From the NCBI GenBank assembly GCA_903825315.1, contig CAIKAD010000005.1:62001-126000 (forward strand): a stretch of DNA of 64,000 nucleotides, in the 5' to 3' direction. Position 1 is the stretch's first letter. Each line of letters starts with the position of its first letter. Positions 1-64,000 of this stretch are shown here, in pieces. Below the pieces are notes generated by a model. The model was not told where the DNA came from and searched no databases. It saw nothing but the letters and a program-made list of their open reading frames with translations. Origin of the DNA: an uncultured Candidatus Peregrinibacteria bacterium (GTDB lineage: Bacteria > Patescibacteriota > Gracilibacteria > Peribacterales > Peribacteraceae). The position numbers and the translations under genes were made by a program.

Positions 1-610
1 CGAGGAGATCCAGCATGTGATCAAGAAAGCCGATACCCGTAGCAATTTCCGACCGGCCGCTTCCATCGATATTCACTAATACAGAAATATTTGTCTCCTT
101 TGTATTTCGCTGGAGGGACGCAAAGCGCGGGAATCCTCCATTCGTATCCATGCGGACAAATTGTGTCTTTAGATTCTTGGCAAATTCTGCATCCGTCTCT
201 CGATCGCCGATCACAAAAGAAGAAGATAGATCGAAGCCCTTATTCTTCAGAAATGATCTCACAAGTCCCGTTTGCGGTTTCCGGCAATCACAACCGTCTT
301 TTGGAAGGTGTGGACAAACGAATATTTCCGTGAATGTTATGTCATGTTCTGCAAGCTGGCGAAGGAATTCCTTTTGCGGTATTTCGAAGTCTCGTTTCGG
401 AAAGGCGCGCGTTCCCAGTCCATCTTGGTTACTGACCATGACCAGCGCAAAACCGCTTTTCTGCAATGCCCTTAGACCCTTGATGACACCGGGCAAGATC
501 CGGAGTTTCTGCAAGCTATCGATCTGCTTCGTCTCGGGAGGTTCCCAGAGCATTGTGCCGTCCCTGTCGACAAATGCGACCCGTGGCGAGCGATATCGTA
601 TTGCCTTCAT
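1..610 (-). CDS. hisB: Bifunctional histidinol-phosphatase / imidazoleglycerol-phosphate dehydratase, 3' end outside window
   Basis: Catalyses two histidine-pathway steps: dehydration of imidazoleglycerol phosphate and dephosphorylation of histidinol phosphate. About 203 codons are visible. Residues 11-165 are a HAD phosphatase: FVDRDGT at 13-19 (nucleophile Asp15, Asp17), SNQDG near 60, a zinc-loop pattern [11 protein letters not shown] near 102-112, and GDRETD. From about residue 169 the dehydratase domain starts ([27 protein letters not shown]) and is cut by the window edge. The ATG overlaps the hisC stop as ATGA, so translation is probably coupled. Bifunctional HisB is best known from enterobacteria, so a fused form here is notable. 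The remaining his genes presumably lie to the left. Confidence 0.93.
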
Positions 611-1671
611 AAGAGTGTGGTGAGAGCTGAAAGGAGGAGATCGTTTTCTCGTCGGGTTCCGACAGTGATACGCAGCATCTTCTTGTTTTGCCATTCAATG
701 AGACGCAGCACAATGCCATTATTATTCCGTAGATTCATGTACGTCTCTTCGGCATCGTTGCCTTTCGGGAGATCAATAAGAAAGAAGTTCGTCACGGACG
801 GATAAGCGCGGCATCCGAGCTTGCCGAGCGCCCGCATAAGACGCTCACGTTCGGCAACGAGGGTGCGCACGTTGCATCTCATGCGGTCAGAATCCCCCCA
901 GAGACGCAGCCCGATTTCCTGCGTGAGACTGTTCACATTGTACGGCGATTTCATCTTCAGAAGCGTCTCGATGATCTCTTGCGCAGCAATGCCGTATCCC
1001 AAGCGGATGCCGGCGGCAGCGAATGCTTTGCTGAACGTCCGAAGCACAATGAGATTCTTTTTCCCTTCGTGGACCAGTGTAATCGCAGAGGGAATATTGG
1101 AAGCATCGGCAAATTCACCATATGCTTCGTCCACCACTACAATACCTGGGAAAGCATCCAATACCCTCTTAACCGCTGGGAGGCCGATCACGGTCCCAGT
1201 GGGATTATTCGGACTGCATAGGAACAAGAGATCGGCGTTCTTTGTGCGGCGCAGAAAAGACCTGATTTTGATGTCGCCATTCTTTCCAAGCGGTACCGTG
1301 CCGTAAGCGGCGCCATTCGTTTCGGCGCTCACGCGGTACATGCCGTACGTCGGCGCAACACTAAGAATGCGCCTGCCCTTACGCACAAAGGACCGAATGC
1401 TTAGATCAATCAACTCATCCGAGCCGTTTCCTATGACGATATTCTCCCGCCCCACGCCATACGAAGCGGCGATTGCATCCCGCAGCTTGTCTGCAGTGGG
1501 ATCAGGATACCGATTAAGCGCGGAACAGTTGTTGCGGAAGAACGGAGGAGCGGAGGGCGACTCGTTGGCATCCATAAAGATCCATTCGTCCCCTTTGAGG
1601 AGCGAACGCGCAGAAGCATAGGGTTTCAATCGCTTCACATTGGCCGGCAGAGGAAGAGATGAAGTTCTCAT
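607..1671 (-). CDS. hisC: Histidinol-phosphate aminotransferase
   Basis: PLP-dependent conversion of imidazole-acetol phosphate to histidinol phosphate in the cytoplasm. The 354-aa protein is full length for HisC. Visible motifs are ANESP near 35, GNGSDELI near 81, SPNNPTG near 155, DEAYGEF near 181, and [16 protein letters not shown] near 213, which holds the PLP lysine. The start ATG overlaps the hisD stop by four bases (ATGA), and its own TGA overlaps the hisB start, so hisD-hisC-hisB read as one coupled unit. Confidence 0.95.
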
Positions 1672-2963
1672 GGTTTCTCAGAGAAACGGATGTCCACTGC
1701 CCTCGCGTGCGCTTCCAGACCTTCGGTGCGAGCGAGGTTCGTTGCGGTTTCGCGGAGCGTCCGGAGCCCGCCTTTCGTGAGCTGTTGAGCCGTGAACGTC
1801 TTCTGAAACGTCCGGATGGAGACGCCGCCCTGCACGCGCGCGGTCCCCGACGTGGGGAGGACGTGGTTCGTACCCGAGCAATAGTCTCCAGTCGCTTCCG
1901 GTGAGAACGGGCCTAGGAAGACAGAGCCTGCATTGCGAATACGTTTAAGGATTTCCTCCGGTTTCTTGGTCTGGATGCATAGGTGTTCGGGTGCATAGAG
2001 ATCAGCGAGCGCAATGGCCTCATCCAATGTCTCCGTATAAATAGCGCTGCTCCCCGCGAGCGCTGCCGACACAATATCCCTGCGAGGAAGGGAAGTAATC
2101 TGTCGGGCAATCTCGCTTTGGACTTCAGAAAGAAGTGAAGCGCTCGTCGTAAGGAAGATAATCTGCGAACGGGGATCGTGCTCGGCTTGAGAGAGAAGAT
2201 CCGCAGCAACGTAGGATGGATCAGCCGTACTGTCCGCGATGACGAGAAGCTCCGAAGGCCCCGCGAGCATGTCGATTGCTGCGCCCTCGGGATCCACGCT
2301 TACTTCCGCCTTCGCAGCGGTGACGTAGACATTTCCTGGCCCTGCGATCTTATCTACCCTCTTAATGGTCTCCGTACCATAAGCGAGGGCAGCTATGGCT
2401 TGCGCCCCTCCAATGGTATACACCTCATCAATCCCGACGAGCGCACAGGCAGCGAGAATAGGATCAGGAACCTTCCCGTCTTTACTCGGTGGCGTACAAA
2501 GGGCGATGCGAGGGACGCCCGCGAGTTTGGCAGGAATGCCGAGCATTAGGACAGTGGAGACGAGGGGCGCCGAGCCCCCAGGGACATAGAGCCCTGCGCT
2601 CTGGAGCGGCCGCATCTCCCGCCAACAATTGACCCCTGATGTCATCTCGACTGGCTTCAGAGAGGAGGATTCTTCGTTGTGGAATCGGGCGATCGCACCT
2701 TGTGCTGTTTCCAGGCTCCTCCGTAGCTCCTTGGAAAGTGATGCCCATGCAGATTTCAAAAGTATCTGTGGAACGCTGATGGAAGAGAGATCGATGCCAT
2801 CGAATTTTTTTGTAAAGCGCAGAAGCGCGGAATCACCTTCCTGCTGTACGGCTTCGATAATCGGGCGAACTATGTCTCGGTATCGTTTCAGATCCTGCGT
2901 TGGCCGTTTCAATGCAGAGAGAATGTTTTCATTACCTGCCGATGATAAAGAGAGGATGCGCAT
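1668..2963 (-). CDS. hisD: Histidinol dehydrogenase
   Basis: Zinc- and NAD-dependent two-step oxidation of histidinol to histidine, the last step of the pathway. The 431-aa length is normal for HisD. The family signature is clear: IDMLAGPSELLVIAD followed by DLLSQAEHDPRSQ around residues 233-270, with GPGNVYVTAAK before it and HVLPTSGTAR near the C terminus. It starts two bases after the hisG stop and overlaps hisC by four bases. Confidence 0.96.
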   Translation of the reverse strand: MRILSLSSAGNENILSALKRPTQDLKRYRDIVRPIIEAVQQEGDSALLRFTKKFDGIDLSSISVPQILLKSAWASLSKELRRSLETAQGAIARFHNEESSSLKPVEMTSGVNCWREMRPLQSAGLYVPGGSAPLVSTVLMLGIPAKLAGVPRIALCTPPSKDGKVPDPILAACALVGIDEVYTIGGAQAIAALAYGTETIKRVDKIAGPGNVYVTAAKAEVSVDPEGAAIDMLAGPSELLVIADSTADPSYVAADLLSQAEHDPRSQIIFLTTSASLLSEVQSEIARQITSLPRRDIVSAALAGSSAIYTETLDEAIALADLYAPEHLCIQTKKPEEILKRIRNAGSVFLGPFSPEATGDYCSGTNHVLPTSGTARVQGGVSIRTFQKTFTAQQLTKGGLRTLRETATNLARTEGLEAHARAVDIRFSEKP

Positions 2964-2965
2964 GG

Positions 2966-3835
2966 TCAGCGGATGAATTTTTCAACGGGTGATACAAGAA
3001 TATCCCTCCCTCCGCATTCACGAATTTTCTCGACCACTTCCCAGAACATCTCTTCCAAAACCATTGAGTGGACTGCAATGAAGCCGGGCTCGGCCAGCGG
3101 AATGACCGTGGGGCTTTTGCATCCCGGCACGAGTTTCTTGATGGGTTCCAATGCCTCAATAGGCGCGTTGAACATGATGTACTTGAACTTGCGTGCTTCC
3201 TGCACACCCTTAGCACGGATCAGGAGCCGTTCAACGATATCCCTCTTTTTCTTGCTAGTGGGACGTTTCTGTCCGATCAATATTGCTTGGCATTGAGAAA
3301 CCGTATCTAAAACACGCAAACGGTTCGTACGGAGAGTACTGCCCGTCGCCACGAGGTCGCAAATTGCATCAGCGACCTTCAAGGCAGGTGCGATTTCCAC
3401 GCAACCCTTGAGGAGAACGGTTTTTACAGATACTCCTTGCTGTTTCAGATACCTGCGAAGCATTTGAGGATAAGACGTGGCAATGCGCTTGCCATCCAAA
3501 TCGCTCACAGATCTATATGCTTCCCGTTCAGGAGCCGCAATGCTGAGTGAGCAGTATCCGAAATCAAGCGGAAGTAGCCGTGCCACTTCGCTGCGCCTCT
3601 CATCGAGAACATTGCTCCCGACAACGCCAAGATCAGCGACGCCATCTTGGACGTATTCCGGGATATCGTCGTCGCGAAGAAAAATAAGATCAATTGGCAT
3701 GTTGCGGCACCGAGCGAAGAGCCGGTCTTGGTACGTTTCGAATTCCAAGCCCATCTGGTGCAGGAGCGCGAGCGAGCCCTCGGAAAGCCGTCCGGATTTT
3801 TGGATGGCGATGCGAATGGTACCGTTGGATTCCAT
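2966..3835 (-). CDS. hisG: ATP phosphoribosyltransferase, long form
   Basis: First, committed step of histidine synthesis: ATP plus PRPP gives phosphoribosyl-ATP. At 289 aa this is the long form, which carries its own C-terminal ACT-like feedback domain (about residues 210-289) and does not need HisZ. The catalytic part shows IAIQKSGRL at the N terminus, GVADLGVVGSNVL near 65, and the PRPP-loop-like LVATGSTLRTN near 165. It follows the regulator gene across 69 bp that contain two possible hairpins. The upstream gene has a histidine-rich tail, so translational attenuation is a possible control. Confidence 0.95.
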   Translation of the reverse strand: MESNGTIRIAIQKSGRLSEGSLALLHQMGLEFETYQDRLFARCRNMPIDLIFLRDDDIPEYVQDGVADLGVVGSNVLDERRSEVARLLPLDFGYCSLSIAAPEREAYRSVSDLDGKRIATSYPQMLRRYLKQQGVSVKTVLLKGCVEIAPALKVADAICDLVATGSTLRTNRLRVLDTVSQCQAILIGQKRPTSKKKRDIVERLLIRAKGVQEARKFKYIMFNAPIEALEPIKKLVPGCKSPTVIPLAEPGFIAVHSMVLEEMFWEVVEKIRECGGRDILVSPVEKFIR

Positions 3836-3864
3836 AAGAAGAGAAAGAAATGAATGAAAGAACT

Positions 3865-3917
3865 CCCCTTGAGCGAGAAGGGGCTGGGGTCGATAGAGGG
3901 AATGTCAGGACATCGAC
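3865..3917 (-). promoter_or_regulatory. Possible his attenuator: two hairpins between the regulator gene and hisG
   Basis: On the minus strand GTCGAT and ATCGAC (arms 3912-3917 and 3889-3894) can pair around a smaller TGTC/GACA hairpin. Then CCCCTT and AAGGGG (3878-3883 and 3865-3870) form a second hairpin, followed by a fairly U-rich stretch that runs to hisG. Histidine codons of the upstream gene lie at 3973-3938, just ahead. The hairpins are seen; the regulatory role is inference, and the second stem is weak for a terminator. Confidence 0.35.
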
Positions 3918-4291
3918 GCCAACGTCTCCTCGCGCGTATGCGCCTCGTGATGATGGCCCGAAGCCTTCACGTGAGTCAGAGGTCGCGATTGATTCACCTG
4001 CAATGCCCGCTGGTATCCTCCTTCCCCCCCCTGTAAGAACCGAGCGACTCGTGTCACCGTCGTTGTGCTTGCGCCCGTGATTTCCGTAATTTCGCGGTAT
4101 GTTCTTCCCTCAGCGATCAAACGCGCCACTTCAAAGCGTTCGCTCCAAGCTTGTAGTTCTGTGAGCGTTCCCACATCGCGCAGGAAAGCGGCTACATGAT
4201 CAACCGTATTACACGCGGACAAAGCACGGCAAAGTTCCTTGAACCAGGGGTCCTTTCGCCAGTTGCCTTCGGTGAAGCTCCTTTTTGCCAT
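3905..4291 (-). CDS. TrpR/YerC-family transcriptional regulator, probable his operon repressor
   Basis: A 128-aa DNA-binding protein. Residues 12-90 match the TrpR/YerC fold: a helical N-terminal part (WFKELCRALSACNT) and a helix-turn-helix TYREITEITGASTTTVTRVA near 64-83. As the first gene of the his operon it probably represses its own unit; TrpR-family regulators of histidine genes have been proposed in Gram-positive bacteria. The family usually ends near residue 100. Here a tail of about 28 residues contains five histidines (H107, H113-115, H118). The tail may sense histidine or serve as a leader-like reading frame for hisG. Confidence 0.8.
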   Translation of the reverse strand: MAKRSFTEGNWRKDPWFKELCRALSACNTVDHVAAFLRDVGTLTELQAWSERFEVARLIAEGRTYREITEITGASTTTVTRVARFLQGGEGGYQRALQVNQSRPLTHVKASGHHHEAHTREETLASMS

Positions 4292-4305
4292 AACTGATCT
4301 GGAGA

Positions 4306-4334
4306 AATATAAATGGTCGGCAAGAGAGTGTCAA
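4306..4334 (-). promoter_or_regulatory. Promoter of the his operon
   Basis: On the minus strand: -35 TTGACA (4329-4334), 17-bp spacer, -10 TATATT (4306-4311). The predicted start point leaves a leader of about 8 nt before the regulator's ATG at 4291, and no Shine-Dalgarno sequence is visible. This is among the closest matches to sigma-70 consensus in the window. Confidence 0.75.
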
Positions 4335-4371
4335 TGTTTTATCGTAATGTTACAATTTCGGGCAGAAGAAG

Positions 4372-4929
4372 AATTTTGATTACACGTTTGACATGTTCCA
4401 GCGGTGCCTCTTCACGGATAAGCCATTCGATATAGCCCCCTCCGATTCCTACATCGATGACCATTGGGCGACGAACCAAGAAGGGGTCGCATTGCGGAAC
4501 AATCCCGGCTGGGAAGTACTGCAGGAGGGGGATGTGGAAGGAACGATCATCGGCAGCAACCTGGGGACGCTACACCTCCTCCAGGGAACCGCCTACATGC
4601 CCGATCCAAAGGGAGACATTATCCTCTTCATCGAGGACGACTATGAGGACCACGCCGCGGCGTTCGACCGGCATTTACAGTCCCTTCTCCATCTCCCCAT
4701 GACCTCCCGCGTCCGGGGTGTAGTGGTGGGAAGATGCGAGGAAAAGAGCGGGATCACACCGGAGCTCCTGCGGCAGATCCTCGAGACAAAAGAGGAGTTG
4801 CGCGGCCTGCCCGTGGTCACGGGCGTGGATTTCGGCCACACGACACCGCTCATCACCTTCCCCATCGGCGGCACCGCTTCCCTGCATGCTGCCAAAGGGA
4901 AAGCAAGCATACGGATCAATCAGCATTGA
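4372..4929 (+). pseudogene. C-terminal half of an S66-family (LD-carboxypeptidase / MccF-like) peptidase
   Basis: The reading frame carries only the second half of an S66 serine peptidase, whose usual length is about 300-350 aa. Family-like sequence (NFDYTFDMFQRCLF) begins upstream of the first ATG at 4393, right after an in-frame stop at 4345, so the start is lost. Present are IIGSNLGTL, the glutamate region ILFIEDD and the histidine region DFGHTTP. The N-terminal domain with the nucleophilic serine is absent. I therefore read it as a remnant, although the 178-codon C-terminal part is undamaged. Confidence 0.65.
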
Positions 4930-5071
4930 TGTGTTTTCTGGCTCAGGTGCTAGTGGGGTTCTTGAGATTACTTTGTAATTTTGAATTCATTTCTATCAGC
5001 TTCGTCTTCCATCAGTCGCCTTCCACTGACACATCCCCCCAGAAACCCCGACCCGTCTGCCCTCAAATCCG

Positions 5072-5129
5072 GTTAGCCCCGACCCTCAAAGACGCCCCCG
5101 GGGGACTCAAAATCCAAAGTTCATAACCG
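5072..5129. repeat. Structured, G/C-skewed intergenic segment with inverted repeat
   Basis: TCCGGTTA and TAACCGGA form an imperfectly filled inverted repeat around a CCCCCGGGGG palindrome. It sits between the two convergent genes at 4929 and 5186 and may terminate transcription, but no T-run follows on either strand. The rest of 4930-5185 shows nothing I recognise. Confidence 0.3.
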
Positions 5130-5185
5130 GACTGCTCTGCCAAAATATAGAACCTGGCACTGGTGAAACCAATCCTCAATCAGCA

Positions 5186-7111
5186 TCAGCGGGTTCGCTG
5201 CAGTCGTCTCGCCTGCGATCGCTGGAGGCGCCTCTGCAGAAGGCGGTTTGCGGCAACGCTCTGCTTCGGCACAGAAACGGATGATGATGATGCGGCAGGT
5301 ACGGGTGCGTTCCTCCGCGTAAAAAATTGCACAGTCCCGCCGTCCATGCCCAGCACCATCATGCCCGCGTCTTCGGAGATCCACACGACACTCGCACCTG
5401 TCTGCTTCTCCTTGGGGCGTGGCCGGAAGCCCGGAGTGGACAGCGTCCGTTCCCAGAGCACCGCGCCGTTCGCGTCGAAGAGCGTGGGATTGGGGCCTCC
5501 CGCGAGGAAGTACTTCCCGTTCCGCGTAAGATACGCGCCGTTGTGGCCGAATGAACCGTACTCCCTGCGCCACAACGGGGAACCTGCCCTGTCGAAGAAC
5601 CAGAGGGAACCGCCGACTGTGCCGAATGCACTCCGGCCGTCATCCGCCATATTGTTCGCCCCAACCCAGGGCGTCTGGTCGATGACGCGCTCCCAGAGCT
5701 TCTTTCCTGAAGAGGGTTCGTATGCAACCACTGTCCGCCCCTTGCCGCCCACGGTCACCATGTCCTCCGCCGCGCTGAAGTTTGTGAGAAAGGGAACAAG
5801 ACCGCCGTTGCTCCGCTGCCAGAGCTTCTTGCCAACGCGCGTGAACAGCGTAAGGATCCCGTTGGGCGAACCGGCGGCAAGGTATGTCCCCTTGGGCGAG
5901 AAAACAAGCGTGCGCGCCTCATCACCCACATCCGCAGACCAGACGGGATCGCCAGACGGCACGCGCACCACTTCCACGCGCTCCGGTCCGAAGGCAAGGA
6001 GGGTTCCGTCCGGGGAGAACGCAACCGATCGAGAGATATGCCCGTGCCGGAATTCCCGCAGCAGCGTCCCCTTTCGGTCAAAGAGGTACACCGATCCGTT
6101 GTAGCATCCCGCGGCAACGTACTGCCCGTCGCGCGTGATGTCGAGCCCCCAACAAAGATCAGACCCGTCGTATGTTCCCACCGGAACCGGAAAGCGCCAC
6201 AGACGCTCGCCGCGGTCGTTGTAAAGGGAGATACTTACCTCCTTCGGCAGGGGAATATCTCCGGGATTCGCGTGCACGCCCGGCGAAACCGCAATGAACT
6301 TGCCATCCGCGGACGCCTTAACCCACCAAAGGGGAAACTCCGTGCGCTGTTCAGCAATCATGTCGAATGTCATCTTCTCCCCTTCCGGCTCTAGAGCGAT
6401 GGTGATAGCCGGTCCGCCCGTGCGGATTTTCGTGAGATAGGCGGACCGATATCCTTGTTTCTGGATCTCCAGGAAGTACCCGGGGAAGGAGAGCTGAATG
6501 GCATTATCACGGATGTAGGTATCAATCACTTCGGTTTTGGTACCAGCGATTGCCGATGTCTTCCCCTGAAAACCGTCGAGCCCAGAAGAGTAAGTGAGCC
6601 AATACGCCGCATCGGTGATCTTCTTCCCTGTCATTTTGTCGACCACGGTGACATTCACGGGCGCCGTCGGGAGTTTGCCGGCATCAAGCTTGATGGACCG
6701 GACCGTAACCGGAAAGCGCCGCAGCGCATTGTCCACCATGAACGCAATCTCATACCGGATCTCACTCGCCGCTTTCGGGTTCCTGCTGTCCGGCTCAAAC
6801 ACGGCAATGATCTGCGTCTCCTCCCCGGGGCCGAGCGTGATGCGGCCGGAGAAATCAAGGATGATCCAATCCCGGATGTCGCCGCCTGTCTGGTGTGTCA
6901 TGCCTCCTGGAAGTTGTGAAACCGTCACCGGCGCCGCCCCGGTATTCTTCACCGTGGCGACGAACCGGAAATTGCGCTCCAGGGGCATGAAGACGGTGTG
7001 GGATGTCTCGGGAACGCTCACTGTCACCTGCGCGAGCGCGCGCGGGACGGGAGAGACGACGGCTGCGATGATACAAGCCGCAAGCATGACCGGACTGCGC
7101 AGATTTGGCAT
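5186..7111 (-). CDS. Secreted beta-propeller (WD40/PQQ-like) protein with Ig-like N-terminal domain
   Basis: The 641-aa exported protein starts at the ATG at 7111, which gives a signal peptide (hydrophobic core about residues 8-22, cleavage near RALA/QVTV). Residues 30-170 look like a beta-sandwich surface domain with VKNTGAAPVTVSQLPGG. Residues 170-270 resemble a PEGA-type domain. Residues 270-605 hold repeated blades such as FSPDGTLLAFGP, FSPKGTYLAAGSPNG and LYNDRGERLWRF. The last 35 residues are a Ser-, Arg- and Gln-rich tail. It stands alone on its strand. Likely role is cell-surface binding or scaffolding; no catalytic residues are evident. Confidence 0.7.
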   Translation of the reverse strand: MPNLRSPVMLAACIIAAVVSPVPRALAQVTVSVPETSHTVFMPLERNFRFVATVKNTGAAPVTVSQLPGGMTHQTGGDIRDWIILDFSGRITLGPGEETQIIAVFEPDSRNPKAASEIRYEIAFMVDNALRRFPVTVRSIKLDAGKLPTAPVNVTVVDKMTGKKITDAAYWLTYSSGLDGFQGKTSAIAGTKTEVIDTYIRDNAIQLSFPGYFLEIQKQGYRSAYLTKIRTGGPAITIALEPEGEKMTFDMIAEQRTEFPLWWVKASADGKFIAVSPGVHANPGDIPLPKEVSISLYNDRGERLWRFPVPVGTYDGSDLCWGLDITRDGQYVAAGCYNGSVYLFDRKGTLLREFRHGHISRSVAFSPDGTLLAFGPERVEVVRVPSGDPVWSADVGDEARTLVFSPKGTYLAAGSPNGILTLFTRVGKKLWQRSNGGLVPFLTNFSAAEDMVTVGGKGRTVVAYEPSSGKKLWERVIDQTPWVGANNMADDGRSAFGTVGGSLWFFDRAGSPLWRREYGSFGHNGAYLTRNGKYFLAGGPNPTLFDANGAVLWERTLSTPGFRPRPKEKQTGASVVWISEDAGMMVLGMDGGTVQFFTRRNAPVPAASSSSVSVPKQSVAANRLLQRRLQRSQARRLQRTR

Positions 7112-7455
7112 GGCGGGGCGGGCTAGGAGGAATGAAAGGCGGAGGAACGGCGCTAGAGCATCACTTCCAATTTCCCCACCATGGAATTGTTGATGGAAAA
7201 CGGTATGCGCATGACTATTGAAACATCTTCCTACCGCTGCGCGAGAAAAGCAAATTGCACAACACCACGGAAGGATCTCGTGTGCTTCCTGGATGAAGAA
7301 AGTCTTCCTCGGATTCATAGCAGCATTTGCCACATCGCATTCCATTTGGAACCTGAGGAGAAAGGGTTCATGACCAAATAACCACGCGATCTCCGAGCTT
7401 TTGTACGGCAATGCATTGCACGCAGCACTGGACAAATACGCCGTAGTCCCCAGAT

Positions 7456-7484
7456 TTGCATTAGTTAATTAAATATGTTATAGT
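7456..7484 (+). promoter_or_regulatory. Promoter of the gene at 7491 (leaderless)
   Basis: -35 TTGCAT (7456-7461), 17-bp spacer, -10 TATAGT (7479-7484), then exactly 6 nt to the ATG at 7491. The expected start point coincides with the A of the ATG. The rest of the 7112-7455 gap shows no convincing gene. Confidence 0.7.
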
Positions 7485-7490
7485 CATATT

Positions 7491-7874
7491 ATGACTGAAA
7501 TCCAAAAGCCGCATGAACAGCCCGAATCCTCATCGTGGCAGCGCCACTCGTGGCAAATACTCTGCGCGGGAGCGACAGCCGTAAAGAACGGGATTGCACG
7601 GCTGATGCACGACCCGGCATTCGACGGTTTGCCTGAGGATTTTAAGGAGAAATTCGTCAACGATTATTACAGCATGCTACAAGATCTGCGAGCGGGAGCA
7701 GATTTGACATGGCAGGACCAATTTCGCGTGGCCGGATGGGATGCCGAGTACCGCATGTTCAAGATCGTCCTTAACGAAAGTACGGAAATCCGGTCCTTAC
7801 CCGAACCACAGCGGAAAGCCGTCGTCGCCGCATTAATGAAAGAATGCGGCCTGCCAGGAACAAGCTGCCTTTAA
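7491..7874 (+). CDS. Hypothetical protein, 127 aa
   Basis: Not recognised. It is a soluble, mostly helical-looking protein with no signal peptide or membrane segment, rich in Trp and acidic residues (DLTWQDQFRVAGWDAEYRMF near 78-97). A near-consensus promoter placed for a leaderless mRNA directly at its ATG supports that it is expressed. The neighbours (propeller protein, HAD phosphatase) give no functional clue. Confidence 0.65.
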   Translation: MTEIQKPHEQPESSSWQRHSWQILCAGATAVKNGIARLMHDPAFDGLPEDFKEKFVNDYYSMLQDLRAGADLTWQDQFRVAGWDAEYRMFKIVLNESTEIRSLPEPQRKAVVAALMKECGLPGTSCL

Positions 7875-8012
7875 CAGTCCCGCCTCGCCTGTGTGGTGAT
7901 GAAATGGATACGAGTAGGTGGCATCTCCTCACGACCCCGATACTTTTCACGTGGAAACAACATTCTCCGTACTTTCAAATACACAACGATTGTCTCCTCT
8001 TGGAAGCTCGCA

Positions 8013-8453
8013 TCATACAATCAACATCTCCGCTTCCCCGAGAGAGGAAATGATGTGCGTAGGACGCTCTGCATCGGCACTCGGCTCCTCTGCCGCAAAC
8101 TTGCCATTGCGAAACCAGATCGTCGTCATGCCGCATTCGTTCGCATGGCGGATCTCCTCTTTAACGCGATCTCCTACCGCAAAAAATTTCGTCCCTTCCG
8201 GGCAGAGAGCGATGCACGATCGATAATCGTCGGCTGACTTGCTTTGATTGACTATTATTTTCTTGAAGAAAGACATAAGCCCGAGTTGGTTGATTTGCTT
8301 CCTACGTTCGTCGTCGCCCTTCGCGACAAGAAAGAGCGTTACGCCCTTCCTCTCAAGCGCCTCCAGTATCGCCTTCGCACCAGGCATCAATCCTGCAGAA
8401 TCGGGATCGAATATTGTTCTGTTGTAATCGAAGATGACGGCTGCTTGACTCAT
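8013..8453 (-). CDS. HAD-superfamily hydrolase-like protein with altered motif I
   Basis: A 146-aa HAD fold without a large cap. Motif I is FDYNRTIFD (residues 8-16), in which the usual second aspartate is Asn. Motif II is degenerate (LFLVAKGDD), a lysine lies near 71, and motif IV is VGDRVKEE near 95. It probably acts on a small phosphorylated metabolite, or has lost activity: the second Asp of DxD is the general acid/base in HAD phosphatases. No operon partner identifies a substrate. Confidence 0.65.
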   Translation of the reverse strand: MSQAAVIFDYNRTIFDPDSAGLMPGAKAILEALERKGVTLFLVAKGDDERRKQINQLGLMSFFKKIIVNQSKSADDYRSCIALCPEGTKFFAVGDRVKEEIRHANECGMTTIWFRNGKFAAEEPSADAERPTHIISSLGEAEMLIV

Positions 8454-8463
8454 CGGCTAGCGA

Positions 8464-8577
8464 CTATACGTCGGCAGCGTTCATGGAATCAACCATGGCA
8501 TGAATGCAATCGGCATGTGCGCTGAGCGTGGCCTTTGCCGTGAGCAACTTCCCATTGTAGACGGCGTAATAGGGCAT
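8464..8577 (-). CDS. Possible small protein, 37 aa
   Basis: An ATG just after the stop of the hydrolase gene opens 37 codons (MPYYAVYNGK and onward, ending with TAG). Its composition is protein-like and it follows the hydrolase on the same strand with an 11-bp gap. The start faintly resembles the N terminus of RNase H1 viroplasmin-like domains, but the match covers only about eight residues. It may be chance. Confidence 0.25.
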   Translation of the reverse strand: MPYYAVYNGKLLTAKATLSAHADCIHAMVDSMNAADV

Positions 8578-8587
8578 ACCACGATGA

Positions 8588-9151
8588 TCAGAATATTTTT
8601 CGTTTCACCGTCTCCACGAGTTCTGGAAATTCTGTTTCAAAGAAGTGACCTCGATTCTTGAATTCGTGATATTCCGATTGAAGCTGCTTGCTGACAAATC
8701 GCGGCTCTTCAATGGGGAAGAATGGGTCATCAATGGATGCGAATTGGATGATCCATTGTTGATTATTCCGGATAGCCGACCAGTTCCATGGTGAATCGAA
8801 GTATCCGCTCTGTCGCTCAATCTCATCTCCAATATCCGTATAGTACGCGCCGACGAGTACGGTACCGAGGATCCTATTTTTCTCCGCATACCGCATAGCT
8901 GCGATAGCACCTGAGCTGTGACCGATGAGAATGGAGTGCTCATCGGCGCCACATTCATTCTTTAAGAATGGTAACCAGATGTCCATCCGCGCAATCATCG
9001 GATCGGGAAAATTCTTCGCGACGACATGCAATCCCGAGCGTTCAAATTCACGCTGAGTATGCGAAAACCAGTAATCCTGAGCCGTTCCGCCTGGTTCCTT
9101 TCCGCCATTGTTACCGTGAAGAAGGATGATCTTCGGAAGATCTCTTTCCAT
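8588..9151 (-). CDS. Alpha/beta-hydrolase of the RBBP9/YdeN type
   Basis: A 187-aa serine hydrolase. It has the oxyanion-region motif ILLHGNNGG near 9, nucleophile elbow LIGHSSGA near 75, an acidic residue in FASIDDPF, and the catalytic histidine in NRGHFFETEFPE near the C terminus. These small hydrolases are intracellular esterase-like enzymes of unclear substrate. I chose the ATG at 9151 because a -10 TATGAT (9158-9163) ends exactly 6 nt before it; a start nine codons upstream would place the promoter inside the gene. Confidence 0.8.
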   Translation of the reverse strand: MERDLPKIILLHGNNGGKEPGGTAQDYWFSHTQREFERSGLHVVAKNFPDPMIARMDIWLPFLKNECGADEHSILIGHSSGAIAAMRYAEKNRILGTVLVGAYYTDIGDEIERQSGYFDSPWNWSAIRNNQQWIIQFASIDDPFFPIEEPRFVSKQLQSEYHEFKNRGHFFETEFPELVETVKRKIF

Positions 9152-9249
9152 GCCAAAATCATAACAGCTTATAAACACAAACTCCTAGGAAGTACCGGGA
9201 AGTTGCGCCGAAACGCTTCAAAATAACCCGCCATGCAAATCGAGTTGGC

Positions 9250-10671
9250 TCACCGGTACAGATCCTGGACCACCACATCCCATTCCAGTTCCAGTGCGGC
9301 GCATTCTACAGCGTCTTGGCCAGCCAGAGGGACCATATCGTGTTTCCTACGCCATCCGAGAATAGCCGGATACCGCTCGCTGCAGACGTGGACGATCTTG
9401 CTTATGGTATTGGTGACGGGAAGGAGGAAGGGAATGCGCTCTCCACCATGAAAGATGACGGCGACCACCGAAGCGATTTCCGAAGCGATGAATTGGATAC
9501 TATGTCGACGGCCGGGATTGATTTCCCGTCGGATGTACTCGAATGCGGCGGCGCGGACGACCGATCCGTATCCCTGGTGCGCGACTTCATCCTCCACGGA
9601 CAAATCTTCCACAACCGCCAAGGTCCCGGGGTGCTTGCGGCAATACGCCGCGAGCTCCTTGCCATCGTACATCAGAAAACGGTCGCCACCTCTGCTTGAG
9701 GGTAACGGGAGAACGGGCCGGACGGTGGAATCATCAGGTATGTGGATGTGCATGTCCGACCGCGACACTATGTCTCTGTCAGTCAGAGGATCAGGATCTC
9801 CTCCCTGAAAAATCAGCCAGTGGATCCGATCCCCGATGCGCCGACGCATCTGGCCTATGGAATAATTCTTCACGAAGAATCCCATGTTTTCCGCTTCATC
9901 TCTCACCTCGTTCAGGGGCTGGCTGTCCCCTTTGCGCAACGCGCTTGCCGCACGAGCGATTTTCCCTGCACGGTTGAGCTGCTGGTGGCGGATCAGCAGG
10001 CTGGAAGCGACTGCAGGATCCATAACACGTTCCGCGCGCAATCCTTCCTTCTTGGTATAAGGCAACTCCTCATCATCCTGCAATTGCCGGGCCTGCAGAA
10101 CTGCGAGCAGGTTTCCCAACATGTGCCTTGTTTGCCTGGCTTCTGTAACGAGCGCGGCAATTTTTTTCATTCCCACGGGATGCGTTGCCGGCGGGGCGGG
10201 GCGCAACTCCGATCCGAGAAGGCTATAGAGAATTTCGTTAAGTGTGGAAGACTGCGTTTTCTCCCATCGCCGGAACACCTCAAGAGTGAGCCGGATAATT
10301 TTTTGACGATCGTGCGTCAGGTACCCGAAGGAATGATTCCACTGAATCGCATCGCGAACGACAATACCGGCAATCGCCTCGCTAATGTGGCGTACGAATC
10401 GCGCAGTATCGTGGAAGCCGGCTCGCTTCCCCAGATGCTCTGGGGCATTCAGGCGGCTGACTGCAAACCGCACTGCCTCGCGCACTGTGGCAAAGACCAG
10501 GCCGTACAGATGCAGCTCTTCCTCACTCGAAAGGTGCTTCGAGAGAAGTTGCTGTAGTGGGGCGTCTGATTCTCCTCCGGGGATATCCCCGATGCTATCG
10601 ACGTCTTTTCCAAATTCCTGCAGCTGTGGGACCGCAACTTTGATGCCGGAGGGCTCCATCCTCTCGGACAT
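9250..10671 (-). CDS. Large protein of unknown function, possible C-terminal GNAT-like domain
   Basis: Not recognised as a whole; 473 aa. The N-terminal two thirds are helical and charged. Near residues 355-375 the run VAHQGYGSVVRAAAFEYI resembles the acetyl-CoA loop (Q/RxxGxG/A) of GNAT acetyltransferases, preceded by VVEDLSVE and followed by mixed strands and helices to the end. The start at 10671 is chosen because the -35 box of a strong promoter overlaps the only longer alternative start. It is a single gene downstream of topA on the same strand, but has its own promoter. Confidence 0.6.
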   Translation of the reverse strand: MSERMEPSGIKVAVPQLQEFGKDVDSIGDIPGGESDAPLQQLLSKHLSSEEELHLYGLVFATVREAVRFAVSRLNAPEHLGKRAGFHDTARFVRHISEAIAGIVVRDAIQWNHSFGYLTHDRQKIIRLTLEVFRRWEKTQSSTLNEILYSLLGSELRPAPPATHPVGMKKIAALVTEARQTRHMLGNLLAVLQARQLQDDEELPYTKKEGLRAERVMDPAVASSLLIRHQQLNRAGKIARAASALRKGDSQPLNEVRDEAENMGFFVKNYSIGQMRRRIGDRIHWLIFQGGDPDPLTDRDIVSRSDMHIHIPDDSTVRPVLPLPSSRGGDRFLMYDGKELAAYCRKHPGTLAVVEDLSVEDEVAHQGYGSVVRAAAFEYIRREINPGRRHSIQFIASEIASVVAVIFHGGERIPFLLPVTNTISKIVHVCSERYPAILGWRRKHDMVPLAGQDAVECAALELEWDVVVQDLYR

Positions 10672-10681
10672 ATGTGTAATT

Positions 10682-10710
10682 TGTATAGTAACCTTTACCA
10701 GCACTGTCAA
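10682..10710 (-). promoter_or_regulatory. Promoter of the gene at 9250-10671
   Basis: Minus strand: -35 TTGACA (10705-10710), 17-bp spacer, -10 TATACA (10682-10687). The start point falls about 4 nt before the ATG at 10671, so the mRNA is practically leaderless. Confidence 0.75.
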
Positions 10711-10875
10711 TCAATACCTTCACTGGATTCTTTTCTGGGAATTGCGAATGAGCCTCCCGTACGACTGTGTTTGTTTCCGCTGTCTTGGAAACTGACTCAC
10801 GCGCAATCCAGTCATCGATCGACCTGTACAGGAAACCGGGGACACGGAACACAGGGAAGGAGAATACGTATAGCT

Positions 10876-13224
10876 TCATCCCCTCCGTCGCCACTTGCTC
10901 GGTCCCCTCTCCCGCTTCTTGCGTAGGAGATCGATCGCCTGCTCCAGCGTGAGCGTATCGGGGAAGAACTTCTTGCCGAGCGACGCGTTGGTCTTTCCAT
11001 CAGTGACATAGGGACCAAAGCGCCCGTCCTTGAGGAGAATCATGCCGTCCGTATCGGGATCTTTGCCGAAGCTACGTAGTGGTTCCGCTGCCTTCTTCCG
11101 TTGCTCCTTAGCCTCCGCGATCATTTGCTTCGCATCATCGAACGTGACGAGGAGCGGATCCTTGTTCTTCACGCTCACAGTCGCCTCTCCGCAGCGCAGA
11201 TACGGGCCGAAACGTCCGAATGCAATGGTCACGGGTTCGCCATCGAGCTTCCCGAGTTCCTTGGGGAAGGCCAAAAGTGAAAGCGCCTGCTCAAATGTTA
11301 CTGCGTCCGAGGGGATGTGCTTGGGAATGGACGCGCTCTTGAGCTTCGGCTTCTTCATCTTCTTCCCTTTTTCCTTGGGAGCATCTTCCAGCTTTCCCAG
11401 CTGAACGTACGGACCGAATCTCCCCGTCCGCACCACAACCATCAAGCCGGTCGCCGGATCAATGCCCAGCTCCCGCTCCGGCATCACGTCGCTCTTCTGA
11501 ATGTCCCTGGTCTTCTCTTTGACGAGCGCACTGAACGGCGCAAAGAATCCGAGAAGGAAATCCGTGCTGGAAACATCTCCTTCGGCGATATCATCCAGAT
11601 CCTGCTCCATTTTGGCGGTAAACTTGAGGTCTACAATGTCCGTAAAGTGTTCGGCGAGGAGATCTGTAACGGTGAGTGCCACATCCTCCGGCGCCAGCTG
11701 CTTACCCTCCTTCTTGATATACCCGCGCTGCTGAATAGTGCTGATCGTGGGTGCGTACGTGCTGGGACGACCGATCCCCTCCTCCTCCATCTTCTTTACA
11801 AGGCTCGCTTCCGTGTAACGCGGCGGCGGTTTGGTAAAGTGCTGTTCCGGCTTGAGCTCCTGAAGAGCGAGAAGATCGCCCGCAGCGAGCGGCGGAAGGA
11901 TCATCGCGCCCTCCTCCACGTCCTCCTCGTGCTTCTGATCCCCTTCGTCCTTCCCTTCCATGTACACGCGAAGAAAGCCGTCGAAGAGGATCGTCTGCCC
12001 GGTTGCGCGGAAGACATACTTGCTGGCTGTAATGTCTGCCCCCACGCGCTTGAGTTCCGCCGACGCCATTTGCGTAGCGACCGTGCGGTTCCAGATGAGC
12101 GTGTAGAGCTTGAGCTGCTGATGGTCGAGAACACCAGCGAGGGATTCCGGTGTGCGGGAAATTTCCGTGGGACGAATGGCTTCGTGCGCTTCCTGTGCGC
12201 CCTTGGCCTTGGTCTTGTAACGGCGCGGTTCTGCGAGCACATACTCGCGGCCATAATGCTTTTCGATCACCCATGCCACATCCTTCAACGCCTTATCACT
12301 AAGATTAACCGAGTCCGTGCGCATGTAGGTAATGAGACCCATCATCCCTTCGCCCTTACCCAGGTTCACCCCTTCGTAGAGCTGCTGCGCAATGACCATC
12401 GTCTGTTTGACCGAGTAGCCCAGTTTGCGCGCAGCCTCCTGCTGCAGCGTGGACGTGGTGAACGGCGGTGCCGGATTCTTCTTGAGCTCTTTTTCGTCCG
12501 TGGACGTGACGGTGTAGGTAGCGCCTTCGAGGTCCTTCAGTACCTGGTCCATCTCTTCCTGCGTTGAAGGGACATACTTCTTGTCATCACGTTTCGACAG
12601 CCCCGCCCGAAACCCCTCCTTCTTTCCCGTCTCGAGGAACGCATCGAGCGTCCAGTATTCTTCCGGCTTAAATGCCTTGATCTCCCGCTCGCGGTCTACA
12701 ATGAGACGAACGGCGACGGACTGCACACGCCCGGCGGAGAGGCCGCGGTAGACTTTTTTCCACAGGAACGGGGACAGTGTGTAGCCCACGAGACGATCGA
12801 GCACGCGTCGCGCCTGCTGCGCCTGCACCAACTTCATGTCCAGCGTGCGGGGCTTCTGCACCGCCTCCTTAATAGCGCCCTCCGTAATCTCGTGGAAAAC
12901 AATGCGCTTGACGGACTTGGGATCCTCCTTGAGAACCTGCGTAAGGTGCCAACCGATCGCCTCTCCCTCCCGATCCTCATCAGTCGCAATCCATAGCTCG
13001 TCACTTTCCTTGAGCGCGTCCTTGAGCTTCTTGACCACTGCTTTCTTCTCCTTGGGCACCTCATACTCCGGCTCAAATCCGTTCTCCACATCCACGGCGA
13101 GCGTGGAGGACGGAAGGTCGCGGACATGCCCCATACTCGCTTCCACGGCAAAGTCTTTTCCAAGGAAACGTTTGATAGTTTTTGCTTTCGCAGGGCTTTC
13201 TACGATGACGAGATGGTGCGGCAT
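10876..13224 (-). CDS. topA: DNA topoisomerase I (type IA)
   Basis: Relaxes negative supercoils by transient single-strand cleavage. The 782-aa protein begins with a Toprim domain (VIVESPAKAKTI at 6-17, TDEDREGEAIGW near 81-92). The catalytic tyrosine is Tyr300 in GLITYMRTDS. The four type IA domains reach about residue 580. The C terminus carries three repeats centred on GRFGPY instead of the zinc ribbons of E. coli TopA. That repeat tail is common in Gram-positive and candidate-phylum enzymes. It is transcribed alone. Confidence 0.97.
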   Translation of the reverse strand: MPHHLVIVESPAKAKTIKRFLGKDFAVEASMGHVRDLPSSTLAVDVENGFEPEYEVPKEKKAVVKKLKDALKESDELWIATDEDREGEAIGWHLTQVLKEDPKSVKRIVFHEITEGAIKEAVQKPRTLDMKLVQAQQARRVLDRLVGYTLSPFLWKKVYRGLSAGRVQSVAVRLIVDREREIKAFKPEEYWTLDAFLETGKKEGFRAGLSKRDDKKYVPSTQEEMDQVLKDLEGATYTVTSTDEKELKKNPAPPFTTSTLQQEAARKLGYSVKQTMVIAQQLYEGVNLGKGEGMMGLITYMRTDSVNLSDKALKDVAWVIEKHYGREYVLAEPRRYKTKAKGAQEAHEAIRPTEISRTPESLAGVLDHQQLKLYTLIWNRTVATQMASAELKRVGADITASKYVFRATGQTILFDGFLRVYMEGKDEGDQKHEEDVEEGAMILPPLAAGDLLALQELKPEQHFTKPPPRYTEASLVKKMEEEGIGRPSTYAPTISTIQQRGYIKKEGKQLAPEDVALTVTDLLAEHFTDIVDLKFTAKMEQDLDDIAEGDVSSTDFLLGFFAPFSALVKEKTRDIQKSDVMPERELGIDPATGLMVVVRTGRFGPYVQLGKLEDAPKEKGKKMKKPKLKSASIPKHIPSDAVTFEQALSLLAFPKELGKLDGEPVTIAFGRFGPYLRCGEATVSVKNKDPLLVTFDDAKQMIAEAKEQRKKAAEPLRSFGKDPDTDGMILLKDGRFGPYVTDGKTNASLGKKFFPDTLTLEQAIDLLRKKRERGPSKWRRRG

Positions 13225-13544
13225 GGAACAAAAGAGATCCTTATAAAGGAGATACGATGAGGGAGACTAGTGAAGCGGTAGGAGGGCTGTCAAAAGGAAA
13301 GTGGGGAATCGTCGGAGTGGATATGATAATTTTTTGGCTTTTACATGCTGAAAATTGTTCTTTGTTTCTGTTTGTTTTTCCTCTCCCCCCCGTCCTTCCT
13401 TCGCAGGGAGGAGGCACACCTCTCAATACATCGACAGACTGTTCGTACAAACATGCGCAATGTTTAGAAGAACAAATGGGAGTCGTTCGAGAACATCCTG
13501 ATTGAGAAGGAGAGAGGCAAAACAAACATCCAACATCCACACAG

Positions 13545-13577
13545 AAAAAAGCGCTGTCCGATACAAAGGGACAGCGC
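13545..13577 (-). terminator. Intrinsic terminator of the gene at 13596-14198
   Basis: On the minus strand a perfect 9-bp stem GCGCTGTCC / GGACAGCGC with a 9-nt loop is followed at once by TTTTTT. It lies 18 bp after the stop codon. The remaining 13225-13544 stretch has a C/T-rich centre and no supported gene. Confidence 0.9.
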
Positions 13578-13595
13578 CCTGGTTGCCGTGGTCTT

Positions 13596-14198
13596 TCACC
13601 GTTTCACGATCGGCGAATGGAGGAGTACGAGAGCGATCTCGCTGCTGCGGAAGATGACAATCGTACCGCTGACAAAAAGCTCTCCAACGTACTCCCGTTC
13701 CTGGCCGATCCAGTCCCCATTCGAACGATCACCGGTCACAACCCACGTGCCCCGGTGAGCAGTCTCGAATTGACTCGATGGCTTGTGTTTTCCGACGAGA
13801 TGAACGTTTCCCAGTCGGAAATCCTGCCTCATACAGAAATCAACATGGGGATTCACGAGATTTCTGTCCGAGGCATAATGCCAGTGATGCCCTTGAGGTG
13901 GCTTTTTTCCAACAAACACCGCGTGGATGTTCACATCCGAAAACCGTGCGGGTTCAACGGACAGAACCAACGACATGTCTGAAGGGATGTCACCACAATC
14001 AAATTTAGGAATCTCTTCTTCTGCAGAAGACGACGGGTTGATCCGTTTCAGGACGGGCAATCCATTTTCCCGAAACGAAACGACGGTCACACTCTCGAGA
14101 GACACCTGCGTCCCTTCGGCTGTGAGGGACCGCAATTTCTGCAGCAGCGCAAACACTTGGACGGGCTGCGCGTCCGACGCACTGGACATTGTGTTCAT
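13596..14198 (-). CDS. Hypothetical protein, 200 aa
   Basis: Not recognised. It looks soluble and rich in beta strands, with a Trp/His-rich middle (GHHWHYAS near 120), and no signal peptide. The ATG at 14198 is chosen because AAGGAG lies 10 nt upstream, one of the few clear Shine-Dalgarno sites in the window and a match to the unusual 16S tail (CTCCTT). It is monocistronic, with a strong terminator behind it. The 375-bp region upstream (14199-14573) is AT-rich with several TTGACA-like boxes on both strands but no gene I can support. Confidence 0.65.
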   Translation of the reverse strand: MNTMSSASDAQPVQVFALLQKLRSLTAEGTQVSLESVTVVSFRENGLPVLKRINPSSSAEEEIPKFDCGDIPSDMSLVLSVEPARFSDVNIHAVFVGKKPPQGHHWHYASDRNLVNPHVDFCMRQDFRLGNVHLVGKHKPSSQFETAHRGTWVVTGDRSNGDWIGQEREYVGELFVSGTIVIFRSSEIALVLLHSPIVKR

Positions 14199-14573
14199 TC
14201 GAACTGTTCTCCTTATAGTCCTTCCTGCCTCCACGGCATGTCTCTTCGCACTGATTCCAATCAGCACTCATGAAGAGACGTGAATGGAGGCACTGATGCT
14301 GACAATGATCTATTTGACACTTTATAGTATTTATATCCTTTGTACAATAAAAGACTCCTATTGACATCTATTCCCCGTATGACGCGTTACTGAAATATGC
14401 CAAACAAAGCACTCCCAGCGACTATCCTTTGTATTCAATTATTATTGCTTGTGGAAGCCATTGAAGTAATGATTTCCCTAGCGCAAGCGGAAAAGTAGGT
14501 GTCGCCCGCCTTGCGATGGCTTCTGGGCCGCGTAAACTGACACTTGTCGTATCTCCTTCCCCATCCCCCCTCT

Positions 14574-14849
14574 ATGTCCAAGCAGGACCTGATCGCCGCG
14601 ATCGCCGACGCGGCGGGCATCACGAAGCGCGCAGCTGCGGATGCACTCCAGGCGATCATCAATATCGTCATCAAGAACCTCAAGAAGGGCCAGCCGGTCA
14701 CGGTAACGGGTTTCGGGACGTTCAAGCTCAGCCACCGCGCTGCGCGCATGGGCGTGAATCCCAGGAACCCCAGCCAGAAGATTTCCATCCCGGCAATGAA
14801 GGTCCCGTCCTTCAAGGCGGGAAAGACGCTCAAGGACGCTGTCCGCTAA
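14574..14849 (+). CDS. HU-family DNA-binding protein
   Basis: A 91-aa nucleoid protein that binds and bends DNA as a dimer. The start SKQDLIAAIADAAGITK and the arm/signature segment GFGTFKLSHRAARMGVNPR match HU/IHF. The N-terminal helices and full length are intact. The ATG at 14574 is the HU-like start; ten extra upstream codons would be atypical. An intrinsic terminator follows within 25 bp, so it is expressed alone. Confidence 0.93.
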   Translation: MSKQDLIAAIADAAGITKRAAADALQAIINIVIKNLKKGQPVTVTGFGTFKLSHRAARMGVNPRNPSQKISIPAMKVPSFKAGKTLKDAVR

Positions 14850-14870
14850 ATCGTATTCCCCCATTTCGCG

Positions 14871-14900
14871 AAAGGGCCTTCGGCAACGAGGGCCCTTTTG
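14871..14900 (+). terminator. Intrinsic terminator of the HU gene
   Basis: AAAGGGCC and GGCCCTTTT pair around a 12-nt loop, and the right arm ends in TTTT followed by G. Confidence 0.85.
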
Positions 14901-14912
14901 TTGAGGCTGCCA

Positions 14913-15018
14913 TTGAGGATGCAGAAGATGCAGAGGAATATTCATACTATCGCTCTGAAAGACCCTGTATGTCAGTTCTTCTGATTCCTCTGGATCTTCT
15001 GCTTCTTCTGCATCTTCC
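14913..15018. repeat. Word-built inverted repeat, GATGCAGA family (element A)
   Basis: Left arm 14913-14939 is made of GATGCAGA-type units and the right arm 14983-15018 is its imperfect reverse complement with one extra 9-nt unit. The core shares about 26 of 32 aligned positions with element B, including CGCTCTGA and TCTTCTG. It lies between HU and the KH-R3H gene, both on the plus strand. Confidence 0.75.
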
Positions 15019-15068
15019 CGATTCACGCTTTCCCTCCACCCGCCTCACACGCTATCATCCTCACCATC

Positions 15069-15602
15069 ATGGACTCAGCGATGATTAAGGACACCATAGG
15101 CACACTCCTCCAGCACCTCCCCTTTGTTGTGACGGAGGTAAAGGTGGAAGCGGAAAAAGACGGCGTGACGCGCGTGGAATTGATCTCACCGGATCCCAGC
15201 CGCATCATTGGCTGGCACGGGGAAACACTCAATGCAATCCAGCATCTGGCCAAGTCGGTCATCCGCTCCATGGAGAACATGGACCGCAGCCCCTTTATCG
15301 TGGTCGATATCGACGGCTATCGGAAGTCACAGGAAGATAAAGTGTGCAAGATTGCAGAACAGAAAGCGGACTTCGTGCGTCGCACCGGGAACAGGATCGC
15401 TCTTGCCCCGATGAGCCCCTACTTCCGCCGCATCGTTCACCTCTACGTCGCCAGCTCCCCCAGCCTGCAGGACCTCACAACGGAGAGCGTGGGCGAAGGC
15501 GAGTACCGGCAGATCGTGATGAAGCTGAAGGACGAAAAGGGCGGCGAGGAGCTTTCGCCGGTGATGGCGGAGGATACGGGGCTGGAGAATCTTGATGTGT
15601 GA
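15069..15602 (+). CDS. KH-R3H RNA-binding protein, Jag/KhpB type
   Basis: A 177-aa RNA-binding protein with a KH domain (SRIIGWHGETLNAIQHL, residues 39-55) and an R3H domain (FRRIVHLYVA near 119 and ESVGEGEYRQIVM near 140). The N-terminal Jag_N domain found in longer homologues is missing. KhpB proteins bind many RNAs and affect cell elongation. In most bacteria the gene sits beside yidC and rpmH; here it does not. A TATCAT box lies 10 nt before the ATG. Confidence 0.85.
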   Translation: MDSAMIKDTIGTLLQHLPFVVTEVKVEAEKDGVTRVELISPDPSRIIGWHGETLNAIQHLAKSVIRSMENMDRSPFIVVDIDGYRKSQEDKVCKIAEQKADFVRRTGNRIALAPMSPYFRRIVHLYVASSPSLQDLTTESVGEGEYRQIVMKLKDEKGGEELSPVMAEDTGLENLDV

Positions 15603-15607
15603 TGAGG

Positions 15608-15667
15608 AATAATCAATACACCAAGAATATTGATCGTTTTGCTCATTGGGGTTTTGGATTATTGGTC
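15608..15667. repeat. Word-built inverted repeat, AATAATCCAA words (element F)
   Basis: AATAATCAATACACCAA on the left and the complement of CAATAATCCAAAACCCCAA on the right, arms about 18-24 nt with an 18-nt core. It fills the gap between two convergent genes and touches the dnaJ stop. Confidence 0.6.
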
Positions 15668-16763
15668 ATTTCATTCTCCTCCACTCCTCCAGCAACCTCC
15701 GCTCCTCCCGTGACAACTTCGTCGGGATCTTCACTTTGACGGTCACATACTGATCCCCAAAGCGACTGGTATTGAGAACTGGCAAACCTTTCCCTTTCAG
15801 TCGCATAACCTGACCCGGCTGCGTGCCTTCGGGAATCTTGAGTGAGACAGAACCGTGCATGGTTTCCACATCGATCGTGATGCCGAGAATCGCATCGAGC
15901 GCGGGGATCTCCACGGACGAACGGATGTCGTCGCCGTCACGCTGGAACTTGGAATCTGCGCGCACATGGATATGGACGTAGAGATCGCCAGCCGTTGCGC
16001 CGCGCCTCCCCGCCTCGCCCTGCCCGCGCAAGCGGAGCGACTGGCCGTCCTGGATACCGGGCGGAACATCTACTGCAATCGCTGCAGACTCCTGAATGCG
16101 CCCTTCCCCGTCGCACTTTTTGCAAGCGGATTCGGGCACCTTCCCCCCGCCGCGGCACTTGGGACAGACGACGGTCTGCCGCACCATACCAAAGAACGAC
16201 TGCGCCGTGCGCGTCACTTGTCCCGTGCCGCCGCACTCCGGACACGTAATGACTTTAGACCCCGGCTCTGCACCCGCCCCATCACAACGGTCGCACCTCG
16301 TGAGCTTGCGGACTTTGATCTCGTGCCGCGCACCCGTAACCACCTCGCTCAGATCGATGATCAGCTCCGTCTCTATGTCATGGCCTTGTTCCCGTTCCGC
16401 CGCACGCGAGCGTCCGCCGAAGAATCCTTCGAAAAGATCGGAGAATGTGTCGGCATTCCCGCCGAAATTGGAGAAGTCGAATCCCCCAAACCCGCCCTGC
16501 CCGCCTCCAAATCCACCCTGTCCAAAACCTCCGGCCTGACCGTTAACCCCCGCCTCGCCGAACTGGTCGTACATCTGCTTCTTCTGCGGATCGGAGAGGA
16601 CTTCGTAGGCTTCGTTGACCGCCTTGAACTTCTCCTCCACCGCCTTGTCCCCCCTGTGCTTGTCGGGATGCAACTCCTTGCTCATTTTGCGGTACGCTTT
16701 CTTGATGTCGTCCGCGGACGCGCCTTTCTGCAAGCCTAAAGTAGCATAGTAATCTTTTGCCAT
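15666..16763 (-). CDS. dnaJ: Chaperone DnaJ (Hsp40, class I)
   Basis: Co-chaperone that delivers unfolded proteins to DnaK and stimulates its ATPase. The 365-aa protein has the full class I layout: J domain with HPD in KELHPDKH (residues 30-37), a Gly/Phe-rich region at about 75-120, four zinc motifs (CDRCDGAG, CPECGGTG, CPKCRGGG, CKKCDGEG) at about 157-225, and two C-terminal substrate domains. dnaK and grpE are not adjacent, and the gene stands alone. Confidence 0.97.
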   Translation of the reverse strand: MAKDYYATLGLQKGASADDIKKAYRKMSKELHPDKHRGDKAVEEKFKAVNEAYEVLSDPQKKQMYDQFGEAGVNGQAGGFGQGGFGGGQGGFGGFDFSNFGGNADTFSDLFEGFFGGRSRAAEREQGHDIETELIIDLSEVVTGARHEIKVRKLTRCDRCDGAGAEPGSKVITCPECGGTGQVTRTAQSFFGMVRQTVVCPKCRGGGKVPESACKKCDGEGRIQESAAIAVDVPPGIQDGQSLRLRGQGEAGRRGATAGDLYVHIHVRADSKFQRDGDDIRSSVEIPALDAILGITIDVETMHGSVSLKIPEGTQPGQVMRLKGKGLPVLNTSRFGDQYVTVKVKIPTKLSREERRLLEEWRRMK

Positions 16764-16814
16764 GTGACTGCTGATATTGTATCGGATTTTGCCTCAATTG
16801 TCGCTCGCCCGGAG

Positions 16815-16935
16815 GGGGATGTAGAAGAAGCAAAAGATACAGAAGATGCAGAGGATGTATTTACTCAACGCTCTGATAACCCGATAGGTCGGCTCTTCTG
16901 CTTCCTCTGATTCATCTGCATCCTCTTCATCCTCC
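16815..16935. repeat. Word-built inverted repeat, GATGCAGA family (element B)
   Basis: Left arm 16815-16860 and right arm 16893-16935, both of GATGCAGA/GATGAAGA-type units, 32-nt core. It sits between divergent genes (dnaJ and 17011), so it is not simply a terminator. Its core aligns with that of element A. Confidence 0.75.
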
Positions 16936-17010
16936 AAATGGCCTCCACAAGCCATAAATCCAACATAAGGACCCCTGTCTAACACCCCCAAATTCTGCTA
17001 TACTATCCTG

Positions 17011-18081
17011 ATGTCCCTGAACCGACTTCCGGCACGCCGTGAACCACGCACTTTGCTTGGATTCACGGCAAGGACACGTATCCTGCTTCTCCTCTTTCTG
17101 CTCGTAGCAGAGGGGGGAATCCTGAGTGCGATGATGATGGACCGGGCGCAGTTTACGGCGGGACTCATCTTACCCAAGAACCCCGTTAACCCGCGCTGGG
17201 CATATCTTGACCCCTGGGAAGTGGAAAGCGGCGCCACCATCCAAGCGGATACCAATGTCACATTCCATTTGCCGGAGGACATGCCCACTATCAGACGGGA
17301 GACGCTCCTTGGCGGCCGCGGCTGGCGGATACGCTACTGGGGATACTGCTTCCAAAATGAGGATGACCCCAACAGCCCGCCTCAAGACACGGGGTTCCCG
17401 GGACGCATGTTCCTCTCGGAACTTGAGCGGTACATACGGCTGCAGAACTCCACCGTCCCCATCTACCCCATCACCGCGCCACCCACTAAAGAAGAGATCG
17501 AGCGCGACATCCAGGCAGCTACCACGCACGGACTCATCCGCCACCAGGTGGAGGATTTCACGGGAGGGCAGAACTGCTACATCATGTCCAATGCTCCGCT
17601 CCCCATCGGAACGGATCGTGACGGTGACGGGCTCAACACCCAACTGGAAATACAGTACAAGACCAGTTCGGACATGCCGGACACGGACCAGGACGGTGCA
17701 TTCGACGGAGTGGAAGTGCTCAACCTCCACACGGATCCTGTCAATCCCGACAGCGATGGCGATGGCATCCCCGACGGCATCGAAGTGCACGGCCACACCA
17801 AAGTGATGCCGGGCGACACCGATCCTCTCATCATGGACTCCGACCACGACGGCCTGTGCGATGGGCTCTGCATGGTAGACCGCAACCGACAGTACTGTAC
17901 GCCGGAGAACGTGCCACGCTGCACCGGGTTCGCCAAGCGCTGGGCAGGGGAAGACAAGAATCTCAACGGAGAGGTAGATGACGACGAAACGGATCCTCTC
18001 AAATCGGATTCGGATGACGACGGAATTCTTGATATCCAGGAGTACTACAACTGTCTCCTGGACGGTGGGAGTGATTGCTAA
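17011..18081 (+). CDS. Membrane-anchored protein with calcium-binding (thrombospondin type 3-like) repeats
   Basis: A 356-aa protein with an N-terminal membrane anchor (about residues 24-45) and a unique domain to about residue 195. At least six Asp-rich repeats follow, such as DRDGDGLNT, DTDQDGAFDG, DSDGDGIPDG, DSDHDGLCDG and DSDDDGILD, typical of calcium-stabilised surface proteins. It ends in a short Cys-containing tail. A -10 TATACT (16999-17004) ends 6 nt before the ATG, so the mRNA should be leaderless. It is followed 28 bp later by another exported protein; both probably form part of the cell surface. Confidence 0.75.
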   Translation: MSLNRLPARREPRTLLGFTARTRILLLLFLLVAEGGILSAMMMDRAQFTAGLILPKNPVNPRWAYLDPWEVESGATIQADTNVTFHLPEDMPTIRRETLLGGRGWRIRYWGYCFQNEDDPNSPPQDTGFPGRMFLSELERYIRLQNSTVPIYPITAPPTKEEIERDIQAATTHGLIRHQVEDFTGGQNCYIMSNAPLPIGTDRDGDGLNTQLEIQYKTSSDMPDTDQDGAFDGVEVLNLHTDPVNPDSDGDGIPDGIEVHGHTKVMPGDTDPLIMDSDHDGLCDGLCMVDRNRQYCTPENVPRCTGFAKRWAGEDKNLNGEVDDDETDPLKSDSDDDGILDIQEYYNCLLDGGSDC

Positions 18082-18097
18082 CTTAAACTAAATAATG

Positions 18098-18103
18098 TAT
18101 AAT
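18098..18103 (+). promoter_or_regulatory. Consensus -10 box of the gene at 18110
   Basis: TATAAT, followed by exactly 6 nt and the ATG at 18110. This decides the start: the earlier in-frame ATG at 18095 lies upstream of the predicted transcript. Confidence 0.7.
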
Positions 18104-18109
18104 ATCATG

Positions 18110-18613
18110 ATGCGCTCGACTCTATCCACACTCTTGGCGCTCCTCGTAGCAGGCTCCGTGAGCCCGCTCACGGCATTGGCATACCAGACGCCGGAGGATG
18201 TACTCATTCAGCAGCTCAATTACTACAATGCGACCAATTACCTGCCACCCAATAGCAGGAACGTGCGTACGCTTCAGGAGCTGAATGAACAGCAACGGCA
18301 AGCACAGCACCCCTCCACCACCACCAACTACTGGCAGCAATCTTCTTCCACTGCATCTTCCGCCCAGTCTTCCGCATCGGTCACGCAGGGAACAACGGAC
18401 GAAGAACAAACAAATCTGGACAGCATGAGCGAGGAAGAACTCCTGCAGCTCTGGCAAGAGCTCAACGCCAATACCCCCACTACCAACTCCACCCTACAGC
18501 AACAGGACAAGCCCCTCGCCCCCACCGGGACGGCCACCGTCGCCGCACTGGGCGTTCTACTGCTGGGGGCAGCGGTGACATTATGGAGGGCAAGGCGGCT
18601 CCAGATGAAGTAA
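18110..18613 (+). CDS. Exported protein with a C-terminal LAPTG sorting-signal-like tail
   Basis: A 167-aa secreted protein. Signal peptide at residues 1-24 (MRSTLSTLLALLVAGSV), then a Gln/Ser/Thr-rich low-complexity middle. The C terminus reads LAPTG, a hydrophobic segment of about 18 residues, then a basic tail (RARRLQMK), which is the layout of a sortase substrate. Class E sortases recognise LAxTG. No sortase gene lies in this window. The alternative is a plain C-terminal membrane anchor. Confidence 0.65.
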   Translation: MRSTLSTLLALLVAGSVSPLTALAYQTPEDVLIQQLNYYNATNYLPPNSRNVRTLQELNEQQRQAQHPSTTTNYWQQSSSTASSAQSSASVTQGTTDEEQTNLDSMSEEELLQLWQELNANTPTTNSTLQQQDKPLAPTGTATVAALGVLLLGAAVTLWRARRLQMK

Positions 18614-18614
18614 C

Positions 18615-18739
18615 TAATGACCAATTGCCAATGACCAAAACATTTCTTTGAAATGCCTGGTAGATTTGTACCCACGACCAATCGCCCTATCAGCACTATC
18701 GTCTTTGGTCATTGGGATTTTGAAAATTGGTCATTTTCT
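18615..18739. repeat. Word-built inverted repeat, CCAATGACC family (element E)
   Basis: Left arm 18615-18641 and right arm 18702-18739 consist of ATGACCAATT/CCAATGACCAAA words in inverted orientation. The core of about 60 nt contains a short CATTTC...GAAATG hairpin. It begins right after the stop of the LAPTG gene. Confidence 0.75.
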
Positions 18740-18863
18740 CCGTACGTTCCCTCCATCGACAGAACCTATTCTTCCGCTTCCAGATCAGAAAAAAACGCAT
18801 ACTACAAAACTTTCCGCCCCATCAGGGAACAAGGAACTGCTCCCAGGTGTATCCTGCGGATCC

Positions 18864-20537
18864 ATGACAGGATATTCACTCACAGGCAAACACTGGACTA
18901 TTACGAAGGATTTCCGGGGACAGGGAAGCCATGCTCTCCTGCACGACCTGGTGAAGGACCGGGGTCTAAACAGCTCCACATGCATCACCCTACCAATGGA
19001 AGTTGCAGAAGCGCAGCCGCCCGATCTTCCGAAGGCCATGGAACGTATGAGATCGGCCGTTGCGTCCGGTGAAAAGATCGGCATCTTTGGCGATTATGAC
19101 GCGGACGGTATCACTGCCGTCGTGCTCATCCTCCGCTATTTCCACCGGAGAGGAATGAAGCCGACCGTCTATCTTCCCCACCGCCAGCAGGAAGGGTACG
19201 GACTCAAGGAGAGTTCGCTGCGTACGCTCCTCGCCCAAGGCATCACGCTGTTGTTGACTGTGGACACCGGTGTTTCTTCCGCGCAGGAACTCCAGATGGC
19301 ATGCGATGCAGGCGTGGACGTAATCGTGGTGGACCACCATCACCTGCCGGAGATGCTCCCGAACGCCGTTGCCATCCTCCATCCGGAACTGGCGCGGGGA
19401 ACGGTGGCGCCGGCCTCGGCTGCAGGTGTTGCTTTTGGACTTGTATCGGCGTTGGAAGACGGGACATGGAAGGGAAGGGACGAAGATCTCGCCCTTGCGG
19501 CGATCGGGACAGTTGCAGACCTCGTGGAACTCAAAGGCGAGAACCGTAATCTGGTTGCGGCGGGACTCACATCCCTCACAACGTTGCAGGGTGGGCCGCT
19601 CCCGCTCCTTCTCCGCCAATCGGGAATTACCGGCGCACCGACAAGCCGCGACATTGCATTCCGCATCGCCCCGCGCCTCAACGCCGCCGGCCGCATGGCC
19701 GACCCACGCGTGGCGCTGGAAGCGCTCCTCGGCGATCCCGAAGCACTCGTACAGCTGGAGACGTTCAATCGTGAGCGGCAGTCGCTCACGCAGGAAATCC
19801 TTCGCGAGCTCGAAAAGACCGCGGCGGCGACCCCGTCCTTCTTCCTCACGGTATCGAGTCCCGATTATCCCGCGGGCATCCTCGGCCTCATCGCAGGGAA
19901 ACTGACGGAATCTCTCGGCCGACCAAGCATGGCAGCGCAGGTGCAAGGCGATGTGTGCGTTGCCTCGCTGCGCAGCATCCCCGGCTTCCATGTGACGGAG
20001 GCGCTCACGAGTGTGGCAGACCTCCTCACGAGTTTCGGCGGCCACGCGCAGGCAGCAGGATGCACATTCCCCCATACCGCACTCCCGGAACTCCAGGAAC
20101 GCCTCAACGCCCATGCGGAATCCCTCCTCACGCCGCAGGACCTCGTCCCACGCCTATCCATCGACGGCATACTCGATCCTGCGGACGTCACGCTGGAACT
20201 CTGTAACGCACTGCAAACACTTGAGCCATTCGGTCAGGGCAATCCCGAGCCGCGGTTCCTCCTGCCCGGCGTGCGCTTCTCCACTCTCAAGCGCATCGGG
20301 CGCGAGTTCGCTCACCTTCAGGGAAGCATCGGACACCTCAAGGCGGTGGGATTCCGCCTGAGCTCAATCTTCGAAAAAATCCCGACGCACTGCGATGTGG
20401 CATGCCGGATCGGAATTGATACATGGAACGGGAATAATCGGCCGCAGATTTTTATTGAGGATGTAAGACCTGCAGTCTCGGCATTTTTTGAACCAGATCA
20501 GCAGGAAGCACCAAACCTCAAGCTCCAAGCACCATGA
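18864..20537 (+). CDS. recJ: Single-stranded-DNA-specific exonuclease RecJ
   Basis: 5'-3' exonuclease used in recombination and mismatch repair. The 557-aa protein carries the DHH phosphoesterase motifs: GDYDADGITA near 80-89, DTGVSS near 136, VDHHHLPE near 159, and the DHHA1 motif GGHAQAAG near 393. The ATG at 18864 is the first plausible start after element E. The last ten codons (EAPNLKLQAP) lie inside the left arm of the repeat element that carries the next gene. The TGA overlaps that gene's ATG as ATGA, so the element has probably replaced the original recJ tail. Confidence 0.93.
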   Translation: MTGYSLTGKHWTITKDFRGQGSHALLHDLVKDRGLNSSTCITLPMEVAEAQPPDLPKAMERMRSAVASGEKIGIFGDYDADGITAVVLILRYFHRRGMKPTVYLPHRQQEGYGLKESSLRTLLAQGITLLLTVDTGVSSAQELQMACDAGVDVIVVDHHHLPEMLPNAVAILHPELARGTVAPASAAGVAFGLVSALEDGTWKGRDEDLALAAIGTVADLVELKGENRNLVAAGLTSLTTLQGGPLPLLLRQSGITGAPTSRDIAFRIAPRLNAAGRMADPRVALEALLGDPEALVQLETFNRERQSLTQEILRELEKTAAATPSFFLTVSSPDYPAGILGLIAGKLTESLGRPSMAAQVQGDVCVASLRSIPGFHVTEALTSVADLLTSFGGHAQAAGCTFPHTALPELQERLNAHAESLLTPQDLVPRLSIDGILDPADVTLELCNALQTLEPFGQGNPEPRFLLPGVRFSTLKRIGREFAHLQGSIGHLKAVGFRLSSIFEKIPTHCDVACRIGIDTWNGNNRPQIFIEDVRPAVSAFFEPDQQEAPNLKLQAP

Positions 20538-20966
20538 CGCCAACCATCGCCACTCTCCAGGCAAAGAAATTCGATCTACCTGAACGCACCATGAAGTTTG
20601 CGAGCAGGACACGTGCATTTATCAAGCGTATCCCAAAATCTTTGGTTACATTCGATGACTGCAAACAGGTTGTGCGCTCCAGCGCATCCGTAGGTGCTAA
20701 TTATCTCGAAGCAGATGAGAGTGTTAGTGTGGATGACCGGATATACCGCATGAAGATATGCCGCAAAGAGGCAAAAGAAAGCTCGTTTTGGTTCCAATTA
20801 CTGAAAGAATCGACACCTCAAGAGCTTGAGACCGAACGGCTTGCACTCGCTAAGGAAAGTATTGAGCTCGTGAAAATCTTCCATTCGATCATCCGGAATA
20901 CGAAACCGGCTGACTGACCTTGTTTCTTTGTTGTTCAGTGAGTGCTTGTGGCTTGGTGCTTTTTCC
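20504..20966. mobile_element. Inverted-repeat element enclosing an S23/four-helix-bundle gene (element V)
   Basis: Left arm 20504-20533 and right arm 20941-20966 pair over AAGCACCAAxCCxCAAGC (about 17 of 19 positions) and flank one small gene. The left arm forms the end of recJ. The layout is that of 23S rRNA intervening sequences, which carry an S23 gene between complementary ends, but here it lies in intergenic DNA. Whether the element is mobile is inference. Confidence 0.55.
20534..20917 (+). CDS. Four-helix-bundle protein of the S23 / bAvd-like family
   Basis: A 127-aa protein matching the 'S23' family first seen in 23S rRNA intervening sequences and related in fold to Avd, the accessory protein of diversity-generating retroelements. 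Diagnostic stretches are FDLPERTMKFASRTRAF near 14-30, VVRSSASVGANYLEADES near 46-63, and MKICRKEAKESSFWFQLL near 74-91. The ATG overlaps the recJ stop and directly follows the left repeat arm. Its molecular function is unknown; basic four-helix-bundle members are thought to bind nucleic acid. No reverse transcriptase or rRNA gene is nearby. Confidence 0.85.
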   Translation: MTPTIATLQAKKFDLPERTMKFASRTRAFIKRIPKSLVTFDDCKQVVRSSASVGANYLEADESVSVDDRIYRMKICRKEAKESSFWFQLLKESTPQELETERLALAKESIELVKIFHSIIRNTKPAD

Positions 20967-21009
20967 ACGATGAAACGGTAACCTCCACAAATATCAATCT
21001 CCGGAGAAA

Positions 21010-21237
21010 TCAGGAAACAGGCATCAGCTTCCCCTCCATCGAGAACACTTCAGTCAACGGTGATTCCAAAGCCGCCGCGATCTTATACGCAAGCAATACG
21101 GAAGGATTTGTCCTTCCGCGCTCGATCGACATGATCGTTTGTCGCGAAACGCCAGTGCGCAGCGCCAACTCTTCCTGCGTCATATTCTTTTCAAAGCGAA
21201 GGCGGCGGATATTGTTGCGGAGAACGATGGCGGACAT
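21010..21237 (-). CDS. XRE/Cro-type transcriptional regulator
   Basis: A 75-aa DNA-binding protein that is almost entirely a Cro/C1 helix-turn-helix: IRRLRFEKNMTQEELALRTGVSRQTIMSIERGRTNPS (helices at about 16-45), then a short tail. Such one-domain regulators often control their own promoter or a neighbouring stress gene. It is divergent from the small heat-shock gene, whose expression it could affect; no operator is evident. Confidence 0.88.
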   Translation of the reverse strand: MSAIVLRNNIRRLRFEKNMTQEELALRTGVSRQTIMSIERGRTNPSVLLAYKIAAALESPLTEVFSMEGKLMPVS

Positions 21238-21405
21238 GGCAATGTGCGGGAGGAAATGCGCTCCTCAAAACGAGGTGCACTTGTAGGGTGGCATTGTACT
21301 AACCACACAGAAACGATCAAGGAGTTTTTGTGACACAAGTTCACCGTTTTTCCACACGTCCTTTTTGCGGTGTCGCAGGAGCTCTTGCTACCATTTCTTG
21401 TCATC

Positions 21406-21852
21406 ATGACATCCTCCCCGTTCCACGGCATCTTCGGCGCGCTCAGTACGGGAGCCTCCAAAAGCAAATCTGGCTGGGAACGAACGGAGGATTCCGCCTC
21501 TACCGCTGCCCCAGCCGATAGCTCGATAGGCCGCGTTGCCGTAGACATTTACGAGCAGGAAAACTTCTATGTGGTCAAAGCACCCATTGCGGGCGTGCGC
21601 ATGGCAGATCTGGATATTGAGGTGAATGACAACGTTCTCACCATTCGCGGCCACCGCAAGCAAACGGACAGCATCCCTACAGATCAGTATTACATGCAGG
21701 AATGCTTCTTCGGCCCCTTTGAGCGGCGCGTCACCCTCCCCTGCCCTATCGATCCCCGCAAGGTAAAGGCCACCTTTAACAAAGAATGCATTCTTAAGGT
21801 CTTCATTCCCAAGGAAGAGAAGGTCAAAGTGGTGCGCATCCTTGAAGCATAA
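21406..21852 (+). CDS. Small heat-shock protein (Hsp20/alpha-crystallin)
   Basis: ATP-independent holdase chaperone of 148 aa. A disordered Ser/Ala/Thr-rich N-terminal arm (about 1-45) precedes an alpha-crystallin domain (VAVDIYEQENFYVVKAPIAGV through RVTLPCPIDPRKVKATF). The end is KVFIPKEEKVKVVRI, close to the IxI/V anchor of the family. The ATG at 21406 is preferred over one 12 codons upstream because that stretch is unlike the family. Confidence 0.9.
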   Translation: MTSSPFHGIFGALSTGASKSKSGWERTEDSASTAAPADSSIGRVAVDIYEQENFYVVKAPIAGVRMADLDIEVNDNVLTIRGHRKQTDSIPTDQYYMQECFFGPFERRVTLPCPIDPRKVKATFNKECILKVFIPKEEKVKVVRILEA

Positions 21853-21868
21853 ACAAGGCGCACCCTGA

Positions 21869-21893
21869 GCGAGCACAGCGAGTCGAAGGGTGA
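21869..21893. repeat. REP-like palindrome
   Basis: CCCTGAGCGAG and CGAGTCGAAGGG form an imperfect palindrome just after the Hsp20 stop. Sequences of this CCTGAGCG/CGAAGG type are scattered in many bacterial genomes. It may protect the mRNA end or end transcription; there is no T-run. Confidence 0.5.
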
Positions 21894-22011
21894 AAATATT
21901 GGAAGGATAATGTTCTCGTTGTGTCGTTAATTTGTTACCTGCTTTTTTGTTCATCAACAAAGCCACCGCCAACCCCCAATCCAGGCAACAAAAGACCCAA
22001 GGTACAACCCA

Positions 22012-22359
22012 TTACTTCCTCTTCGACTTCCGGCCCTTCTTAGATTTCTTAACGACCTTCTTCGTCACTTTCTTTGCTTTCACGACGATTGCCTTCTTCT
22101 TTGCCGCCTTTTTTGTGGAAGGTGACCTAAGCTTGGCCTTCACTTCCCCATGCAACGCACGAAGAGAATCGAGAACATCTTCCCCGCCCATATACCGCCA
22201 ATCTGCCTGATTAAGAAGCTTCTGGAACGTGCGGATGTCCTGCATCAACTCCTCACGCTTGTTCCCACTGTGCAACCCGTCATCGAGGGACGTGATAAAT
22301 TTTGTCTGCAGAATGTAGAGCGTGTGCACACGATCGAGTGCGGCTTCGGACGGTGTCAT
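22012..22359 (-). CDS. Small protein with a lysine-rich, histone-H1-like tail
   Basis: A 115-aa protein in two parts. Residues 1-75 are a helical domain (ALDRVHTLYILQTKFITSLD, then MQDIRTFQKLLNQADWRYMG). Residues 80-115 are almost pure Lys/Val/Ala (KKAAKKKAIVVKAKKV), as in bacterial H1-like nucleoid proteins. DNA or RNA binding is inferred from charge only. The ATG at 22359 is chosen over 22407, which would add an unrelated leader. Confidence 0.55.
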   Translation of the reverse strand: MTPSEAALDRVHTLYILQTKFITSLDDGLHSGNKREELMQDIRTFQKLLNQADWRYMGGEDVLDSLRALHGEVKAKLRSPSTKKAAKKKAIVVKAKKVTKKVVKKSKKGRKSKRK

Positions 22360-22560
22360 GGGATGTTGGTATGAATATGAAATTCTTGGACATTGTAGCG
22401 GTTTCACGATGAACCGTCAAATTCCAATCCGGAAAAGCCTAAGGTGTCGACAAGAGAATTATCACAACTGTAAGCCAAGAAGTGAATGTCCTTCCCAAAG
22501 AGATTGTTCTGTGTGCTTTCCATGCCTCTTCTCACGTACAATTTTTCTACTTCGTCACCT

Positions 22561-23100
22561 ATGAGCATCGTCACACGCACCGGCGACAACGGCGAAACGG
22601 GTCTTGTGGGAGGTAAGCGCATCCCCAAGTCGGACCTGCGTCTGCATACTTATGGAACGGTAGATGAGTTGAATGCAATGCTGGGCATGATCCTTACCGG
22701 GCCGGAAGTGACGGGCAACCGGCGCGACCAGCTGCAACGCCTCCAGCATCTCCTCTTCCGCCTTGGTGCCGATTTAGCCTCTCCCATGGACGTGACAAAG
22801 ACCAGGAGGATCGAACCAACCCACGTCAAAGAGATTGAGAAGTGGATCGATACACTGGAGCGTGTGCTTCCTCCCCTTACCGCTTTTATCCTGCCAGGCG
22901 GATCCAAAGCAGGCAGCCTCCTGCACTTCGCCCGCACCATCACCCGCCGCGCGGAGCGGTGGGCCGTTGCCCTCTCTGTATCCGAACCGGTGAATAAAGA
23001 AGCTATCGTCTTCCTCAACCGCTTGAGCGATTACCTGTTCCTCGCGGCACGACAGGTGAATCGTGATGCGGGGATGGAAGAAACGACTGTAGTGTATTGA
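22561..23100 (+). CDS. Cob(I)alamin adenosyltransferase, PduO type
   Basis: Transfers the adenosyl group of ATP to cobalamin, giving adenosylcobalamin. The 179-aa protein has the PduO-type ATP site TRTGDNGETGLVGGKRIPK at residues 5-23, RRAERWAV near 134, and NRLSDYLFLAARQVN near the end. No cobalamin-synthesis genes are nearby, so it probably salvages imported B12. A class II ribonucleotide reductase is the usual consumer in this group of bacteria (inference). Confidence 0.92.
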   Translation: MSIVTRTGDNGETGLVGGKRIPKSDLRLHTYGTVDELNAMLGMILTGPEVTGNRRDQLQRLQHLLFRLGADLASPMDVTKTRRIEPTHVKEIEKWIDTLERVLPPLTAFILPGGSKAGSLLHFARTITRRAERWAVALSVSEPVNKEAIVFLNRLSDYLFLAARQVNRDAGMEETTVVY

Positions 23101-23237
23101 ACGGACCAGACCGCTACGTCACCGACGTCACACGGATCGCCAGCATTTTGCGCGCCTCAACATCTCCTGCCTCAGCTCCAAGCACATCAAACAGAACGAC
23201 TCCGTGTCGTCCGCTTCTCAGGAAACCAATCCCTCCA

Positions 23238-23570
23238 TCACTGCGGCCAGAAGTTCAACACGAGAATCATCATGAAGAACGTGACGAGGGGGATGGCGAT
23301 GCCCCAGGCTAAGCGCCTGGAATGCCCGTCCCCTGGTTTCATGCTTTGGTAGAGGCTGAATCCGGCATAGACGATGGCCGAAAGCGCGAGGGGAAGATCT
23401 GCTACCTGCATCCACCACGCCGGCCAGTTTCCGCCCGCTTCGTTCTTGAGCAAAACCGCCGCTGTAAAGAAGCCGATGCCGAGCAAGTAGAACGCAACGG
23501 CCGAAACCTGATGAAGAGTACGGACCACGGCAAAGAGTATATCAGCTTCCCCGTGCATTGTGACTATCAC
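23238..23570 (-). CDS. Small integral membrane protein
   Basis: A 110-aa protein with three hydrophobic segments (about 10-38, 52-72 and 84-107). I do not recognise a family. The GTG at 23570 overlaps the rpmH stop as GTGA, which points to translational coupling; an ATG four codons later is the alternative. In most bacteria rpmH is followed by rnpA and yidC, so this protein takes an unusual place. Confidence 0.6.
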   Translation of the reverse strand: MIVTMHGEADILFAVVRTLHQVSAVAFYLLGIGFFTAAVLLKNEAGGNWPAWWMQVADLPLALSAIVYAGFSLYQSMKPGDGHSRRLAWGIAIPLVTFFMMILVLNFWPQ

Positions 23571-23719
23571 AGACCGCGCTTCTGCTTATGCTGCACAGTG
23601 ATGCGCTTGCGACCCTGTCGCCTGCGGCGCGCAAGGACTTTGCGCCCGTTCTTGGTCTTGCTGCGCTTGAGATACCCATGCGTGCGAAGACGCCGACGCC
23701 AACGTAACTTGTTTAACAT
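23567..23719 (-). CDS. rpmH: Ribosomal protein bL34
   Basis: A 50-aa large-subunit protein. The signature RTHGYLKRSKTKNGRKVLARRRRQGRKRITV covers the family core; it is quoted in pieces as RTHGYLKRS, TKNGRKVLARRR and GRKRITV. The N terminus (MLNKLRWRRRL) differs from the usual MKRTYQPS start, and there is a short C-terminal extension. It is followed by a coupled membrane-protein gene, and rnpA is not adjacent. Confidence 0.9.
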   Translation of the reverse strand: MLNKLRWRRRLRTHGYLKRSKTKNGRKVLARRRRQGRKRITVQHKQKRGL

Positions 23720-23762
23720 CCCGGAAAGGGTAGCGGTTGTTCTTGGTTTACACAAGAGGGTT

Positions 23763-23865
23763 TTAAGGTTTAAAGGTAAAGTTGAAGGCTCATGCGAGCA
23801 GCTATCTGACCGAAGGATTGCCCCCAAATCCTTTCACCTTCAAAACTGAAACCTTCAACCTTTCC
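23763..23865. repeat. Word-built inverted repeat, AAGGTTGAAGG words (element G)
   Basis: Left arm 23763-23790 and right arm 23829-23865 are inverted runs of AAAGGT/TTGAAGG words around a 38-nt core. It lies between the divergent rpmH and M16 peptidase genes. Confidence 0.7.
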
Positions 23866-23901
23866 TAGCCTCCCCAAACTCCCTCCCCTACACTTCCCCC
23901 C

Positions 23902-25161
23902 ATGTTCACCCTCCAACGCCTCCCCTCCAAACTCCCCATCCTCACCGCTCCCAGTAGCAGCACGGAATCGGTGACGGTACTCGTCTTTGCCGGCGCAGGA
24001 TCGCGCTACGAGACAACGCAGATCCGCGGCATCAGCCACTTTTTGGAGCACATGTTCTTTAAAGGCGGAAAGAAATACCGGAACACGCGCGAGGTGAGCG
24101 CCGCCATCGACGGCATCGGAGGAGACTTTAACGCATTCACGGGTAAGGAATATGCCGGTTACTATGTGAAGGTTGCGGCGGACCAGGTGCGCCTGGCCTG
24201 CGACGTGATCAGTGACATGCTCCTCCACGCCTCTTTTCCGCCGGAAGAGATTGAGAAGGAGCGCGGCGTGATTATGGAAGAGGAGCGGATGTACCAGGAC
24301 ACACCCATGTACCGCTCGGGGTGGGACTTTGAGGAGCTGCTCTTCGGCGATCACCCGCTGGGATGGGACACCATCGGGACGGAAGAGGTGATCCGCTCCG
24401 TGCAGCAGAAGGACTTTGAGGAACACAAGACGCTCCTCTACACACCGCATAACCTAGTCGTCACCTTTGCGGGAAAGATCGACCCCAAAGCAGCACTGGA
24501 TCTGTCGGAGGAGTTCTTTGCGCCCATCGCGGGCACGGAGAAGCCGCTCTTCCAGCCATTCACGCAGTACGGGAAGAAACGCGTCTTCCTCCGCACCAAA
24601 AACACGGAGCAGGCGCACCTCGTCCTGGGGATGCCCGGCGTCTCCGCGCTCAACGAGCACCATTTTACCCAAAAGCTTCTGTCGGTGATCCTCGGCGGCA
24701 ACATGAGTTCGCGCATGTTCATCAACATCCGCGAGGCAAAAGGTCTCTGCTACTACATCGCGACAGAAGCGGATAGCTACCTGGACGCCGGCTCCCTTTC
24801 CACACGCGCCGGTGTGGATCCCTCGCGGATGGAGGAAGCGATTACTGCCATCAAGACAGAATACCTCACGTGCGCCAAAGACGGCGTAACGGAAGAGGAA
24901 CTGGCGCATGCCAAGGCATACCTCAAGGGCAAGATCACCCTTTCGCTCGAGGACAGCGAGGAACGCGCACATTTCTACGGCAAGCAGCAGCTCCTCTACC
25001 CCAAAACACGCGATGTCCCGGAGTACTTCGCAGAGATCGATGCCGTAAGCCTGCCAGCTATCAACGGATTTGCCGAGCGGATCCTGAAAGCGGAAGAGAT
25101 GCGTCTCTCGGTCATAGGAAAGGAAAGCAGTGCGGCGAAGTTGGAGAAGTTGCTTTCGTAA
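23902..25161 (+). CDS. M16-family zinc metallopeptidase
   Basis: A 419-aa protein with the inverted zinc motif HFLEH in ISHFLEHMFFKG near residue 47 and the downstream glutamate in RGVIMEEERMYQD near 125. An inactive second M16 domain follows, with a region around GGNMSSRMFINIREAKGLCY. It resembles processing-peptidase-like proteins such as YmxG. A TACACT box ends 7 nt before the ATG. The last 21 codons occur a second time about 95 bp downstream in recoded form (see 25097-25319). Confidence 0.9.
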   Translation: MFTLQRLPSKLPILTAPSSSTESVTVLVFAGAGSRYETTQIRGISHFLEHMFFKGGKKYRNTREVSAAIDGIGGDFNAFTGKEYAGYYVKVAADQVRLACDVISDMLLHASFPPEEIEKERGVIMEEERMYQDTPMYRSGWDFEELLFGDHPLGWDTIGTEEVIRSVQQKDFEEHKTLLYTPHNLVVTFAGKIDPKAALDLSEEFFAPIAGTEKPLFQPFTQYGKKRVFLRTKNTEQAHLVLGMPGVSALNEHHFTQKLLSVILGGNMSSRMFINIREAKGLCYYIATEADSYLDAGSLSTRAGVDPSRMEEAITAIKTEYLTCAKDGVTEEELAHAKAYLKGKITLSLEDSEERAHFYGKQQLLYPKTRDVPEYFAEIDAVSLPAINGFAERILKAEEMRLSVIGKESSAAKLEKLLS

Positions 25162-25319
25162 GAACGAGAGGGCAGCAATCACGGCGTAGCGGGATCGCCC
25201 TGCCAGATCCCAGCGGCACGCCATACAAGCCTGACGCCCTTTCTCCGCAAAGCCGGATGCGTCTCTCGGTCATAGGAAAGGAGAGCAGTGCGGCGAAGTT
25301 GGAGCAACTGCTCTCCTGA
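25097..25319 (+). repeat. Duplicated 3' end of the M16 peptidase gene around a hairpin
   Basis: Copy 1 (25097-25161) and copy 2 (25256-25319) both encode MRLSVIGKESSAAKLE, then K or Q, then LLS and a stop. They are identical over about 48 nt except one silent base. The last 18 nt are recoded with mainly synonymous changes and another stop codon. The 94-nt spacer begins its structured part with CACGGCGTAG and contains a GGGATC/GATCCC hairpin. This looks like the scar of an insertion that restored the gene's end. Confidence 0.75.
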
Positions 25320-25434
25320 CAATCTAACCCACTGCAACAGGACGGTATCCCGTCAATGTTTTTCTGTAACCGAACACTCGGGCGGACGTCTTCATAGGTG
25401 CGCAAGGATTGGTGCTCGTTCCACTTCCTCTTCT

Positions 25435-25581
25435 ATGAATACACGTATCGTTCCCCTCATTGCGGCAGTCGGAGTGCTGGGAAGCATCGCGGCAGCCGGG
25501 ACGATCGTGAGCAGAATGAGGAAGCCGGCGAAAGCGGAGAAGGTGCGCTCGGCTGGCACAGCCAAGCCGGTCCAACAATAG
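25435..25581 (+). CDS. Possible small single-pass membrane protein, 48 aa
   Basis: The frame starts with NTRIVPLIAAVGVLGSIAAA, a hydrophobic segment, then a basic tail with KPAKAEKVRSAG. The layout is that of small membrane proteins, but there is no family match or clear promoter, and the ORF is short. Confidence 0.4.
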   Translation: MNTRIVPLIAAVGVLGSIAAAGTIVSRMRKPAKAEKVRSAGTAKPVQQ

Positions 25582-25625
25582 AAGTGGACAGATGTTCGAC
25601 GATAGGCGAGGGAAATGGGGGGCGC

Positions 25626-25764
25626 AGGGGTGCGCCCCCAACGGCAAAAGAACAAAAGGTGACAATAGAGAACGTCCCCGCTACTTCAATAACAGACATA
25701 CCGATTCGCTACAGATTCTCCTGTCACCTCCCCTCGGGGGGAGGCCGGGTGGGGGCGCACCCCT
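25626..25764. repeat. MITE-like element or long hairpin with perfect 15-bp terminal inverted repeats
   Basis: AGGGGTGCGCCCCCA at 25626-25640 is repeated exactly inverted at 25750-25764. Inside is a second pair, AGGTGACA/TGTCACCT, and a CCTCCCC/GGGGAGG hairpin. The 139-bp unit has no gene. A TATAAT box touches its right end (25764-25769). Confidence 0.6.
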
Positions 25765-25842
25765 ATAATATTTGTTCATTTGAAAGAACCGCCCCGCTTT
25801 CCCGTCACCACAGACGTTCGCATCTGCCCCCCCTTCTTCCCC

Positions 25843-26376
25843 ATGCGCACTATTCACTTACGGATTGTCGCAGGCCTGCTGGGATTTGGGGTTTTGACGC
25901 CTTTTGCGATGGGCGAGTCGACGGTTACATCGACCGTGGACCAATCGGTGCGGACGGAAGTAAACGGAGTGGTGCAGGAGGAATCCAACCATTGGACGAA
26001 CAGTGACGCCAACGCCATGCGACCATACGGGTCAGTGATGGAATCTCATGTGAACTCTCAGCTCTCGGTACAGACGTCCTGTTCCAATCTCCAGGGAACA
26101 ACACACCTCTCCTGTATCCGCGACGTGCGCAGGATCCTCAACAGCCAACCCGAAACGCCGATGGTAAAAAGCTACACGGATACCCAACCGGATTGGTGGA
26201 TACAGAAATGCCAGGAGAGTGTGGGGACAAATGTGACGGCCTGTAATGCGAACGGGATGGTGGGAAGGGCAATGGAGCGTCGCAGTCATATGAACACCCT
26301 GCGGCAGCAAACGCTCTTTGAGCGCCTCATGAAACGCCTCCAGCGACAGTTGGGACTCAGCGGGAACGGATCTTGA
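25843..26376 (+). CDS. Exported protein of unknown function, 177 aa
   Basis: The signal peptide is clear (residues 1-23, HLRIVAGLLGFGVLTPFAMG). The mature part is polar, with four cysteines that could form disulfides (SCSNLQ, LSCIRD, QKCQES, TACNAN) and an Arg/Leu-rich C-terminal helix. I do not recognise a family. A strong terminator lies 86 bp downstream, so it is expressed alone. Confidence 0.65.
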   Translation: MRTIHLRIVAGLLGFGVLTPFAMGESTVTSTVDQSVRTEVNGVVQEESNHWTNSDANAMRPYGSVMESHVNSQLSVQTSCSNLQGTTHLSCIRDVRRILNSQPETPMVKSYTDTQPDWWIQKCQESVGTNVTACNANGMVGRAMERRSHMNTLRQQTLFERLMKRLQRQLGLSGNGS

Positions 26377-26461
26377 GCAGCATCGACGGGGACGGAAAGA
26401 CTGGTGCGATTGCGGCGGAGGAGAGGAGAGGGGGCGGGGGTGAGGTGATAGCGGGTGGGGA

Positions 26462-26500
26462 GGGGGCGGGATGGGGCTTCGGCTCCACCGCCCCCTTTTT
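26462..26500 (+). terminator. Intrinsic terminator after the exported protein gene
   Basis: Perfect 8-bp stem GGGGGCGG / CCGCCCCC enclosing an inner GGGC-TTCG-GCTC hairpin, followed by TTTTT. Confidence 0.9.
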
Positions 26501-26521
26501 GTGTGGGAGCTTTGATGTATC

Positions 26522-26623
26522 GAGGAAATGCAATATTTGAAATGAGAAATGATCGAAATACTTCATGCTCTTGAAATGCTCCCAACATTTCTCATTTTGC
26601 ATTTCCAATTTACCATTTCCTCC
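26522..26623. repeat. Word-built inverted repeat, GGAAATGxAAAAT family (element H)
   Basis: Left arm 26522-26551 and right arm 26585-26623 share GAGGAAATG...GAAATGAGAAATG inverted. The core is 33 nt. It lies between a terminator and ndk, so it is not needed as the terminator of the upstream gene. Confidence 0.75.
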
Positions 26624-26662
26624 GTATCCTCTTTCCGCTCCCATTTTCTTCACTACCTTCAC

Positions 26663-27082
26663 ATGGAACAGACCCTCATCCTCCTCAAGCCGGACACCAT
26701 GCAAAAGCGCCTCGTCGGAAAAGTGATTGCGCGCTTTGAGGAAGCCAGCCTCGCCATCCGCGGATGCAAGATGATCCGACTGGGAAAAGACCTTCTCCGC
26801 GAACACTACGCCCACATCGCCGACAAGCCCTTCTATCCCGAAGTGGAGAACTTTATGGGATCGACTCCGGTGATCGCGCTCGTCCTCGAAGGAGATAACG
26901 TCGTAGGGAAAGTACGTGAAATGCTGGGAGTAACCGATAGCCGCAAAGCCGCGCCGGGCACGCTCCGCGCGGAATTCGGTGTGGATCAGATGGTCAACGT
27001 AGCACATGCGAGCGACAGCCCGGAGACTGCCGTCAAAGAGGTTGCCAGGTTCTTCCGCAAAGAAGAGCTTTTTGACTACTGA
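26663..27082 (+). CDS. ndk: Nucleoside-diphosphate kinase
   Basis: Transfers gamma-phosphate between nucleoside triphosphates through a phosphohistidine. At 139 aa it is the usual length. LILLKPDTMQKRLVGKVI at the N terminus and the active-site block NVAHASDSPETA near 113-124 (catalytic His117) identify it. The common form is NVxHGSDS, so Ala for Gly is a small variation. It converges with the protease gene with no bases between the two stop codons. Confidence 0.96.
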   Translation: MEQTLILLKPDTMQKRLVGKVIARFEEASLAIRGCKMIRLGKDLLREHYAHIADKPFYPEVENFMGSTPVIALVLEGDNVVGKVREMLGVTDSRKAAPGTLRAEFGVDQMVNVAHASDSPETAVKEVARFFRKEELFDY

Positions 27083-28318
27083 TCACTTCTTCAATACCGT
27101 CCGCACGGCTACATCCAACTGTGTATCCTTCTTGCCGTACGCATCGTCTGGCGCGCGTTCGACGACGACGTCCGGCGTCACGCCTTCCTTGCTCAGATTC
27201 TTCCCCTTGGGCGTGTACCAGCGCGCTACCGTCACGCGCAGGCTCCCGCCGCCCGGCACCTCAATCACCTCCTGCACCGTCCCCTTGCCGTAGCTCTTCA
27301 TACCAACAATGGTCGCACGGCCGTTATCCTGCAGCGCCCCCGCCACGATTTCCGACGCGCTCGCCGATGCCTGGTTGATGAGAACGGCCATCGGGATATC
27401 CGGGAAGACAGGATTACCGGTGACATCACTTTCCTTGTCCCCCTCAATGCGACTCTTCACTGTGACCACGGCACCTTTCTTGATGAACATGGATGCCAAG
27501 TCCACCGCACCGTCCAGATAACCGCCGCCGTTGCCGCGCAGATCCAGAATGATCCCTTTGACGGGCTTCGCCTTGATCTGTGTAAGGGCGTCGCGCACCT
27601 CCTGCATGCTCCGGTCGCCGAACTGGTTGAGCGCCACATAGCCCACCTGGCTACCGGACCAGGTGAGGATCTTCTCCTCCACACTCGGCACCGTCACGCT
27701 TGCGCGCGTGATGGTAAACAGGAGCGGCTGCGGGTTGGTACCGCGGTAAATCTGCAATGTAACCCTGGTTCCTTCCTTGCCGCGGATACGGCTGACAACG
27801 TCGTTGAGCGAGAGGCCATCGAGCTTCTGCTTATCGACCTCGGCGATAATGTCACCGGGAAGCAGCCCCGCACGTTCCGCAGGTGAATTTTTGAGCGGGG
27901 AAACAATCACCACTGCACCGTCGACAAGATTCAGTTCTGCGCCGATTCCCTCCAGCGTGCCCTCCAGCGTCTGGCGGAACTCCACATTCTGCGCGGGCGG
28001 CATGTATGCCGTAAAGGGATCCCCCACTCCGGCCACCATGCCCTCCACGGCACCGTCCAGCATCTGCTGCGTCTGCAGCGCCTGCGGATCCACGTAGCTG
28101 CGCTGGAGAAGCCGCCACACGTTCCACAGGAGAGAAACATCTACTTGCTTCTCGGGATCACCCACCGTCACGCCGCTCCCTGTTGCCACGCCCCTGCCCA
28201 CATATAAGTCCCCCTGCCATTGCCATTGTTCGAATGCACCCCGCATCCGCCATCCGGCCAGGAGCATGAATATCGAAAGAAGGGCGAAGAAAAAGATGGA
28301 TTTGAAGGACGGGCGCAT
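27083..28318 (-). CDS. Carboxy-terminal processing protease (S41, PDZ)
   Basis: Exported serine protease of 411 aa anchored by an N-terminal membrane helix (about residues 7-24). Order: S41 N-terminal helices, PDZ domain (about 120-200, SPAERAGLLPGDIIAEVD), and catalytic domain with the serine in QASASASEIVAGAL and the lysine in GMKSYGKGTVQ, forming the Ser/Lys dyad. CtpA enzymes trim or degrade envelope proteins. I start it at 28318 because the upstream codons do not fit a membrane anchor. There is no terminator between it and ndk. Confidence 0.92.
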   Translation of the reverse strand: MRPSFKSIFFFALLSIFMLLAGWRMRGAFEQWQWQGDLYVGRGVATGSGVTVGDPEKQVDVSLLWNVWRLLQRSYVDPQALQTQQMLDGAVEGMVAGVGDPFTAYMPPAQNVEFRQTLEGTLEGIGAELNLVDGAVVIVSPLKNSPAERAGLLPGDIIAEVDKQKLDGLSLNDVVSRIRGKEGTRVTLQIYRGTNPQPLLFTITRASVTVPSVEEKILTWSGSQVGYVALNQFGDRSMQEVRDALTQIKAKPVKGIILDLRGNGGGYLDGAVDLASMFIKKGAVVTVKSRIEGDKESDVTGNPVFPDIPMAVLINQASASASEIVAGALQDNGRATIVGMKSYGKGTVQEVIEVPGGGSLRVTVARWYTPKGKNLSKEGVTPDVVVERAPDDAYGKKDTQLDVAVRTVLKK

Positions 28319-28370
28319 ACAACGGGATGAAAAAGTTGGGGAACGCCGGAGAAGCCGATACGATAGTGAT

Positions 28371-28916
28371 ATGGTAAACGCTCGGAGGAAACCGCACAAT
28401 CAGGCTGCAAAGAAACCTGCCACCCCGGAAGTGACGCGAACCATGCGCGTGTCGGACATTACGACACTCATCCCGGATGCCGACAAGGTGCTGGCAGAGT
28501 ACGGCATCCACTGTGCCGGATGCAGCGTGGGAGGAATGGAAACGCTCGAGGAAGGATGCAGACTGCACGGATTCGGCACCGAGGAGATGGATGAACTGAT
28601 TGATGATCTCAATGCCCTACTAAAGGAATTGCCGGAGCGTCCTTGCACACTCACCATGACGCTTCCCGCTGCCCGCGCTCTCAAGGAGGTCATGAACAAA
28701 GAGAAGAAGATGAACCATCACCTGATCGTGACGGTCGACGGAAACGGCGGGTTCTGCATGGAATTCCAGGAAGACCGTCCGCAGGATGCCCGGACCTTTG
28801 CTCATGATGATGAGCCCGACATCCGCGTCCATGCGACAGAGCTGACACTCAAGAGGATCGGCGGCGCGACGATCGATTTTAGGGAGGGGAGATTTAAGCT
28901 GGATCTTTTGGATTGA
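28371..28916 (+). CDS. DUF1858 domain fused to a HesB/IscA-like domain
   Basis: A 181-aa protein. Residues 24-80 match the DUF1858/prismane-associated redox-disulfide domain: ADKVLAEYGIHCAGCSVGGMETLEEGCRLHG with the CAGC pair. Residues 90-181 resemble the A-type iron-sulfur carrier fold (LTMTLPAARALKEVM through GATIDFREGRFKL) but lack the three conserved cysteines. Function is unknown; a redox or Fe-S-related role is inferred. A TACGAT box (28359-28364) ends 6 nt before the ATG at 28371, which fixes the start and suggests a leaderless mRNA. It is divergent from the protease gene. Confidence 0.7.
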   Translation: MVNARRKPHNQAAKKPATPEVTRTMRVSDITTLIPDADKVLAEYGIHCAGCSVGGMETLEEGCRLHGFGTEEMDELIDDLNALLKELPERPCTLTMTLPAARALKEVMNKEKKMNHHLIVTVDGNGGFCMEFQEDRPQDARTFAHDDEPDIRVHATELTLKRIGGATIDFREGRFKLDLLD

Positions 28917-29036
28917 AGATGCAGAGGATGCAGACGAAACAGAAGAATCAGGGGATAGGCTATTATCCTCTCCGAAAACTGAATCACCTCCGTTCCTCTG
29001 AAACCTCTGCATCTTCTGCATCCTCTGCCTCCTCCC
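28915..29036. repeat. Word-built inverted repeat, GATGCAGA family (element C)
   Basis: Left arm 28915-28950 begins on the last base pairs of the upstream stop codon; right arm 28991-29036. Units are GATGCAGAGGATGCAGA and its complement. Read on the minus strand, the core again has GATAA and TCTTCTG at the positions seen in element B. Confidence 0.75.
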
Positions 29037-29087
29037 AGCGATTCTCCATCAACTTCCAGCCGGCCAGATGCTATGATACCCCCCAAG

Positions 29088-29708
29088 ATGATCCGCCTTC
29101 CCGCGGAACTGGAACAGCGGCTTGAGAAAACTTTTCCCAGAATACGGGAACGGGAACAGTTTGTAGCTGATGCCGTGACCGACGCACTGGAATCCGCGCC
29201 AGGCCCCATGGAAGATATGCCTGCAAGCGTGGGTGGGACGCTCCACCTTTTTTCGGACGGCGGGTCGCGCGGCAATCCGGGCCAGGCCGCCATCGGGTAC
29301 ATCATCGAGGATCCTGCCCACGGGGAAATCCTCAAGCAACACGGTGAGTGCATCGGCGTGGAGACGAACAACATCGCGGAATACCGTGCGCTCATAGAAG
29401 GATTAAAGGCAGCACTGGACTTCCGCCCCAACCGCCTCGTATGCCACCTGGACTCAGAACTCGTCGTTAAACAGGTGGCCGGCGAGTACAGGGTGAAGAT
29501 GCCCACGCTCCAGCCACTCGTGGACGAGGTACGCCAGCTCTCTATGGAATTTCCGGACATCATCTTTAAGCACATTCCCCGCAGCGACAACTACCGCGCT
29601 GATGCGCTCGTCAATAAAGTGCTCGACGAGCAGGAGCATGGACGCAGGAAAGCGACGCCCAACGTTCCACCGCAACCGCCCCAGCGGTCGATGTTTGGAG
29701 GCTATTGA
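29088..29708 (+). CDS. RNase HI-like protein
   Basis: A 206-aa protein whose residues 50-175 form an RNase H domain with all four acidic positions: FSDGGSRGNPG, NNIAEYRAL, CHLDSELVVKQ and DNYRADALVN. The N terminus (about 1-45) is a helical segment, and the C terminus is Pro/Gln-rich. It should cut RNA in RNA-DNA hybrids. A TATGAT box at 29072-29077 overlaps the first possible ATG, so the ATG at 29088 is the likelier start. Confidence 0.88.
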   Translation: MIRLPAELEQRLEKTFPRIREREQFVADAVTDALESAPGPMEDMPASVGGTLHLFSDGGSRGNPGQAAIGYIIEDPAHGEILKQHGECIGVETNNIAEYRALIEGLKAALDFRPNRLVCHLDSELVVKQVAGEYRVKMPTLQPLVDEVRQLSMEFPDIIFKHIPRSDNYRADALVNKVLDEQEHGRRKATPNVPPQPPQRSMFGGY

Positions 29709-29799
29709 GGAGTAACGGATTAACAGAGTAACGGAATAACGGGATTCTTCATCTTGAGCGAGTTCCTGTTACTCTGTTATTCCCTTATTCTGTTACTCC
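29709..29799. repeat. Word-built inverted repeat, GTAACAGAATAACGG family (element I)
   Basis: Left arm 29709-29744 starts right after the RNase H stop; right arm 29764-29799. Words GAGTAACGG/AATAACGGG/AACAGAGTAAC are inverted, with only about 19 nt of core, so a long stem of nearly 35 bp can form. Confidence 0.8.
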
Positions 29800-29824
29800 A
29801 ATTCTTGCTAGGATCAATCACCAC

Positions 29825-31117
29825 ATGACACGCCGAACATTGCTCCTCATCGCGCTCCTGCCGATCCTCCTTCTGATGACACAGAAGGCGGGTGCCGTTG
29901 AGCCTCCACTGACTTACCGCTACCTCCACTTCCTCTATACGGTGCGGCCGTCGCCGGCGTGGAAGTCCACGCAACGCGTGTGGACATTCAACGGCAAGCC
30001 GTTCCTCCCGCCCGCATCGCTCCTCGTAGACGGGGACAATGTCCCGCCGTTCCCGCCGGGCGTGGAAGCGAAGTGGACGGACGGGTGGAACCGGGAAGCA
30101 GTTAAAGCCTCCATCGCCGCCTCCGTGGGCAAGCCGCTCCACCGCGATCCCGGCGAGGTGACGATCAAACATGACGGGACAGGGAGTGGGGGAAAGATTA
30201 CCTTCGAAGGCGTGGGACTCACCGGACGGGACGTGGATCTGGACCGTGCGGCGGACTTGACCATTGCCGCATTGGAGAAGGGTGTATCGGACATTGTAGT
30301 GCCCATCACGGAAACGCAGCCGAAAATCACCATCACCGATCCGGCGCTGGTAGCGCAGGGCATCCGGGAAGTGGTAACCGTGGGCGAATCGGACTTTAGC
30401 AACTCACCGTCCAACCGCCGCCACAACATCGCCACCGGCCTCGCGCGGTTCAACGGCCACCTGATCCCGCAGGGAACCATCTTCTCCTTTGACCAGACGC
30501 TCGGGCGCGTGGACGGGACGACCGGTTATCTGAAGGAACTCGTCATAAAGGGAAGCAGAACGGAGCCGGACTTCGGCGGCGGCCTGTGCCAGGTGAGCAC
30601 CACCGCCTACCGCGGCGTGTGGGAATACGGGTTCCCCATCACGCAGCGCCTCAACCACAGCTACTCCGTAAGCCATTACTTCCCGCAGGGAACAGACGCC
30701 ACCGTGTATCCACCCTCCGTGGACATGAAGTTCAAGAACGATTCGCCGGGCGCGCTCCTCATCCAGACATACAGTGAAAACGACCTCGCCTACTTCATCT
30801 ACTACGGCACGCGGGACGACCGGAAGAGTTCTGTGATCGGCCCCTTTACGTGGGGACACGTCGCCCCTCCGCCGGATCGAACCGAATACACAACAACGGA
30901 ATTGAAACCGGGTGAGAAGAAGAAGATGGGTGAGCGCGTACCGGGCATCAGTACGCTCTGGTATCGTTTCGTAAAGAAGGGTGATGTGGAGAAGGCGGAA
31001 CCGGTAGTGTCCAAGTATGAAGCGCGACCGCTCTACTACCTGATCGGCGTGGCAACAATGCCTCAAAAAGGGACGGGATCCGGAGCAGCGGTGCCAACGT
31101 TATTTATGGAAGACTGA
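29825..31117 (+). CDS. Secreted VanW-family protein
   Basis: A 430-aa exported protein with a signal peptide (residues 1-24, LLLIALLPILLLMTQKAGA). Residues 60-170 look like a peptidoglycan-binding-4 domain as found before VanW. Residues 180-360 are the VanW domain with FSFDQTLGRVDG, DFGGGLCQVSTTAYRG and HSYSVSHYFPQGTDATVYPP. VanW proteins are common in cell-wall-active loci but their activity is not known. The promoter is probably the TAGGAT box 10 nt before the ATG. Confidence 0.88.
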   Translation: MTRRTLLLIALLPILLLMTQKAGAVEPPLTYRYLHFLYTVRPSPAWKSTQRVWTFNGKPFLPPASLLVDGDNVPPFPPGVEAKWTDGWNREAVKASIAASVGKPLHRDPGEVTIKHDGTGSGGKITFEGVGLTGRDVDLDRAADLTIAALEKGVSDIVVPITETQPKITITDPALVAQGIREVVTVGESDFSNSPSNRRHNIATGLARFNGHLIPQGTIFSFDQTLGRVDGTTGYLKELVIKGSRTEPDFGGGLCQVSTTAYRGVWEYGFPITQRLNHSYSVSHYFPQGTDATVYPPSVDMKFKNDSPGALLIQTYSENDLAYFIYYGTRDDRKSSVIGPFTWGHVAPPPDRTEYTTTELKPGEKKKMGERVPGISTLWYRFVKKGDVEKAEPVVSKYEARPLYYLIGVATMPQKGTGSGAAVPTLFMED

Positions 31118-31146
31118 CCATGATTACTGTGATGAACGGCTCTACT

Positions 31147-31255
31147 CTTTGATTCTCTTTTAGAAGAGAAGAGGGCGGCGGCGACCCACTGTAGCTCCCG
31201 CAGGGGCGTAGGTGGGATCGCATTTCCCATTCGGGCCTGAGAAGCCCCTCAGGAC
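31147..31255. other. Cluster of hairpins in non-coding DNA between vanW-like gene and recO
   Basis: Three stems follow one another: TTCTCTT/AAGAGAA, GCGACCCAC/GTGGGATCGC with an inner hairpin, and CCTGAG/CTCAGG. The 227-bp gap lies between two converging genes. It may hold terminators or a small RNA; I cannot decide. Confidence 0.4.
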
Positions 31256-31344
31256 CTTCGAACGGCTTTCTCCCATTTTTTGTCGCCCTGACATAAGAAA
31301 TGAGGTACCACTTCTTACTTACAGCCCAACGGCAACCTCATACA

Positions 31345-31980
31345 TCATAGTGCTGCTACTACCGCCGGCGCCCTCAGTGCTCCCGTCAGATGATTCGCAC
31401 TGCACCTCAAACAGAGTTCGCGGATGCGGGATGATCCTTGTCGCTGCAGACACTGGGTTTCCTGCCCCTCACGGGCAGACGTGACGAATGCCTGCTCCTC
31501 GCGGTTAAGGGACATGATGTTCTCCAGCGCGTCATCATCCGGCAGGAGACCTAAGAGATGAAGGAGGCGAATTTGGAACGCAAGCACGCAGTCCGGCGCC
31601 ACCTGCTGGCAGGAAAAAAGGAATGCGAGCGTGGCATCAAAGATGGAAGGATCGGGTTCCTCATGGGACACAAGCGAGAGGAGAAATTCGATTCCTTCCT
31701 GCGCCTGTGCAAAGCAGCGAACCTCCATCAGTTCATCGAGCGGCGGATCTGCCTGCGCAGCACCTGCAACGTAGAAGCCGCTATGGCTCTCCCGGAGCTG
31801 GAGCGTAACGTGGCGAAACGGCAGAAGAGTCCCCCCAAGCCGTGCCGTGATTTTCCGCGCACCTGTCGCTGTAGCCGTCACTCTCCCCTTTTCCCGCGTA
31901 AGTAGAATGCAGAACCTGTCGGCTTCGCCCGTATCGTACGTGCGGAGGACGATCGCCCGACATTGAAGTTGCTGCGCCAC
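31345..31980 (-). CDS. recO: DNA repair protein RecO
   Basis: Loads RecA at gaps together with RecR; recR is also in this window at 61723. The 211-aa protein has the OB-fold start AIVLRTYDTGEADRFCILLTREKGRV at residues 9-34, followed by the helical domain. The four-cysteine zinc site of longer RecO proteins is reduced. Length is at the short end of the family. Confidence 0.85.
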   Translation of the reverse strand: MAQQLQCRAIVLRTYDTGEADRFCILLTREKGRVTATATGARKITARLGGTLLPFRHVTLQLRESHSGFYVAGAAQADPPLDELMEVRCFAQAQEGIEFLLSLVSHEEPDPSIFDATLAFLFSCQQVAPDCVLAFQIRLLHLLGLLPDDDALENIMSLNREEQAFVTSAREGQETQCLQRQGSSRIRELCLRCSANHLTGALRAPAVVAAL

Positions 31981-32026
31981 GACTACAGAATAGTGCCCAA
32001 GAATGAAGATGTGAACAAAGTGAAGA

Positions 32027-32130
32027 CGAAATTGAAAATAGGAAATGGAAAATTGAAAATGAAGGAAATCATCCAGTCACTAGAATTCCTACCCATTATT
32101 TTCCATTTTCAATATTCCTTTATCCATTCG
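32027..32130. repeat. Word-built inverted repeat, GGAAATGGAAAATTG family (element J)
   Basis: Left arm 32027-32065 (AAATTGAAAATAGGAAATGG words) and right arm 32095-32130 inverted, core 29 nt. It lies between recO and ftsX, both on the minus strand. Confidence 0.75.
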
Positions 32131-32165
32131 ATACTACCCTTTAACCTCCACATGCTAAACAGAAC

Positions 32166-33104
32166 TTAGATCTTCAATCCATCCTTCACCGCCCCCCGTA
32201 CACCGAGCCATGCCGCAAGCGGCGCGATGGCCAGGGAACAGAGAATACCGATGCCCATGATCGCAAAGATTAGGAGGGAACCCACATATTCCTCCAGAAA
32301 GGAAATTCCCGGCTGGAGAGTAGGCACAACAGAGAGAATGGAATGGGCAAATGCACTGAGGAGAGCAGATACGATCCCGGCGATAAGAAGGAGAAGGAAC
32401 CCCTCGGTGGCAAACGGGAGGAGGATGGCCCATTCCCCCGCTCCGGCAAGACGTTCTACCTTCACTTCTTCCTGGCTCCAGAGCGCACACCGCCGCAAAG
32501 CACCAGCCAAAACAAAAATAACTGCGAGAAATGCTGCAATCGCGATTCCCACCGCCCAATCGCTCAACGCATGGAGCAACGCCGCAACGGTTCCCACCTC
32601 CTGTGCACGCTCCTGCAGATGAAGGAAGGACGCAGGATCGAGCAGTTTGGCTTGATCGTCCTGTCGGAGGAATGTGAAGAGCGACGGCGCCGCGTCCAGC
32701 GAATGGAGTGTGACCGCAAAAGAATCACGGAACTGTTTTTTGGCGGTACGGCCCTCCAGGAAAACGATGAAAGCAGGATCCATAACGCGGGCGCGCTCCT
32801 GTGTCTGTTCGCGCGTCACGTAGCTCACCTCCGCCACGGCAGGATGGTTCTGCAGGACGCCAAAAAGCTGCTGGATATCCTTATCGGGCGCATCCTGCCT
32901 AAGCTCGATCTGCAGGGGCACATCTTGTACGAGTGCGACACCCGCCCTCTGCAGCGCCACACGAAGCACAACAAGACAGTGCAGGAGCGTCAACAAACAG
33001 ACGAGCGCCACCAATGCCACCCACCATCCCCGCTCACGCCAAAACGACTGCACACCTCGCCGAATGCCGCGCCGGAAGAGAACGAACCCATGGGAGGGGA
33101 TCAC
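32166..33104 (-). CDS. ftsX: Cell-division permease FtsX
   Basis: A 312-aa inner-membrane protein of the FtsEX complex, which activates wall hydrolases at the septum. Topology: N-terminal TM (about 28-50), an extracytoplasmic domain (about 55-170), then three TM segments (about 185-205, 232-255 and 273-298). This is the FtsX pattern of four TMs. FtsE is not adjacent, which is unusual. A TATACT box ends 8 nt before a GTG start. Confidence 0.82.
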   Translation of the reverse strand: MIPSHGFVLFRRGIRRGVQSFWRERGWWVALVALVCLLTLLHCLVVLRVALQRAGVALVQDVPLQIELRQDAPDKDIQQLFGVLQNHPAVAEVSYVTREQTQERARVMDPAFIVFLEGRTAKKQFRDSFAVTLHSLDAAPSLFTFLRQDDQAKLLDPASFLHLQERAQEVGTVAALLHALSDWAVGIAIAAFLAVIFVLAGALRRCALWSQEEVKVERLAGAGEWAILLPFATEGFLLLLIAGIVSALLSAFAHSILSVVPTLQPGISFLEEYVGSLLIFAIMGIGILCSLAIAPLAAWLGVRGAVKDGLKI

Positions 33105-33157
33105 GGGACGACAGTATAGGACAGATCGGACCGGAGTGGTAGTTCAAGGTGAAAGGA

Positions 33158-33280
33158 GAACATTGTTCGATTGTTTCATTGTTACATTGTTGGCGAAGCA
33201 AGTGATGAGCTGTATGACACCTTGGTTCGTTCGCGCTTGCGAACAATGAGTCAATACCACAATGAAACAATCTCCCAATG
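33158..33280. repeat. Word-built inverted repeat, GATTGTTTCATTGT words (element K)
   Basis: Left arm 33158-33192 and right arm 33241-33280 share GATTGTTTCATTGT inverted, plus flanking GAACATTGTT. The 48-nt core has a TTCGCGCTTGCGAA hairpin next to the right arm. Confidence 0.75.
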
Positions 33281-33301
33281 GACACGAGAAACGACCGCTA
33301 C

Positions 33302-33919
33302 CTACCGAACTGATTTTTCTTCAGTCGTTGCCACCGCCGAACGCAGCCGCTCCAATGCCTTGATACATTCGCGTGCGCGCTGGTTCTGGGGATCGAGATC
33401 AAGCGCGCGGAGAAAGAGCGCGCGTGACTTGGCGAAGTTACGGAGTTCCAGATAGGCAATGCCAAGATCGCAGAGCGTAAGAGTACTGTCGCTCTCCAGG
33501 TTGAGGGAACGCTCCAGCGTCACAACACCCTGCGCCCGCTCGCCGCTACAGAAGAGCGCCCAGCCGAGGCAGCGCAAAATCTCGGGATTGTTGGACTTGA
33601 GAAGGTTCGCCTTGCGCAGGTGCGCCACGGCCTCCTTCCATTCCTCCTTGCGCGAGCGAAGGAACCCCAGAATGTACTCGGCGGTATAGCTGCTCGGATC
33701 CAGCGCTAGTGCCTGCTTGGCCGCCGTCTCCGCACGGGGATAATGCTCAAGGCTCAACTCGTTATCCGCTACTTCCTCCAGTGCCGCCACATTCTCCGGA
33801 TCTTCAAAGAGGAGCTCTTCGAGAATCACAAGAGCCTCTTGGTGATGACCGTCGAGCTTCAGCTGTTCGGCCTTCTCCAAACGCGGCAGGACGTCCGGTG
33901 ATGGATCATCGTGCACCAT
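33302..33919 (-). CDS. TPR-repeat protein
   Basis: A 205-aa protein built of about five tetratricopeptide repeats (LEKAEQLKLDGHHQEALVIL, AEYILGFLRSRKEEWKEAVA, ARALFLRALDLDP-like endings). No signal peptide or membrane anchor. TPRs mediate protein contacts, and the partner is unknown. The ATG at 33919 is preceded by TATGCT ending exactly 6 nt upstream, which argues for this start and a leaderless mRNA. Confidence 0.75.
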   Translation of the reverse strand: MVHDDPSPDVLPRLEKAEQLKLDGHHQEALVILEELLFEDPENVAALEEVADNELSLEHYPRAETAAKQALALDPSSYTAEYILGFLRSRKEEWKEAVAHLRKANLLKSNNPEILRCLGWALFCSGERAQGVVTLERSLNLESDSTLTLCDLGIAYLELRNFAKSRALFLRALDLDPQNQRARECIKALERLRSAVATTEEKSVR

Positions 33920-33969
33920 ACGGGGAGCATACGGTACTGAAGAGAGTGAGGAAAATCTACCCTTTTCGA

Positions 33970-34305
33970 TCAGTAAATGACGAAGTACACCACGCGGATG
34001 ATCGTATAGGAGAGCAATACAACGGCCAGACCGGTAATGGCGCCGATCATAATGGAATTCCCTTTCTTGGCCCATTCCTCCTTGCCCGCTCCGCCCACCT
34101 TCATCAGAGCTCCTATAAGGAAGAGTGTGGCACAGAAGGCAGCAATCCAGTACACCCCGATATTCACGAGCTTCCCCAGCACATCCATGATACTGATCTG
34201 TACCCCCGGCACATTGATGGTCCGCGAATCATAAGCAAATGCAGCCCCTTTCGATAGGAAGAAGAAAGGAAAGGAAAGGATGCCGATCGTTCGGGGACGG
34301 ATCAT
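33970..34305 (-). CDS. VirB2/TrbC-like pilin or small two-TM membrane protein
   Basis: A 111-aa protein with a signal-like N terminus (residues 5-25, TIGILSFPFFFLSKGAAFAY), an amphipathic stretch, and two TM segments (about 45-68 and 84-108) separated by a short basic loop GGAGKEEWAKKGN. This layout is that of conjugative-type pilins, which are frequent orphans in this group of bacteria. No type IV secretion genes are adjacent. A consensus TATAAT (34312-34317) ends 6 nt before the ATG. Confidence 0.6.
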   Translation of the reverse strand: MIRPRTIGILSFPFFFLSKGAAFAYDSRTINVPGVQISIMDVLGKLVNIGVYWIAAFCATLFLIGALMKVGGAGKEEWAKKGNSIMIGAITGLAVVLLSYTIIRVVYFVIY

Positions 34306-34311
34306 CTGAAT

Positions 34312-34317
34312 ATTATA
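34312..34317 (-). promoter_or_regulatory. Consensus -10 of the pilin-like gene
   Basis: TATAAT on the minus strand, then 6 nt, then the ATG at 34305. It removes the much longer upstream reading frame as a gene start. The 34318-34597 stretch between the two divergent genes shows nothing else I can name. Confidence 0.7.
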
Positions 34318-34597
34318 GCATATTTTATGGCTTGATGGAACGGCGAACGGATCGAGCAATCCGCTTGCGGAAGCCAAAGAAATGGATGCGAAACCCTGCA
34401 GTGCATGATTGCCCATCTCGCCCTGACGCCCTACACTGCAATCCCAACCTATGCATTCACAGGGCGATTCCCATTTTCGTTCCTCCGAGGTAAACGGAAC
34501 GCATTCTCCCCGTGCTGCGTCCGGCACGGACCGGCATGGCGGCACGTACCGGCCCGCCCGGCGCACACAGCCCCCTACAAGGGCTGCCGCGTTCTTG

Positions 34598-37500
34598 ATG
34601 GAGCTTCTCGAGAAGATTGCACATCTCATTGGCAACGTTGTCCGGTGGCTCCTCTCCCTTGGCGCGCGGTACGGATGGAAGCAGGTGATCCTGCGCGGAG
34701 GCAGCATCTTCATCCTCCTTGCCGTGGTCTACCTCGGCTTCCTCTGGCTCACGCTCCCGGATGTATCGGATCCCACCAGCCTTCTTGCGGCACAGAGCAC
34801 GGTTATTACCGACCGTAACGGCGTGGAGCTCTACCGCCTCTACGGTGAGCAAGACCGCACATATGTGGAGGGAAATGCCATTGCGGATACTGCTAAACGC
34901 GCCGTCATCGCCATTGAGGATGAACGATTTTTCCAGCACGGCTGCATTGAGCCACGCTCCATTTTCCGTGCCCTCTTCGCCCGCATCGTCGGGAGGGGCG
35001 TGACCGGCGGCGCCTCCACCCTCACTCAGCAATTGGCACGCAACGCACTCCTTTCCCGCGAGCAGACCATCACGCGCAAGCTGCGCGAAGCCATGCTCGC
35101 CTGCGAGCTGGAACGCAAGTATGACAAGGAAAAACTTTTGGAGCTCTACCTCAACTGGATCCCGTACGGGCAGAACGCGTACGGCGTGGAACAGGCCAGC
35201 CACCGCTACTTCGGCATCAACGCCAAAGAGCTCTCCTTGGCACAGTCCGCCGTCCTCGCCGCCATCCCACAGCGTCCATCCTACTTCAATCCGTACGGCT
35301 CGCACGCGCGTACCACAGTAACGCCTGCGGCAATGGAGAAGATACGGCAGGGAAAGGTGACGAAGGCCGACAATCTCAAGGACAGCGAAGTGCTCGTAGG
35401 CCTCCTGGGCGCCGACGTGGGAACAGGAAGCACTACGGTGTACGTCGGCGGCCGCACAGACCAGGTTCTCAAGAACATGCTCACACAGGGGTTTATTTCC
35501 GAGAGCGAGCGCCAGAAAGCGCTGGCTGACCTCAAGACCATAACCTTTCGCCCCTCGCGCGACTCCATCCGCGCCCCGTACTTCGTGCTGTGGGTCAAGG
35601 ACCAGGTAGAAAGCCTGCTGGAAAAGAACGCAGAGAAAGGGCTCCTGGAACAAGGAGGACTGACCATTCAGACTACGCTCGACTGGGAAATCCAGCAGGC
35701 GGCAGAGAAGGTAGTGGAGGCGCGGAAAGATGACACCGAGCGCATCTACGGCGCCCGCAACATGGCACTCGTGGCGATGGACCCCAAGACGCGTGAAGTG
35801 CTCGCCTATGTGGGAAATGAGGACTACAACAGGGACGACGGCGAGTCGAAGATTGACATGGCCCGCTCGCCGCGGCAACCGGGCTCCAGCTTTAAACCGT
35901 TCGTCTACTCTGCGATGTTCCGCAAGGGGTACGGGCCGGCCACCGTCCTCTTCGACGTACCAACCAAGTTTGGCACTGACCAGCCGCAGAACTTTGACGG
36001 CACGTTCTGGGGATTACTCAACGCACGGCAGGCACTGGGAGCCTCGCGGAATATTCCCGCCATCAAAGCGTTCTTCCTTGCAGGCGGCGAGCAGCCGGTG
36101 CTCGACTTGGCGGAGGAGCTGGGCGTCCCCTCCCCCAAAACGCGCAAGAAGGAACTCTCCAAAAAGTCACCGTTCGACTACGGCTGGCCGCTCGCCATCG
36201 GCGCGGGGGAAACGCCACTCACCGAGATGGTCAACGGTTACTCCACCATCGCCAACGGCGGCATTGCCAAGGACCCCGTGACGATTCTCAAGATCACCGA
36301 CAAGCGCGGCGCCCTACTCCCGCTTTCGCTGCCGTCTGTGGATGATCCCGGCCGCAGCGTGCTCGATTCGCGCATCGCCTACCAGGTTACGTCCATCCTC
36401 AGCGACTCCTCCGTGCGTCCCAACGATTTCTGGAAGAGCATTCTCACCGTCCCCGGCTACCAATCTGCCGCCAAGACCGGTACGAGCAACAAATGTCTGG
36501 ACCGTGACCAGGGACCTGCCAAGGCTTGCCGCGTCCGCAAACCGGACAACCTCTGGACCATTGGTTTTACTCCCAACATCGTCGCCGGTGTGTGGGTGGG
36601 CAATGCCAACAGCGAGGCGCTCGCGGACAAGGCAGACGGCTTGAACGTAGCCGCGCCGGTGTGGAAGGACTTCATGTCCCGCGCACAAAAGATTATCGCA
36701 GCCAAGACGACGGATTTCCCCGTCCCATCCGGCATCGTGCAGCCGCAAATCTCCCTCCTCTCCGGCGATCTCCCCTCCGAGTGCACGCCCGTCGAGCTCC
36801 GCCGCCCAGACGTCTTCTTGCAGGAGCGCGCTCCCACTCAGCCCGATCCCGCCTGCCTTACATTGACAGTAGACCGCGTGACCGGCCTCCTTGCCTCCCC
36901 CGCTTGCCCCGTAGAAGCGCAGGAACAACGCAGCTTCTTTGCCCCGACGAGCGTGGCCGCCGACCGCTGGCCGATGTGGGAACAGGGCGTACAGGACTGG
37001 GCGCACGCACCAGACTCCAAGCTCCCGCTCCCGGTCGCTCCCAGGGATGCCTGCGACATCAGCAAGACCCCCGGCCGCCTCATCAAGCCACAGGTGACCA
37101 TTCTCTCTCCGGTCAATGGAGCTACCGCTCCCTACCCCGCGTTCCAGCCGCAGATCTCCTTCTCCGTCGGCTCCTCGGCTTCCGGAATCACCTTCCTCTT
37201 AGACGGAAAGCTTGTGGCTGAAGAGTCCAAAGCGCCGTTCCGCCCCGTCATCCGTGTTCCGCGTTCTGTCGCTAAGGAAGGCGTCCACACGCTGGAAGTG
37301 CAACTGCGGGACAACTACTACAACGTCGCAACGGACTCCGTTACCTTCCGGTTCAGTGATGAAGCCAACCAGGTCTCCGGTCCCGCCGTACGCATCCTGC
37401 AGCCCATCGTGGGCACGAGTGTGAAGAAGGGCAATGAGTTAACCATGGAAGTAGCTGCCGATTCCCCCGCTGGCATCAAGTACGTGGAGTTCTACCTCGA

Positions 37501-37651
37501 CGGCATCCTCCTCACACGCAAACCGCAGGAACCGTTCCTCTTCACCTATCCACTCTCCGTCGCTGCAGGCACACACACGATCCGTATTATCGCGGTAGAC
37601 ATGCTCAACAAGGCCACCGCGGACGAGGTGGAAGTGATCGTCACCGAATAG
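34598..37651 (+). CDS. Class A penicillin-binding protein (PBP1A-like) with C-terminal Ig-like repeats
   Basis: Bifunctional peptidoglycan synthase of 1017 aa. One TM helix (about 32-52) precedes the GT51 glycosyltransferase with EDERFFQHGC and GGASTLTQQLARN. The transpeptidase has SxxK in PGSSFKPFVYS, a SRN motif in ALGASRNIPAI, and KTGTS in AAKTGTSNKC. Residues about 830-1017 add two beta-sandwich domains (VTILSPVNGATAP and VRILQPIVGTSVKKG starts) seen in few PBPs; they may bind wall polymer. The ATG at 34598 sits just before the TM helix. It is divergent from the pilin-like gene. Confidence 0.93.
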   Translation: MELLEKIAHLIGNVVRWLLSLGARYGWKQVILRGGSIFILLAVVYLGFLWLTLPDVSDPTSLLAAQSTVITDRNGVELYRLYGEQDRTYVEGNAIADTAKRAVIAIEDERFFQHGCIEPRSIFRALFARIVGRGVTGGASTLTQQLARNALLSREQTITRKLREAMLACELERKYDKEKLLELYLNWIPYGQNAYGVEQASHRYFGINAKELSLAQSAVLAAIPQRPSYFNPYGSHARTTVTPAAMEKIRQGKVTKADNLKDSEVLVGLLGADVGTGSTTVYVGGRTDQVLKNMLTQGFISESERQKALADLKTITFRPSRDSIRAPYFVLWVKDQVESLLEKNAEKGLLEQGGLTIQTTLDWEIQQAAEKVVEARKDDTERIYGARNMALVAMDPKTREVLAYVGNEDYNRDDGESKIDMARSPRQPGSSFKPFVYSAMFRKGYGPATVLFDVPTKFGTDQPQNFDGTFWGLLNARQALGASRNIPAIKAFFLAGGEQPVLDLAEELGVPSPKTRKKELSKKSPFDYGWPLAIGAGETPLTEMVNGYSTIANGGIAKDPVTILKITDKRGALLPLSLPSVDDPGRSVLDSRIAYQVTSILSDSSVRPNDFWKSILTVPGYQSAAKTGTSNKCLDRDQGPAKACRVRKPDNLWTIGFTPNIVAGVWVGNANSEALADKADGLNVAAPVWKDFMSRAQKIIAAKTTDFPVPSGIVQPQISLLSGDLPSECTPVELRRPDVFLQERAPTQPDPACLTLTVDRVTGLLASPACPVEAQEQRSFFAPTSVAADRWPMWEQGVQDWAHAPDSKLPLPVAPRDACDISKTPGRLIKPQVTILSPVNGATAPYPAFQPQISFSVGSSASGITFLLDGKLVAEESKAPFRPVIRVPRSVAKEGVHTLEVQLRDNYYNVATDSVTFRFSDEANQVSGPAVRILQPIVGTSVKKGNELTMEVAADSPAGIKYVEFYLDGILLTRKPQEPFLFTYPLSVAAGTHTIRIIAVDMLNKATADEVEVIVTE

Positions 37652-37708
37652 CGCATCCATTCTTGGATGAGTTCCACCAGGGTGCACGACACAAAATCGC
37701 GTGAATGG

Positions 37709-37735
37709 ATTGTGTATATACATTGTTTATACAAC
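37709..37735. promoter_or_regulatory. Dyad motif shared with two other loci
   Basis: ATTGTGTATATAC next to TTGTTTATACAAC. The same pair of half-sites occurs at 46916-46941 and 54114-54149. Here it lies between two converging genes, so it is not an obvious promoter element; it could act as a protein-binding site or a terminator stem. Confidence 0.4.
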
Positions 37736-37767
37736 TCCTCAGGTTGCTGCCGCTTCTGCCTCCTCAT

Positions 37768-38217
37768 TCAGGAAACAGATGTTTCCGATTTGTGCAATGA
37801 AGGCGGAAAGATTTCTACTCTCCGGATCACTTCGCCGGCTTCGTATTCTGCAAAGGCAAGGGGTCCGATAATGCGACAACGCTCCATATCAGTCGCTTTC
37901 CTCTGTGCCAGCGATTCAAAAGCATTCACGTGCTCGCCAAAAGTATGCTGGAGCGTACGGATCTCTTCCGCACATTCCTCCGGGGTTTCCCGCTCCGTCA
38001 GCTCCATCCAAAGTTGGAAACCTTTATGGGGATGTTCCATCAGAGACGCTAATTCCTCCCGCAGGTCTTCGATACGCTCAAGGACTGTCTGCCACTCCTC
38101 GCGTGCCGCCTCCGAATCTGGCTCCATGGCGTACTCGAAGAAGGTTTTGCGTGACTCGCTCTGGAGAGCGTCTGCCACTTCCTTCGCACGGCTTATAATT
38201 CGATCGTAGTGATTCAT
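37768..38217 (-). CDS. Helical hypothetical protein, 149 aa
   Basis: Not recognised. It is highly charged and almost all helical (MNHYDRIISRAKEVADAL, WQTVLERIEDLREELASLM), consistent with a coiled coil, with no signal peptide. The promoter is excellent and places the start point on the ATG, so the gene is probably real and well expressed. It precedes no other gene on its strand. Confidence 0.65.
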   Translation of the reverse strand: MNHYDRIISRAKEVADALQSESRKTFFEYAMEPDSEAAREEWQTVLERIEDLREELASLMEHPHKGFQLWMELTERETPEECAEEIRTLQHTFGEHVNAFESLAQRKATDMERCRIIGPLAFAEYEAGEVIRRVEIFPPSLHKSETSVS

Positions 38218-38223
38218 AATATT

Positions 38224-38251
38224 ACAATACTACTTGTGTACTTTTTGTCAA
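38224..38251 (-). promoter_or_regulatory. Promoter of the gene at 37768-38217 (leaderless)
   Basis: Minus strand: TTGACA (38246-38251), 16-bp spacer, TATTGT (38224-38229), then 6 nt to the ATG at 38217. Confidence 0.75.
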
Positions 38252-38258
38252 TATTCCT

Positions 38259-39002
38259 TTAAGCCGCTACAGCAAGCAGAACTTCTGCGTTCGTGTGAAC
38301 CTCAGATACGTCGTCATCCTCCTCAATGGCCTCAATAAAGGAGGCGACTTTGTCGGCGGTGGCCGTATCGTTGACGGGAACTTTCTGCTTGGGAATATAG
38401 GAGAGACCTGCGGAGTCGATGGTAGCGTTCTTCTTCTTGAGCGCGTCTCGCACTTTTGACCAGTCCGTCATCGAAGTGACGACGCGGATGACGTTGCCCC
38501 CCACCGCAAAATCCTCCGCTCCAAGGTCGATGAGCTCCAGCTCCAGATCATCCACGGGAATGCTCACTGGGAGCTCCGCAATCACGAGACCCTTGCGCTC
38601 AAACATCCACGCCACCGCGCCGCCTTCCGCCACGCGCCCGCCGTGCTTGCTGATGAGCAGTTTGACATTGGCTATGGTACGGTTGCGGTTATCGGAGAGG
38701 CACTCGATGATGTAGGCAGTACCCGCAGGACCGTACGCTTCAAAAACCATCTCCTGCATCGCCTCGCCTTTGAGCGCTCCCGTCCCCTTCTGAATGGCAC
38801 GCTCGATGTTGGCATTGGGCACACTGTCCTCCTTGGCATTCTCAATCGCCGTACGCAACGTGGGATTCATCACCGGATCGCCGCCGCCCGACCGGGCCGC
38901 AATTTCGATAAGACGCGCATGCCGCGTAAACACTTTGCCGCGCTTTGCGTCCTGCGCGGTTTTCTTGACCCGGATGTTTGCCCATTTGGAATGGCCGGAC
39001 AT
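38259..39002 (-). CDS. YebC/PmpR-family (TACO1-like) protein
   Basis: A 247-aa member of the YebC family, described both as transcription regulators and, more recently, as translation factors that help with proline-rich stretches. The N-terminal signature SGHSKWANIRVKKTAQDAKRG (in pieces: SGHSKWANI and KTAQDAKRGKVFTR) is clear, followed by ARSGGGDPVMNPTLRTAIE. All three domains are present. Confidence 0.93.
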   Translation of the reverse strand: MSGHSKWANIRVKKTAQDAKRGKVFTRHARLIEIAARSGGGDPVMNPTLRTAIENAKEDSVPNANIERAIQKGTGALKGEAMQEMVFEAYGPAGTAYIIECLSDNRNRTIANVKLLISKHGGRVAEGGAVAWMFERKGLVIAELPVSIPVDDLELELIDLGAEDFAVGGNVIRVVTSMTDWSKVRDALKKKNATIDSAGLSYIPKQKVPVNDTATADKVASFIEAIEEDDDVSEVHTNAEVLLAVAA

Positions 39003-39007
39003 GAGGA

Positions 39008-39111
39008 GAATGGTAAATGGAAAATTGAAAATGGAACTTTCTGACGCTCACCTCGAAAGCGAGGTAGCTGCCATCATTTTCCATTTTCTAGTTACAATTT
39101 TCAATTACTTT
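39008..39111. repeat. Word-built inverted repeat, GGAAATGGAAAATTG family (element L)
   Basis: Left arm 39008-39040 and right arm 39072-39111, with an inner CCTCG/CGAGG hairpin in the core. The right arm covers the last two codons and stop of rpsR, so element and gene end are merged. Confidence 0.75.
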
Positions 39112-39374
39112 CTGTAGGCAAGCATGGCCATAAACCTCGCACGCTCTATGGCGGCTTTGAGCATCTTTTGATGCTTCAAGCACACCCCGGTGTAGTACCG
39201 GTTGCGGATACTGCCAAAGTAATCGATGTACGGCTTGAGTGTGGGGTAATCCTTGTAATCAACGTACAGCGTGTTGCGCTCGCAGAAGGAACACTTCTTG
39301 AGGCGGGGATCGGGCCTGCGCTGCGTCTTTTGGGACGATTGGGAGCGAGCGGTGCGGGGAGCTGCGGGAGACAT
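39105..39374 (-). CDS. rpsR: Ribosomal protein bS18
   Basis: An 89-aa small-subunit protein. The N-terminal quarter is basic and disordered. The core has CSFCERNTLYVDYKD, YFGSIRNRYYTGVC and KAAIERARFMAMLAY, with a possible zinc set (CSFC ... C ... H) as in many bS18 proteins. The ATG at 39374 lies 46 bp after rpsF. The ssb gene normally found between rpsF and rpsR is absent. Confidence 0.95.
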   Translation of the reverse strand: MSPAAPRTARSQSSQKTQRRPDPRLKKCSFCERNTLYVDYKDYPTLKPYIDYFGSIRNRYYTGVCLKHQKMLKAAIERARFMAMLAYRK

Positions 39375-39420
39375 AATGGAGAAAGGAGGGACTTGCCCTA
39401 AGGCGCCAGGCGCCAAAGGG

Positions 39421-39987
39421 TTAGATGTCGAGAGTATCGTCAGAGATAAGCTTGTCGATCTGCTCGGTAAGATTTTCCCCGCCCATCGAAGATGCTTCGG
39501 CGGCAGGCTTCACCTTCTTGCGCTCCGTCGTAGCTTTGGCGCGCATCTTTGCCTTCCGCGCTACCTGCTCCTGCACCTTCTGTTCACGCTCGCGTTCGCG
39601 CTGCTGCTCCACTGTTTCACGGTCCTTGAGCCACTGTTCGTACGTCTCACTGTATTTGACGATCTGGTAACGCTTGGGCGGCTTGACCACAAGGTGGCGC
39701 AGCACCCCCTTAGTGATACGGAGCACATTGTCCACCTCCTTCACCTTGGCAGGATCCATCTCGAAGTAGTAGATGACAAATGTACCCTCCTTGAGTCCGC
39801 CAATGGGATACGCAAGGCCGCGGCGGCCCCACTTGTCCCGAGCCACTTCCCTGGCTCCGGCTTCGGCAAAGATCTCATCAATCTCCTTGAGAAGCGTCTG
39901 CTCCTCCTTCTGTTGCATGGGATACGGATAAAGGACGCACCATTCGTAGATGCGGCCGTCTTCCGATGTGGGGACCAGTTCTGGCAT
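39421..39987 (-). CDS. rpsF: Ribosomal protein bS6 with C-terminal extension
   Basis: A 188-aa protein. The first 105 residues match bS6 (YEWCVLYPYPMQQKEEQTLL start, KWGRRGLAYPIGGLKEGTFVIYYF in the middle). A charged helical tail of about 70 residues (QQREREREQKVQEQVARKAK) follows, longer than the glutamate tail of E. coli bS6. It binds the 16S platform together with bS18, whose gene follows. Confidence 0.93.
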   Translation of the reverse strand: MPELVPTSEDGRIYEWCVLYPYPMQQKEEQTLLKEIDEIFAEAGAREVARDKWGRRGLAYPIGGLKEGTFVIYYFEMDPAKVKEVDNVLRITKGVLRHLVVKPPKRYQIVKYSETYEQWLKDRETVEQQREREREQKVQEQVARKAKMRAKATTERKKVKPAAEASSMGGENLTEQIDKLISDDTLDI

Positions 39988-40096
39988 AACTGACTCGTGG
40001 GTAAACCCAGCCTGAGAAACCAGGATGGGGAATCAGGACGGGGGAAGTTTACATATGATTTGAGTTGTTGCAAGGAAAAACATGACCAGACTGGTC

Positions 40097-40171
40097 GTGT
40101 ATTCGTATAGTTGGGTGTTGGACTATTCGACCCCCCCCCAATATTCCAATACTCCCATACTCCAATACTCC
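40097..40171. repeat. Word-built inverted repeat, GAGTATTGGAATATTGGG family (element M)
   Basis: Left arm 40097-40129 (more diverged) and right arm 40140-40171, core about 10 nt with a C-run. The right arm ends on the stop codon of the next gene. It shares words with element R. Confidence 0.65.
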
Positions 40172-41058
40172 TACCGTCCAGAAGCATCCAACCTCATATA
40201 CAGTCCCGCCAATTTCCACTGATCCCGTTTCTCCTGATAGGCATAGCGTATGTCAAAACGAAGCGGGGATACTTTGCCGTAGGATCCCTGGACCACGAGA
40301 AGGTTTTGATCATCAATGACGGGCGTGGGCGTAAAGGAAGGTGTGGCGGTGGCGAGCGCAGCCAGATCCAGACCCCCCTGTCCCGCAAGCGAGGAGAACG
40401 CGTCGGCCAATTCGTCTTCAGAGATCTGATCCTTCCACCCCTCCGCAAAGGAGGTGTGCAGCTCTGCGTAATTACCCGAAGACAGAGCCCGCCCAAATGT
40501 GGCCATTGTCCCGCGTACGAGCGAGAGGATCGCTTTTTCCTCTGGAAGCGCCGGCCGTAGGACATTTCCAACAGGCTTGGGCGCCACGTTCACGAGGGCC
40601 TTGGCCACCCGCCACGAACCGCTCTGCGACACAAGCATAAAGGAAGAAGGCAGCGCCGCCCCGGCGAACGTAAGTGTGCCGGCAAGCGTGACGCGCATGG
40701 GAGAAAGGGACGCAATCCTCTTCTCTGTCCAGCGCGCACCCTCAAAGGAGGAGAAGGGGAATTTGCGCGTGAACTGCGCAAAGGCATCGGGGGAATTTTG
40801 GGTGCGGAATGCAGATGCTGTGGACCGGTACGCATCATCCACTTTGCCGTCGCGCAGAAGATACAAAAAAGCCTGTGCCCCGTTTACCGCCCCCACGGTC
40901 ACCTGTGCGTATCCACCCAGAAGAATCGCACACACAAGGGCCGCGCTCAGAAACACATACTTCAACTGCTTCCGCCGACGACGGATGGGGGAGATCACTA
41001 TCAAGCTGACAGAGTGTACATCAATCTCGACGTCCCTCCTCAATTTCCGCGGAAACAC
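40171..41058 (-). CDS. Membrane-anchored protein with two NTF2/DUF4878-like repeats
   Basis: A 295-aa protein with a basic cytoplasmic start, one TM helix (about 33-55) and two related outer domains (about 58-165 and 185-290). Both begin with a helix pair such as YLLRDGKVDDAYRSTASAF and FGRALSSGNYAELHTSFA, a pattern of lipoprotein-like NTF2 folds. Function is unknown. The start is uncertain: GTG at 41058 gives the longest frame, and a GTG at 40998 just before the basic stretch is equally plausible. Confidence 0.6.
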   Translation of the reverse strand: MFPRKLRRDVEIDVHSVSLIVISPIRRRRKQLKYVFLSAALVCAILLGGYAQVTVGAVNGAQAFLYLLRDGKVDDAYRSTASAFRTQNSPDAFAQFTRKFPFSSFEGARWTEKRIASLSPMRVTLAGTLTFAGAALPSSFMLVSQSGSWRVAKALVNVAPKPVGNVLRPALPEEKAILSLVRGTMATFGRALSSGNYAELHTSFAEGWKDQISEDELADAFSSLAGQGGLDLAALATATPSFTPTPVIDDQNLLVVQGSYGKVSPLRFDIRYAYQEKRDQWKLAGLYMRLDASGR

Positions 41059-41173
41059 GCCAATCTCCCCGCCCTTCAGAATTCTTCAAAAGCGGAATGG
41101 GCGGCTCTTTACCCCATTCAGCCTCCTCCCGTTGCCCCTGATCATGCTACGGGAAAAATCCGCTTGTCCGAGC

Positions 41174-41201
41174 TTGACCCCGCGCCAGATGCGGGTACAA
41201 T
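41174..41201 (+). promoter_or_regulatory. rrnP: Candidate rRNA promoter with a hairpin in its spacer
   Basis: TTGACC (41174-41179), 16-bp spacer, TACAAT (41196-41201). The spacer is itself a CCCGC/GCGGG dyad. It points at the 16S gene, giving a leader of about 365 nt that contains further stems. No protein gene lies between. Use as the rRNA promoter is inference. Confidence 0.45.
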
Positions 41202-41360
41202 TTCTTGGCTTTGCTTCTTGAGAGTGTCCATACACATTTTGGGAGGCTAGCCTTTTTTCAGCTCCTTCGCCCATCGGCCCGTCGAAATGAGTACTACGGG
41301 CGGATGACAAAGGTGAAGAGCCTTCTTGTATGCTCCTTCACAGCATCGTGTAGTAGAGAA

Positions 41361-41568
41361 TTGTCCAGTCCGTCCCCGCACTATTGCGAGGAACGGACAA
41401 CCCAATATTCCTTTAGAGAACAACATCGTCTGATCACGCGATGCAAAACAATGTGATCATCCAGTGATCTTTGATCACTAGACCCGCCCGTACCGAACGT
41501 ACGAGGCGGGACCGTCCGAATGGAACCTCATCCTCTTCGGAGGATGGATCGGTACGTTCGGGCGGGTC
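41361..41568 (+). other. 16S leader with nested inverted repeats
   Basis: TTGTCC...GGACAA stem at 41361-41400; TGATCAC-type repeats at 41430-41478; and GACCCGCCCG...GTACGTTCGGGCGGGTC (41481-41568), which can close a large stem just before the 16S 5' end. These are typical of rRNA leader folding and RNase III processing. I see no gene in 41059-41573. Confidence 0.5.
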
Positions 41569-41573
41569 ATCTC

Positions 41574-43053
<1,480 letters not shown>

Positions 43054-43300
43054 CCAGGGAGTTACCTGGACCCCTCTTCGTCCTTCGGGACGTCGACGGG
43101 GCAAGCTTGCTCTGAATGGTGTTCAACGTTCAACAAGCATTGGAATTGACCGGGGGAACACCCCCAGTATTTTCCCCTCTGACACTCTCAGAGGAGGAGG
43201 TACTGAGGCCCCGAAGAGGACTTCTCTACTACACGATGGAGTGAATGGAGCTTTTTTTGTGCGTCCGCTTTTCTCCCCCCATTTATTTTCTCGCCTTGAG
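43054..43300 (+). terminator. 16S trailer: series of hairpins and probable terminators
   Basis: CCAGG/CCTGG directly after the 16S end; GTCC-TTCG-GGAC inside a CCCC/GGGG stem near 43070-43100; GGGGG-AACA-CCCCC at 43152-43165 followed by AGTATTTT; CCTCTGA/TCAGAGG near 43176; TTTTCTC/GAGAAAA near 43288. TTGACC-16-TATTTT at 43146-43173 could alternatively be read as a promoter. From 43300 to 43598 I see no gene. Confidence 0.55.
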
Positions 43301-43598
43301 AAAAGAAATGGGAAACCATCAGTTATCACCCGAAGCTCGTTCTCTGGTATGAATTCCACCAAATGTGCTCACCATGACAAGCTATGAGCGCATATCGGGG
43401 AGTAGGGGATTAGCAGAGAAGGGGATTGAGCATTACTTCCTCAAGGTATGTGCTCACTGCTGCTGCACTATTTTGTTTGTTCTCACGCGCAGGCAAGAAT
43501 GCCTGCTCCCTGTTTGTTGTTTGCTTTCCGCTTCGGACAGGGCTCCGTGAATCTCCATAAATATTGTGCTCACAATTGTGTACACAATTTCTCTTCTG

Positions 43599-44453
43599 CT
43601 ATTTCGCCATCCTTTTCTCTATTTCCGCTTCGATCAATCCCCTCACCTGTTCGTCTGCGATCTTCGATAACAGGTCTCTGAGGAATCCGTTGATATACAT
43701 CGTGCGCGCTTCTTCCTTCCGGATCCCGCGCGAGGCGAAGTAGAACAATTCTTCGTCACTGACCTTGGTGACCGTGGCGCTGTGGCTCGCTTTCACGTTA
43801 TTCGTTCTGATCTCCAAACCGGGAATGGCATCCACCTTCGCCGTGGCGTCGAGCATGAGGACATTCTGCGTGAGGTATGTATTCGTCCCGCCGCCGCTCT
43901 CCCCGATTTCGATCATCCCGTTGCACTTCGTCTGCGCATGGCCTTCCGCCACGCCTTTGACGGTAATTTCCCCTCCTCCGTTCTTTGCAAGAAAGACATT
44001 ACGGACGGTGAGCTTCTGCTCCTCGTCGCCGGATACGTGGAAGATCCAGTCAATGGAACTCACACCGCCATCGCCTTCTACCTTGGCGATAACATCCTGA
44101 TGAATCTCCTTCCCGCCCAGCGTGACATTTAGCAGCTTGCACTGTGCATCGCGCCCAATCGTGACGCTCTGAGCGATCTTGCAGCCAGACAATTCCGCCG
44201 CGAGAACGATCATAAACAATGCCGATCCTTCCGCGAGCGTCACGTTCAATGTTCGGTCCGGTGAACCGGGAAGAATCGTGATGACTACCATGGCACGTGA
44301 CCCGTCGCCAAGCGTACAGGACAGAGACTGTTCATCCTTCCAGGTAAACGGTATGGAGCCACGCGCATCCACACCGTCCTTTACCTCCAGCACCGCCCCT
44401 CCCGCATCGGAAGTGAAGGTGACGCCGGTGGGGAGTACTTCGGCTACAGACAC
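43599..44453 (-). CDS. sufD: SufD-like Fe-S cluster assembly protein
   Basis: A 284-aa scaffold subunit of the SufBCD complex. It is a right-handed beta-helix protein with the SufB/D C-terminal block: LMLDATAKVDAIPGLEIRTN, VKASHSATVTKVSDEELFYFASRGI and ARTMYINGFLRDLL. It is shorter than E. coli SufD, the N-terminal helices being reduced. The GTG at 44453 is chosen because CATACT (44460-44465) ends 6 nt before it, with GTGACA 16 bp further up. sufB and sufC are in the window but in separate units. Confidence 0.85.
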   Translation of the reverse strand: MSVAEVLPTGVTFTSDAGGAVLEVKDGVDARGSIPFTWKDEQSLSCTLGDGSRAMVVITILPGSPDRTLNVTLAEGSALFMIVLAAELSGCKIAQSVTIGRDAQCKLLNVTLGGKEIHQDVIAKVEGDGGVSSIDWIFHVSGDEEQKLTVRNVFLAKNGGGEITVKGVAEGHAQTKCNGMIEIGESGGGTNTYLTQNVLMLDATAKVDAIPGLEIRTNNVKASHSATVTKVSDEELFYFASRGIRKEEARTMYINGFLRDLLSKIADEQVRGLIEAEIEKRMAK

Positions 44454-44538
44454 GCCTCCAGTATGCGGATTATGCGCCAAATGTCACGAGGGTAGAGAAT
44501 TTGACAATACAGTGTGTATAGTATATTTTACAATAAAT

Positions 44539-44937
44539 ATGATAACGTCCCGCGTCTCGCCTGCCGAAGAATTCACTGTGGAGGGGTGTGTAGCGTCCCG
44601 GAACAAAGCCTCTTGGTTTCTCGGGACGATGGACAGAATGAAACCTCTCAAGCTCCTGAATGAGGCGGTTCGGCAAGGTCTCCTCGAACGCGGTGAATTA
44701 GAGCGAAGGTGGGAACAGGCACAGATGCAAAGCGGAGGGGATATTACCTTCCCGGCCTTCGTTGCGCAGATGAAAGATGTCATTAGGGAAATGCTCGAGG
44801 ACATCATGAACGGGGAAGCGAAGGACGGCACTGAGGCGCATGCGCTCAACCTCCAGAATACCGCTTCCTGCAAACTGGAATGCCTTCGGACCATCTGTAA
44901 TGAACGGAACCAAGTAGCAGATGCTCTCAATGCATGA
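44539..44937 (+). CDS. Hypothetical protein, 132 aa
   Basis: Not recognised. A helical protein with a leucine-rich middle (MKPLKLLNEAVRQGLLERGE) and an amphipathic C-terminal half. It is divergent from sufD. TTGACA starts at 44500, and AT-rich TATATT/TATTTT boxes lie at suitable distances before the ATG. No family, signal peptide or TM segment. Confidence 0.55.
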   Translation: MITSRVSPAEEFTVEGCVASRNKASWFLGTMDRMKPLKLLNEAVRQGLLERGELERRWEQAQMQSGGDITFPAFVAQMKDVIREMLEDIMNGEAKDGTEAHALNLQNTASCKLECLRTICNERNQVADALNA

Positions 44938-44969
44938 ACAACTTGCAATCTTCCGCAGTGTATATGGTC

Positions 44970-44998
44970 TTGTGTGTAAATTATTCTTGACGTACAGT
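44970..44998 (+). promoter_or_regulatory. Promoter of the gene at 45005 (leaderless)
   Basis: TTGTGT (44970-44975), 17-bp spacer, TACAGT (44993-44998), then 6 nt to the ATG at 45005. Confidence 0.65.
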
Positions 44999-45004
44999 AT
45001 TCCC

Positions 45005-45316
45005 ATGAAGGAAACCCAGCTTCTCTTCTCGTTCGCTCAACCCGATCCACCGCTGCCTCCTCGGGAACAGCGTGTCTCCCCTCCCGTGGAGTGGGATGAC
45101 AAGGAAGCGCAGTACCTCAACCGCCACTTCGGTGTTTCGGCGGATCCAAAATGGAACAGCTTCCAGCGCATCTTCCGCCAGACGAATTATGACATCAACC
45201 TCACGATGCAACTGACGGGAGATAATGCGAATATGAGCGAAGAGGAGATCCGACAGGCTCAGGAAGAATGGAGAAGGCGTAGGGAAGTGGCGCGGGCGCG
45301 CCGCCGTCACTTATGA
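45005..45316 (+). CDS. Hypothetical protein, 103 aa
   Basis: Not recognised. A Pro-rich N terminus (FAQPDPPLPPREQRV) is followed by a helical domain (NRHFGVSADPKWNSFQRIFR) and a strongly basic end (EEWRRRREVARARRRHL) that could bind nucleic acid. The start is fixed by a promoter that places the transcript start at the ATG. Confidence 0.6.
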   Translation: MKETQLLFSFAQPDPPLPPREQRVSPPVEWDDKEAQYLNRHFGVSADPKWNSFQRIFRQTNYDINLTMQLTGDNANMSEEEIRQAQEEWRRRREVARARRRHL

Positions 45317-45395
45317 TACGTCTGCTCCCGGAGACAGCATGGAGAAAGGGATCCTCCTCCGCACTCTTTATACGAACCGGAGAAGTAGCCCGCCG

Positions 45396-46799
45396 CTATC
45401 CCACACTGCCTTCCATTTCCAGTTCTATGAGGCGGTTCATCTCTACCGAATATTCCAGAGGAAGCTGACGGATAATCGGCTCAACAAAACCGGAAACAAT
45501 CATCGCTTTGGCCCGCTCCTCACTGAGCCCGCGGGACATGAGATAGAAAAGATCTTCCTCGCTGAGTTTGCCCACCCGCGCCTCGTGCGCAATAGTCACT
45601 TCGTTGTTACGGATTTGGATGTCCGGAATTGTGTCCGTACGACTCTCGTCATCCAGGAGCAACGCATCGCACTCCACGCTCGATGTGATGTCGTGGGCAC
45701 GAGGCGAAACCTTGAGGAGGCCACGATAAACACAAACGCCGCCGCCGCGGCTGATGGATTTGGAAATGACCTTGCTTGACGTATGCGGGGCAAGATGAAT
45801 GACCTTTGCGCCCGTGTCCTGCCATTGGCCGGTATTGGCGAATGCGATCATCATGTGGTCGGAGCGCGCGCCCTCGCCCGCAAGGACGCTGCATGGATAG
45901 AGCATTGTGGTGCCGCTTCCCATGTTGCCGCCCACCCATGCCATTGTTGCGTCCTTTTCGACGATCGCGCGCTTCGTGTTGAGGTTGTACGTGTCCTTGC
46001 TCCAGTTCTCCACGCTTGAGTACCGGACTGTTGCTCCTGACTTCACAAATATCTCCACGCATCCCGCGTGCAAGCCGATGGCGCCATATTTTGGCGCGGA
46101 GCAGCCCTCAATGTAGTGCACGTCACTCCCCTCCTCCGCAATGATCAGCGTGTGCTCAAACTGCCCCATGTTGGGTGCATTCATGCGGAAGTACGCCTGG
46201 AGCGGGTCTTTTACCTTCACGCCCTTCGGGACATACAGAAACGTTCCGCCGGACCATACCGCGCCATGCAGCGCCGCATACTTGTGATCGGTGTTCGGCA
46301 CGCACTTCATGAAGTATTCGCGGACGAGTTCCGGATGCAGCCGCAGCGCATCGTCCATATCGAGAAAAATCACCCCCAGTTTCGCCCACTCCTCACGCAG
46401 CTTGTGATAGATCACTTCGCTCTCATACTGCGCGCCGACGCCTGCGAGAACTTTCCGTTCGGCTTCGGGAATGCCGAGACGGTCGTAGACCTTACGAATC
46501 TCCTCCGGCACTTCGCCCCAGTTATCCGTATTCTCCGCGCCATGCTTGGCATAGAAGATGATCTGGTCCAGATCCAATCCAGATAAGTCCGCGCCCCACG
46601 TAGGGTCAGGCTTCTCGTGGAATACTCTAAGTGACTGTAGCCGATGTTCGAGCATCCACTCCGGCTCATTTTTATCCGCGCTGATCCTGCGAACAATCTC
46701 CTCACTGACCCCACGGACAGCGCCCTTGATGTAGGGGGCGGGATTCGCCTCGTCAAAGACCTGACGATTGAGGCCGCTAAAGATGGGGGGGGAGGACAT
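45396..46799 (-). CDS. sufB: Fe-S cluster assembly protein SufB
   Basis: A 467-aa scaffold on which the Suf system builds clusters. It has the full SufB profile: GSDVHYIEGCSAPKYG, GATVRYSSVENWSKDTYNLNTKR (quoted as SVENWSKDTYNLNTKR), WVGGNMGSGTTMLYP, VECDALLLDDESRTDTIPDI and MSRGLSEERAKAMIV. TACAAT ends 9 nt before the ATG at 46799, the same arrangement as for sufC. It lies 0.9 kb from sufD, with two small plus-strand genes between. Confidence 0.96.
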   Translation of the reverse strand: MSSPPIFSGLNRQVFDEANPAPYIKGAVRGVSEEIVRRISADKNEPEWMLEHRLQSLRVFHEKPDPTWGADLSGLDLDQIIFYAKHGAENTDNWGEVPEEIRKVYDRLGIPEAERKVLAGVGAQYESEVIYHKLREEWAKLGVIFLDMDDALRLHPELVREYFMKCVPNTDHKYAALHGAVWSGGTFLYVPKGVKVKDPLQAYFRMNAPNMGQFEHTLIIAEEGSDVHYIEGCSAPKYGAIGLHAGCVEIFVKSGATVRYSSVENWSKDTYNLNTKRAIVEKDATMAWVGGNMGSGTTMLYPCSVLAGEGARSDHMMIAFANTGQWQDTGAKVIHLAPHTSSKVISKSISRGGGVCVYRGLLKVSPRAHDITSSVECDALLLDDESRTDTIPDIQIRNNEVTIAHEARVGKLSEEDLFYLMSRGLSEERAKAMIVSGFVEPIIRQLPLEYSVEMNRLIELEMEGSVG

Positions 46800-46915
46800 C
46801 GGAAAAACATTGTAGCATGAAAGAGTTTTTCGCTTACACAAAAGGATTATGAATATTTGTTGTTTGTCATGATGCCGCAACCACGAAAGAGTATGACCAT
46901 GAATAGTGGCTGTTG

Positions 46916-46941
46916 ATTGTATATACGTTTGTCAATACAAC
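46916..46941. promoter_or_regulatory. Dyad motif shared with two other loci, beside a single repeat arm
   Basis: ATTGTATATACG followed by TTGTCAATACAAC, as at 37709 and 54114. Directly right of it, 46942-46970 looks like one lone arm of the GGAAATGGAAAATTG repeat family. It lies between sufB and the antiporter gene, both on the minus strand. Confidence 0.4.
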
Positions 46942-46960
46942 CATTTCACATTTCAATTTC

Positions 46961-48673
46961 TCATTTCCTTTTCATGACTTGTTCCATCCTCTTCTTACTA
47001 TGCTTCAGATGCTCCAGATGCCGCGCCTTCTCCGTCAAAAACTTCTCCAGGTTAAGGCCGTACTCTTCGATCATGAGTGACGTATGGTAACCGGAGAGAA
47101 GCTGCGGGGTAATCACGTAGCTCGCTCCGAGCTCGTAGAGATGCAACGCCTCATCTACCTGCTGCGACACGACAATGATAATGGCGTGGGGATTCTCCTG
47201 ACGAATCGTACGGATAATAAGAACCGTGGTATCAAAGTCGCGAAGCGTGGAGACAACCATTTTGGCGTCTTTGAAATTCAAATCACCGAGAAAGTCAGGG
47301 TCGCCGAGGTCACCATACGTGCAGTCGATATTCTCCTTGGCCAATTCAATAACTACGCGCGGGTTGTAATCCACCACCAGGCACTTTTCTCCGGTCTTGC
47401 GCAGTGCTGCCAATACGTTCAAGCCGATGCGCTCGTACCCGAGCAGGAGGATATCGTGCCGATCGTTCCGGAGCGGGATGGCCTCATCCACCTTACGCCC
47501 CTTGCGCTCGAGGAACCGGAGCGGCCGTTCGAACAACCGGTACAGACGGTCCGCATGGTGAATGCAGTACGTGGAACAGGCAATGGTAAGGAGTCCGATG
47601 AGCGTGACAAGCGAAAGCGTAGAAGCGGGCAAATGGCCGAGGCGGATCCCCAGCGCAATGAGGATAAAGGAGAACTCACTGACCTGTCCCACGGTCAAAG
47701 CGGAGCGGAAGCTCGTGTGTTTGGTGTACCGCATAGCGCCCATGAGCAGCAGCATGATGAGCGGGTTGCCAATAAGAACAAAGAGCGAGAAAAGGACGAC
47801 AGGCAGCACCTGGCCCCGGATATCGCCAAAGTGCAGCTGCAGCCCGATAAGGACAAAGAAAATCACGACAAAGAAGTCGCGCAGCGGACGGAGTTTGGCG
47901 GAGATCTCAAAGCGGTAGGGCGAGAGCGAGAGGACAATACCCGCCGCCAAAGCGCCGATCTCCATGGAAAGGCCAAGCCCCGCACTGAGAGCGGACACTG
48001 CAAAGCACCAGCCGATGGAAAACAGGAGCAGGAGTTCCTGCGAGGATGCAACAGCCTTCAGTAGACGCGGCAGCACGTACATCCCCACCACGATGAGCAC
48101 AGCAAGAAGCGTGAGGCCGCGCACAAGCATGCGGAGCGCTACGACCTGCCACAACTCTGTGCCGCCCGCGAGCGACGACACTGCTATAAGCAAAACCATT
48201 GCGATAATGTCCTGCACAATGAGGAAACCTGTGGAAATGCGCCCGTGCAATGTTTCCAGCTCGCCTCGGTCCGAGAGCAGCTTCATGATGACGATCGTGC
48301 TGCTGAAGGTGAGCGCAACCGCCATGTACATTGCGGTGAGCGGTGCGAATCCGAGGAGTCGCCCGATGGTATAACCGGCAACGGACGTACAAATAACCTG
48401 CCCGATGCCCGTGACGGCCGCCACCTTTCCCACTTCCCTTGCCACGCGCGGGTTGAGGTTGATTCCCACGAGAAAGAGAAGGAATCCAACGCCCATCTGC
48501 GAAAAGAGTTCCAGCGTCTCCGTGGACTGGACGAGGTTGAGACCGTACGGACTCACAACGAGCCCGGCCAGCACGTACCCGATAATGGTCGGCTGGCGGA
48601 GCAGTTTCATGGCCAATGCCAGCACCACCACTGTGCACAGGACGAATGCCAGCGTAACCAGGGCCTGGTTCAT
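46961..48673 (-). CDS. Kef-type cation/proton antiporter with RCK (TrkA-N) domain
   Basis: A 570-aa protein. Residues 1-385 form the CPA2 membrane domain with about 12 TM segments (QPTIIGYVLAGLVVSPYG and GIVLSLSPYRFE). Residues 420-545 are a Rossmann TrkA-N domain (ILLLGYERIGLNVLAALRK, GDLGDPDFLGDL) that binds NAD(H) and gates transport. It exports K+ or Na+ in exchange for protons. The ATG at 48673 is fixed by TATAAT ending 7 nt upstream and by the start of the first TM helix. The 48674-48945 gap shows no clear gene. Confidence 0.9.
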   Translation of the reverse strand: MNQALVTLAFVLCTVVVLALAMKLLRQPTIIGYVLAGLVVSPYGLNLVQSTETLELFSQMGVGFLLFLVGINLNPRVAREVGKVAAVTGIGQVICTSVAGYTIGRLLGFAPLTAMYMAVALTFSSTIVIMKLLSDRGELETLHGRISTGFLIVQDIIAMVLLIAVSSLAGGTELWQVVALRMLVRGLTLLAVLIVVGMYVLPRLLKAVASSQELLLLFSIGWCFAVSALSAGLGLSMEIGALAAGIVLSLSPYRFEISAKLRPLRDFFVVIFFVLIGLQLHFGDIRGQVLPVVLFSLFVLIGNPLIMLLLMGAMRYTKHTSFRSALTVGQVSEFSFILIALGIRLGHLPASTLSLVTLIGLLTIACSTYCIHHADRLYRLFERPLRFLERKGRKVDEAIPLRNDRHDILLLGYERIGLNVLAALRKTGEKCLVVDYNPRVVIELAKENIDCTYGDLGDPDFLGDLNFKDAKMVVSTLRDFDTTVLIIRTIRQENPHAIIIVVSQQVDEALHLYELGASYVITPQLLSGYHTSLMIEEYGLNLEKFLTEKARHLEHLKHSKKRMEQVMKRK

Positions 48674-48945
48674 TCTGGCTATTATACCGTAAAACTGCGT
48701 TCTGATCACGTCCTTTTGGCTGCCGCTAAGCACAATCAGTACACCGTTTCTCCATGAAGAAACTCCCGCGCGACTGTTACTGCCGCATCCACACCGTTCG
48801 CTCTTGGTGTTTTCTTTGTCCTCCTCGTTCATCGTCTCTTCTCCCTCGTTACACAACTATTGGTTAATGCGGCAGAACTTCACTGGGAACAGACTGCCTC
48901 AGCATTCCCCTTTCCACGATTACTCCTGCCAGACATTTCTGGATA

Positions 48946-49350
48946 TCAACTCCCCCTATCCACAACATTCTGCAGGTCCTCCACTGTGACGGGACGGAAC
49001 AGTACCCGCCCGTCTTCACGCTTCATTTCTGCCCGCGGGAATAGCCTGCCCAGCTCCTGGGCTATCCCTTCCGGAAAGGTAACATCTTCCGCGTAATCCA
49101 CGGGCAGCCCCACCAGCAATGGGGAACGCGGGTTCTCGTTGTAGGAGAGTAACGCCGCCTGCGGCTTTCCACCCTGTATAACCGTAAAGGGTTTTACATG
49201 GAGACCTTTCTCATAGGAAACGGCGGGAGCGACAACTGCCCCCAGACGAGAAAGGATCCCCTCGAGCATCGCTTCGATGCGCGTTTCCACTTTGGGATTG
49301 TTCGCAGGCGCTTCGGAAGAAGCTGGATTGATGATGTCGCGTTTTTCCAT
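48946..49350 (-). CDS. Hypothetical protein, 134 aa
   Basis: Not recognised. A soluble mixed alpha/beta protein (FTVIQGGKPQAALLSYNENP in the middle, VLFRPVTVEDLQNVVDRG at the end). The promoter upstream is strong. It could be co-regulated with the antiporter on the same strand, but the 272-bp gap argues for separate units. Confidence 0.55.
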   Translation of the reverse strand: MEKRDIINPASSEAPANNPKVETRIEAMLEGILSRLGAVVAPAVSYEKGLHVKPFTVIQGGKPQAALLSYNENPRSPLLVGLPVDYAEDVTFPEGIAQELGRLFPRAEMKREDGRVLFRPVTVEDLQNVVDRGS

Positions 49351-49358
49351 GGGACGCC

Positions 49359-49387
49359 AGTGTGCTGACGCCCCATTACCCTGTCAA
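49359..49387 (-). promoter_or_regulatory. Promoter of the gene at 48946-49350
   Basis: Minus strand: TTGACA (49382-49387), 17-bp spacer, CACACT (49359-49364), 8 nt to the ATG. Confidence 0.6.
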
Positions 49388-49407
49388 CAAAATTACCTAC
49401 CAGCCGC

Positions 49408-50157
49408 TCACTTAAGCTCGTACGTCAGTGTGACGTCCACCGTTACGTCCTGCTCGCCCGCAGGCATGGGAACGGCTTGCGGGACAGCGGAATCCAAAGC
49501 CTTCATGGAATAACTGCGATCATATGCAATGGGCGGCACCACTCCTCCGCCCTCACTGAACCCCTTGATTCTGCCCAGCCGTAGGCCTAAGTCCGCGGCC
49601 AGCTTTTCCGCCTTCGCCTTTGCCTGTGACACGGCCTTTTCCCGCGCCTGCGACCGCACGGATTCCGGATCGTCGATGATAAAACTGACGCTGCCCGCCT
49701 GGTTGGCGCCTGCTCCTGTAGCCGCTCCGAGGACATCGCTCACCTTATCGAGATTACGAACCTTCACGCGCAACGATTCCGACGCTTCAAAACCGCGAAG
49801 GATCTGCTGGCCATCGGTCCAGTCGTAGGAAGGATTGAGGGAGAACTGCTCCGTGGTGATGTCCTTATCCGCAATGCCTGCTGCTTTTACAGCCGCAAGC
49901 GCTGCATCCATGTTGGTCTTAAGCATAGCCATAGCGTCCTTCGCCGTCGTCTTGCGCCCCGTCTGTACGCCGAACGTGAGTTCCGCAATATCCGGTGGCG
50001 CGGATACTTTTCCTACGCCGGAGACGGAAATGATGGTGGGCGTGCGGTCCTGCGCCTCGATCTGCTTACCGCCAAGATAGAACCCGCCGCCGACAACCAC
50101 AGCAAGGAGAAGCGCCCACACAGGCGGGCGGAGGAAAAGGGTCTGAGTATCAGCCAT
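49408..50157 (-). CDS. SIMPL-domain (DUF541) exported protein
   Basis: A 249-aa protein anchored by an N-terminal TM or signal segment (about 10-30). The rest is a SIMPL domain: ISVSGVGKVSAPPDIAELTFGVQT, then helices (DAMAMLKTNMDAALAAVKAAG) and the C-terminal AKAEKLAADLGLRLGRIKGFSE. The family forms periplasmic or outer-face oligomers linked to stress and antibiotic tolerance, with unknown chemistry. TATAGT lies 22 nt before the ATG, so the leader is short and has no Shine-Dalgarno site. Confidence 0.88.
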   Translation of the reverse strand: MADTQTLFLRPPVWALLLAVVVGGGFYLGGKQIEAQDRTPTIISVSGVGKVSAPPDIAELTFGVQTGRKTTAKDAMAMLKTNMDAALAAVKAAGIADKDITTEQFSLNPSYDWTDGQQILRGFEASESLRVKVRNLDKVSDVLGAATGAGANQAGSVSFIIDDPESVRSQAREKAVSQAKAKAEKLAADLGLRLGRIKGFSEGGGVVPPIAYDRSYSMKALDSAVPQAVPMPAGEQDVTVDVTLTYELK

Positions 50158-50275
50158 AAGAAAGGGGGGAATGAAACACACTATACTACGATCCACACCC
50201 ACCAACGTTACGGGCAATCAGATGGGATTGCGAAAATAAATAGAGTTGATGGAATCAACGCTCCTTACGTGCAAT

Positions 50276-50581
50276 CTATTGCCACATATGTTTCTGGCCC
50301 ACGGGCACCTGCTCATGCGAGTCCGGCATACGATACTGATCCTCCTCACCATCATTTGCACTGCTTCCATAGAGCGCTGCCCGCTTGCAGGAATAACTGG
50401 AAAGGGACTGTTGCTCTACCTTGCCGTCCAGTTCGGGACGAGGAGCAAGACATACACGAAGCGCCTCCCCGCATCCCTCCAATAGTCTTTGAAGTTGTTC
50501 CACCACCTGTGGCCCCAGGGCAGCAGCAGTTTCTTGATCGATGAGCAATGAAGAACGCTCAGAAAGTGTGCTAATGGACAT
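50276..50581 (-). CDS. Hypothetical protein, 101 aa
   Basis: Not recognised. N-terminal half is helical (SISTLSERSSLLIDQETAAA, VVEQLQRLLEGCGEALRVCL); the C-terminal half is polar and low in order. TTGATT, a 17-bp spacer, GATACT and then exactly 6 nt lead to the ATG at 50581, which supports expression and start choice. It lies 31 bp downstream of sufC on the same strand but with its own promoter. Confidence 0.5.
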   Translation of the reverse strand: MSISTLSERSSLLIDQETAAALGPQVVEQLQRLLEGCGEALRVCLAPRPELDGKVEQQSLSSYSCKRAALYGSSANDGEEDQYRMPDSHEQVPVGQKHMWQ

Positions 50582-50612
50582 GTATGAAGTATCATGCACA
50601 GGTTTGCAAAAA

Positions 50613-51410
50613 TCAATCCAGCGCTATCCTCAACTTTTCCTCTTCCCGAACACCAAAACGCGCATAGCCATCCTTTTCCAACTGCTGCGCCAGTTCCGGT
50701 CCGCCACTCTCCACAATCTTCCCATTCACCATCACATGGACAAAGTGCGGTGTTACGTAATCGAGGAGACGCGCATAGTGGGTAACAACCAGCGCACTAA
50801 AAGCAGGTGACCTCATACGATTGATGCCGTCCGCAACAACTTTGAGCGCGTCGATATCCAGCCCGGAATCCGTTTCATCGAGTAATGCGAGGCGCGGTCT
50901 AAGGAGAGACATCTGCAAAACTTCTACCTTCTTCTTCTCGCCTCCGCTAAAGCCCTGGTTCAAAGACCGTTCCGCAAATGTCGGATCCATATGTAACTGC
51001 GCCATTGCGTCTTCCAGGAATTTCTTAAACTTGATCGGTGAGATCCTCTTTGCATCGGGATCCCGCACCTCCATCTGCGCATTGTACGCGGCAAAGAGAA
51101 AATGCCGCAGTGTTACTCCCGCGATCTCCTTGGGATACTGGAACGCGAGAAAGAGTCCCGCGGCAGCGCGCTCGGATGGATCTGCCTTCAACAAATCCTT
51201 CCCATGGAAGGACACCGACCCTTCGGTCACCTGATATCGCGGATGCCCCATCAACGTGCTCACGAGTGATGACTTTCCGGACCCGTTCGGCCCCATAATG
51301 GCGTGGATTTCACCCTCCTCTATCTTCAGATCGATCCCGCGCACAACTTCCTTGCCGTCCACGGAGATGTGGAGGTTGCTCAGCCGAAGGAGCGGAGACG
51401 CAGGTGCCAT
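50613..51410 (-). CDS. sufC: Fe-S cluster assembly ATPase SufC
   Basis: ABC-type ATPase of the SufBCD complex, 265 aa. Walker A MGPNGSGKSSL (residues 39-49), Q-loop LAFQYPKEIAG, signature FSGGEKKKVEVLQ, Walker B LALLDETDSGLD and the H-loop histidine in VVTHYARLL are all present. TACAAT ends 9 nt before the ATG. It is separated from sufB by four unrelated genes, whereas suf genes usually form one operon. Confidence 0.97.
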   Translation of the reverse strand: MAPASPLLRLSNLHISVDGKEVVRGIDLKIEEGEIHAIMGPNGSGKSSLVSTLMGHPRYQVTEGSVSFHGKDLLKADPSERAAAGLFLAFQYPKEIAGVTLRHFLFAAYNAQMEVRDPDAKRISPIKFKKFLEDAMAQLHMDPTFAERSLNQGFSGGEKKKVEVLQMSLLRPRLALLDETDSGLDIDALKVVADGINRMRSPAFSALVVTHYARLLDYVTPHFVHVMVNGKIVESGGPELAQQLEKDGYARFGVREEEKLRIALD

Positions 51411-51428
51411 GGATGATGGATTGTAGCA

Positions 51429-51538
51429 GGAATGGAAGACTCAGAAGAGTCGGAGGAACCAATTACAATAACCGATCAAAGGAGGACATACTCCCAATCC
51501 TCTGCTTCTTCTGCTTCTTCTGCATCCTCTACATCCTC
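51429..51538. repeat. Word-built inverted repeat, GATGCAGA family (element P)
   Basis: Left arm 51429-51460 (GAAGACTCAGAAGAGTCGG words) and right arm 51499-51538 (complement of GATGTAGAGGATGCAGAAG). It fills the space between divergent sufC and the ferredoxin gene, and the ferredoxin -10 begins at its right edge. Confidence 0.7.
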
Positions 51539-51544
51539 TATAAT
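51539..51544 (+). promoter_or_regulatory. Consensus -10 of the ferredoxin gene, abutting the repeat
   Basis: TATAAT then exactly 6 nt to the ATG at 51551. The first T is the base after the right arm of element P. Confidence 0.7.
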
Positions 51545-51550
51545 AGCCCC

Positions 51551-51829
51551 ATGCCCAACGTCACCTTTACCTACGCCGGCCAGACCAAGACCGTCCAGAC
51601 AGATGCGGGAAAGACCCTCCTCCAGATTGCACTCGATGCCAACGTGCCCATGGAACATGCGTGCGGCGGCAACGGCTTTTGCACCACCTGCCTCTGTAAG
51701 GTGAAAGAACATGGCGAAAACCTGAGCCCGACCAACGACCGGGAACAGGCGATGGGCATGGCCGGCGAAGAGCGCCTCGGCTGCCAGGCCGTGGCGAACG
51801 GGGATGTGTCTGTGGAAATTATTGGATGA
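51551..51829 (+). CDS. [2Fe-2S] ferredoxin, plant/adrenodoxin fold
   Basis: A 92-aa electron carrier. Cluster ligands follow C-x5-C-x2-C in EHACGGNGFCTTCLC (residues 36-50), with the fourth cysteine in ERLGCQAV near 77. The beta-grasp start VTFTYAGQTKTVQTDAGKTL fits the family. Divergent from sufC; it may donate electrons for cluster assembly (inference). The mRNA is probably leaderless. Confidence 0.93.
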   Translation: MPNVTFTYAGQTKTVQTDAGKTLLQIALDANVPMEHACGGNGFCTTCLCKVKEHGENLSPTNDREQAMGMAGEERLGCQAVANGDVSVEIIG

Positions 51830-51856
51830 TCGGAGTGCAAACGAACCACGCTCCCA

Positions 51857-52621
51857 TCACACTCTCGCCAATGACAACAGCTTTGCTTTCACTTCTTCAT
51901 CATACGGCTCGAGCTTATTGATGCGCCGATAGATCTCCTCCGCCTTGTCCGTCTGGCCCAGCTGCATGTAGCACTCCGCGAGGAGGTGAAGCATGCTGAT
52001 ATCGCGCGAAAGGCGCGCAGTTGCCTTTTCCAGGAGCGGGACTGCCTCCGTAAACCGCTGCGCGGCAATGCAGGCGCGTCCGAGGGCTGCCGATCGCTCG
52101 GGAATATGCGGTTCGCGGTTGAGCGCCTCCTGGTATGCCTGGCAGGACTCCACGTACTTCGCCTGCCGGTAGTACGCTAAGCCGAGGTTGGCATAAAAGG
52201 AAACGTCCGGCCGCTGCTGGATGAGTTCTTTGTAGAGTGCTTCCGCCTTGTTCTCGCGCCCCGTCGTAAGGTAAAGCTTTGCGAGCTGCGCCTGCACGTC
52301 CAACGCGTGGGGTTGGACCGTGAGTGCCTGTATGAAAAGCCGCTCCGCATCGTCAGTCTTGTTCTGGAGCAAAGCCTTTTCCGCCTGCCGCGTGAGGGAG
52401 CGCACCTGCTGAAGCTCGATGGCAGACGCACGGGGGTTGCGGCTGGGGCGACGGATGCGCTTCTCCTCCGCAATGTGGAAACCGCGCTCCTCTGCCTGCT
52501 GCAGGCGCTGCTTCATGCTGCGGACAAAGCGGCGGACACCGCGATTGCGCAGGAGCATCCGCACGCCAAAGATCAGGACGATCCCGAGAAAAGAGAAGGT
52601 GAGGACGTAGGCGTAGACCAT
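51857..52621 (-). CDS. Membrane-anchored TPR protein
   Basis: A 254-aa protein with one N-terminal TM helix (about 3-24, VYAYVLTFSFLGIVLIFGV), a basic linker, and five TPRs from about residue 85 (AERLFIQALTVQPHALDVQA, AEALYKELIQQRPDVSFYA, AEEIYRRINKLEPYDEEVKA). Presumably a cytoplasmic scaffold on the membrane. TACTAC ends 7 nt before the ATG at 52621. Confidence 0.78.
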   Translation of the reverse strand: MVYAYVLTFSFLGIVLIFGVRMLLRNRGVRRFVRSMKQRLQQAEERGFHIAEEKRIRRPSRNPRASAIELQQVRSLTRQAEKALLQNKTDDAERLFIQALTVQPHALDVQAQLAKLYLTTGRENKAEALYKELIQQRPDVSFYANLGLAYYRQAKYVESCQAYQEALNREPHIPERSAALGRACIAAQRFTEAVPLLEKATARLSRDISMLHLLAECYMQLGQTDKAEEIYRRINKLEPYDEEVKAKLLSLARV

Positions 52622-52785
52622 ACGTACGGTAGTACCCCGACGAATCACCGGGGGCACGAGAATATCACTGCACCAAATATGAGGCAAGGGAACAAATGTT
52701 CGATAAGCGCAAGATCTTGCCCATGTTTCTGTACGTGGCACAACAAAGAAGCGACCTGTTTCCAGTTTTCGGCGAACAGCATTAC

Positions 52786-53802
52786 CTACAATCCACTAAC
52801 AGCCAAAGCAAATCTTTGAACCAATAATGGTCGTGAAGCATTCGTCTGCAAATCTCTCACGAGCTCTCGCAACGCATCCACCTGCACTTCTCCCTGCAGA
52901 CCAGCCGCATCCTCCCGCTCCTCCCGCAACGCGATCGCCAGGTGAAGGAGGTAGCGCTGCGCGTCGTCACCGCGCTCGGCCAGCGGCTCGAGGAGCTTGA
53001 GGCGCTCAGCGAGGCTCTGTGCATGCCAGAACGCCGCCGCCTGTGCATGACGCTGCCGCTCGGCGCGGAGACTGTCGGGATCCCCCTTCATGCGGAGTAC
53101 CACTCCCGGCGCCCCTTGGGCAAGACGGAGAAGAAATTGCGCATCATCCTGCGGCCCGCCCGGACGATCGTCCGGTCGGACGGGCACACTCTGCAACAGC
53201 GTATGGAGATCGCGGGCGGGCAGCGGAAAAAAGCGGAGCACGCGTGCGCGTGAGACGAGCGTGGGAAGAAGGAGGCTGGCGGATTCGGAAGTGAGGAGAA
53301 AAACGACGCCGGCCGGCGGCTCCTCAAGAATCTTGAGCAGTGCATTCACCGCTTCGTCCTGCATCCGCTCCACGCTCCGGATGAGGCAGCAGCGGTACCG
53401 CCCTCCGCCCACTTCGTGCAGGCGCTCCTGCAGCGCGCGGATATCGTCGATGCTGATGGTATCCGTCTTCGCGCCCTTCTTCGCGCGTTCCTGCTGGGGC
53501 ACATTGGACGTCCGCGCGATGACCTCAAAATCCTCGCACACATCCTCGATCCATAACTGGTCGATGACGAGTAGGTCGGGATGGATGAGCCGGTCGACTT
53601 CGTGGGCCAGGCGCTTCTGCTCGTCCGGACCCTCTGCATCGATGGTCAGTAGCTTTTTGGCGAACCACTTTGCAATGGTGAACTTGCCCAAGTGCTTCTG
53701 GCCCGCAAAGAGGTATGCATGCGCCACGTTGTCTGCCTCCAAATCCGCAACGAGCGACTGGATCTGTTCCTTGTGGCCGATGAGATTGGAACTTGAAGGC
53801 AC
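52786..53802 (-). CDS. holB: DNA polymerase III delta' subunit (clamp loader)
   Basis: A 338-aa AAA+ protein of the clamp loader. It starts IGHKEQIQSLVADLEADNVAHAYLFAG, then has a degenerate Walker A (GQKHLGKFTIAKWFAKKL), RYRCCLIRSVERMQDEAVNA, the conserved LLKILEEPPAGVVFLLTS and the sensor region TLVSRARVLRF. The GTG at 53802 is preferred: TATACT ends 8 nt before it, inside the edge of repeat element Q. Confidence 0.87.
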   Translation of the reverse strand: MPSSSNLIGHKEQIQSLVADLEADNVAHAYLFAGQKHLGKFTIAKWFAKKLLTIDAEGPDEQKRLAHEVDRLIHPDLLVIDQLWIEDVCEDFEVIARTSNVPQQERAKKGAKTDTISIDDIRALQERLHEVGGGRYRCCLIRSVERMQDEAVNALLKILEEPPAGVVFLLTSESASLLLPTLVSRARVLRFFPLPARDLHTLLQSVPVRPDDRPGGPQDDAQFLLRLAQGAPGVVLRMKGDPDSLRAERQRHAQAAAFWHAQSLAERLKLLEPLAERGDDAQRYLLHLAIALREEREDAAGLQGEVQVDALRELVRDLQTNASRPLLVQRFALAVSGL

Positions 53803-53814
53803 GGATGACAAGTA

Positions 53815-53897
53815 TAGCGTAGTACGTATGACGTAGTTTGCATAAGCAAAGACAGGCAAAACATACGTAATACCAAATACGAGGTACAAAATACGCG
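53815..53897. repeat. Word-built inverted repeat, TACGTATTTTGTA family (element Q)
   Basis: Left arm 53815-53841 (AGTACGTATGACGTAG words) and right arm 53861-53897 inverted, core about 19 nt. It shares words with element U. The holB -10 box lies on its left edge. Confidence 0.7.
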
Positions 53898-53903
53898 TCC
53901 GAC

Positions 53904-54086
53904 TTAGTGTTTCCGCCGCTCCTCACCGACTACCACCCTAAAAGGAATGCTCTTCGTCTTCACCACCTGCCGCAAAAAGATCCGGATGCCGGAACTGAGA
54001 TCAAATCCCAGTTTTTCGAGCGTCTTCTGTGACTTGCGCTTGAGGTCTTCGTCGATCCGGAGGATGAGCATGGAGGATGCTGCCAT
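53904..54086 (-). CDS. RelB/DinJ-like antitoxin (ribbon-helix-helix), without an adjacent toxin
   Basis: A 60-aa protein: a ribbon strand LILRIDEDLKRKSQKTLEKL, then two helices with DLSSGIRIFLRQVVKTKSIPF, the DinJ/RelB pattern. Such proteins bind their own operator as dimers. No RelE/YafQ-type toxin follows on the same strand; holB comes next. The ATG at 54086 or the one at 54071 may be used. A dyad overlaps its promoter region. Confidence 0.7.
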   Translation of the reverse strand: MAASSMLILRIDEDLKRKSQKTLEKLGFDLSSGIRIFLRQVVKTKSIPFRVVVGEERRKH

Positions 54087-54113
54087 GGTGCGGGGAGTGT
54101 TGAATGTATGCAC

Positions 54114-54149
54114 ATTGTATATACGCGTATAGACGGTTGTCTATACAAC
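54114..54149. promoter_or_regulatory. Operator-like dyad between the antitoxin-like gene and the gene at 54172
   Basis: ATTGTATATACG, an 11-bp gap, then TTGTCTATACAAC, whose core GTTGTCTATACAAC is a palindrome. It covers the -35 of the plus-strand gene (TTGTCT 54137-54142, 17-bp spacer, TACATT 54160-54165) and a TATACA box of the antitoxin gene. Autoregulation by the antitoxin-like protein is a reasonable inference. Confidence 0.5.
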
Positions 54150-54171
54150 TTCACTACAGTACATTACACCT

Positions 54172-54741
54172 GTGAATCCCCCTCAGGAAACCTCCCGGCA
54201 GGTCGAAATCACGCTTGGGAAAGACCAGCCCGAAGCGCTCGCTCCAGTAGTCGAGCGAATCCTTACACTCGTGGAAGCACGGCGGGATAAAGCTAACCGC
54301 CTCGTCGACGCCATTGTTGCAATCAACGAATCCGCCCCGGACGTGGGGAAGTCATACACGTCTTCAGCGATCGGCAGGGCACTCCTCGAACGGAATATCT
54401 ACGCGCGCAGCATCCCGGATCTGGCATTTGCCGGATCAGCTATAGAGGACGTACGGCATGAGCTACATGTAAATTATCGGAACGGCGCTATCATGCTGCT
54501 CAACGCTTGCGGTACGCAATTCGGAGGGAAGACTGCCGATATCCGCAACGCGTTCCGCAGGCGCTTGGATATATATCTGCAGAACGTCACCGAAGGAGCT
54601 TGCGAATGCGTTGACCTGTGGCTGGGTGTGTACCGACCCGATCTTCCCTTTCACCCTCCATTCGTCATTGCAGACTACCTGATCAGAAACGAGGGAGCAT
54701 TTGATAAACCCTGCAAGTTTCGGCAGAGGCATTTGCGCTGA
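54172..54741 (+). CDS. Hypothetical protein, 189 aa
   Basis: Not recognised with confidence. A soluble alpha-helical protein (LGKDQPEALAPVVERILTLV, RRDKANRLVDAIVAINESA) with ALLERNIYARSIPDL and a C-terminal half rich in aromatic residues. Its layout vaguely recalls abortive-infection C-terminal domains, but I see no HEPN motif (RX4-6H) in place. GTG start, with TACATT ending exactly 6 nt before it. Divergent from the antitoxin-like gene. Confidence 0.6.
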   Translation: MNPPQETSRQVEITLGKDQPEALAPVVERILTLVEARRDKANRLVDAIVAINESAPDVGKSYTSSAIGRALLERNIYARSIPDLAFAGSAIEDVRHELHVNYRNGAIMLLNACGTQFGGKTADIRNAFRRRLDIYLQNVTEGACECVDLWLGVYRPDLPFHPPFVIADYLIRNEGAFDKPCKFRQRHLR

Positions 54742-54765
54742 ACGCACGTGCATCCGACGCACATC

Positions 54766-57585
<2,820 letters not shown>

Positions 57586-57655
57586 GTGCGTGAAAGAATA
57601 GCACAATTCCTGGTTTTGTTGAGGGAAAAAGCCCCGAGCATGAGGCGTTCTATCT

Positions 57656-58264
57656 TCACCATTTCCTTCCATACCACGGCTCCATAATGCTCTTCTTGTA
57701 CTGCTGATCGGAAAGGAAAACGGGGAGAATGGAAGATAGATCCTGCAACGCGATGCTTACGCCACCTTTGGCTTTGACAGCCTCTTCGTGCGCGGGAATC
57801 AGCTCCCCTATCCATGGGACGTTCTCGGGAAGGTCTTGGAGAAAGTGCTCCATCTGGAAGTGCGTTGCCTCTTTATAAGCATCCGCGTAGCTCCCAAACC
57901 CGCGCGAGAAAAGTTCCTGCTTCTTGGTGGAATGAAGCCATAGCACATCCTCCTGCGGACATTGTGCCTTCTTGAGGTCGCTCAAGTGAATGCCGGTAGC
58001 GGGAAGAAAGAGGGCATACGCCAGCGCGTTGGTAAATGCTGCCGCCACGCGCAGGCTTGTAAATCCCCCGGGACCCGTGATGCACGCCAGTCGTCCGATA
58101 TCCTCCCTGGCCCACTTGGCATCGGCGAGGACCGACTCGAAGAGCGGCATCAATTCCATGTCACTCACCCGATGGTCCACCGTCTTGAGCGCAAGCGTTG
58201 CCTCGTCCGTCACGCAAGCGAGCGTGCCGTTACGTGAGGCCAAGTCGATAAAGAGGGTATTCAT
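57656..58264 (-). CDS. tsaB: tRNA threonylcarbamoyladenosine biosynthesis protein TsaB
   Basis: A 202-aa partner of TsaD in t6A37 tRNA modification. Start [16 protein letters not shown], conserved [21 protein letters not shown] near 65-85, and the rest of the ASKHA fold. Usual TsaB length is about 200-230 aa. It lies 70 bp upstream of secA on the same strand, and its ATG touches the left arm of element R. Confidence 0.88.
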
Positions 58265-58370
58265 TGAGTATCAGAGTAACAGAGTATTGGAATATTGGGA
58301 GATCTGGTTCTCGCCCAGAGGCTCCGATTTCTCCATCCCTAATATTCCAATATTCCATTATTCTAGTATC
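58264..58370. repeat. Word-built inverted repeat, GAGTATTGGAATATTGGG family (element R)
   Basis: Left arm 58264-58297 and right arm 58335-58370 pair over GTATTGGAATATTGGG almost perfectly, core 37 nt. It fills the region between divergent tsaB and the glycosyltransferase gene; a TAGTAT box at its right end lies 5 nt before the next ATG. Confidence 0.85.
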
Positions 58371-58374
58371 CCAG

Positions 58375-59241
58375 ATGACACCTCCAGCCCTGAGCATCGT
58401 AATCCCGACCTACAAACGCGCCCCCATCCTGCGCGAATGCCTGCAACGGATCGAGGCGCAGACCATCAAAGACCGGATTGAGGTAATTATCATCAGTGAC
58501 GGCCATGACGACGAAACCGCCGCCCTCTTCAACAAGCATACCCAATACGCAATACCCAATACGCAATTCTTTGAAATCCCCAAATCCCAACAAGGCGTTG
58601 CGCGTAACCGCGGCATTGAGCGTGCAACGGGCAATATCATACTGTTGATCGGAGATGATATCTTTCTTGCGCCGGATGCGTGCGAAGCTCATCTTCGTGC
58701 ACATCAGCAATTACAGACCTCATCGGCGGTTCTGGGATACACGGAATGGGATCCTGCGATGGACATTACGCCCGTGATGAAATGGCTGGACAAGACTGGA
58801 TGGCAATTCGGTTACCCTCTCCTCCATACGTATATACACTCGTATATACCTCAGAACATCCAGCACCGCTTCTCCTACACGAGCCACATCAGCCTTCCAC
58901 GCGAGGTGGCACTCAAGTTCCCCTTCCGTGAAGATGTGACGCTCTATGGATGGGAAGACATTGAATGGGGATGGAGACTGTCACAGTCAGGCATCCCCCT
59001 CTATTACGAACCGAACGCCAATGCCTTCCATCACCATCGCATGACTCTCGCAGATTCACTGAGAAGGATGGAGACATTGGGAACTTCCGCAACAATCGTC
59101 GAAAAGATGAATCCGGAACTCCATCTCGTCCCGCACGGCATCAAACGGATGGGATACAGGCTCTCCTCACTCCTTCCGACAACAAAAGGCCGGCATGCCG
59201 GGGCATTCCTGCGAGGAGTAATGGGAACGGAGCATCAATGA
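58375..59241 (+). CDS. Family 2 glycosyltransferase
   Basis: A 288-aa GT-A enzyme that transfers a sugar from a nucleotide donor to a surface polymer. ALSIVIPTYKRAPILRECLQ at the N terminus, a GVARNRGIERATGNIILLIGDD block near 75-96 in which GDD takes the DXD place, and the catalytic acidic region GWEDIEWGWRL near 190. The ATG at 58375 lies just after repeat element R; earlier codons would run through the repeat. Substrate unknown. Confidence 0.88.
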   Translation: MTPPALSIVIPTYKRAPILRECLQRIEAQTIKDRIEVIIISDGHDDETAALFNKHTQYAIPNTQFFEIPKSQQGVARNRGIERATGNIILLIGDDIFLAPDACEAHLRAHQQLQTSSAVLGYTEWDPAMDITPVMKWLDKTGWQFGYPLLHTYIHSYIPQNIQHRFSYTSHISLPREVALKFPFREDVTLYGWEDIEWGWRLSQSGIPLYYEPNANAFHHHRMTLADSLRRMETLGTSATIVEKMNPELHLVPHGIKRMGYRLSSLLPTTKGRHAGAFLRGVMGTEHQ

Positions 59242-59318
59242 ACCAAGGACCAATATTCCAAATCTCAAAACGGTCCCGTGGATGGAGCGTTGTTGGAACA
59301 TTGGATTGTTGCTCAAGG
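59237..59318. repeat. Word-built inverted repeat, CCAATATTCCAA words (element S)
   Basis: Left arm 59237-59266 begins on the stop codon of the glycosyltransferase; right arm 59289-59318. Pairing is imperfect (CAAGGACCAATATTCCAAA against CAACAATCCAATGTTCCAA). Confidence 0.6.
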
Positions 59319-59364
59319 AGGTTTTTCCGTAGCCTCATGATGTTAAGTATGCTATACTATTTCG

Positions 59365-59604
59365 ATGTCCACGCTCCGCGCCTTCCTTCGGCATTCGCTC
59401 GTCAAACAGATCATGGGAGCTGCTGTGGGCGCACTTGCCGCCCTGTTGATGTATGAGGCGTACACCTTCACTTCTTCCCATATCACGGCATTCATGACTC
59501 CCCAGGCATCCGCCAGTCTCTCCGCATCCGCGGTAGCGGATGGCGAGCGAATGGATCAGGTGATCCTCCGCGCCAGAGCTTTGATTGGGCAGGAAGGGAA
59601 GTGA
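59365..59604 (+). CDS. Small single-pass membrane protein, 79 aa
   Basis: One hydrophobic helix (about residues 17-36, MGAAVGALAALLMYEAYTF) with a basic N terminus and a polar outer part. No family recognised. TATACT ends exactly 6 nt before the ATG, so it is very probably expressed from a leaderless mRNA. Confidence 0.6.
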   Translation: MSTLRAFLRHSLVKQIMGAAVGALAALLMYEAYTFTSSHITAFMTPQASASLSASAVADGERMDQVILRARALIGQEGK

Positions 59605-59630
59605 TAGAAAAATTGAGGGCATTCGCGATA

Positions 59631-59707
59631 GTTATTTTTTTAGCTTGGTTATTTGGGTAAACGCTTCGTGTACGTGTAACCAAGTAACCAAATACCCCAG
59701 TAACAAC
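59631..59707. repeat. Word-built inverted repeat, GGTTACTTGGTTATTTGG family (element T)
   Basis: Left arm 59631-59662 and right arm 59674-59707, core about 11 nt, so a long stem can form. Words resemble those of element I (GTAAC/GGTTA). Confidence 0.75.
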
Positions 59708-59752
59708 TCCGTCCAGAATAAGAAGATATGGCATCCAGGCCGTAAGCACCCT

Positions 59753-60523
59753 ATGCTCTCCCCAATGCTCTCCCTGGGCGACTACCCCGTCCTTGGTTCT
59801 CTCCTCTTCCTCGCTATTGGCGTGGTTATGGGGAGTTTTGGAACGGTGCTTGTGTCGCGCCTGCCGCAAGGCCGCACCATCCTCGGCCGCTCACAGTGTC
59901 CGCGCTGCGGCAAAACGCTCGGCCCCGCTGAACTCGTCCCCCTCCTCAGCTTTGCCGTGCAAGGAGGCCGCTGCCGCTCATGCGAATCACGCATTCCGTG
60001 GCTGTATCCCATCGTGGAAGCCTTCTCTGCACTGCTCTTTCTCCTCGCATTCCTCCGGCAGGGCATGTGGGTCCTTCCCGGCTTGGCGCTCGGCGTAGTG
60101 CTGTGGCTCTTCCTGCTCGTCACCATCATGGATGCGCAGACGGGGTTCATTTCGGACTACCTCTCCTTCCCCTTCCTCGTCCTCAGCGTCGTGTACGCCC
60201 TCTTCTTTCCGCCGCTACCAATCATCGCCCCGCTCATCGGAGCCGGATTCTTCGCAGCACAGTGGGCCGGGAGTCGCGGCAAGTGGGTGGGGAGCGGCGA
60301 CATCATTATCGGTGCGGGAATGGGGTTCCTCCTCCGCGACTGGCGGCTGCTCGTCATTGCGCTCTTCCTCGCCTACATCATCGGCGCGCTCACGGCCCTC
60401 GTCCTCATTCTGTTTAAAAAGAAGACGATCAAAGACCGCCTGGCCTTTGTGCCGTTCCTCTTTGTTGCCACCTTGATCACGCTGATAGCGGGATATGACA
60501 TCCTCGACTTCTATATTTTCTGA
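59753..60523 (+). CDS. Prepilin peptidase / leader methylase (PilD type)
   Basis: A 256-aa membrane protease that cleaves type IV prepilin leaders. The cytoplasmic zinc loop has CPRCGKTLG and CRSCESRIPWLYPIVE near 45-75. The two catalytic aspartates lie in VTIMDAQTGFI and VGSGDIIIGAGMG. About eight TM segments. It implies type IV pili or a competence system elsewhere in the genome. The ATG at 59753 or 59765 may be used. Confidence 0.93.
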   Translation: MLSPMLSLGDYPVLGSLLFLAIGVVMGSFGTVLVSRLPQGRTILGRSQCPRCGKTLGPAELVPLLSFAVQGGRCRSCESRIPWLYPIVEAFSALLFLLAFLRQGMWVLPGLALGVVLWLFLLVTIMDAQTGFISDYLSFPFLVLSVVYALFFPPLPIIAPLIGAGFFAAQWAGSRGKWVGSGDIIIGAGMGFLLRDWRLLVIALFLAYIIGALTALVLILFKKKTIKDRLAFVPFLFVATLITLIAGYDILDFYIF

Positions 60524-60571
60524 CACGATGTCCACAGGTCTTCGACCCGCAGCAAAAGCATGAATCCATAT

Positions 60572-60722
60572 TGAATAAAGGCCCGATCGAAAACGATCGA
60601 GCCCTTGTTATCTTGTCAGCGCTTATTGCGCCATGGAGGCGTCACCGCCCCTGTGAATCTCTACCCTCATCCTCAGAGACGGAGAGGACAGGGACTCACA
60701 GGGAGATGAAAAGGAGCTGACC
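60572..60722 (-). ncRNA. Candidate small structured RNA with own promoter and terminator
   Basis: Read on the minus strand, a promoter (TTGACA, 16 bp, TAAGAT) is followed by about 150 nt without a gene, ending in a terminator. The transcript would begin GGUCAGC, which pairs with GCUGAC before the terminator. Inside, CCCUGUGAGUC and GAUUCACAGGG form an 11-bp stem (60646-60656 and 60696-60706 region), followed by GCGC-AAUAA-GCGC. It does not show the SRP RNA loop, tmRNA or RNase P signatures. A 6S-like RNA is possible but unproven. Confidence 0.55.
60578..60606. terminator. Terminator hairpin, usable in both directions
   Basis: CCGATCG-AAAA-CGATCG stem extended by AAGG/GCCCTT. On the minus strand it is followed by TTTATTC and ends the small RNA; on the plus strand it can end the prepilin peptidase transcript. 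Confidence 0.75.
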
Positions 60723-60727
60723 CATCC

Positions 60728-60755
60728 ATCTTACGCATATTTAGGTGTTTGTCAA
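60728..60755 (-). promoter_or_regulatory. Promoter of the candidate small RNA
   Basis: TTGACA (60750-60755), 16-bp spacer, TAAGAT (60728-60733) on the minus strand; start point near 60721. Confidence 0.6.
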
Positions 60756-60785
60756 TATTCCTTAACATAAGGCTACCAGAAGCCA

Positions 60786-61145
60786 TTATTCACCCAACTC
60801 ATTCAACTTTTGCTGTAATGCATCCCGCTCGCGGCGAGTGGCCTCGAGGTCAAAAACGAGAAACTTCATGTCGAACCGTATCTGTGCCAAGGCATCTTCA
60901 AGAAGTGTCATTTTCCTTTTGTTCCGTCTCGCTTCATGTTGTACTGGCGCCAACGCCCCAGAGACCTGCTCCCTATAAGGATAGGGGATGGCTCTTACTG
61001 CTTTAATGAGCATTTCCATTTCTTCCGAAACCGTTTCAGCCTGTGAGGAGGGAATTTTATCCAAGGAAAGGGCATTCAAGCGGAGAATAAAACCCTTGGC
61101 AAGCCTATTGGCCACACAGCCCCTCCTCCTCGTTCCGCCTGTCAT
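60786..61145 (-). CDS. Coiled-coil hypothetical protein, 119 aa
   Basis: Not recognised. A basic N terminus, then long helices with heptad-like spacing at the C terminus (MKFLVFDLEATRRERDALQQ). The ATG at 61145 is chosen because upstream codons overlap the smpB promoter and coding region on the other strand. Divergent from smpB. Confidence 0.5.
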   Translation of the reverse strand: MTGGTRRRGCVANRLAKGFILRLNALSLDKIPSSQAETVSEEMEMLIKAVRAIPYPYREQVSGALAPVQHEARRNKRKMTLLEDALAQIRFDMKFLVFDLEATRRERDALQQKLNELGE

Positions 61146-61178
61146 AGCCAAAAAGAGTCTTGCTATGATGTCCCCGTC

Positions 61179-61619
61179 ATGAAGATTGTTGCCGAAAACC
61201 GCCGTGCACGATTCGACTACGAGATCCTCGACACGGTGGAAGCCGGCATCATGCTCACGGGACAAGAGGTAAAGAGCTGCCGCACGGGGAACATCAGCCT
61301 GGCGGGATCGTACATCTCCTTCCTCGGCGGACGTCCGGTCCTCAAGAAAGCTTCCATCGCGCCGTACAAGTTTGCGCTGCCGTTGCCGGATTACGACCCT
61401 ACGCACGACCGTCCGCTCCTGCTGAAGAAGAGCGAGGCACGCAAGATCGAGGCTGCGTCCGAAGAGAAAGGAATGAGCGTGGTTCCGCTGGAAGTGCGCG
61501 CTGGCAAGTTTATCAAGGTCGTGATCGGTGTAGGGCGCGGGCGAAAGCGCATCGACAAGAGGCAGCGTATTAAGGAGAGGGAGACCGGGCGGAAACTGAG
61601 GGAAGGACGGGAGATTTAA
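61179..61619 (+). CDS. smpB: SsrA-binding protein SmpB
   Basis: Binds tmRNA and delivers it to stalled ribosomes. The 146-aa protein has the OB-fold core: VAENRRARFDYEILDTVEAGI, LTGQEVKSCRTGNISLAGSY and APYKFA..DPTHDRPLLLKK, and ends with the basic tail KRIDKRQRIKERE. TATGAT ends 9 nt before the ATG. The tmRNA gene itself is not in the window. Confidence 0.97.
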   Translation: MKIVAENRRARFDYEILDTVEAGIMLTGQEVKSCRTGNISLAGSYISFLGGRPVLKKASIAPYKFALPLPDYDPTHDRPLLLKKSEARKIEAASEEKGMSVVPLEVRAGKFIKVVIGVGRGRKRIDKRQRIKERETGRKLREGREI

Positions 61620-61622
61620 TGC

Positions 61623-61718
61623 CTAGTACGTATCTTGGTATTTTGTATTTAGTATCTGCCAGAGAGAAGCAACGTCCGTGAATATACTAGATACAAAATA
61701 CGTAATACGAGATACTCC
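61623..61718. repeat. Word-built inverted repeat, TACGTATTTTGTA family (element U)
   Basis: Left arm 61623-61659 and right arm 61682-61718 pair over GTATCT...TATTTTGTAT...AGTAT, core 22 nt. The right arm contains GATACT, which serves as the -10 box of recR. Confidence 0.85.
61711..61716 (+). promoter_or_regulatory. -10 box of recR inside the repeat arm
   Basis: GATACT ends exactly 6 nt before the GTG at 61723. It decides that start over an ATG at 61678, which lies inside the repeat. Confidence 0.6.
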
Positions 61719-61722
61719 TCTC

Positions 61723-62319
61723 GTGGCTCTCTTACCCCCACAAATCCAACGGGCAATTGAGGAATTCAGTAAGTTGCCGGGCATCGGACCGAAGAGTGCG
61801 GAGCGGCTGACGTTCCACTTGCTACGGAGCAGCAAGGCGAACCCCGAGGCGCTCGGCAAGGCACTGCTCGACCTCAAGCAGAAATTGCAATACTGCCGCA
61901 CCTGCCAGATGGTCACTTTGGAAGATGAATGCGACGTGTGCCGGAATCCGTCGCGCAACCGCCCGCAGATTCTGGTGGTGGAAGACCCGCTCGACGTTGT
62001 CGCGTTCGAAAAGTCCGGGTACCGCGGCCTGTACCATGTGCTCCACGGCGTGTTGTCACCGATTGACGGGATGGGACCTGAACAGTTGCGACTGCGTGAA
62101 CTGATCGAGCGCGCAAAAACTGGGAATATCGAAGAAGTGATCGTCGCGACCAACCCCGATGTGGAAGGCGAGGCGACCGCCACATACATCCGAACGCAGC
62201 TGTCACAGTTTGTCCCCAAAATCACGCGCCTCGCGCATGGCCTGCCGATGGGAGCGGACATCGGATTTGCCGATCAAGTCACCCTGCGTGAGGCCATCGA
62301 AGGCAGAAGGAGTCTCTGA
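61723..62319 (+). CDS. recR: Recombination protein RecR
   Basis: Works with RecO in loading RecA. The 198-aa length is exactly that of the family. Helix-hairpin-helix KLPGIGPKSAERLTFHLL at residues 17-34, zinc site CRTCQMVTLEDECDVC near 55-70, Toprim ILVVEDPLDVVAFEKSG near 79-95, and the C-terminal Walker-B-like region. GTG start, probably leaderless. Confidence 0.96.
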   Translation: MALLPPQIQRAIEEFSKLPGIGPKSAERLTFHLLRSSKANPEALGKALLDLKQKLQYCRTCQMVTLEDECDVCRNPSRNRPQILVVEDPLDVVAFEKSGYRGLYHVLHGVLSPIDGMGPEQLRLRELIERAKTGNIEEVIVATNPDVEGEATATYIRTQLSQFVPKITRLAHGLPMGADIGFADQVTLREAIEGRRSL

Positions 62320-62480
62320 ACAGTCTGTATGGATAGAGCTTCTGCGCTACGTAAGGCCTACTACCTCCCCCGCAGGTATTGTCTTGTGTTCTTAATAAGA
62401 TGTTAATCTCTCCACCATACTCTTTATAATGCGCCTCTCCCCTTCCTCGGCGCCACGTCTCGTTCTATACTCCTGCCGCT

Positions 62481-62993
62481 ATGCAAAGCTTTAAACACGC
62501 AATCCGTCTGGCTCCCCTCCTCAGCCTCCTCGTCGCAACACCCGCCGCCGCGCAATGCCCGGTGTGCGCAGCAGGCGCCGTTGCGGGAGTGGGTTTGGCG
62601 AGGATGCTCGGCGTGGACGACACGATCAGCGGTCTTTGGGTGGGCGGCATGATGGTGGCACTCGTCACGTGGACCATCAACTGGTTCAACAAAAAGAACA
62701 TACGATTTAAGGGGCGCATCATCCTCACGACGCTCGTCTACTACATCGTCTTCCTCTTCGCACCGCTCTACCTCTGGACCAACCTCCTCACCGATCCCTA
62801 CAACATGCTCTGGGGCATGAACAAGCTCCTGCTCGGCACCATCGTCGGTAGCATCGCATTCTTCGCCGCCAACCTTTGGTATCAGTCTATTAAGCGCAGA
62901 AACGGGAACCACGCCTGGTTCCCCCTGCAGAAAGTCGTGTGGCCGATCGGCTCCCTCCTCATCCTCAGCGCCGCCTTCTTCTTCATCGTCTAA
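62481..62993 (+). CDS. Membrane protein with N-terminal CPVC motif
   Basis: A 170-aa protein with a signal-like N terminus (residues 1-24), a CPVC pair at 26-29 and four to five TM helices. Not assigned to a family. CPVC after a signal peptide suggests a thiol-redox or metal role at the outer face of the membrane (inference). TATACT lies 9 nt before the ATG. The next gene follows after 11 bp and is probably co-transcribed. Confidence 0.65.
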   Translation: MQSFKHAIRLAPLLSLLVATPAAAQCPVCAAGAVAGVGLARMLGVDDTISGLWVGGMMVALVTWTINWFNKKNIRFKGRIILTTLVYYIVFLFAPLYLWTNLLTDPYNMLWGMNKLLLGTIVGSIAFFAANLWYQSIKRRNGNHAWFPLQKVVWPIGSLLILSAAFFFIV

Positions 62994-63004
62994 CCCTCTT
63001 CCTT

Positions 63005-63556
63005 ATGGCCGATACCACCGCAACGCAGGACATTTCCGTCGATAAGCTCAACGAGTTCATCACGAAGATCGACAATATGAAGAAGCAGGAGAAGATGGAC
63101 CTCTCCTCCGACCAGGATTTGAGCATCGCCATCATGAACCTCGTTTCCATCGAGGAACACCTCTTCTTCTCCGGCGGCAAGACCGGCAACACCGATTACT
63201 TCGACCTCATCACCGAAGTCCGCGAAATGCGCAAGAATCTCCTCAAGAAGATCATCAAGGAGTACGAAGGTGAAGTGTGGTGTATCAGCAAACATCTGCT
63301 CGCCGCGTCGATGCGTCTGATGGAGGTAGGAACGAAGGCGCAGTCGATGGGCAAGAAAGATGAAGCCTACGATCTCTTCCGAAAGTCCTATGAGCTCTAC
63401 TCACTCTTCTGGGGACTGAATATGAAGATCATCGCGACGGGCGACGTGAAGAAGATCGATGATAACGCCATGAACAAGCACGACACGGAGAAGAGCGGCT
63501 TCATGGGCAAACTTGGCACACTGGTCAAGAAAGCCATTGACTGTTGTCTTGAATGA
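63005..63556 (+). CDS. Helical hypothetical protein, 183 aa
   Basis: Not recognised. A soluble, helix-rich protein (VDKLNEFITKIDNMKKQEKM, YDLITEV-like middle, DEAYDLFRKSYELYSLFWGL) that ends KKAIDCCLE. It follows the CPVC membrane protein in a likely two-gene operon. Its last 11 codons (VKKAIDCCLE and stop) are repeated 45 bp downstream with every change synonymous (see next entry). Confidence 0.65.
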   Translation: MADTTATQDISVDKLNEFITKIDNMKKQEKMDLSSDQDLSIAIMNLVSIEEHLFFSGGKTGNTDYFDLITEVREMRKNLLKKIIKEYEGEVWCISKHLLAASMRLMEVGTKAQSMGKKDEAYDLFRKSYELYSLFWGLNMKIIATGDVKKIDDNAMNKHDTEKSGFMGKLGTLVKKAIDCCLE

Positions 63557-63634
63557 TGAGTGCGAAGCCACGGCGTAGTCCGCCGAGGCGGACGAAGCCG
63601 GGTGAAGAAGGCGATTGATTGTTGTCTTGAGTAG
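63524..63634 (+). repeat. Duplicated, recoded 3' end of the preceding gene around a REP-like hairpin
   Basis: Copy 1 (63524-63556) and copy 2 (63602-63634) both encode VKKAIDCCLE and a stop. They differ at six third positions (including TGA against TAG), all silent. The 45-nt spacer has CACGGCGTAG followed by a GTCCGCC/GGCGGAC hairpin, the same head sequence as in the spacer after the M16 peptidase gene. Confidence 0.8.
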
Positions 63635-63641
63635 ACGGACT

Positions 63642-64000
63642 TCAGTGCCGGAACGCCCGTATTCCCGTCGTCACCATCACCATCCCCAACTCCTCCGCCT
63701 TGGCGAAGACTTCGGCATCGCGGACAGAGCCTCCCGGTTGGATGATGGCGCTAATGCCGTGCTTCGCCGCCTCCTCCACGGAATCGGGGAACGGGAAGAA
63801 AGCATCGCTCGCCATCACTGCCCCTTTGGATTTTGCCCCGGCACGCTTGGCCGCAATCCATGTGGCATCGACACGGCTGGTCTGGCCAGAGCCGATGCCG
63901 ATGGTGATCTGATCTTTGACGAACACAATCGCATTCGACTTCGCGCTCTTCACCGCACGCCATGCAAAGAGAAGATCGCGCAGTTGTTCCTTGGTCGGCT
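63642..64000 (-). CDS. purH: Phosphoribosylaminoimidazolecarboxamide formyltransferase domain of PurH, 5' part outside window
   Basis: The visible 118 codons are the C-terminal end of the AICAR transformylase half of Pur[64 protein letters not shown] and the end TTGIRAFRH. These match the family to its last residue. The N-terminal part, including any IMP cyclohydrolase domain, lies beyond the right edge. Confidence 0.93.

Follow-up and report, generated by a model that had tools for sequence, protein, structure and literature searches.

In Leptospira and Coxiella, intervening sequences (IVSs) in the 23S rRNA encode S23 proteins (S23p), and the mobility of such rRNA IVSs has been a conjecture since 1993 (PMC4990558). 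Homology between S23 and Avd of the diversity-generating retroelements has also been noted (PMC10053308). Tandem heptamers have been described as TAACTGA in Beggiatoaceae (PMC4679880) and as GGGAATC in Xanthomonas and Nostoc (PMC4692102); the former work raised the idea that the mobile component could be a protein binding the repeats, and S23 is mentioned in neither paper.

Here we analyzed a 64,000-nt stretch of DNA (hereafter the window), in which an S23-family gene lies between two inverted arrays of a short word. To our knowledge, S23 proteins have been assigned no function, and we know of no catalytic site in them. Cyanobacteria carry short tandem heptamer repeats (STRR, SDR), and we know of no source proposed so far for the short tandem heptamers of bacterial genomes. 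The best explanation of positions 20505-20961 of the window is that they represent one member of a family of miniature mobile elements with a wide distribution. The family is apparently undescribed; no paper linking S23 genes to word arrays was found among the open-licence articles in PMC other than preprints.

An S23 gene between inverted word arrays at the recJ 3' end

The element lies behind recJ and consists of the following parts.

20505-20537, + strand: 3' end of recJ, the last ten codons (for EAPNLKLQAP) plus the stop, supplied by the left array
20506-20534, + strand: left word array, AAGCACC AAACCTC AAGCTCC AAGCACC A, period 7; doubles as the RecJ C-terminal tail
20534-20917, + strand: gene of the S23 four-helix-bundle family, 127 aa, with an inferred start codon and with profile and fold matches
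20938-20961, - strand: right word array, inverted, AAGCACC AAGCCAC AAGCACT CAC

The common word of the two arrays is the heptamer AAGCNCC. The arms at 20506-20523 and 20944-20961 are 89% complementary over 18 nt with a spacing of 420 nt, and the recJ TGA and the S23 ATG overlap as ATGA. The original prediction had described inverted arms around a 127-aa S23-type gene, with the left arm making the last ten recJ codons and the stop overlapping the start, and all of this was confirmed. The arms alone are weak evidence: their 16/18 matches give a score of 13, with the 95% and 99% points of the mismatched-pair null at 12 and 14.5. Because the window arms fall only between these two points, the window by itself is unconvincing, and the case for the element is made by comparison with other S23 loci.

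The protein scored 60.5 bits against TIGR02436 (cut-off 24) and 36.3 against PF05635 (cut-off 33.8). Its AlphaFold2 model reached a pLDDT of 89.3, with residues 1-12 unconfident. In Foldseek the best matches of the model were the solved S23 proteins 2rld and 2gsc, followed by Avd, in agreement with the proposal that S23 and Avd have a fold in common; the match to 2rld_E (probability 1.00, TM 0.73-0.85) qualifies the model as a four-helix fold. The 2rld and 2gsc entries contain five chains each and correspond to BT_0352 and XCC0516, respectively.

S23 was the only gene recognized between the arms, and no transposase of the element's own was found there by Pfam, which returned S23 and one sub-threshold DNA_pol_B_3 match. 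The element overlaps the recJ 3' end and lies outside rRNA, the sole rRNA in the window being a 16S gene at 41574-43053, and no group I/II intron structure was found with Rfam, which at gathering thresholds matched this 16S rRNA only. The source genome (1.29 Mb, 99.6% complete) carries seven S23 genes and gave no match to reverse transcriptase (PF00078) or Y1 transposase (PF01797), so movement driven by either enzyme was rejected. Carriage by phages was also rejected: the search gave no match for the window protein, distant Avd-like BalMu-1 matches came from a different S23 query only, and nothing was confirmed in IMG/VR.

The window also contains a weak word hairpin (CCAATGACCAAA / TTTGGTCATTGG) at 18610-18712, across the annotated-looking recJ start, with a word resembling that of S23 gene L007, and a word-like array (GAGAAGGGGATTGAGCA, TRF period 16) at 43400-43432, ~350 nt downstream of the 16S rRNA gene.

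Word arrays at S23 genes

All seven S23 genes of the source genome are flanked by inverted arrays, each of a different word: GATGCAGAG (L001, period 9), GAAACCGAG, GAGTAACA (L003, period 8), TCGTTTC/CGTTTTT, ACATTGTT (L005, period 8), AAGCNCC and CAATGAN. For the wider sample we took 100 S23 genes whose flanks were usable; they came from the class Peribacteria and from further groups (Verrucomicrobia, Kiritimatiellaeota, Aminicenantes, Phycisphaeraceae, Saccharibacteria and Parcubacteria). Period-matched inverted arrays of a 6-9-nt word passed the threshold at 81 of the 100, compared with 39/400 mismatched flank pairs and with 4/224 control ORFs of similar size from the window and S23-rich stretches (Fisher p ~3e-52). 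Held-out Patescibacteria S23 loci passed in 18 of 25 cases, versus 77/600 mismatched pairs. About one fifth of S23 loci fall below the threshold, and the window gene itself scores 21, just below the cut at 24. At 14 plasmid S23 loci judged by eye, most of them cyanobacterial, the arrays are clear in nearly all, with L143 showing short ones only. Arms are thus present at most S23 genes, as the original prediction had anticipated for relatives. S23 genes occur in 157/287 sampled Patescibacteria genomes and in several other phyla.

The median number of words per arm is 4.3 for periods 6 and 7, 3.4 for period 8 and 4.0 for period 9; arm size fits a fixed word number better than a fixed length, the measured extents being detector-dependent. 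The two arms of an element have their vocabulary in common and not their word order. Arms with word order shuffled on one side score equally, so copying from arm to arm is unsupported and collinear copying was rejected, by a test that is low-powered because each arm has few word units.

Some words have features of their own. The six-nt words of five S23 genes (L061, L078, L095, L098 and L099) are telomere-like (GGGTTA, GGGGTT). The nine-nt words of L001 and the other 9-nt loci are rich in A (0.43) and G (0.34) and poor in T (0.07) on the gene strand, and could be read in frame as acidic tails. On two cyanobacterial plasmids (L144 and L145), two distant S23 genes both lie between cas6 and cas4; their words differ (AAAAGCT vs GGTGACA) and they are not close on the S23 tree, so that either one site was occupied twice or the two have diverged strongly.

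Inheritance of the word with the S23 lineage

On a tree of 139 S23 proteins, 16 changes account for the word period (6, 7, 8 or 9), whereas shuffled periods require 35.9 on average and none of 200 shuffles came as low; the period label of L014 was left out of this test, and that of the window element was assigned by hand, the domain match having extended into the RecJ tail frame. The nearest S23 relative has the same period in 96/115 cases versus 55.9 after shuffling. The letters behave likewise: word similarity drops with protein distance from a cosine of 0.62 for the nearest pairs to 0.07 for the farthest (Mantel p 0.001), and this coupling is limited to the gene's own strand, with a nearest-neighbour similarity of 0.31 on the same strand and 0.04 on the reverse strand. 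Thus frequency, tree, letters and strand show that the word arrays belong with the S23 gene.

The relation is not a rigid one. A strict rule of one clade, one period holds for 9-nt words in the first 103 genes and was rejected, being broken by the held-out loci L180 and L189; L180 combines a 9-nt word with relatives whose words have 7 nt, and its period differs from that of its close relative L174. Prediction of held-out periods from the nearest BLAST neighbour was right in 10/18 cases, and several of the mispredictions pointed to L014, whose hand-set period of 8 is ambiguous.

The arrays could also be made by replication slippage, with S23 genes as passengers that settle or survive best there and do not act on the words. 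The different word order of the two arms is what slippage would give, but it does not account for period, letters and strand being inherited with the S23 lineage across genomes and phyla, and we regard this explanation as improbable.

Hairpins without a gene

Eleven strict inverted word hairpins of 80-120 nt were found in the window and none in 20 Markov-simulated windows. Each consists of two arms and a 20-67 nt loop. The original prediction had counted 18 elements besides the one with the gene; these 11 pass the strict inverted-array test, and the rest are weaker or one-armed arrays. The hairpins, given without strand, are as follows.

14915-15017: gene-less word hairpin, period 9, GATGCAGAG, matches L001
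16825-16934: gene-less word hairpin, period 9, matches L001; loop resembles that of 14915-15017
26539-26618: gene-less word hairpin, period 7, no match among the S23 genes of the source genome
28915-29034: gene-less word hairpin, period 9, matches L001
29709-29798: gene-less word hairpin, period 8, GAGTAACA, matches L003
32029-32117: gene-less word hairpin, period 7, no match among the S23 genes of the source genome
33162-33271: gene-less word hairpin, period 8, ACATTGTT, matches L005
39009-39106: gene-less word hairpin, period 7, no match among the S23 genes of the source genome
51435-51540: gene-less word hairpin, period 9, matches L001
58266-58369: gene-less word hairpin, period 8, best own-genome match L003; a foreign S23 gene, L076, is nearer
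61635-61715: gene-less word hairpin, period 7, no match among the S23 genes of the source genome

The word of the gene at the recJ end is not the one used by these hairpins: seven of the 11 match L001 (four), L003 (two) or L005 (one) instead, and four match none of the seven genes. Gene-less hairpins with the AAGCNCC word of the recJ-end gene were found at C1:22782-22877 and C2:66781-66861. The S23 genes of the source genome are a better fit to the words of the window hairpins than are randomly drawn sets of seven foreign S23 genes (p 0.001). Derivation of the gene-less forms from full elements by internal deletion was not shown and was rejected as a reading, since their loops are unrelated save for one clear pair (2/55 loop pairs above the 99% shuffle threshold).

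Genome-wide counts came from pattern searches and sampled stretches. The pattern GANGCAGANGANNCAGA, of the GATGCAGAG type, occurs 62 times in the source genome, with 0 occurrences of the reversed control; it occurs 16 times in genome G021, where S23 gene L067 bears that word, and at most four times in each of 57 other genomes. In the sampled stretches, 25 hairpins were found in 276 kb from S23-rich genomes versus 2 in 343 kb from S23-free genomes, a ~15-fold denser occurrence (p 2e-7 if hairpins are independent, without control for GC), and 5 of the 10 S23-rich samples held no hairpin. The gene-less hairpins therefore have words in common with the S23 genes of their own genome and are rare where S23 is absent. 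The four unmatched hairpins of the window would suit slippage with passenger genes, whereas the rarity of hairpins in S23-free genomes would not.

L038, an S23 relative whose match is interrupted by an in-frame stop and which is probably a decayed copy, has kept its AAACTCT word arms.

Filled and empty sites

Plasmid C of Trichormus variabilis (L150) and plasmid2 of Nostoc linckia NIES-25 (L247) are 98% identical and differ by a clean 428-nt insertion, which contains an S23 gene and its CAGAATT/CAGGAGT arms and has GTAAT at both junctions. Both arms came with the gene into a formerly array-free site. Judged from BLAST coverage, this site is occupied in three plasmids and empty in seven. Since a 5-nt match by chance has a probability of ~0.6%, GTAAT is a probable target duplication, yet one seen at a single site.

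In Azospirillum lipoferum 4B, one 23S copy holds a 469-nt S23 element with AGAGGAC arms, and other 23S copies of the strain have a 16-nt hairpin, GYGATCTTATGATCAC, at the same place; no target-site duplication was seen at this rRNA site. The gap between nrdB and nrdA is filled in Nostoc edaphicum and empty in Calothrix NIES-4105. An S23 subfamily with the word GGGGAGCA sits at the start of an integrase gene in L152, L161 and L162, where L163-L165 are empty, and also at other plasmid sites (L166-L169). These observations show that the S23 gene and its word arrays are gained at sites as a unit, and that one S23 lineage with its word is found at several sites. The array copy number varies among the orthologous insertions L152, L161 and L162, as slippage would predict, but the joint arrival of gene and both arms at the array-free plasmid site speaks against passengers settling in ready-made arrays.

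Alternatively, the arms might be recognized by an unrelated enzyme, a transposase or recombinase from host or plasmid, that does all the moving, with S23 as cargo or regulator. The probable 5-nt duplication is typical of many DNA transposases, S23 itself lacks a known catalytic site, several plasmid copies adjoin integrase genes, and our enzyme searches of the genome covered reverse transcriptase and Y1. However, neither of these two was detected there, and arm sequence and period differ wholly between S23 lineages within one genome and track S23, which is not expected from one transposase reading fixed ends, so we think such an enzyme an unlikely sole mover.

Of 30 recJ loci, nine, the window among them, have a word element whose start falls between -16 and +15 nt relative to the recJ stop codon. 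The words of these nine differ between loci, and one locus (L128) has a different S23 gene. A tenth automatic match, at L119, lies further off, and a TATTGAG array after the stop was seen there by eye. AAGCNCC arms lacking the S23 gene were found in 0/29 other recJ loci, which have other words or nothing there, and this too agrees with the original prediction. No sufficiently close empty-site relative was found for the window copy. At the recJ 3' end of L138 (genome G029), a very long direct array of the TTGGTTCG type starts right after the stop and runs to the contig end.

The position at recJ stops, together with several hairpins that fold far better than shuffles, could mean that the word hairpins are immobile host terminators or regulatory RNA hairpins at gene ends, bound by S23 as a regulator. 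This we find very hard to credit, because filled and empty sites show the gain of a whole unit, relatives differ in the word at the same site while most recJ loci have none, and the elements are also found in rRNA, in the nrdB-nrdA gap and in cas gene clusters.

Discussion

We propose, with a probability of about 0.66, that S23 genes and their words form a family of miniature mobile elements in which S23 recognizes the hairpin of its own word and a host enzyme spreads both full and gene-less elements. An S23-associated mobile system outside rRNA, as the original prediction had it, is strongly supported by the frequency of arrays, by filled and empty sites and by a gene family found at several sites. 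In this reading, a full element is a single S23 gene between two inverted arrays, in each of which a 6-9-nt word specific to the element is imperfectly repeated about four times. The S23 protein, probably as a ring of five, would recognize the hairpin of its own word, in the form of RNA or of single-stranded DNA, and recruit a host nuclease or polymerase. Full elements, and gene-less hairpins in trans, may then be copied to places that tolerate them, for instance stop codons, gaps between genes and the tips of rRNA helices, and protein and word would drift together. At recJ, the left array would have been accepted as an extension of the RecJ C-terminus, with the result that the start of S23 and the stop of recJ overlap.

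More tentatively, and at less than even odds, S23 word elements may be a mobile class of their own without a dedicated recombinase, in which the pentamer reads about one word per subunit, so that the protein would set the word length, and of which IVSs, cyanobacterial heptamers and other arrays of this sort would be products. In its boldest form, the words would be written by a protein-RNA complex.

The mobility of rRNA IVSs and the S23 proteins are directly linked here through one gene-plus-word unit, which also offers a candidate source for the short tandem heptamers of bacteria. The relation of S23 to its word is checkable, and culturable cyanobacteria provide sites whose state before and after is known.

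Of the known systems, short tandem heptamers (STRRs, TAACTGA, GGGAATC) are largely intergenic like the word arrays, and the cyanobacterial plasmid S23 genes sit in heptamer arrays; that the known repeats belong to the S23 word-element family is a lead. Avd (4DWL, 8UB7) has its fold in common with S23, but diversity-generating retroelements use a reverse transcriptase, and none was detected in the source genome. The RAYT/REPIN system (PMC3116915) resembles the S23 elements in that a gene lies beside its own repeat family, non-autonomous inverted doublets are scattered in the genome, and protein and repeat appear to co-evolve. In contrast, RAYT is a Y1 tyrosine transposase, of which the source genome gave no match, and in place of one palindrome the S23 elements have arrays of 6-9-nt words that drift. 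In our best reading, S23 word elements would be organized like RAYT/REPIN around an unrelated protein.

The closest system is the 23S IVS, which likewise has an S23 ORF of similar length, complementary ends, a size of 420-470 nt and a sporadic presence, and the arms of the Azospirillum IVS are word arrays as in the window element. This indicates that at least some 23S IVSs are members of a wider S23 word-element family that landed in rRNA. The window element differs in sitting outside rRNA, and lineage-specific word arms and word-matched gene-less hairpins are not described for IVSs in the literature compared. We file the S23 word element as a variant of the S23-IVS kind, with its gene and its ends at a different location.
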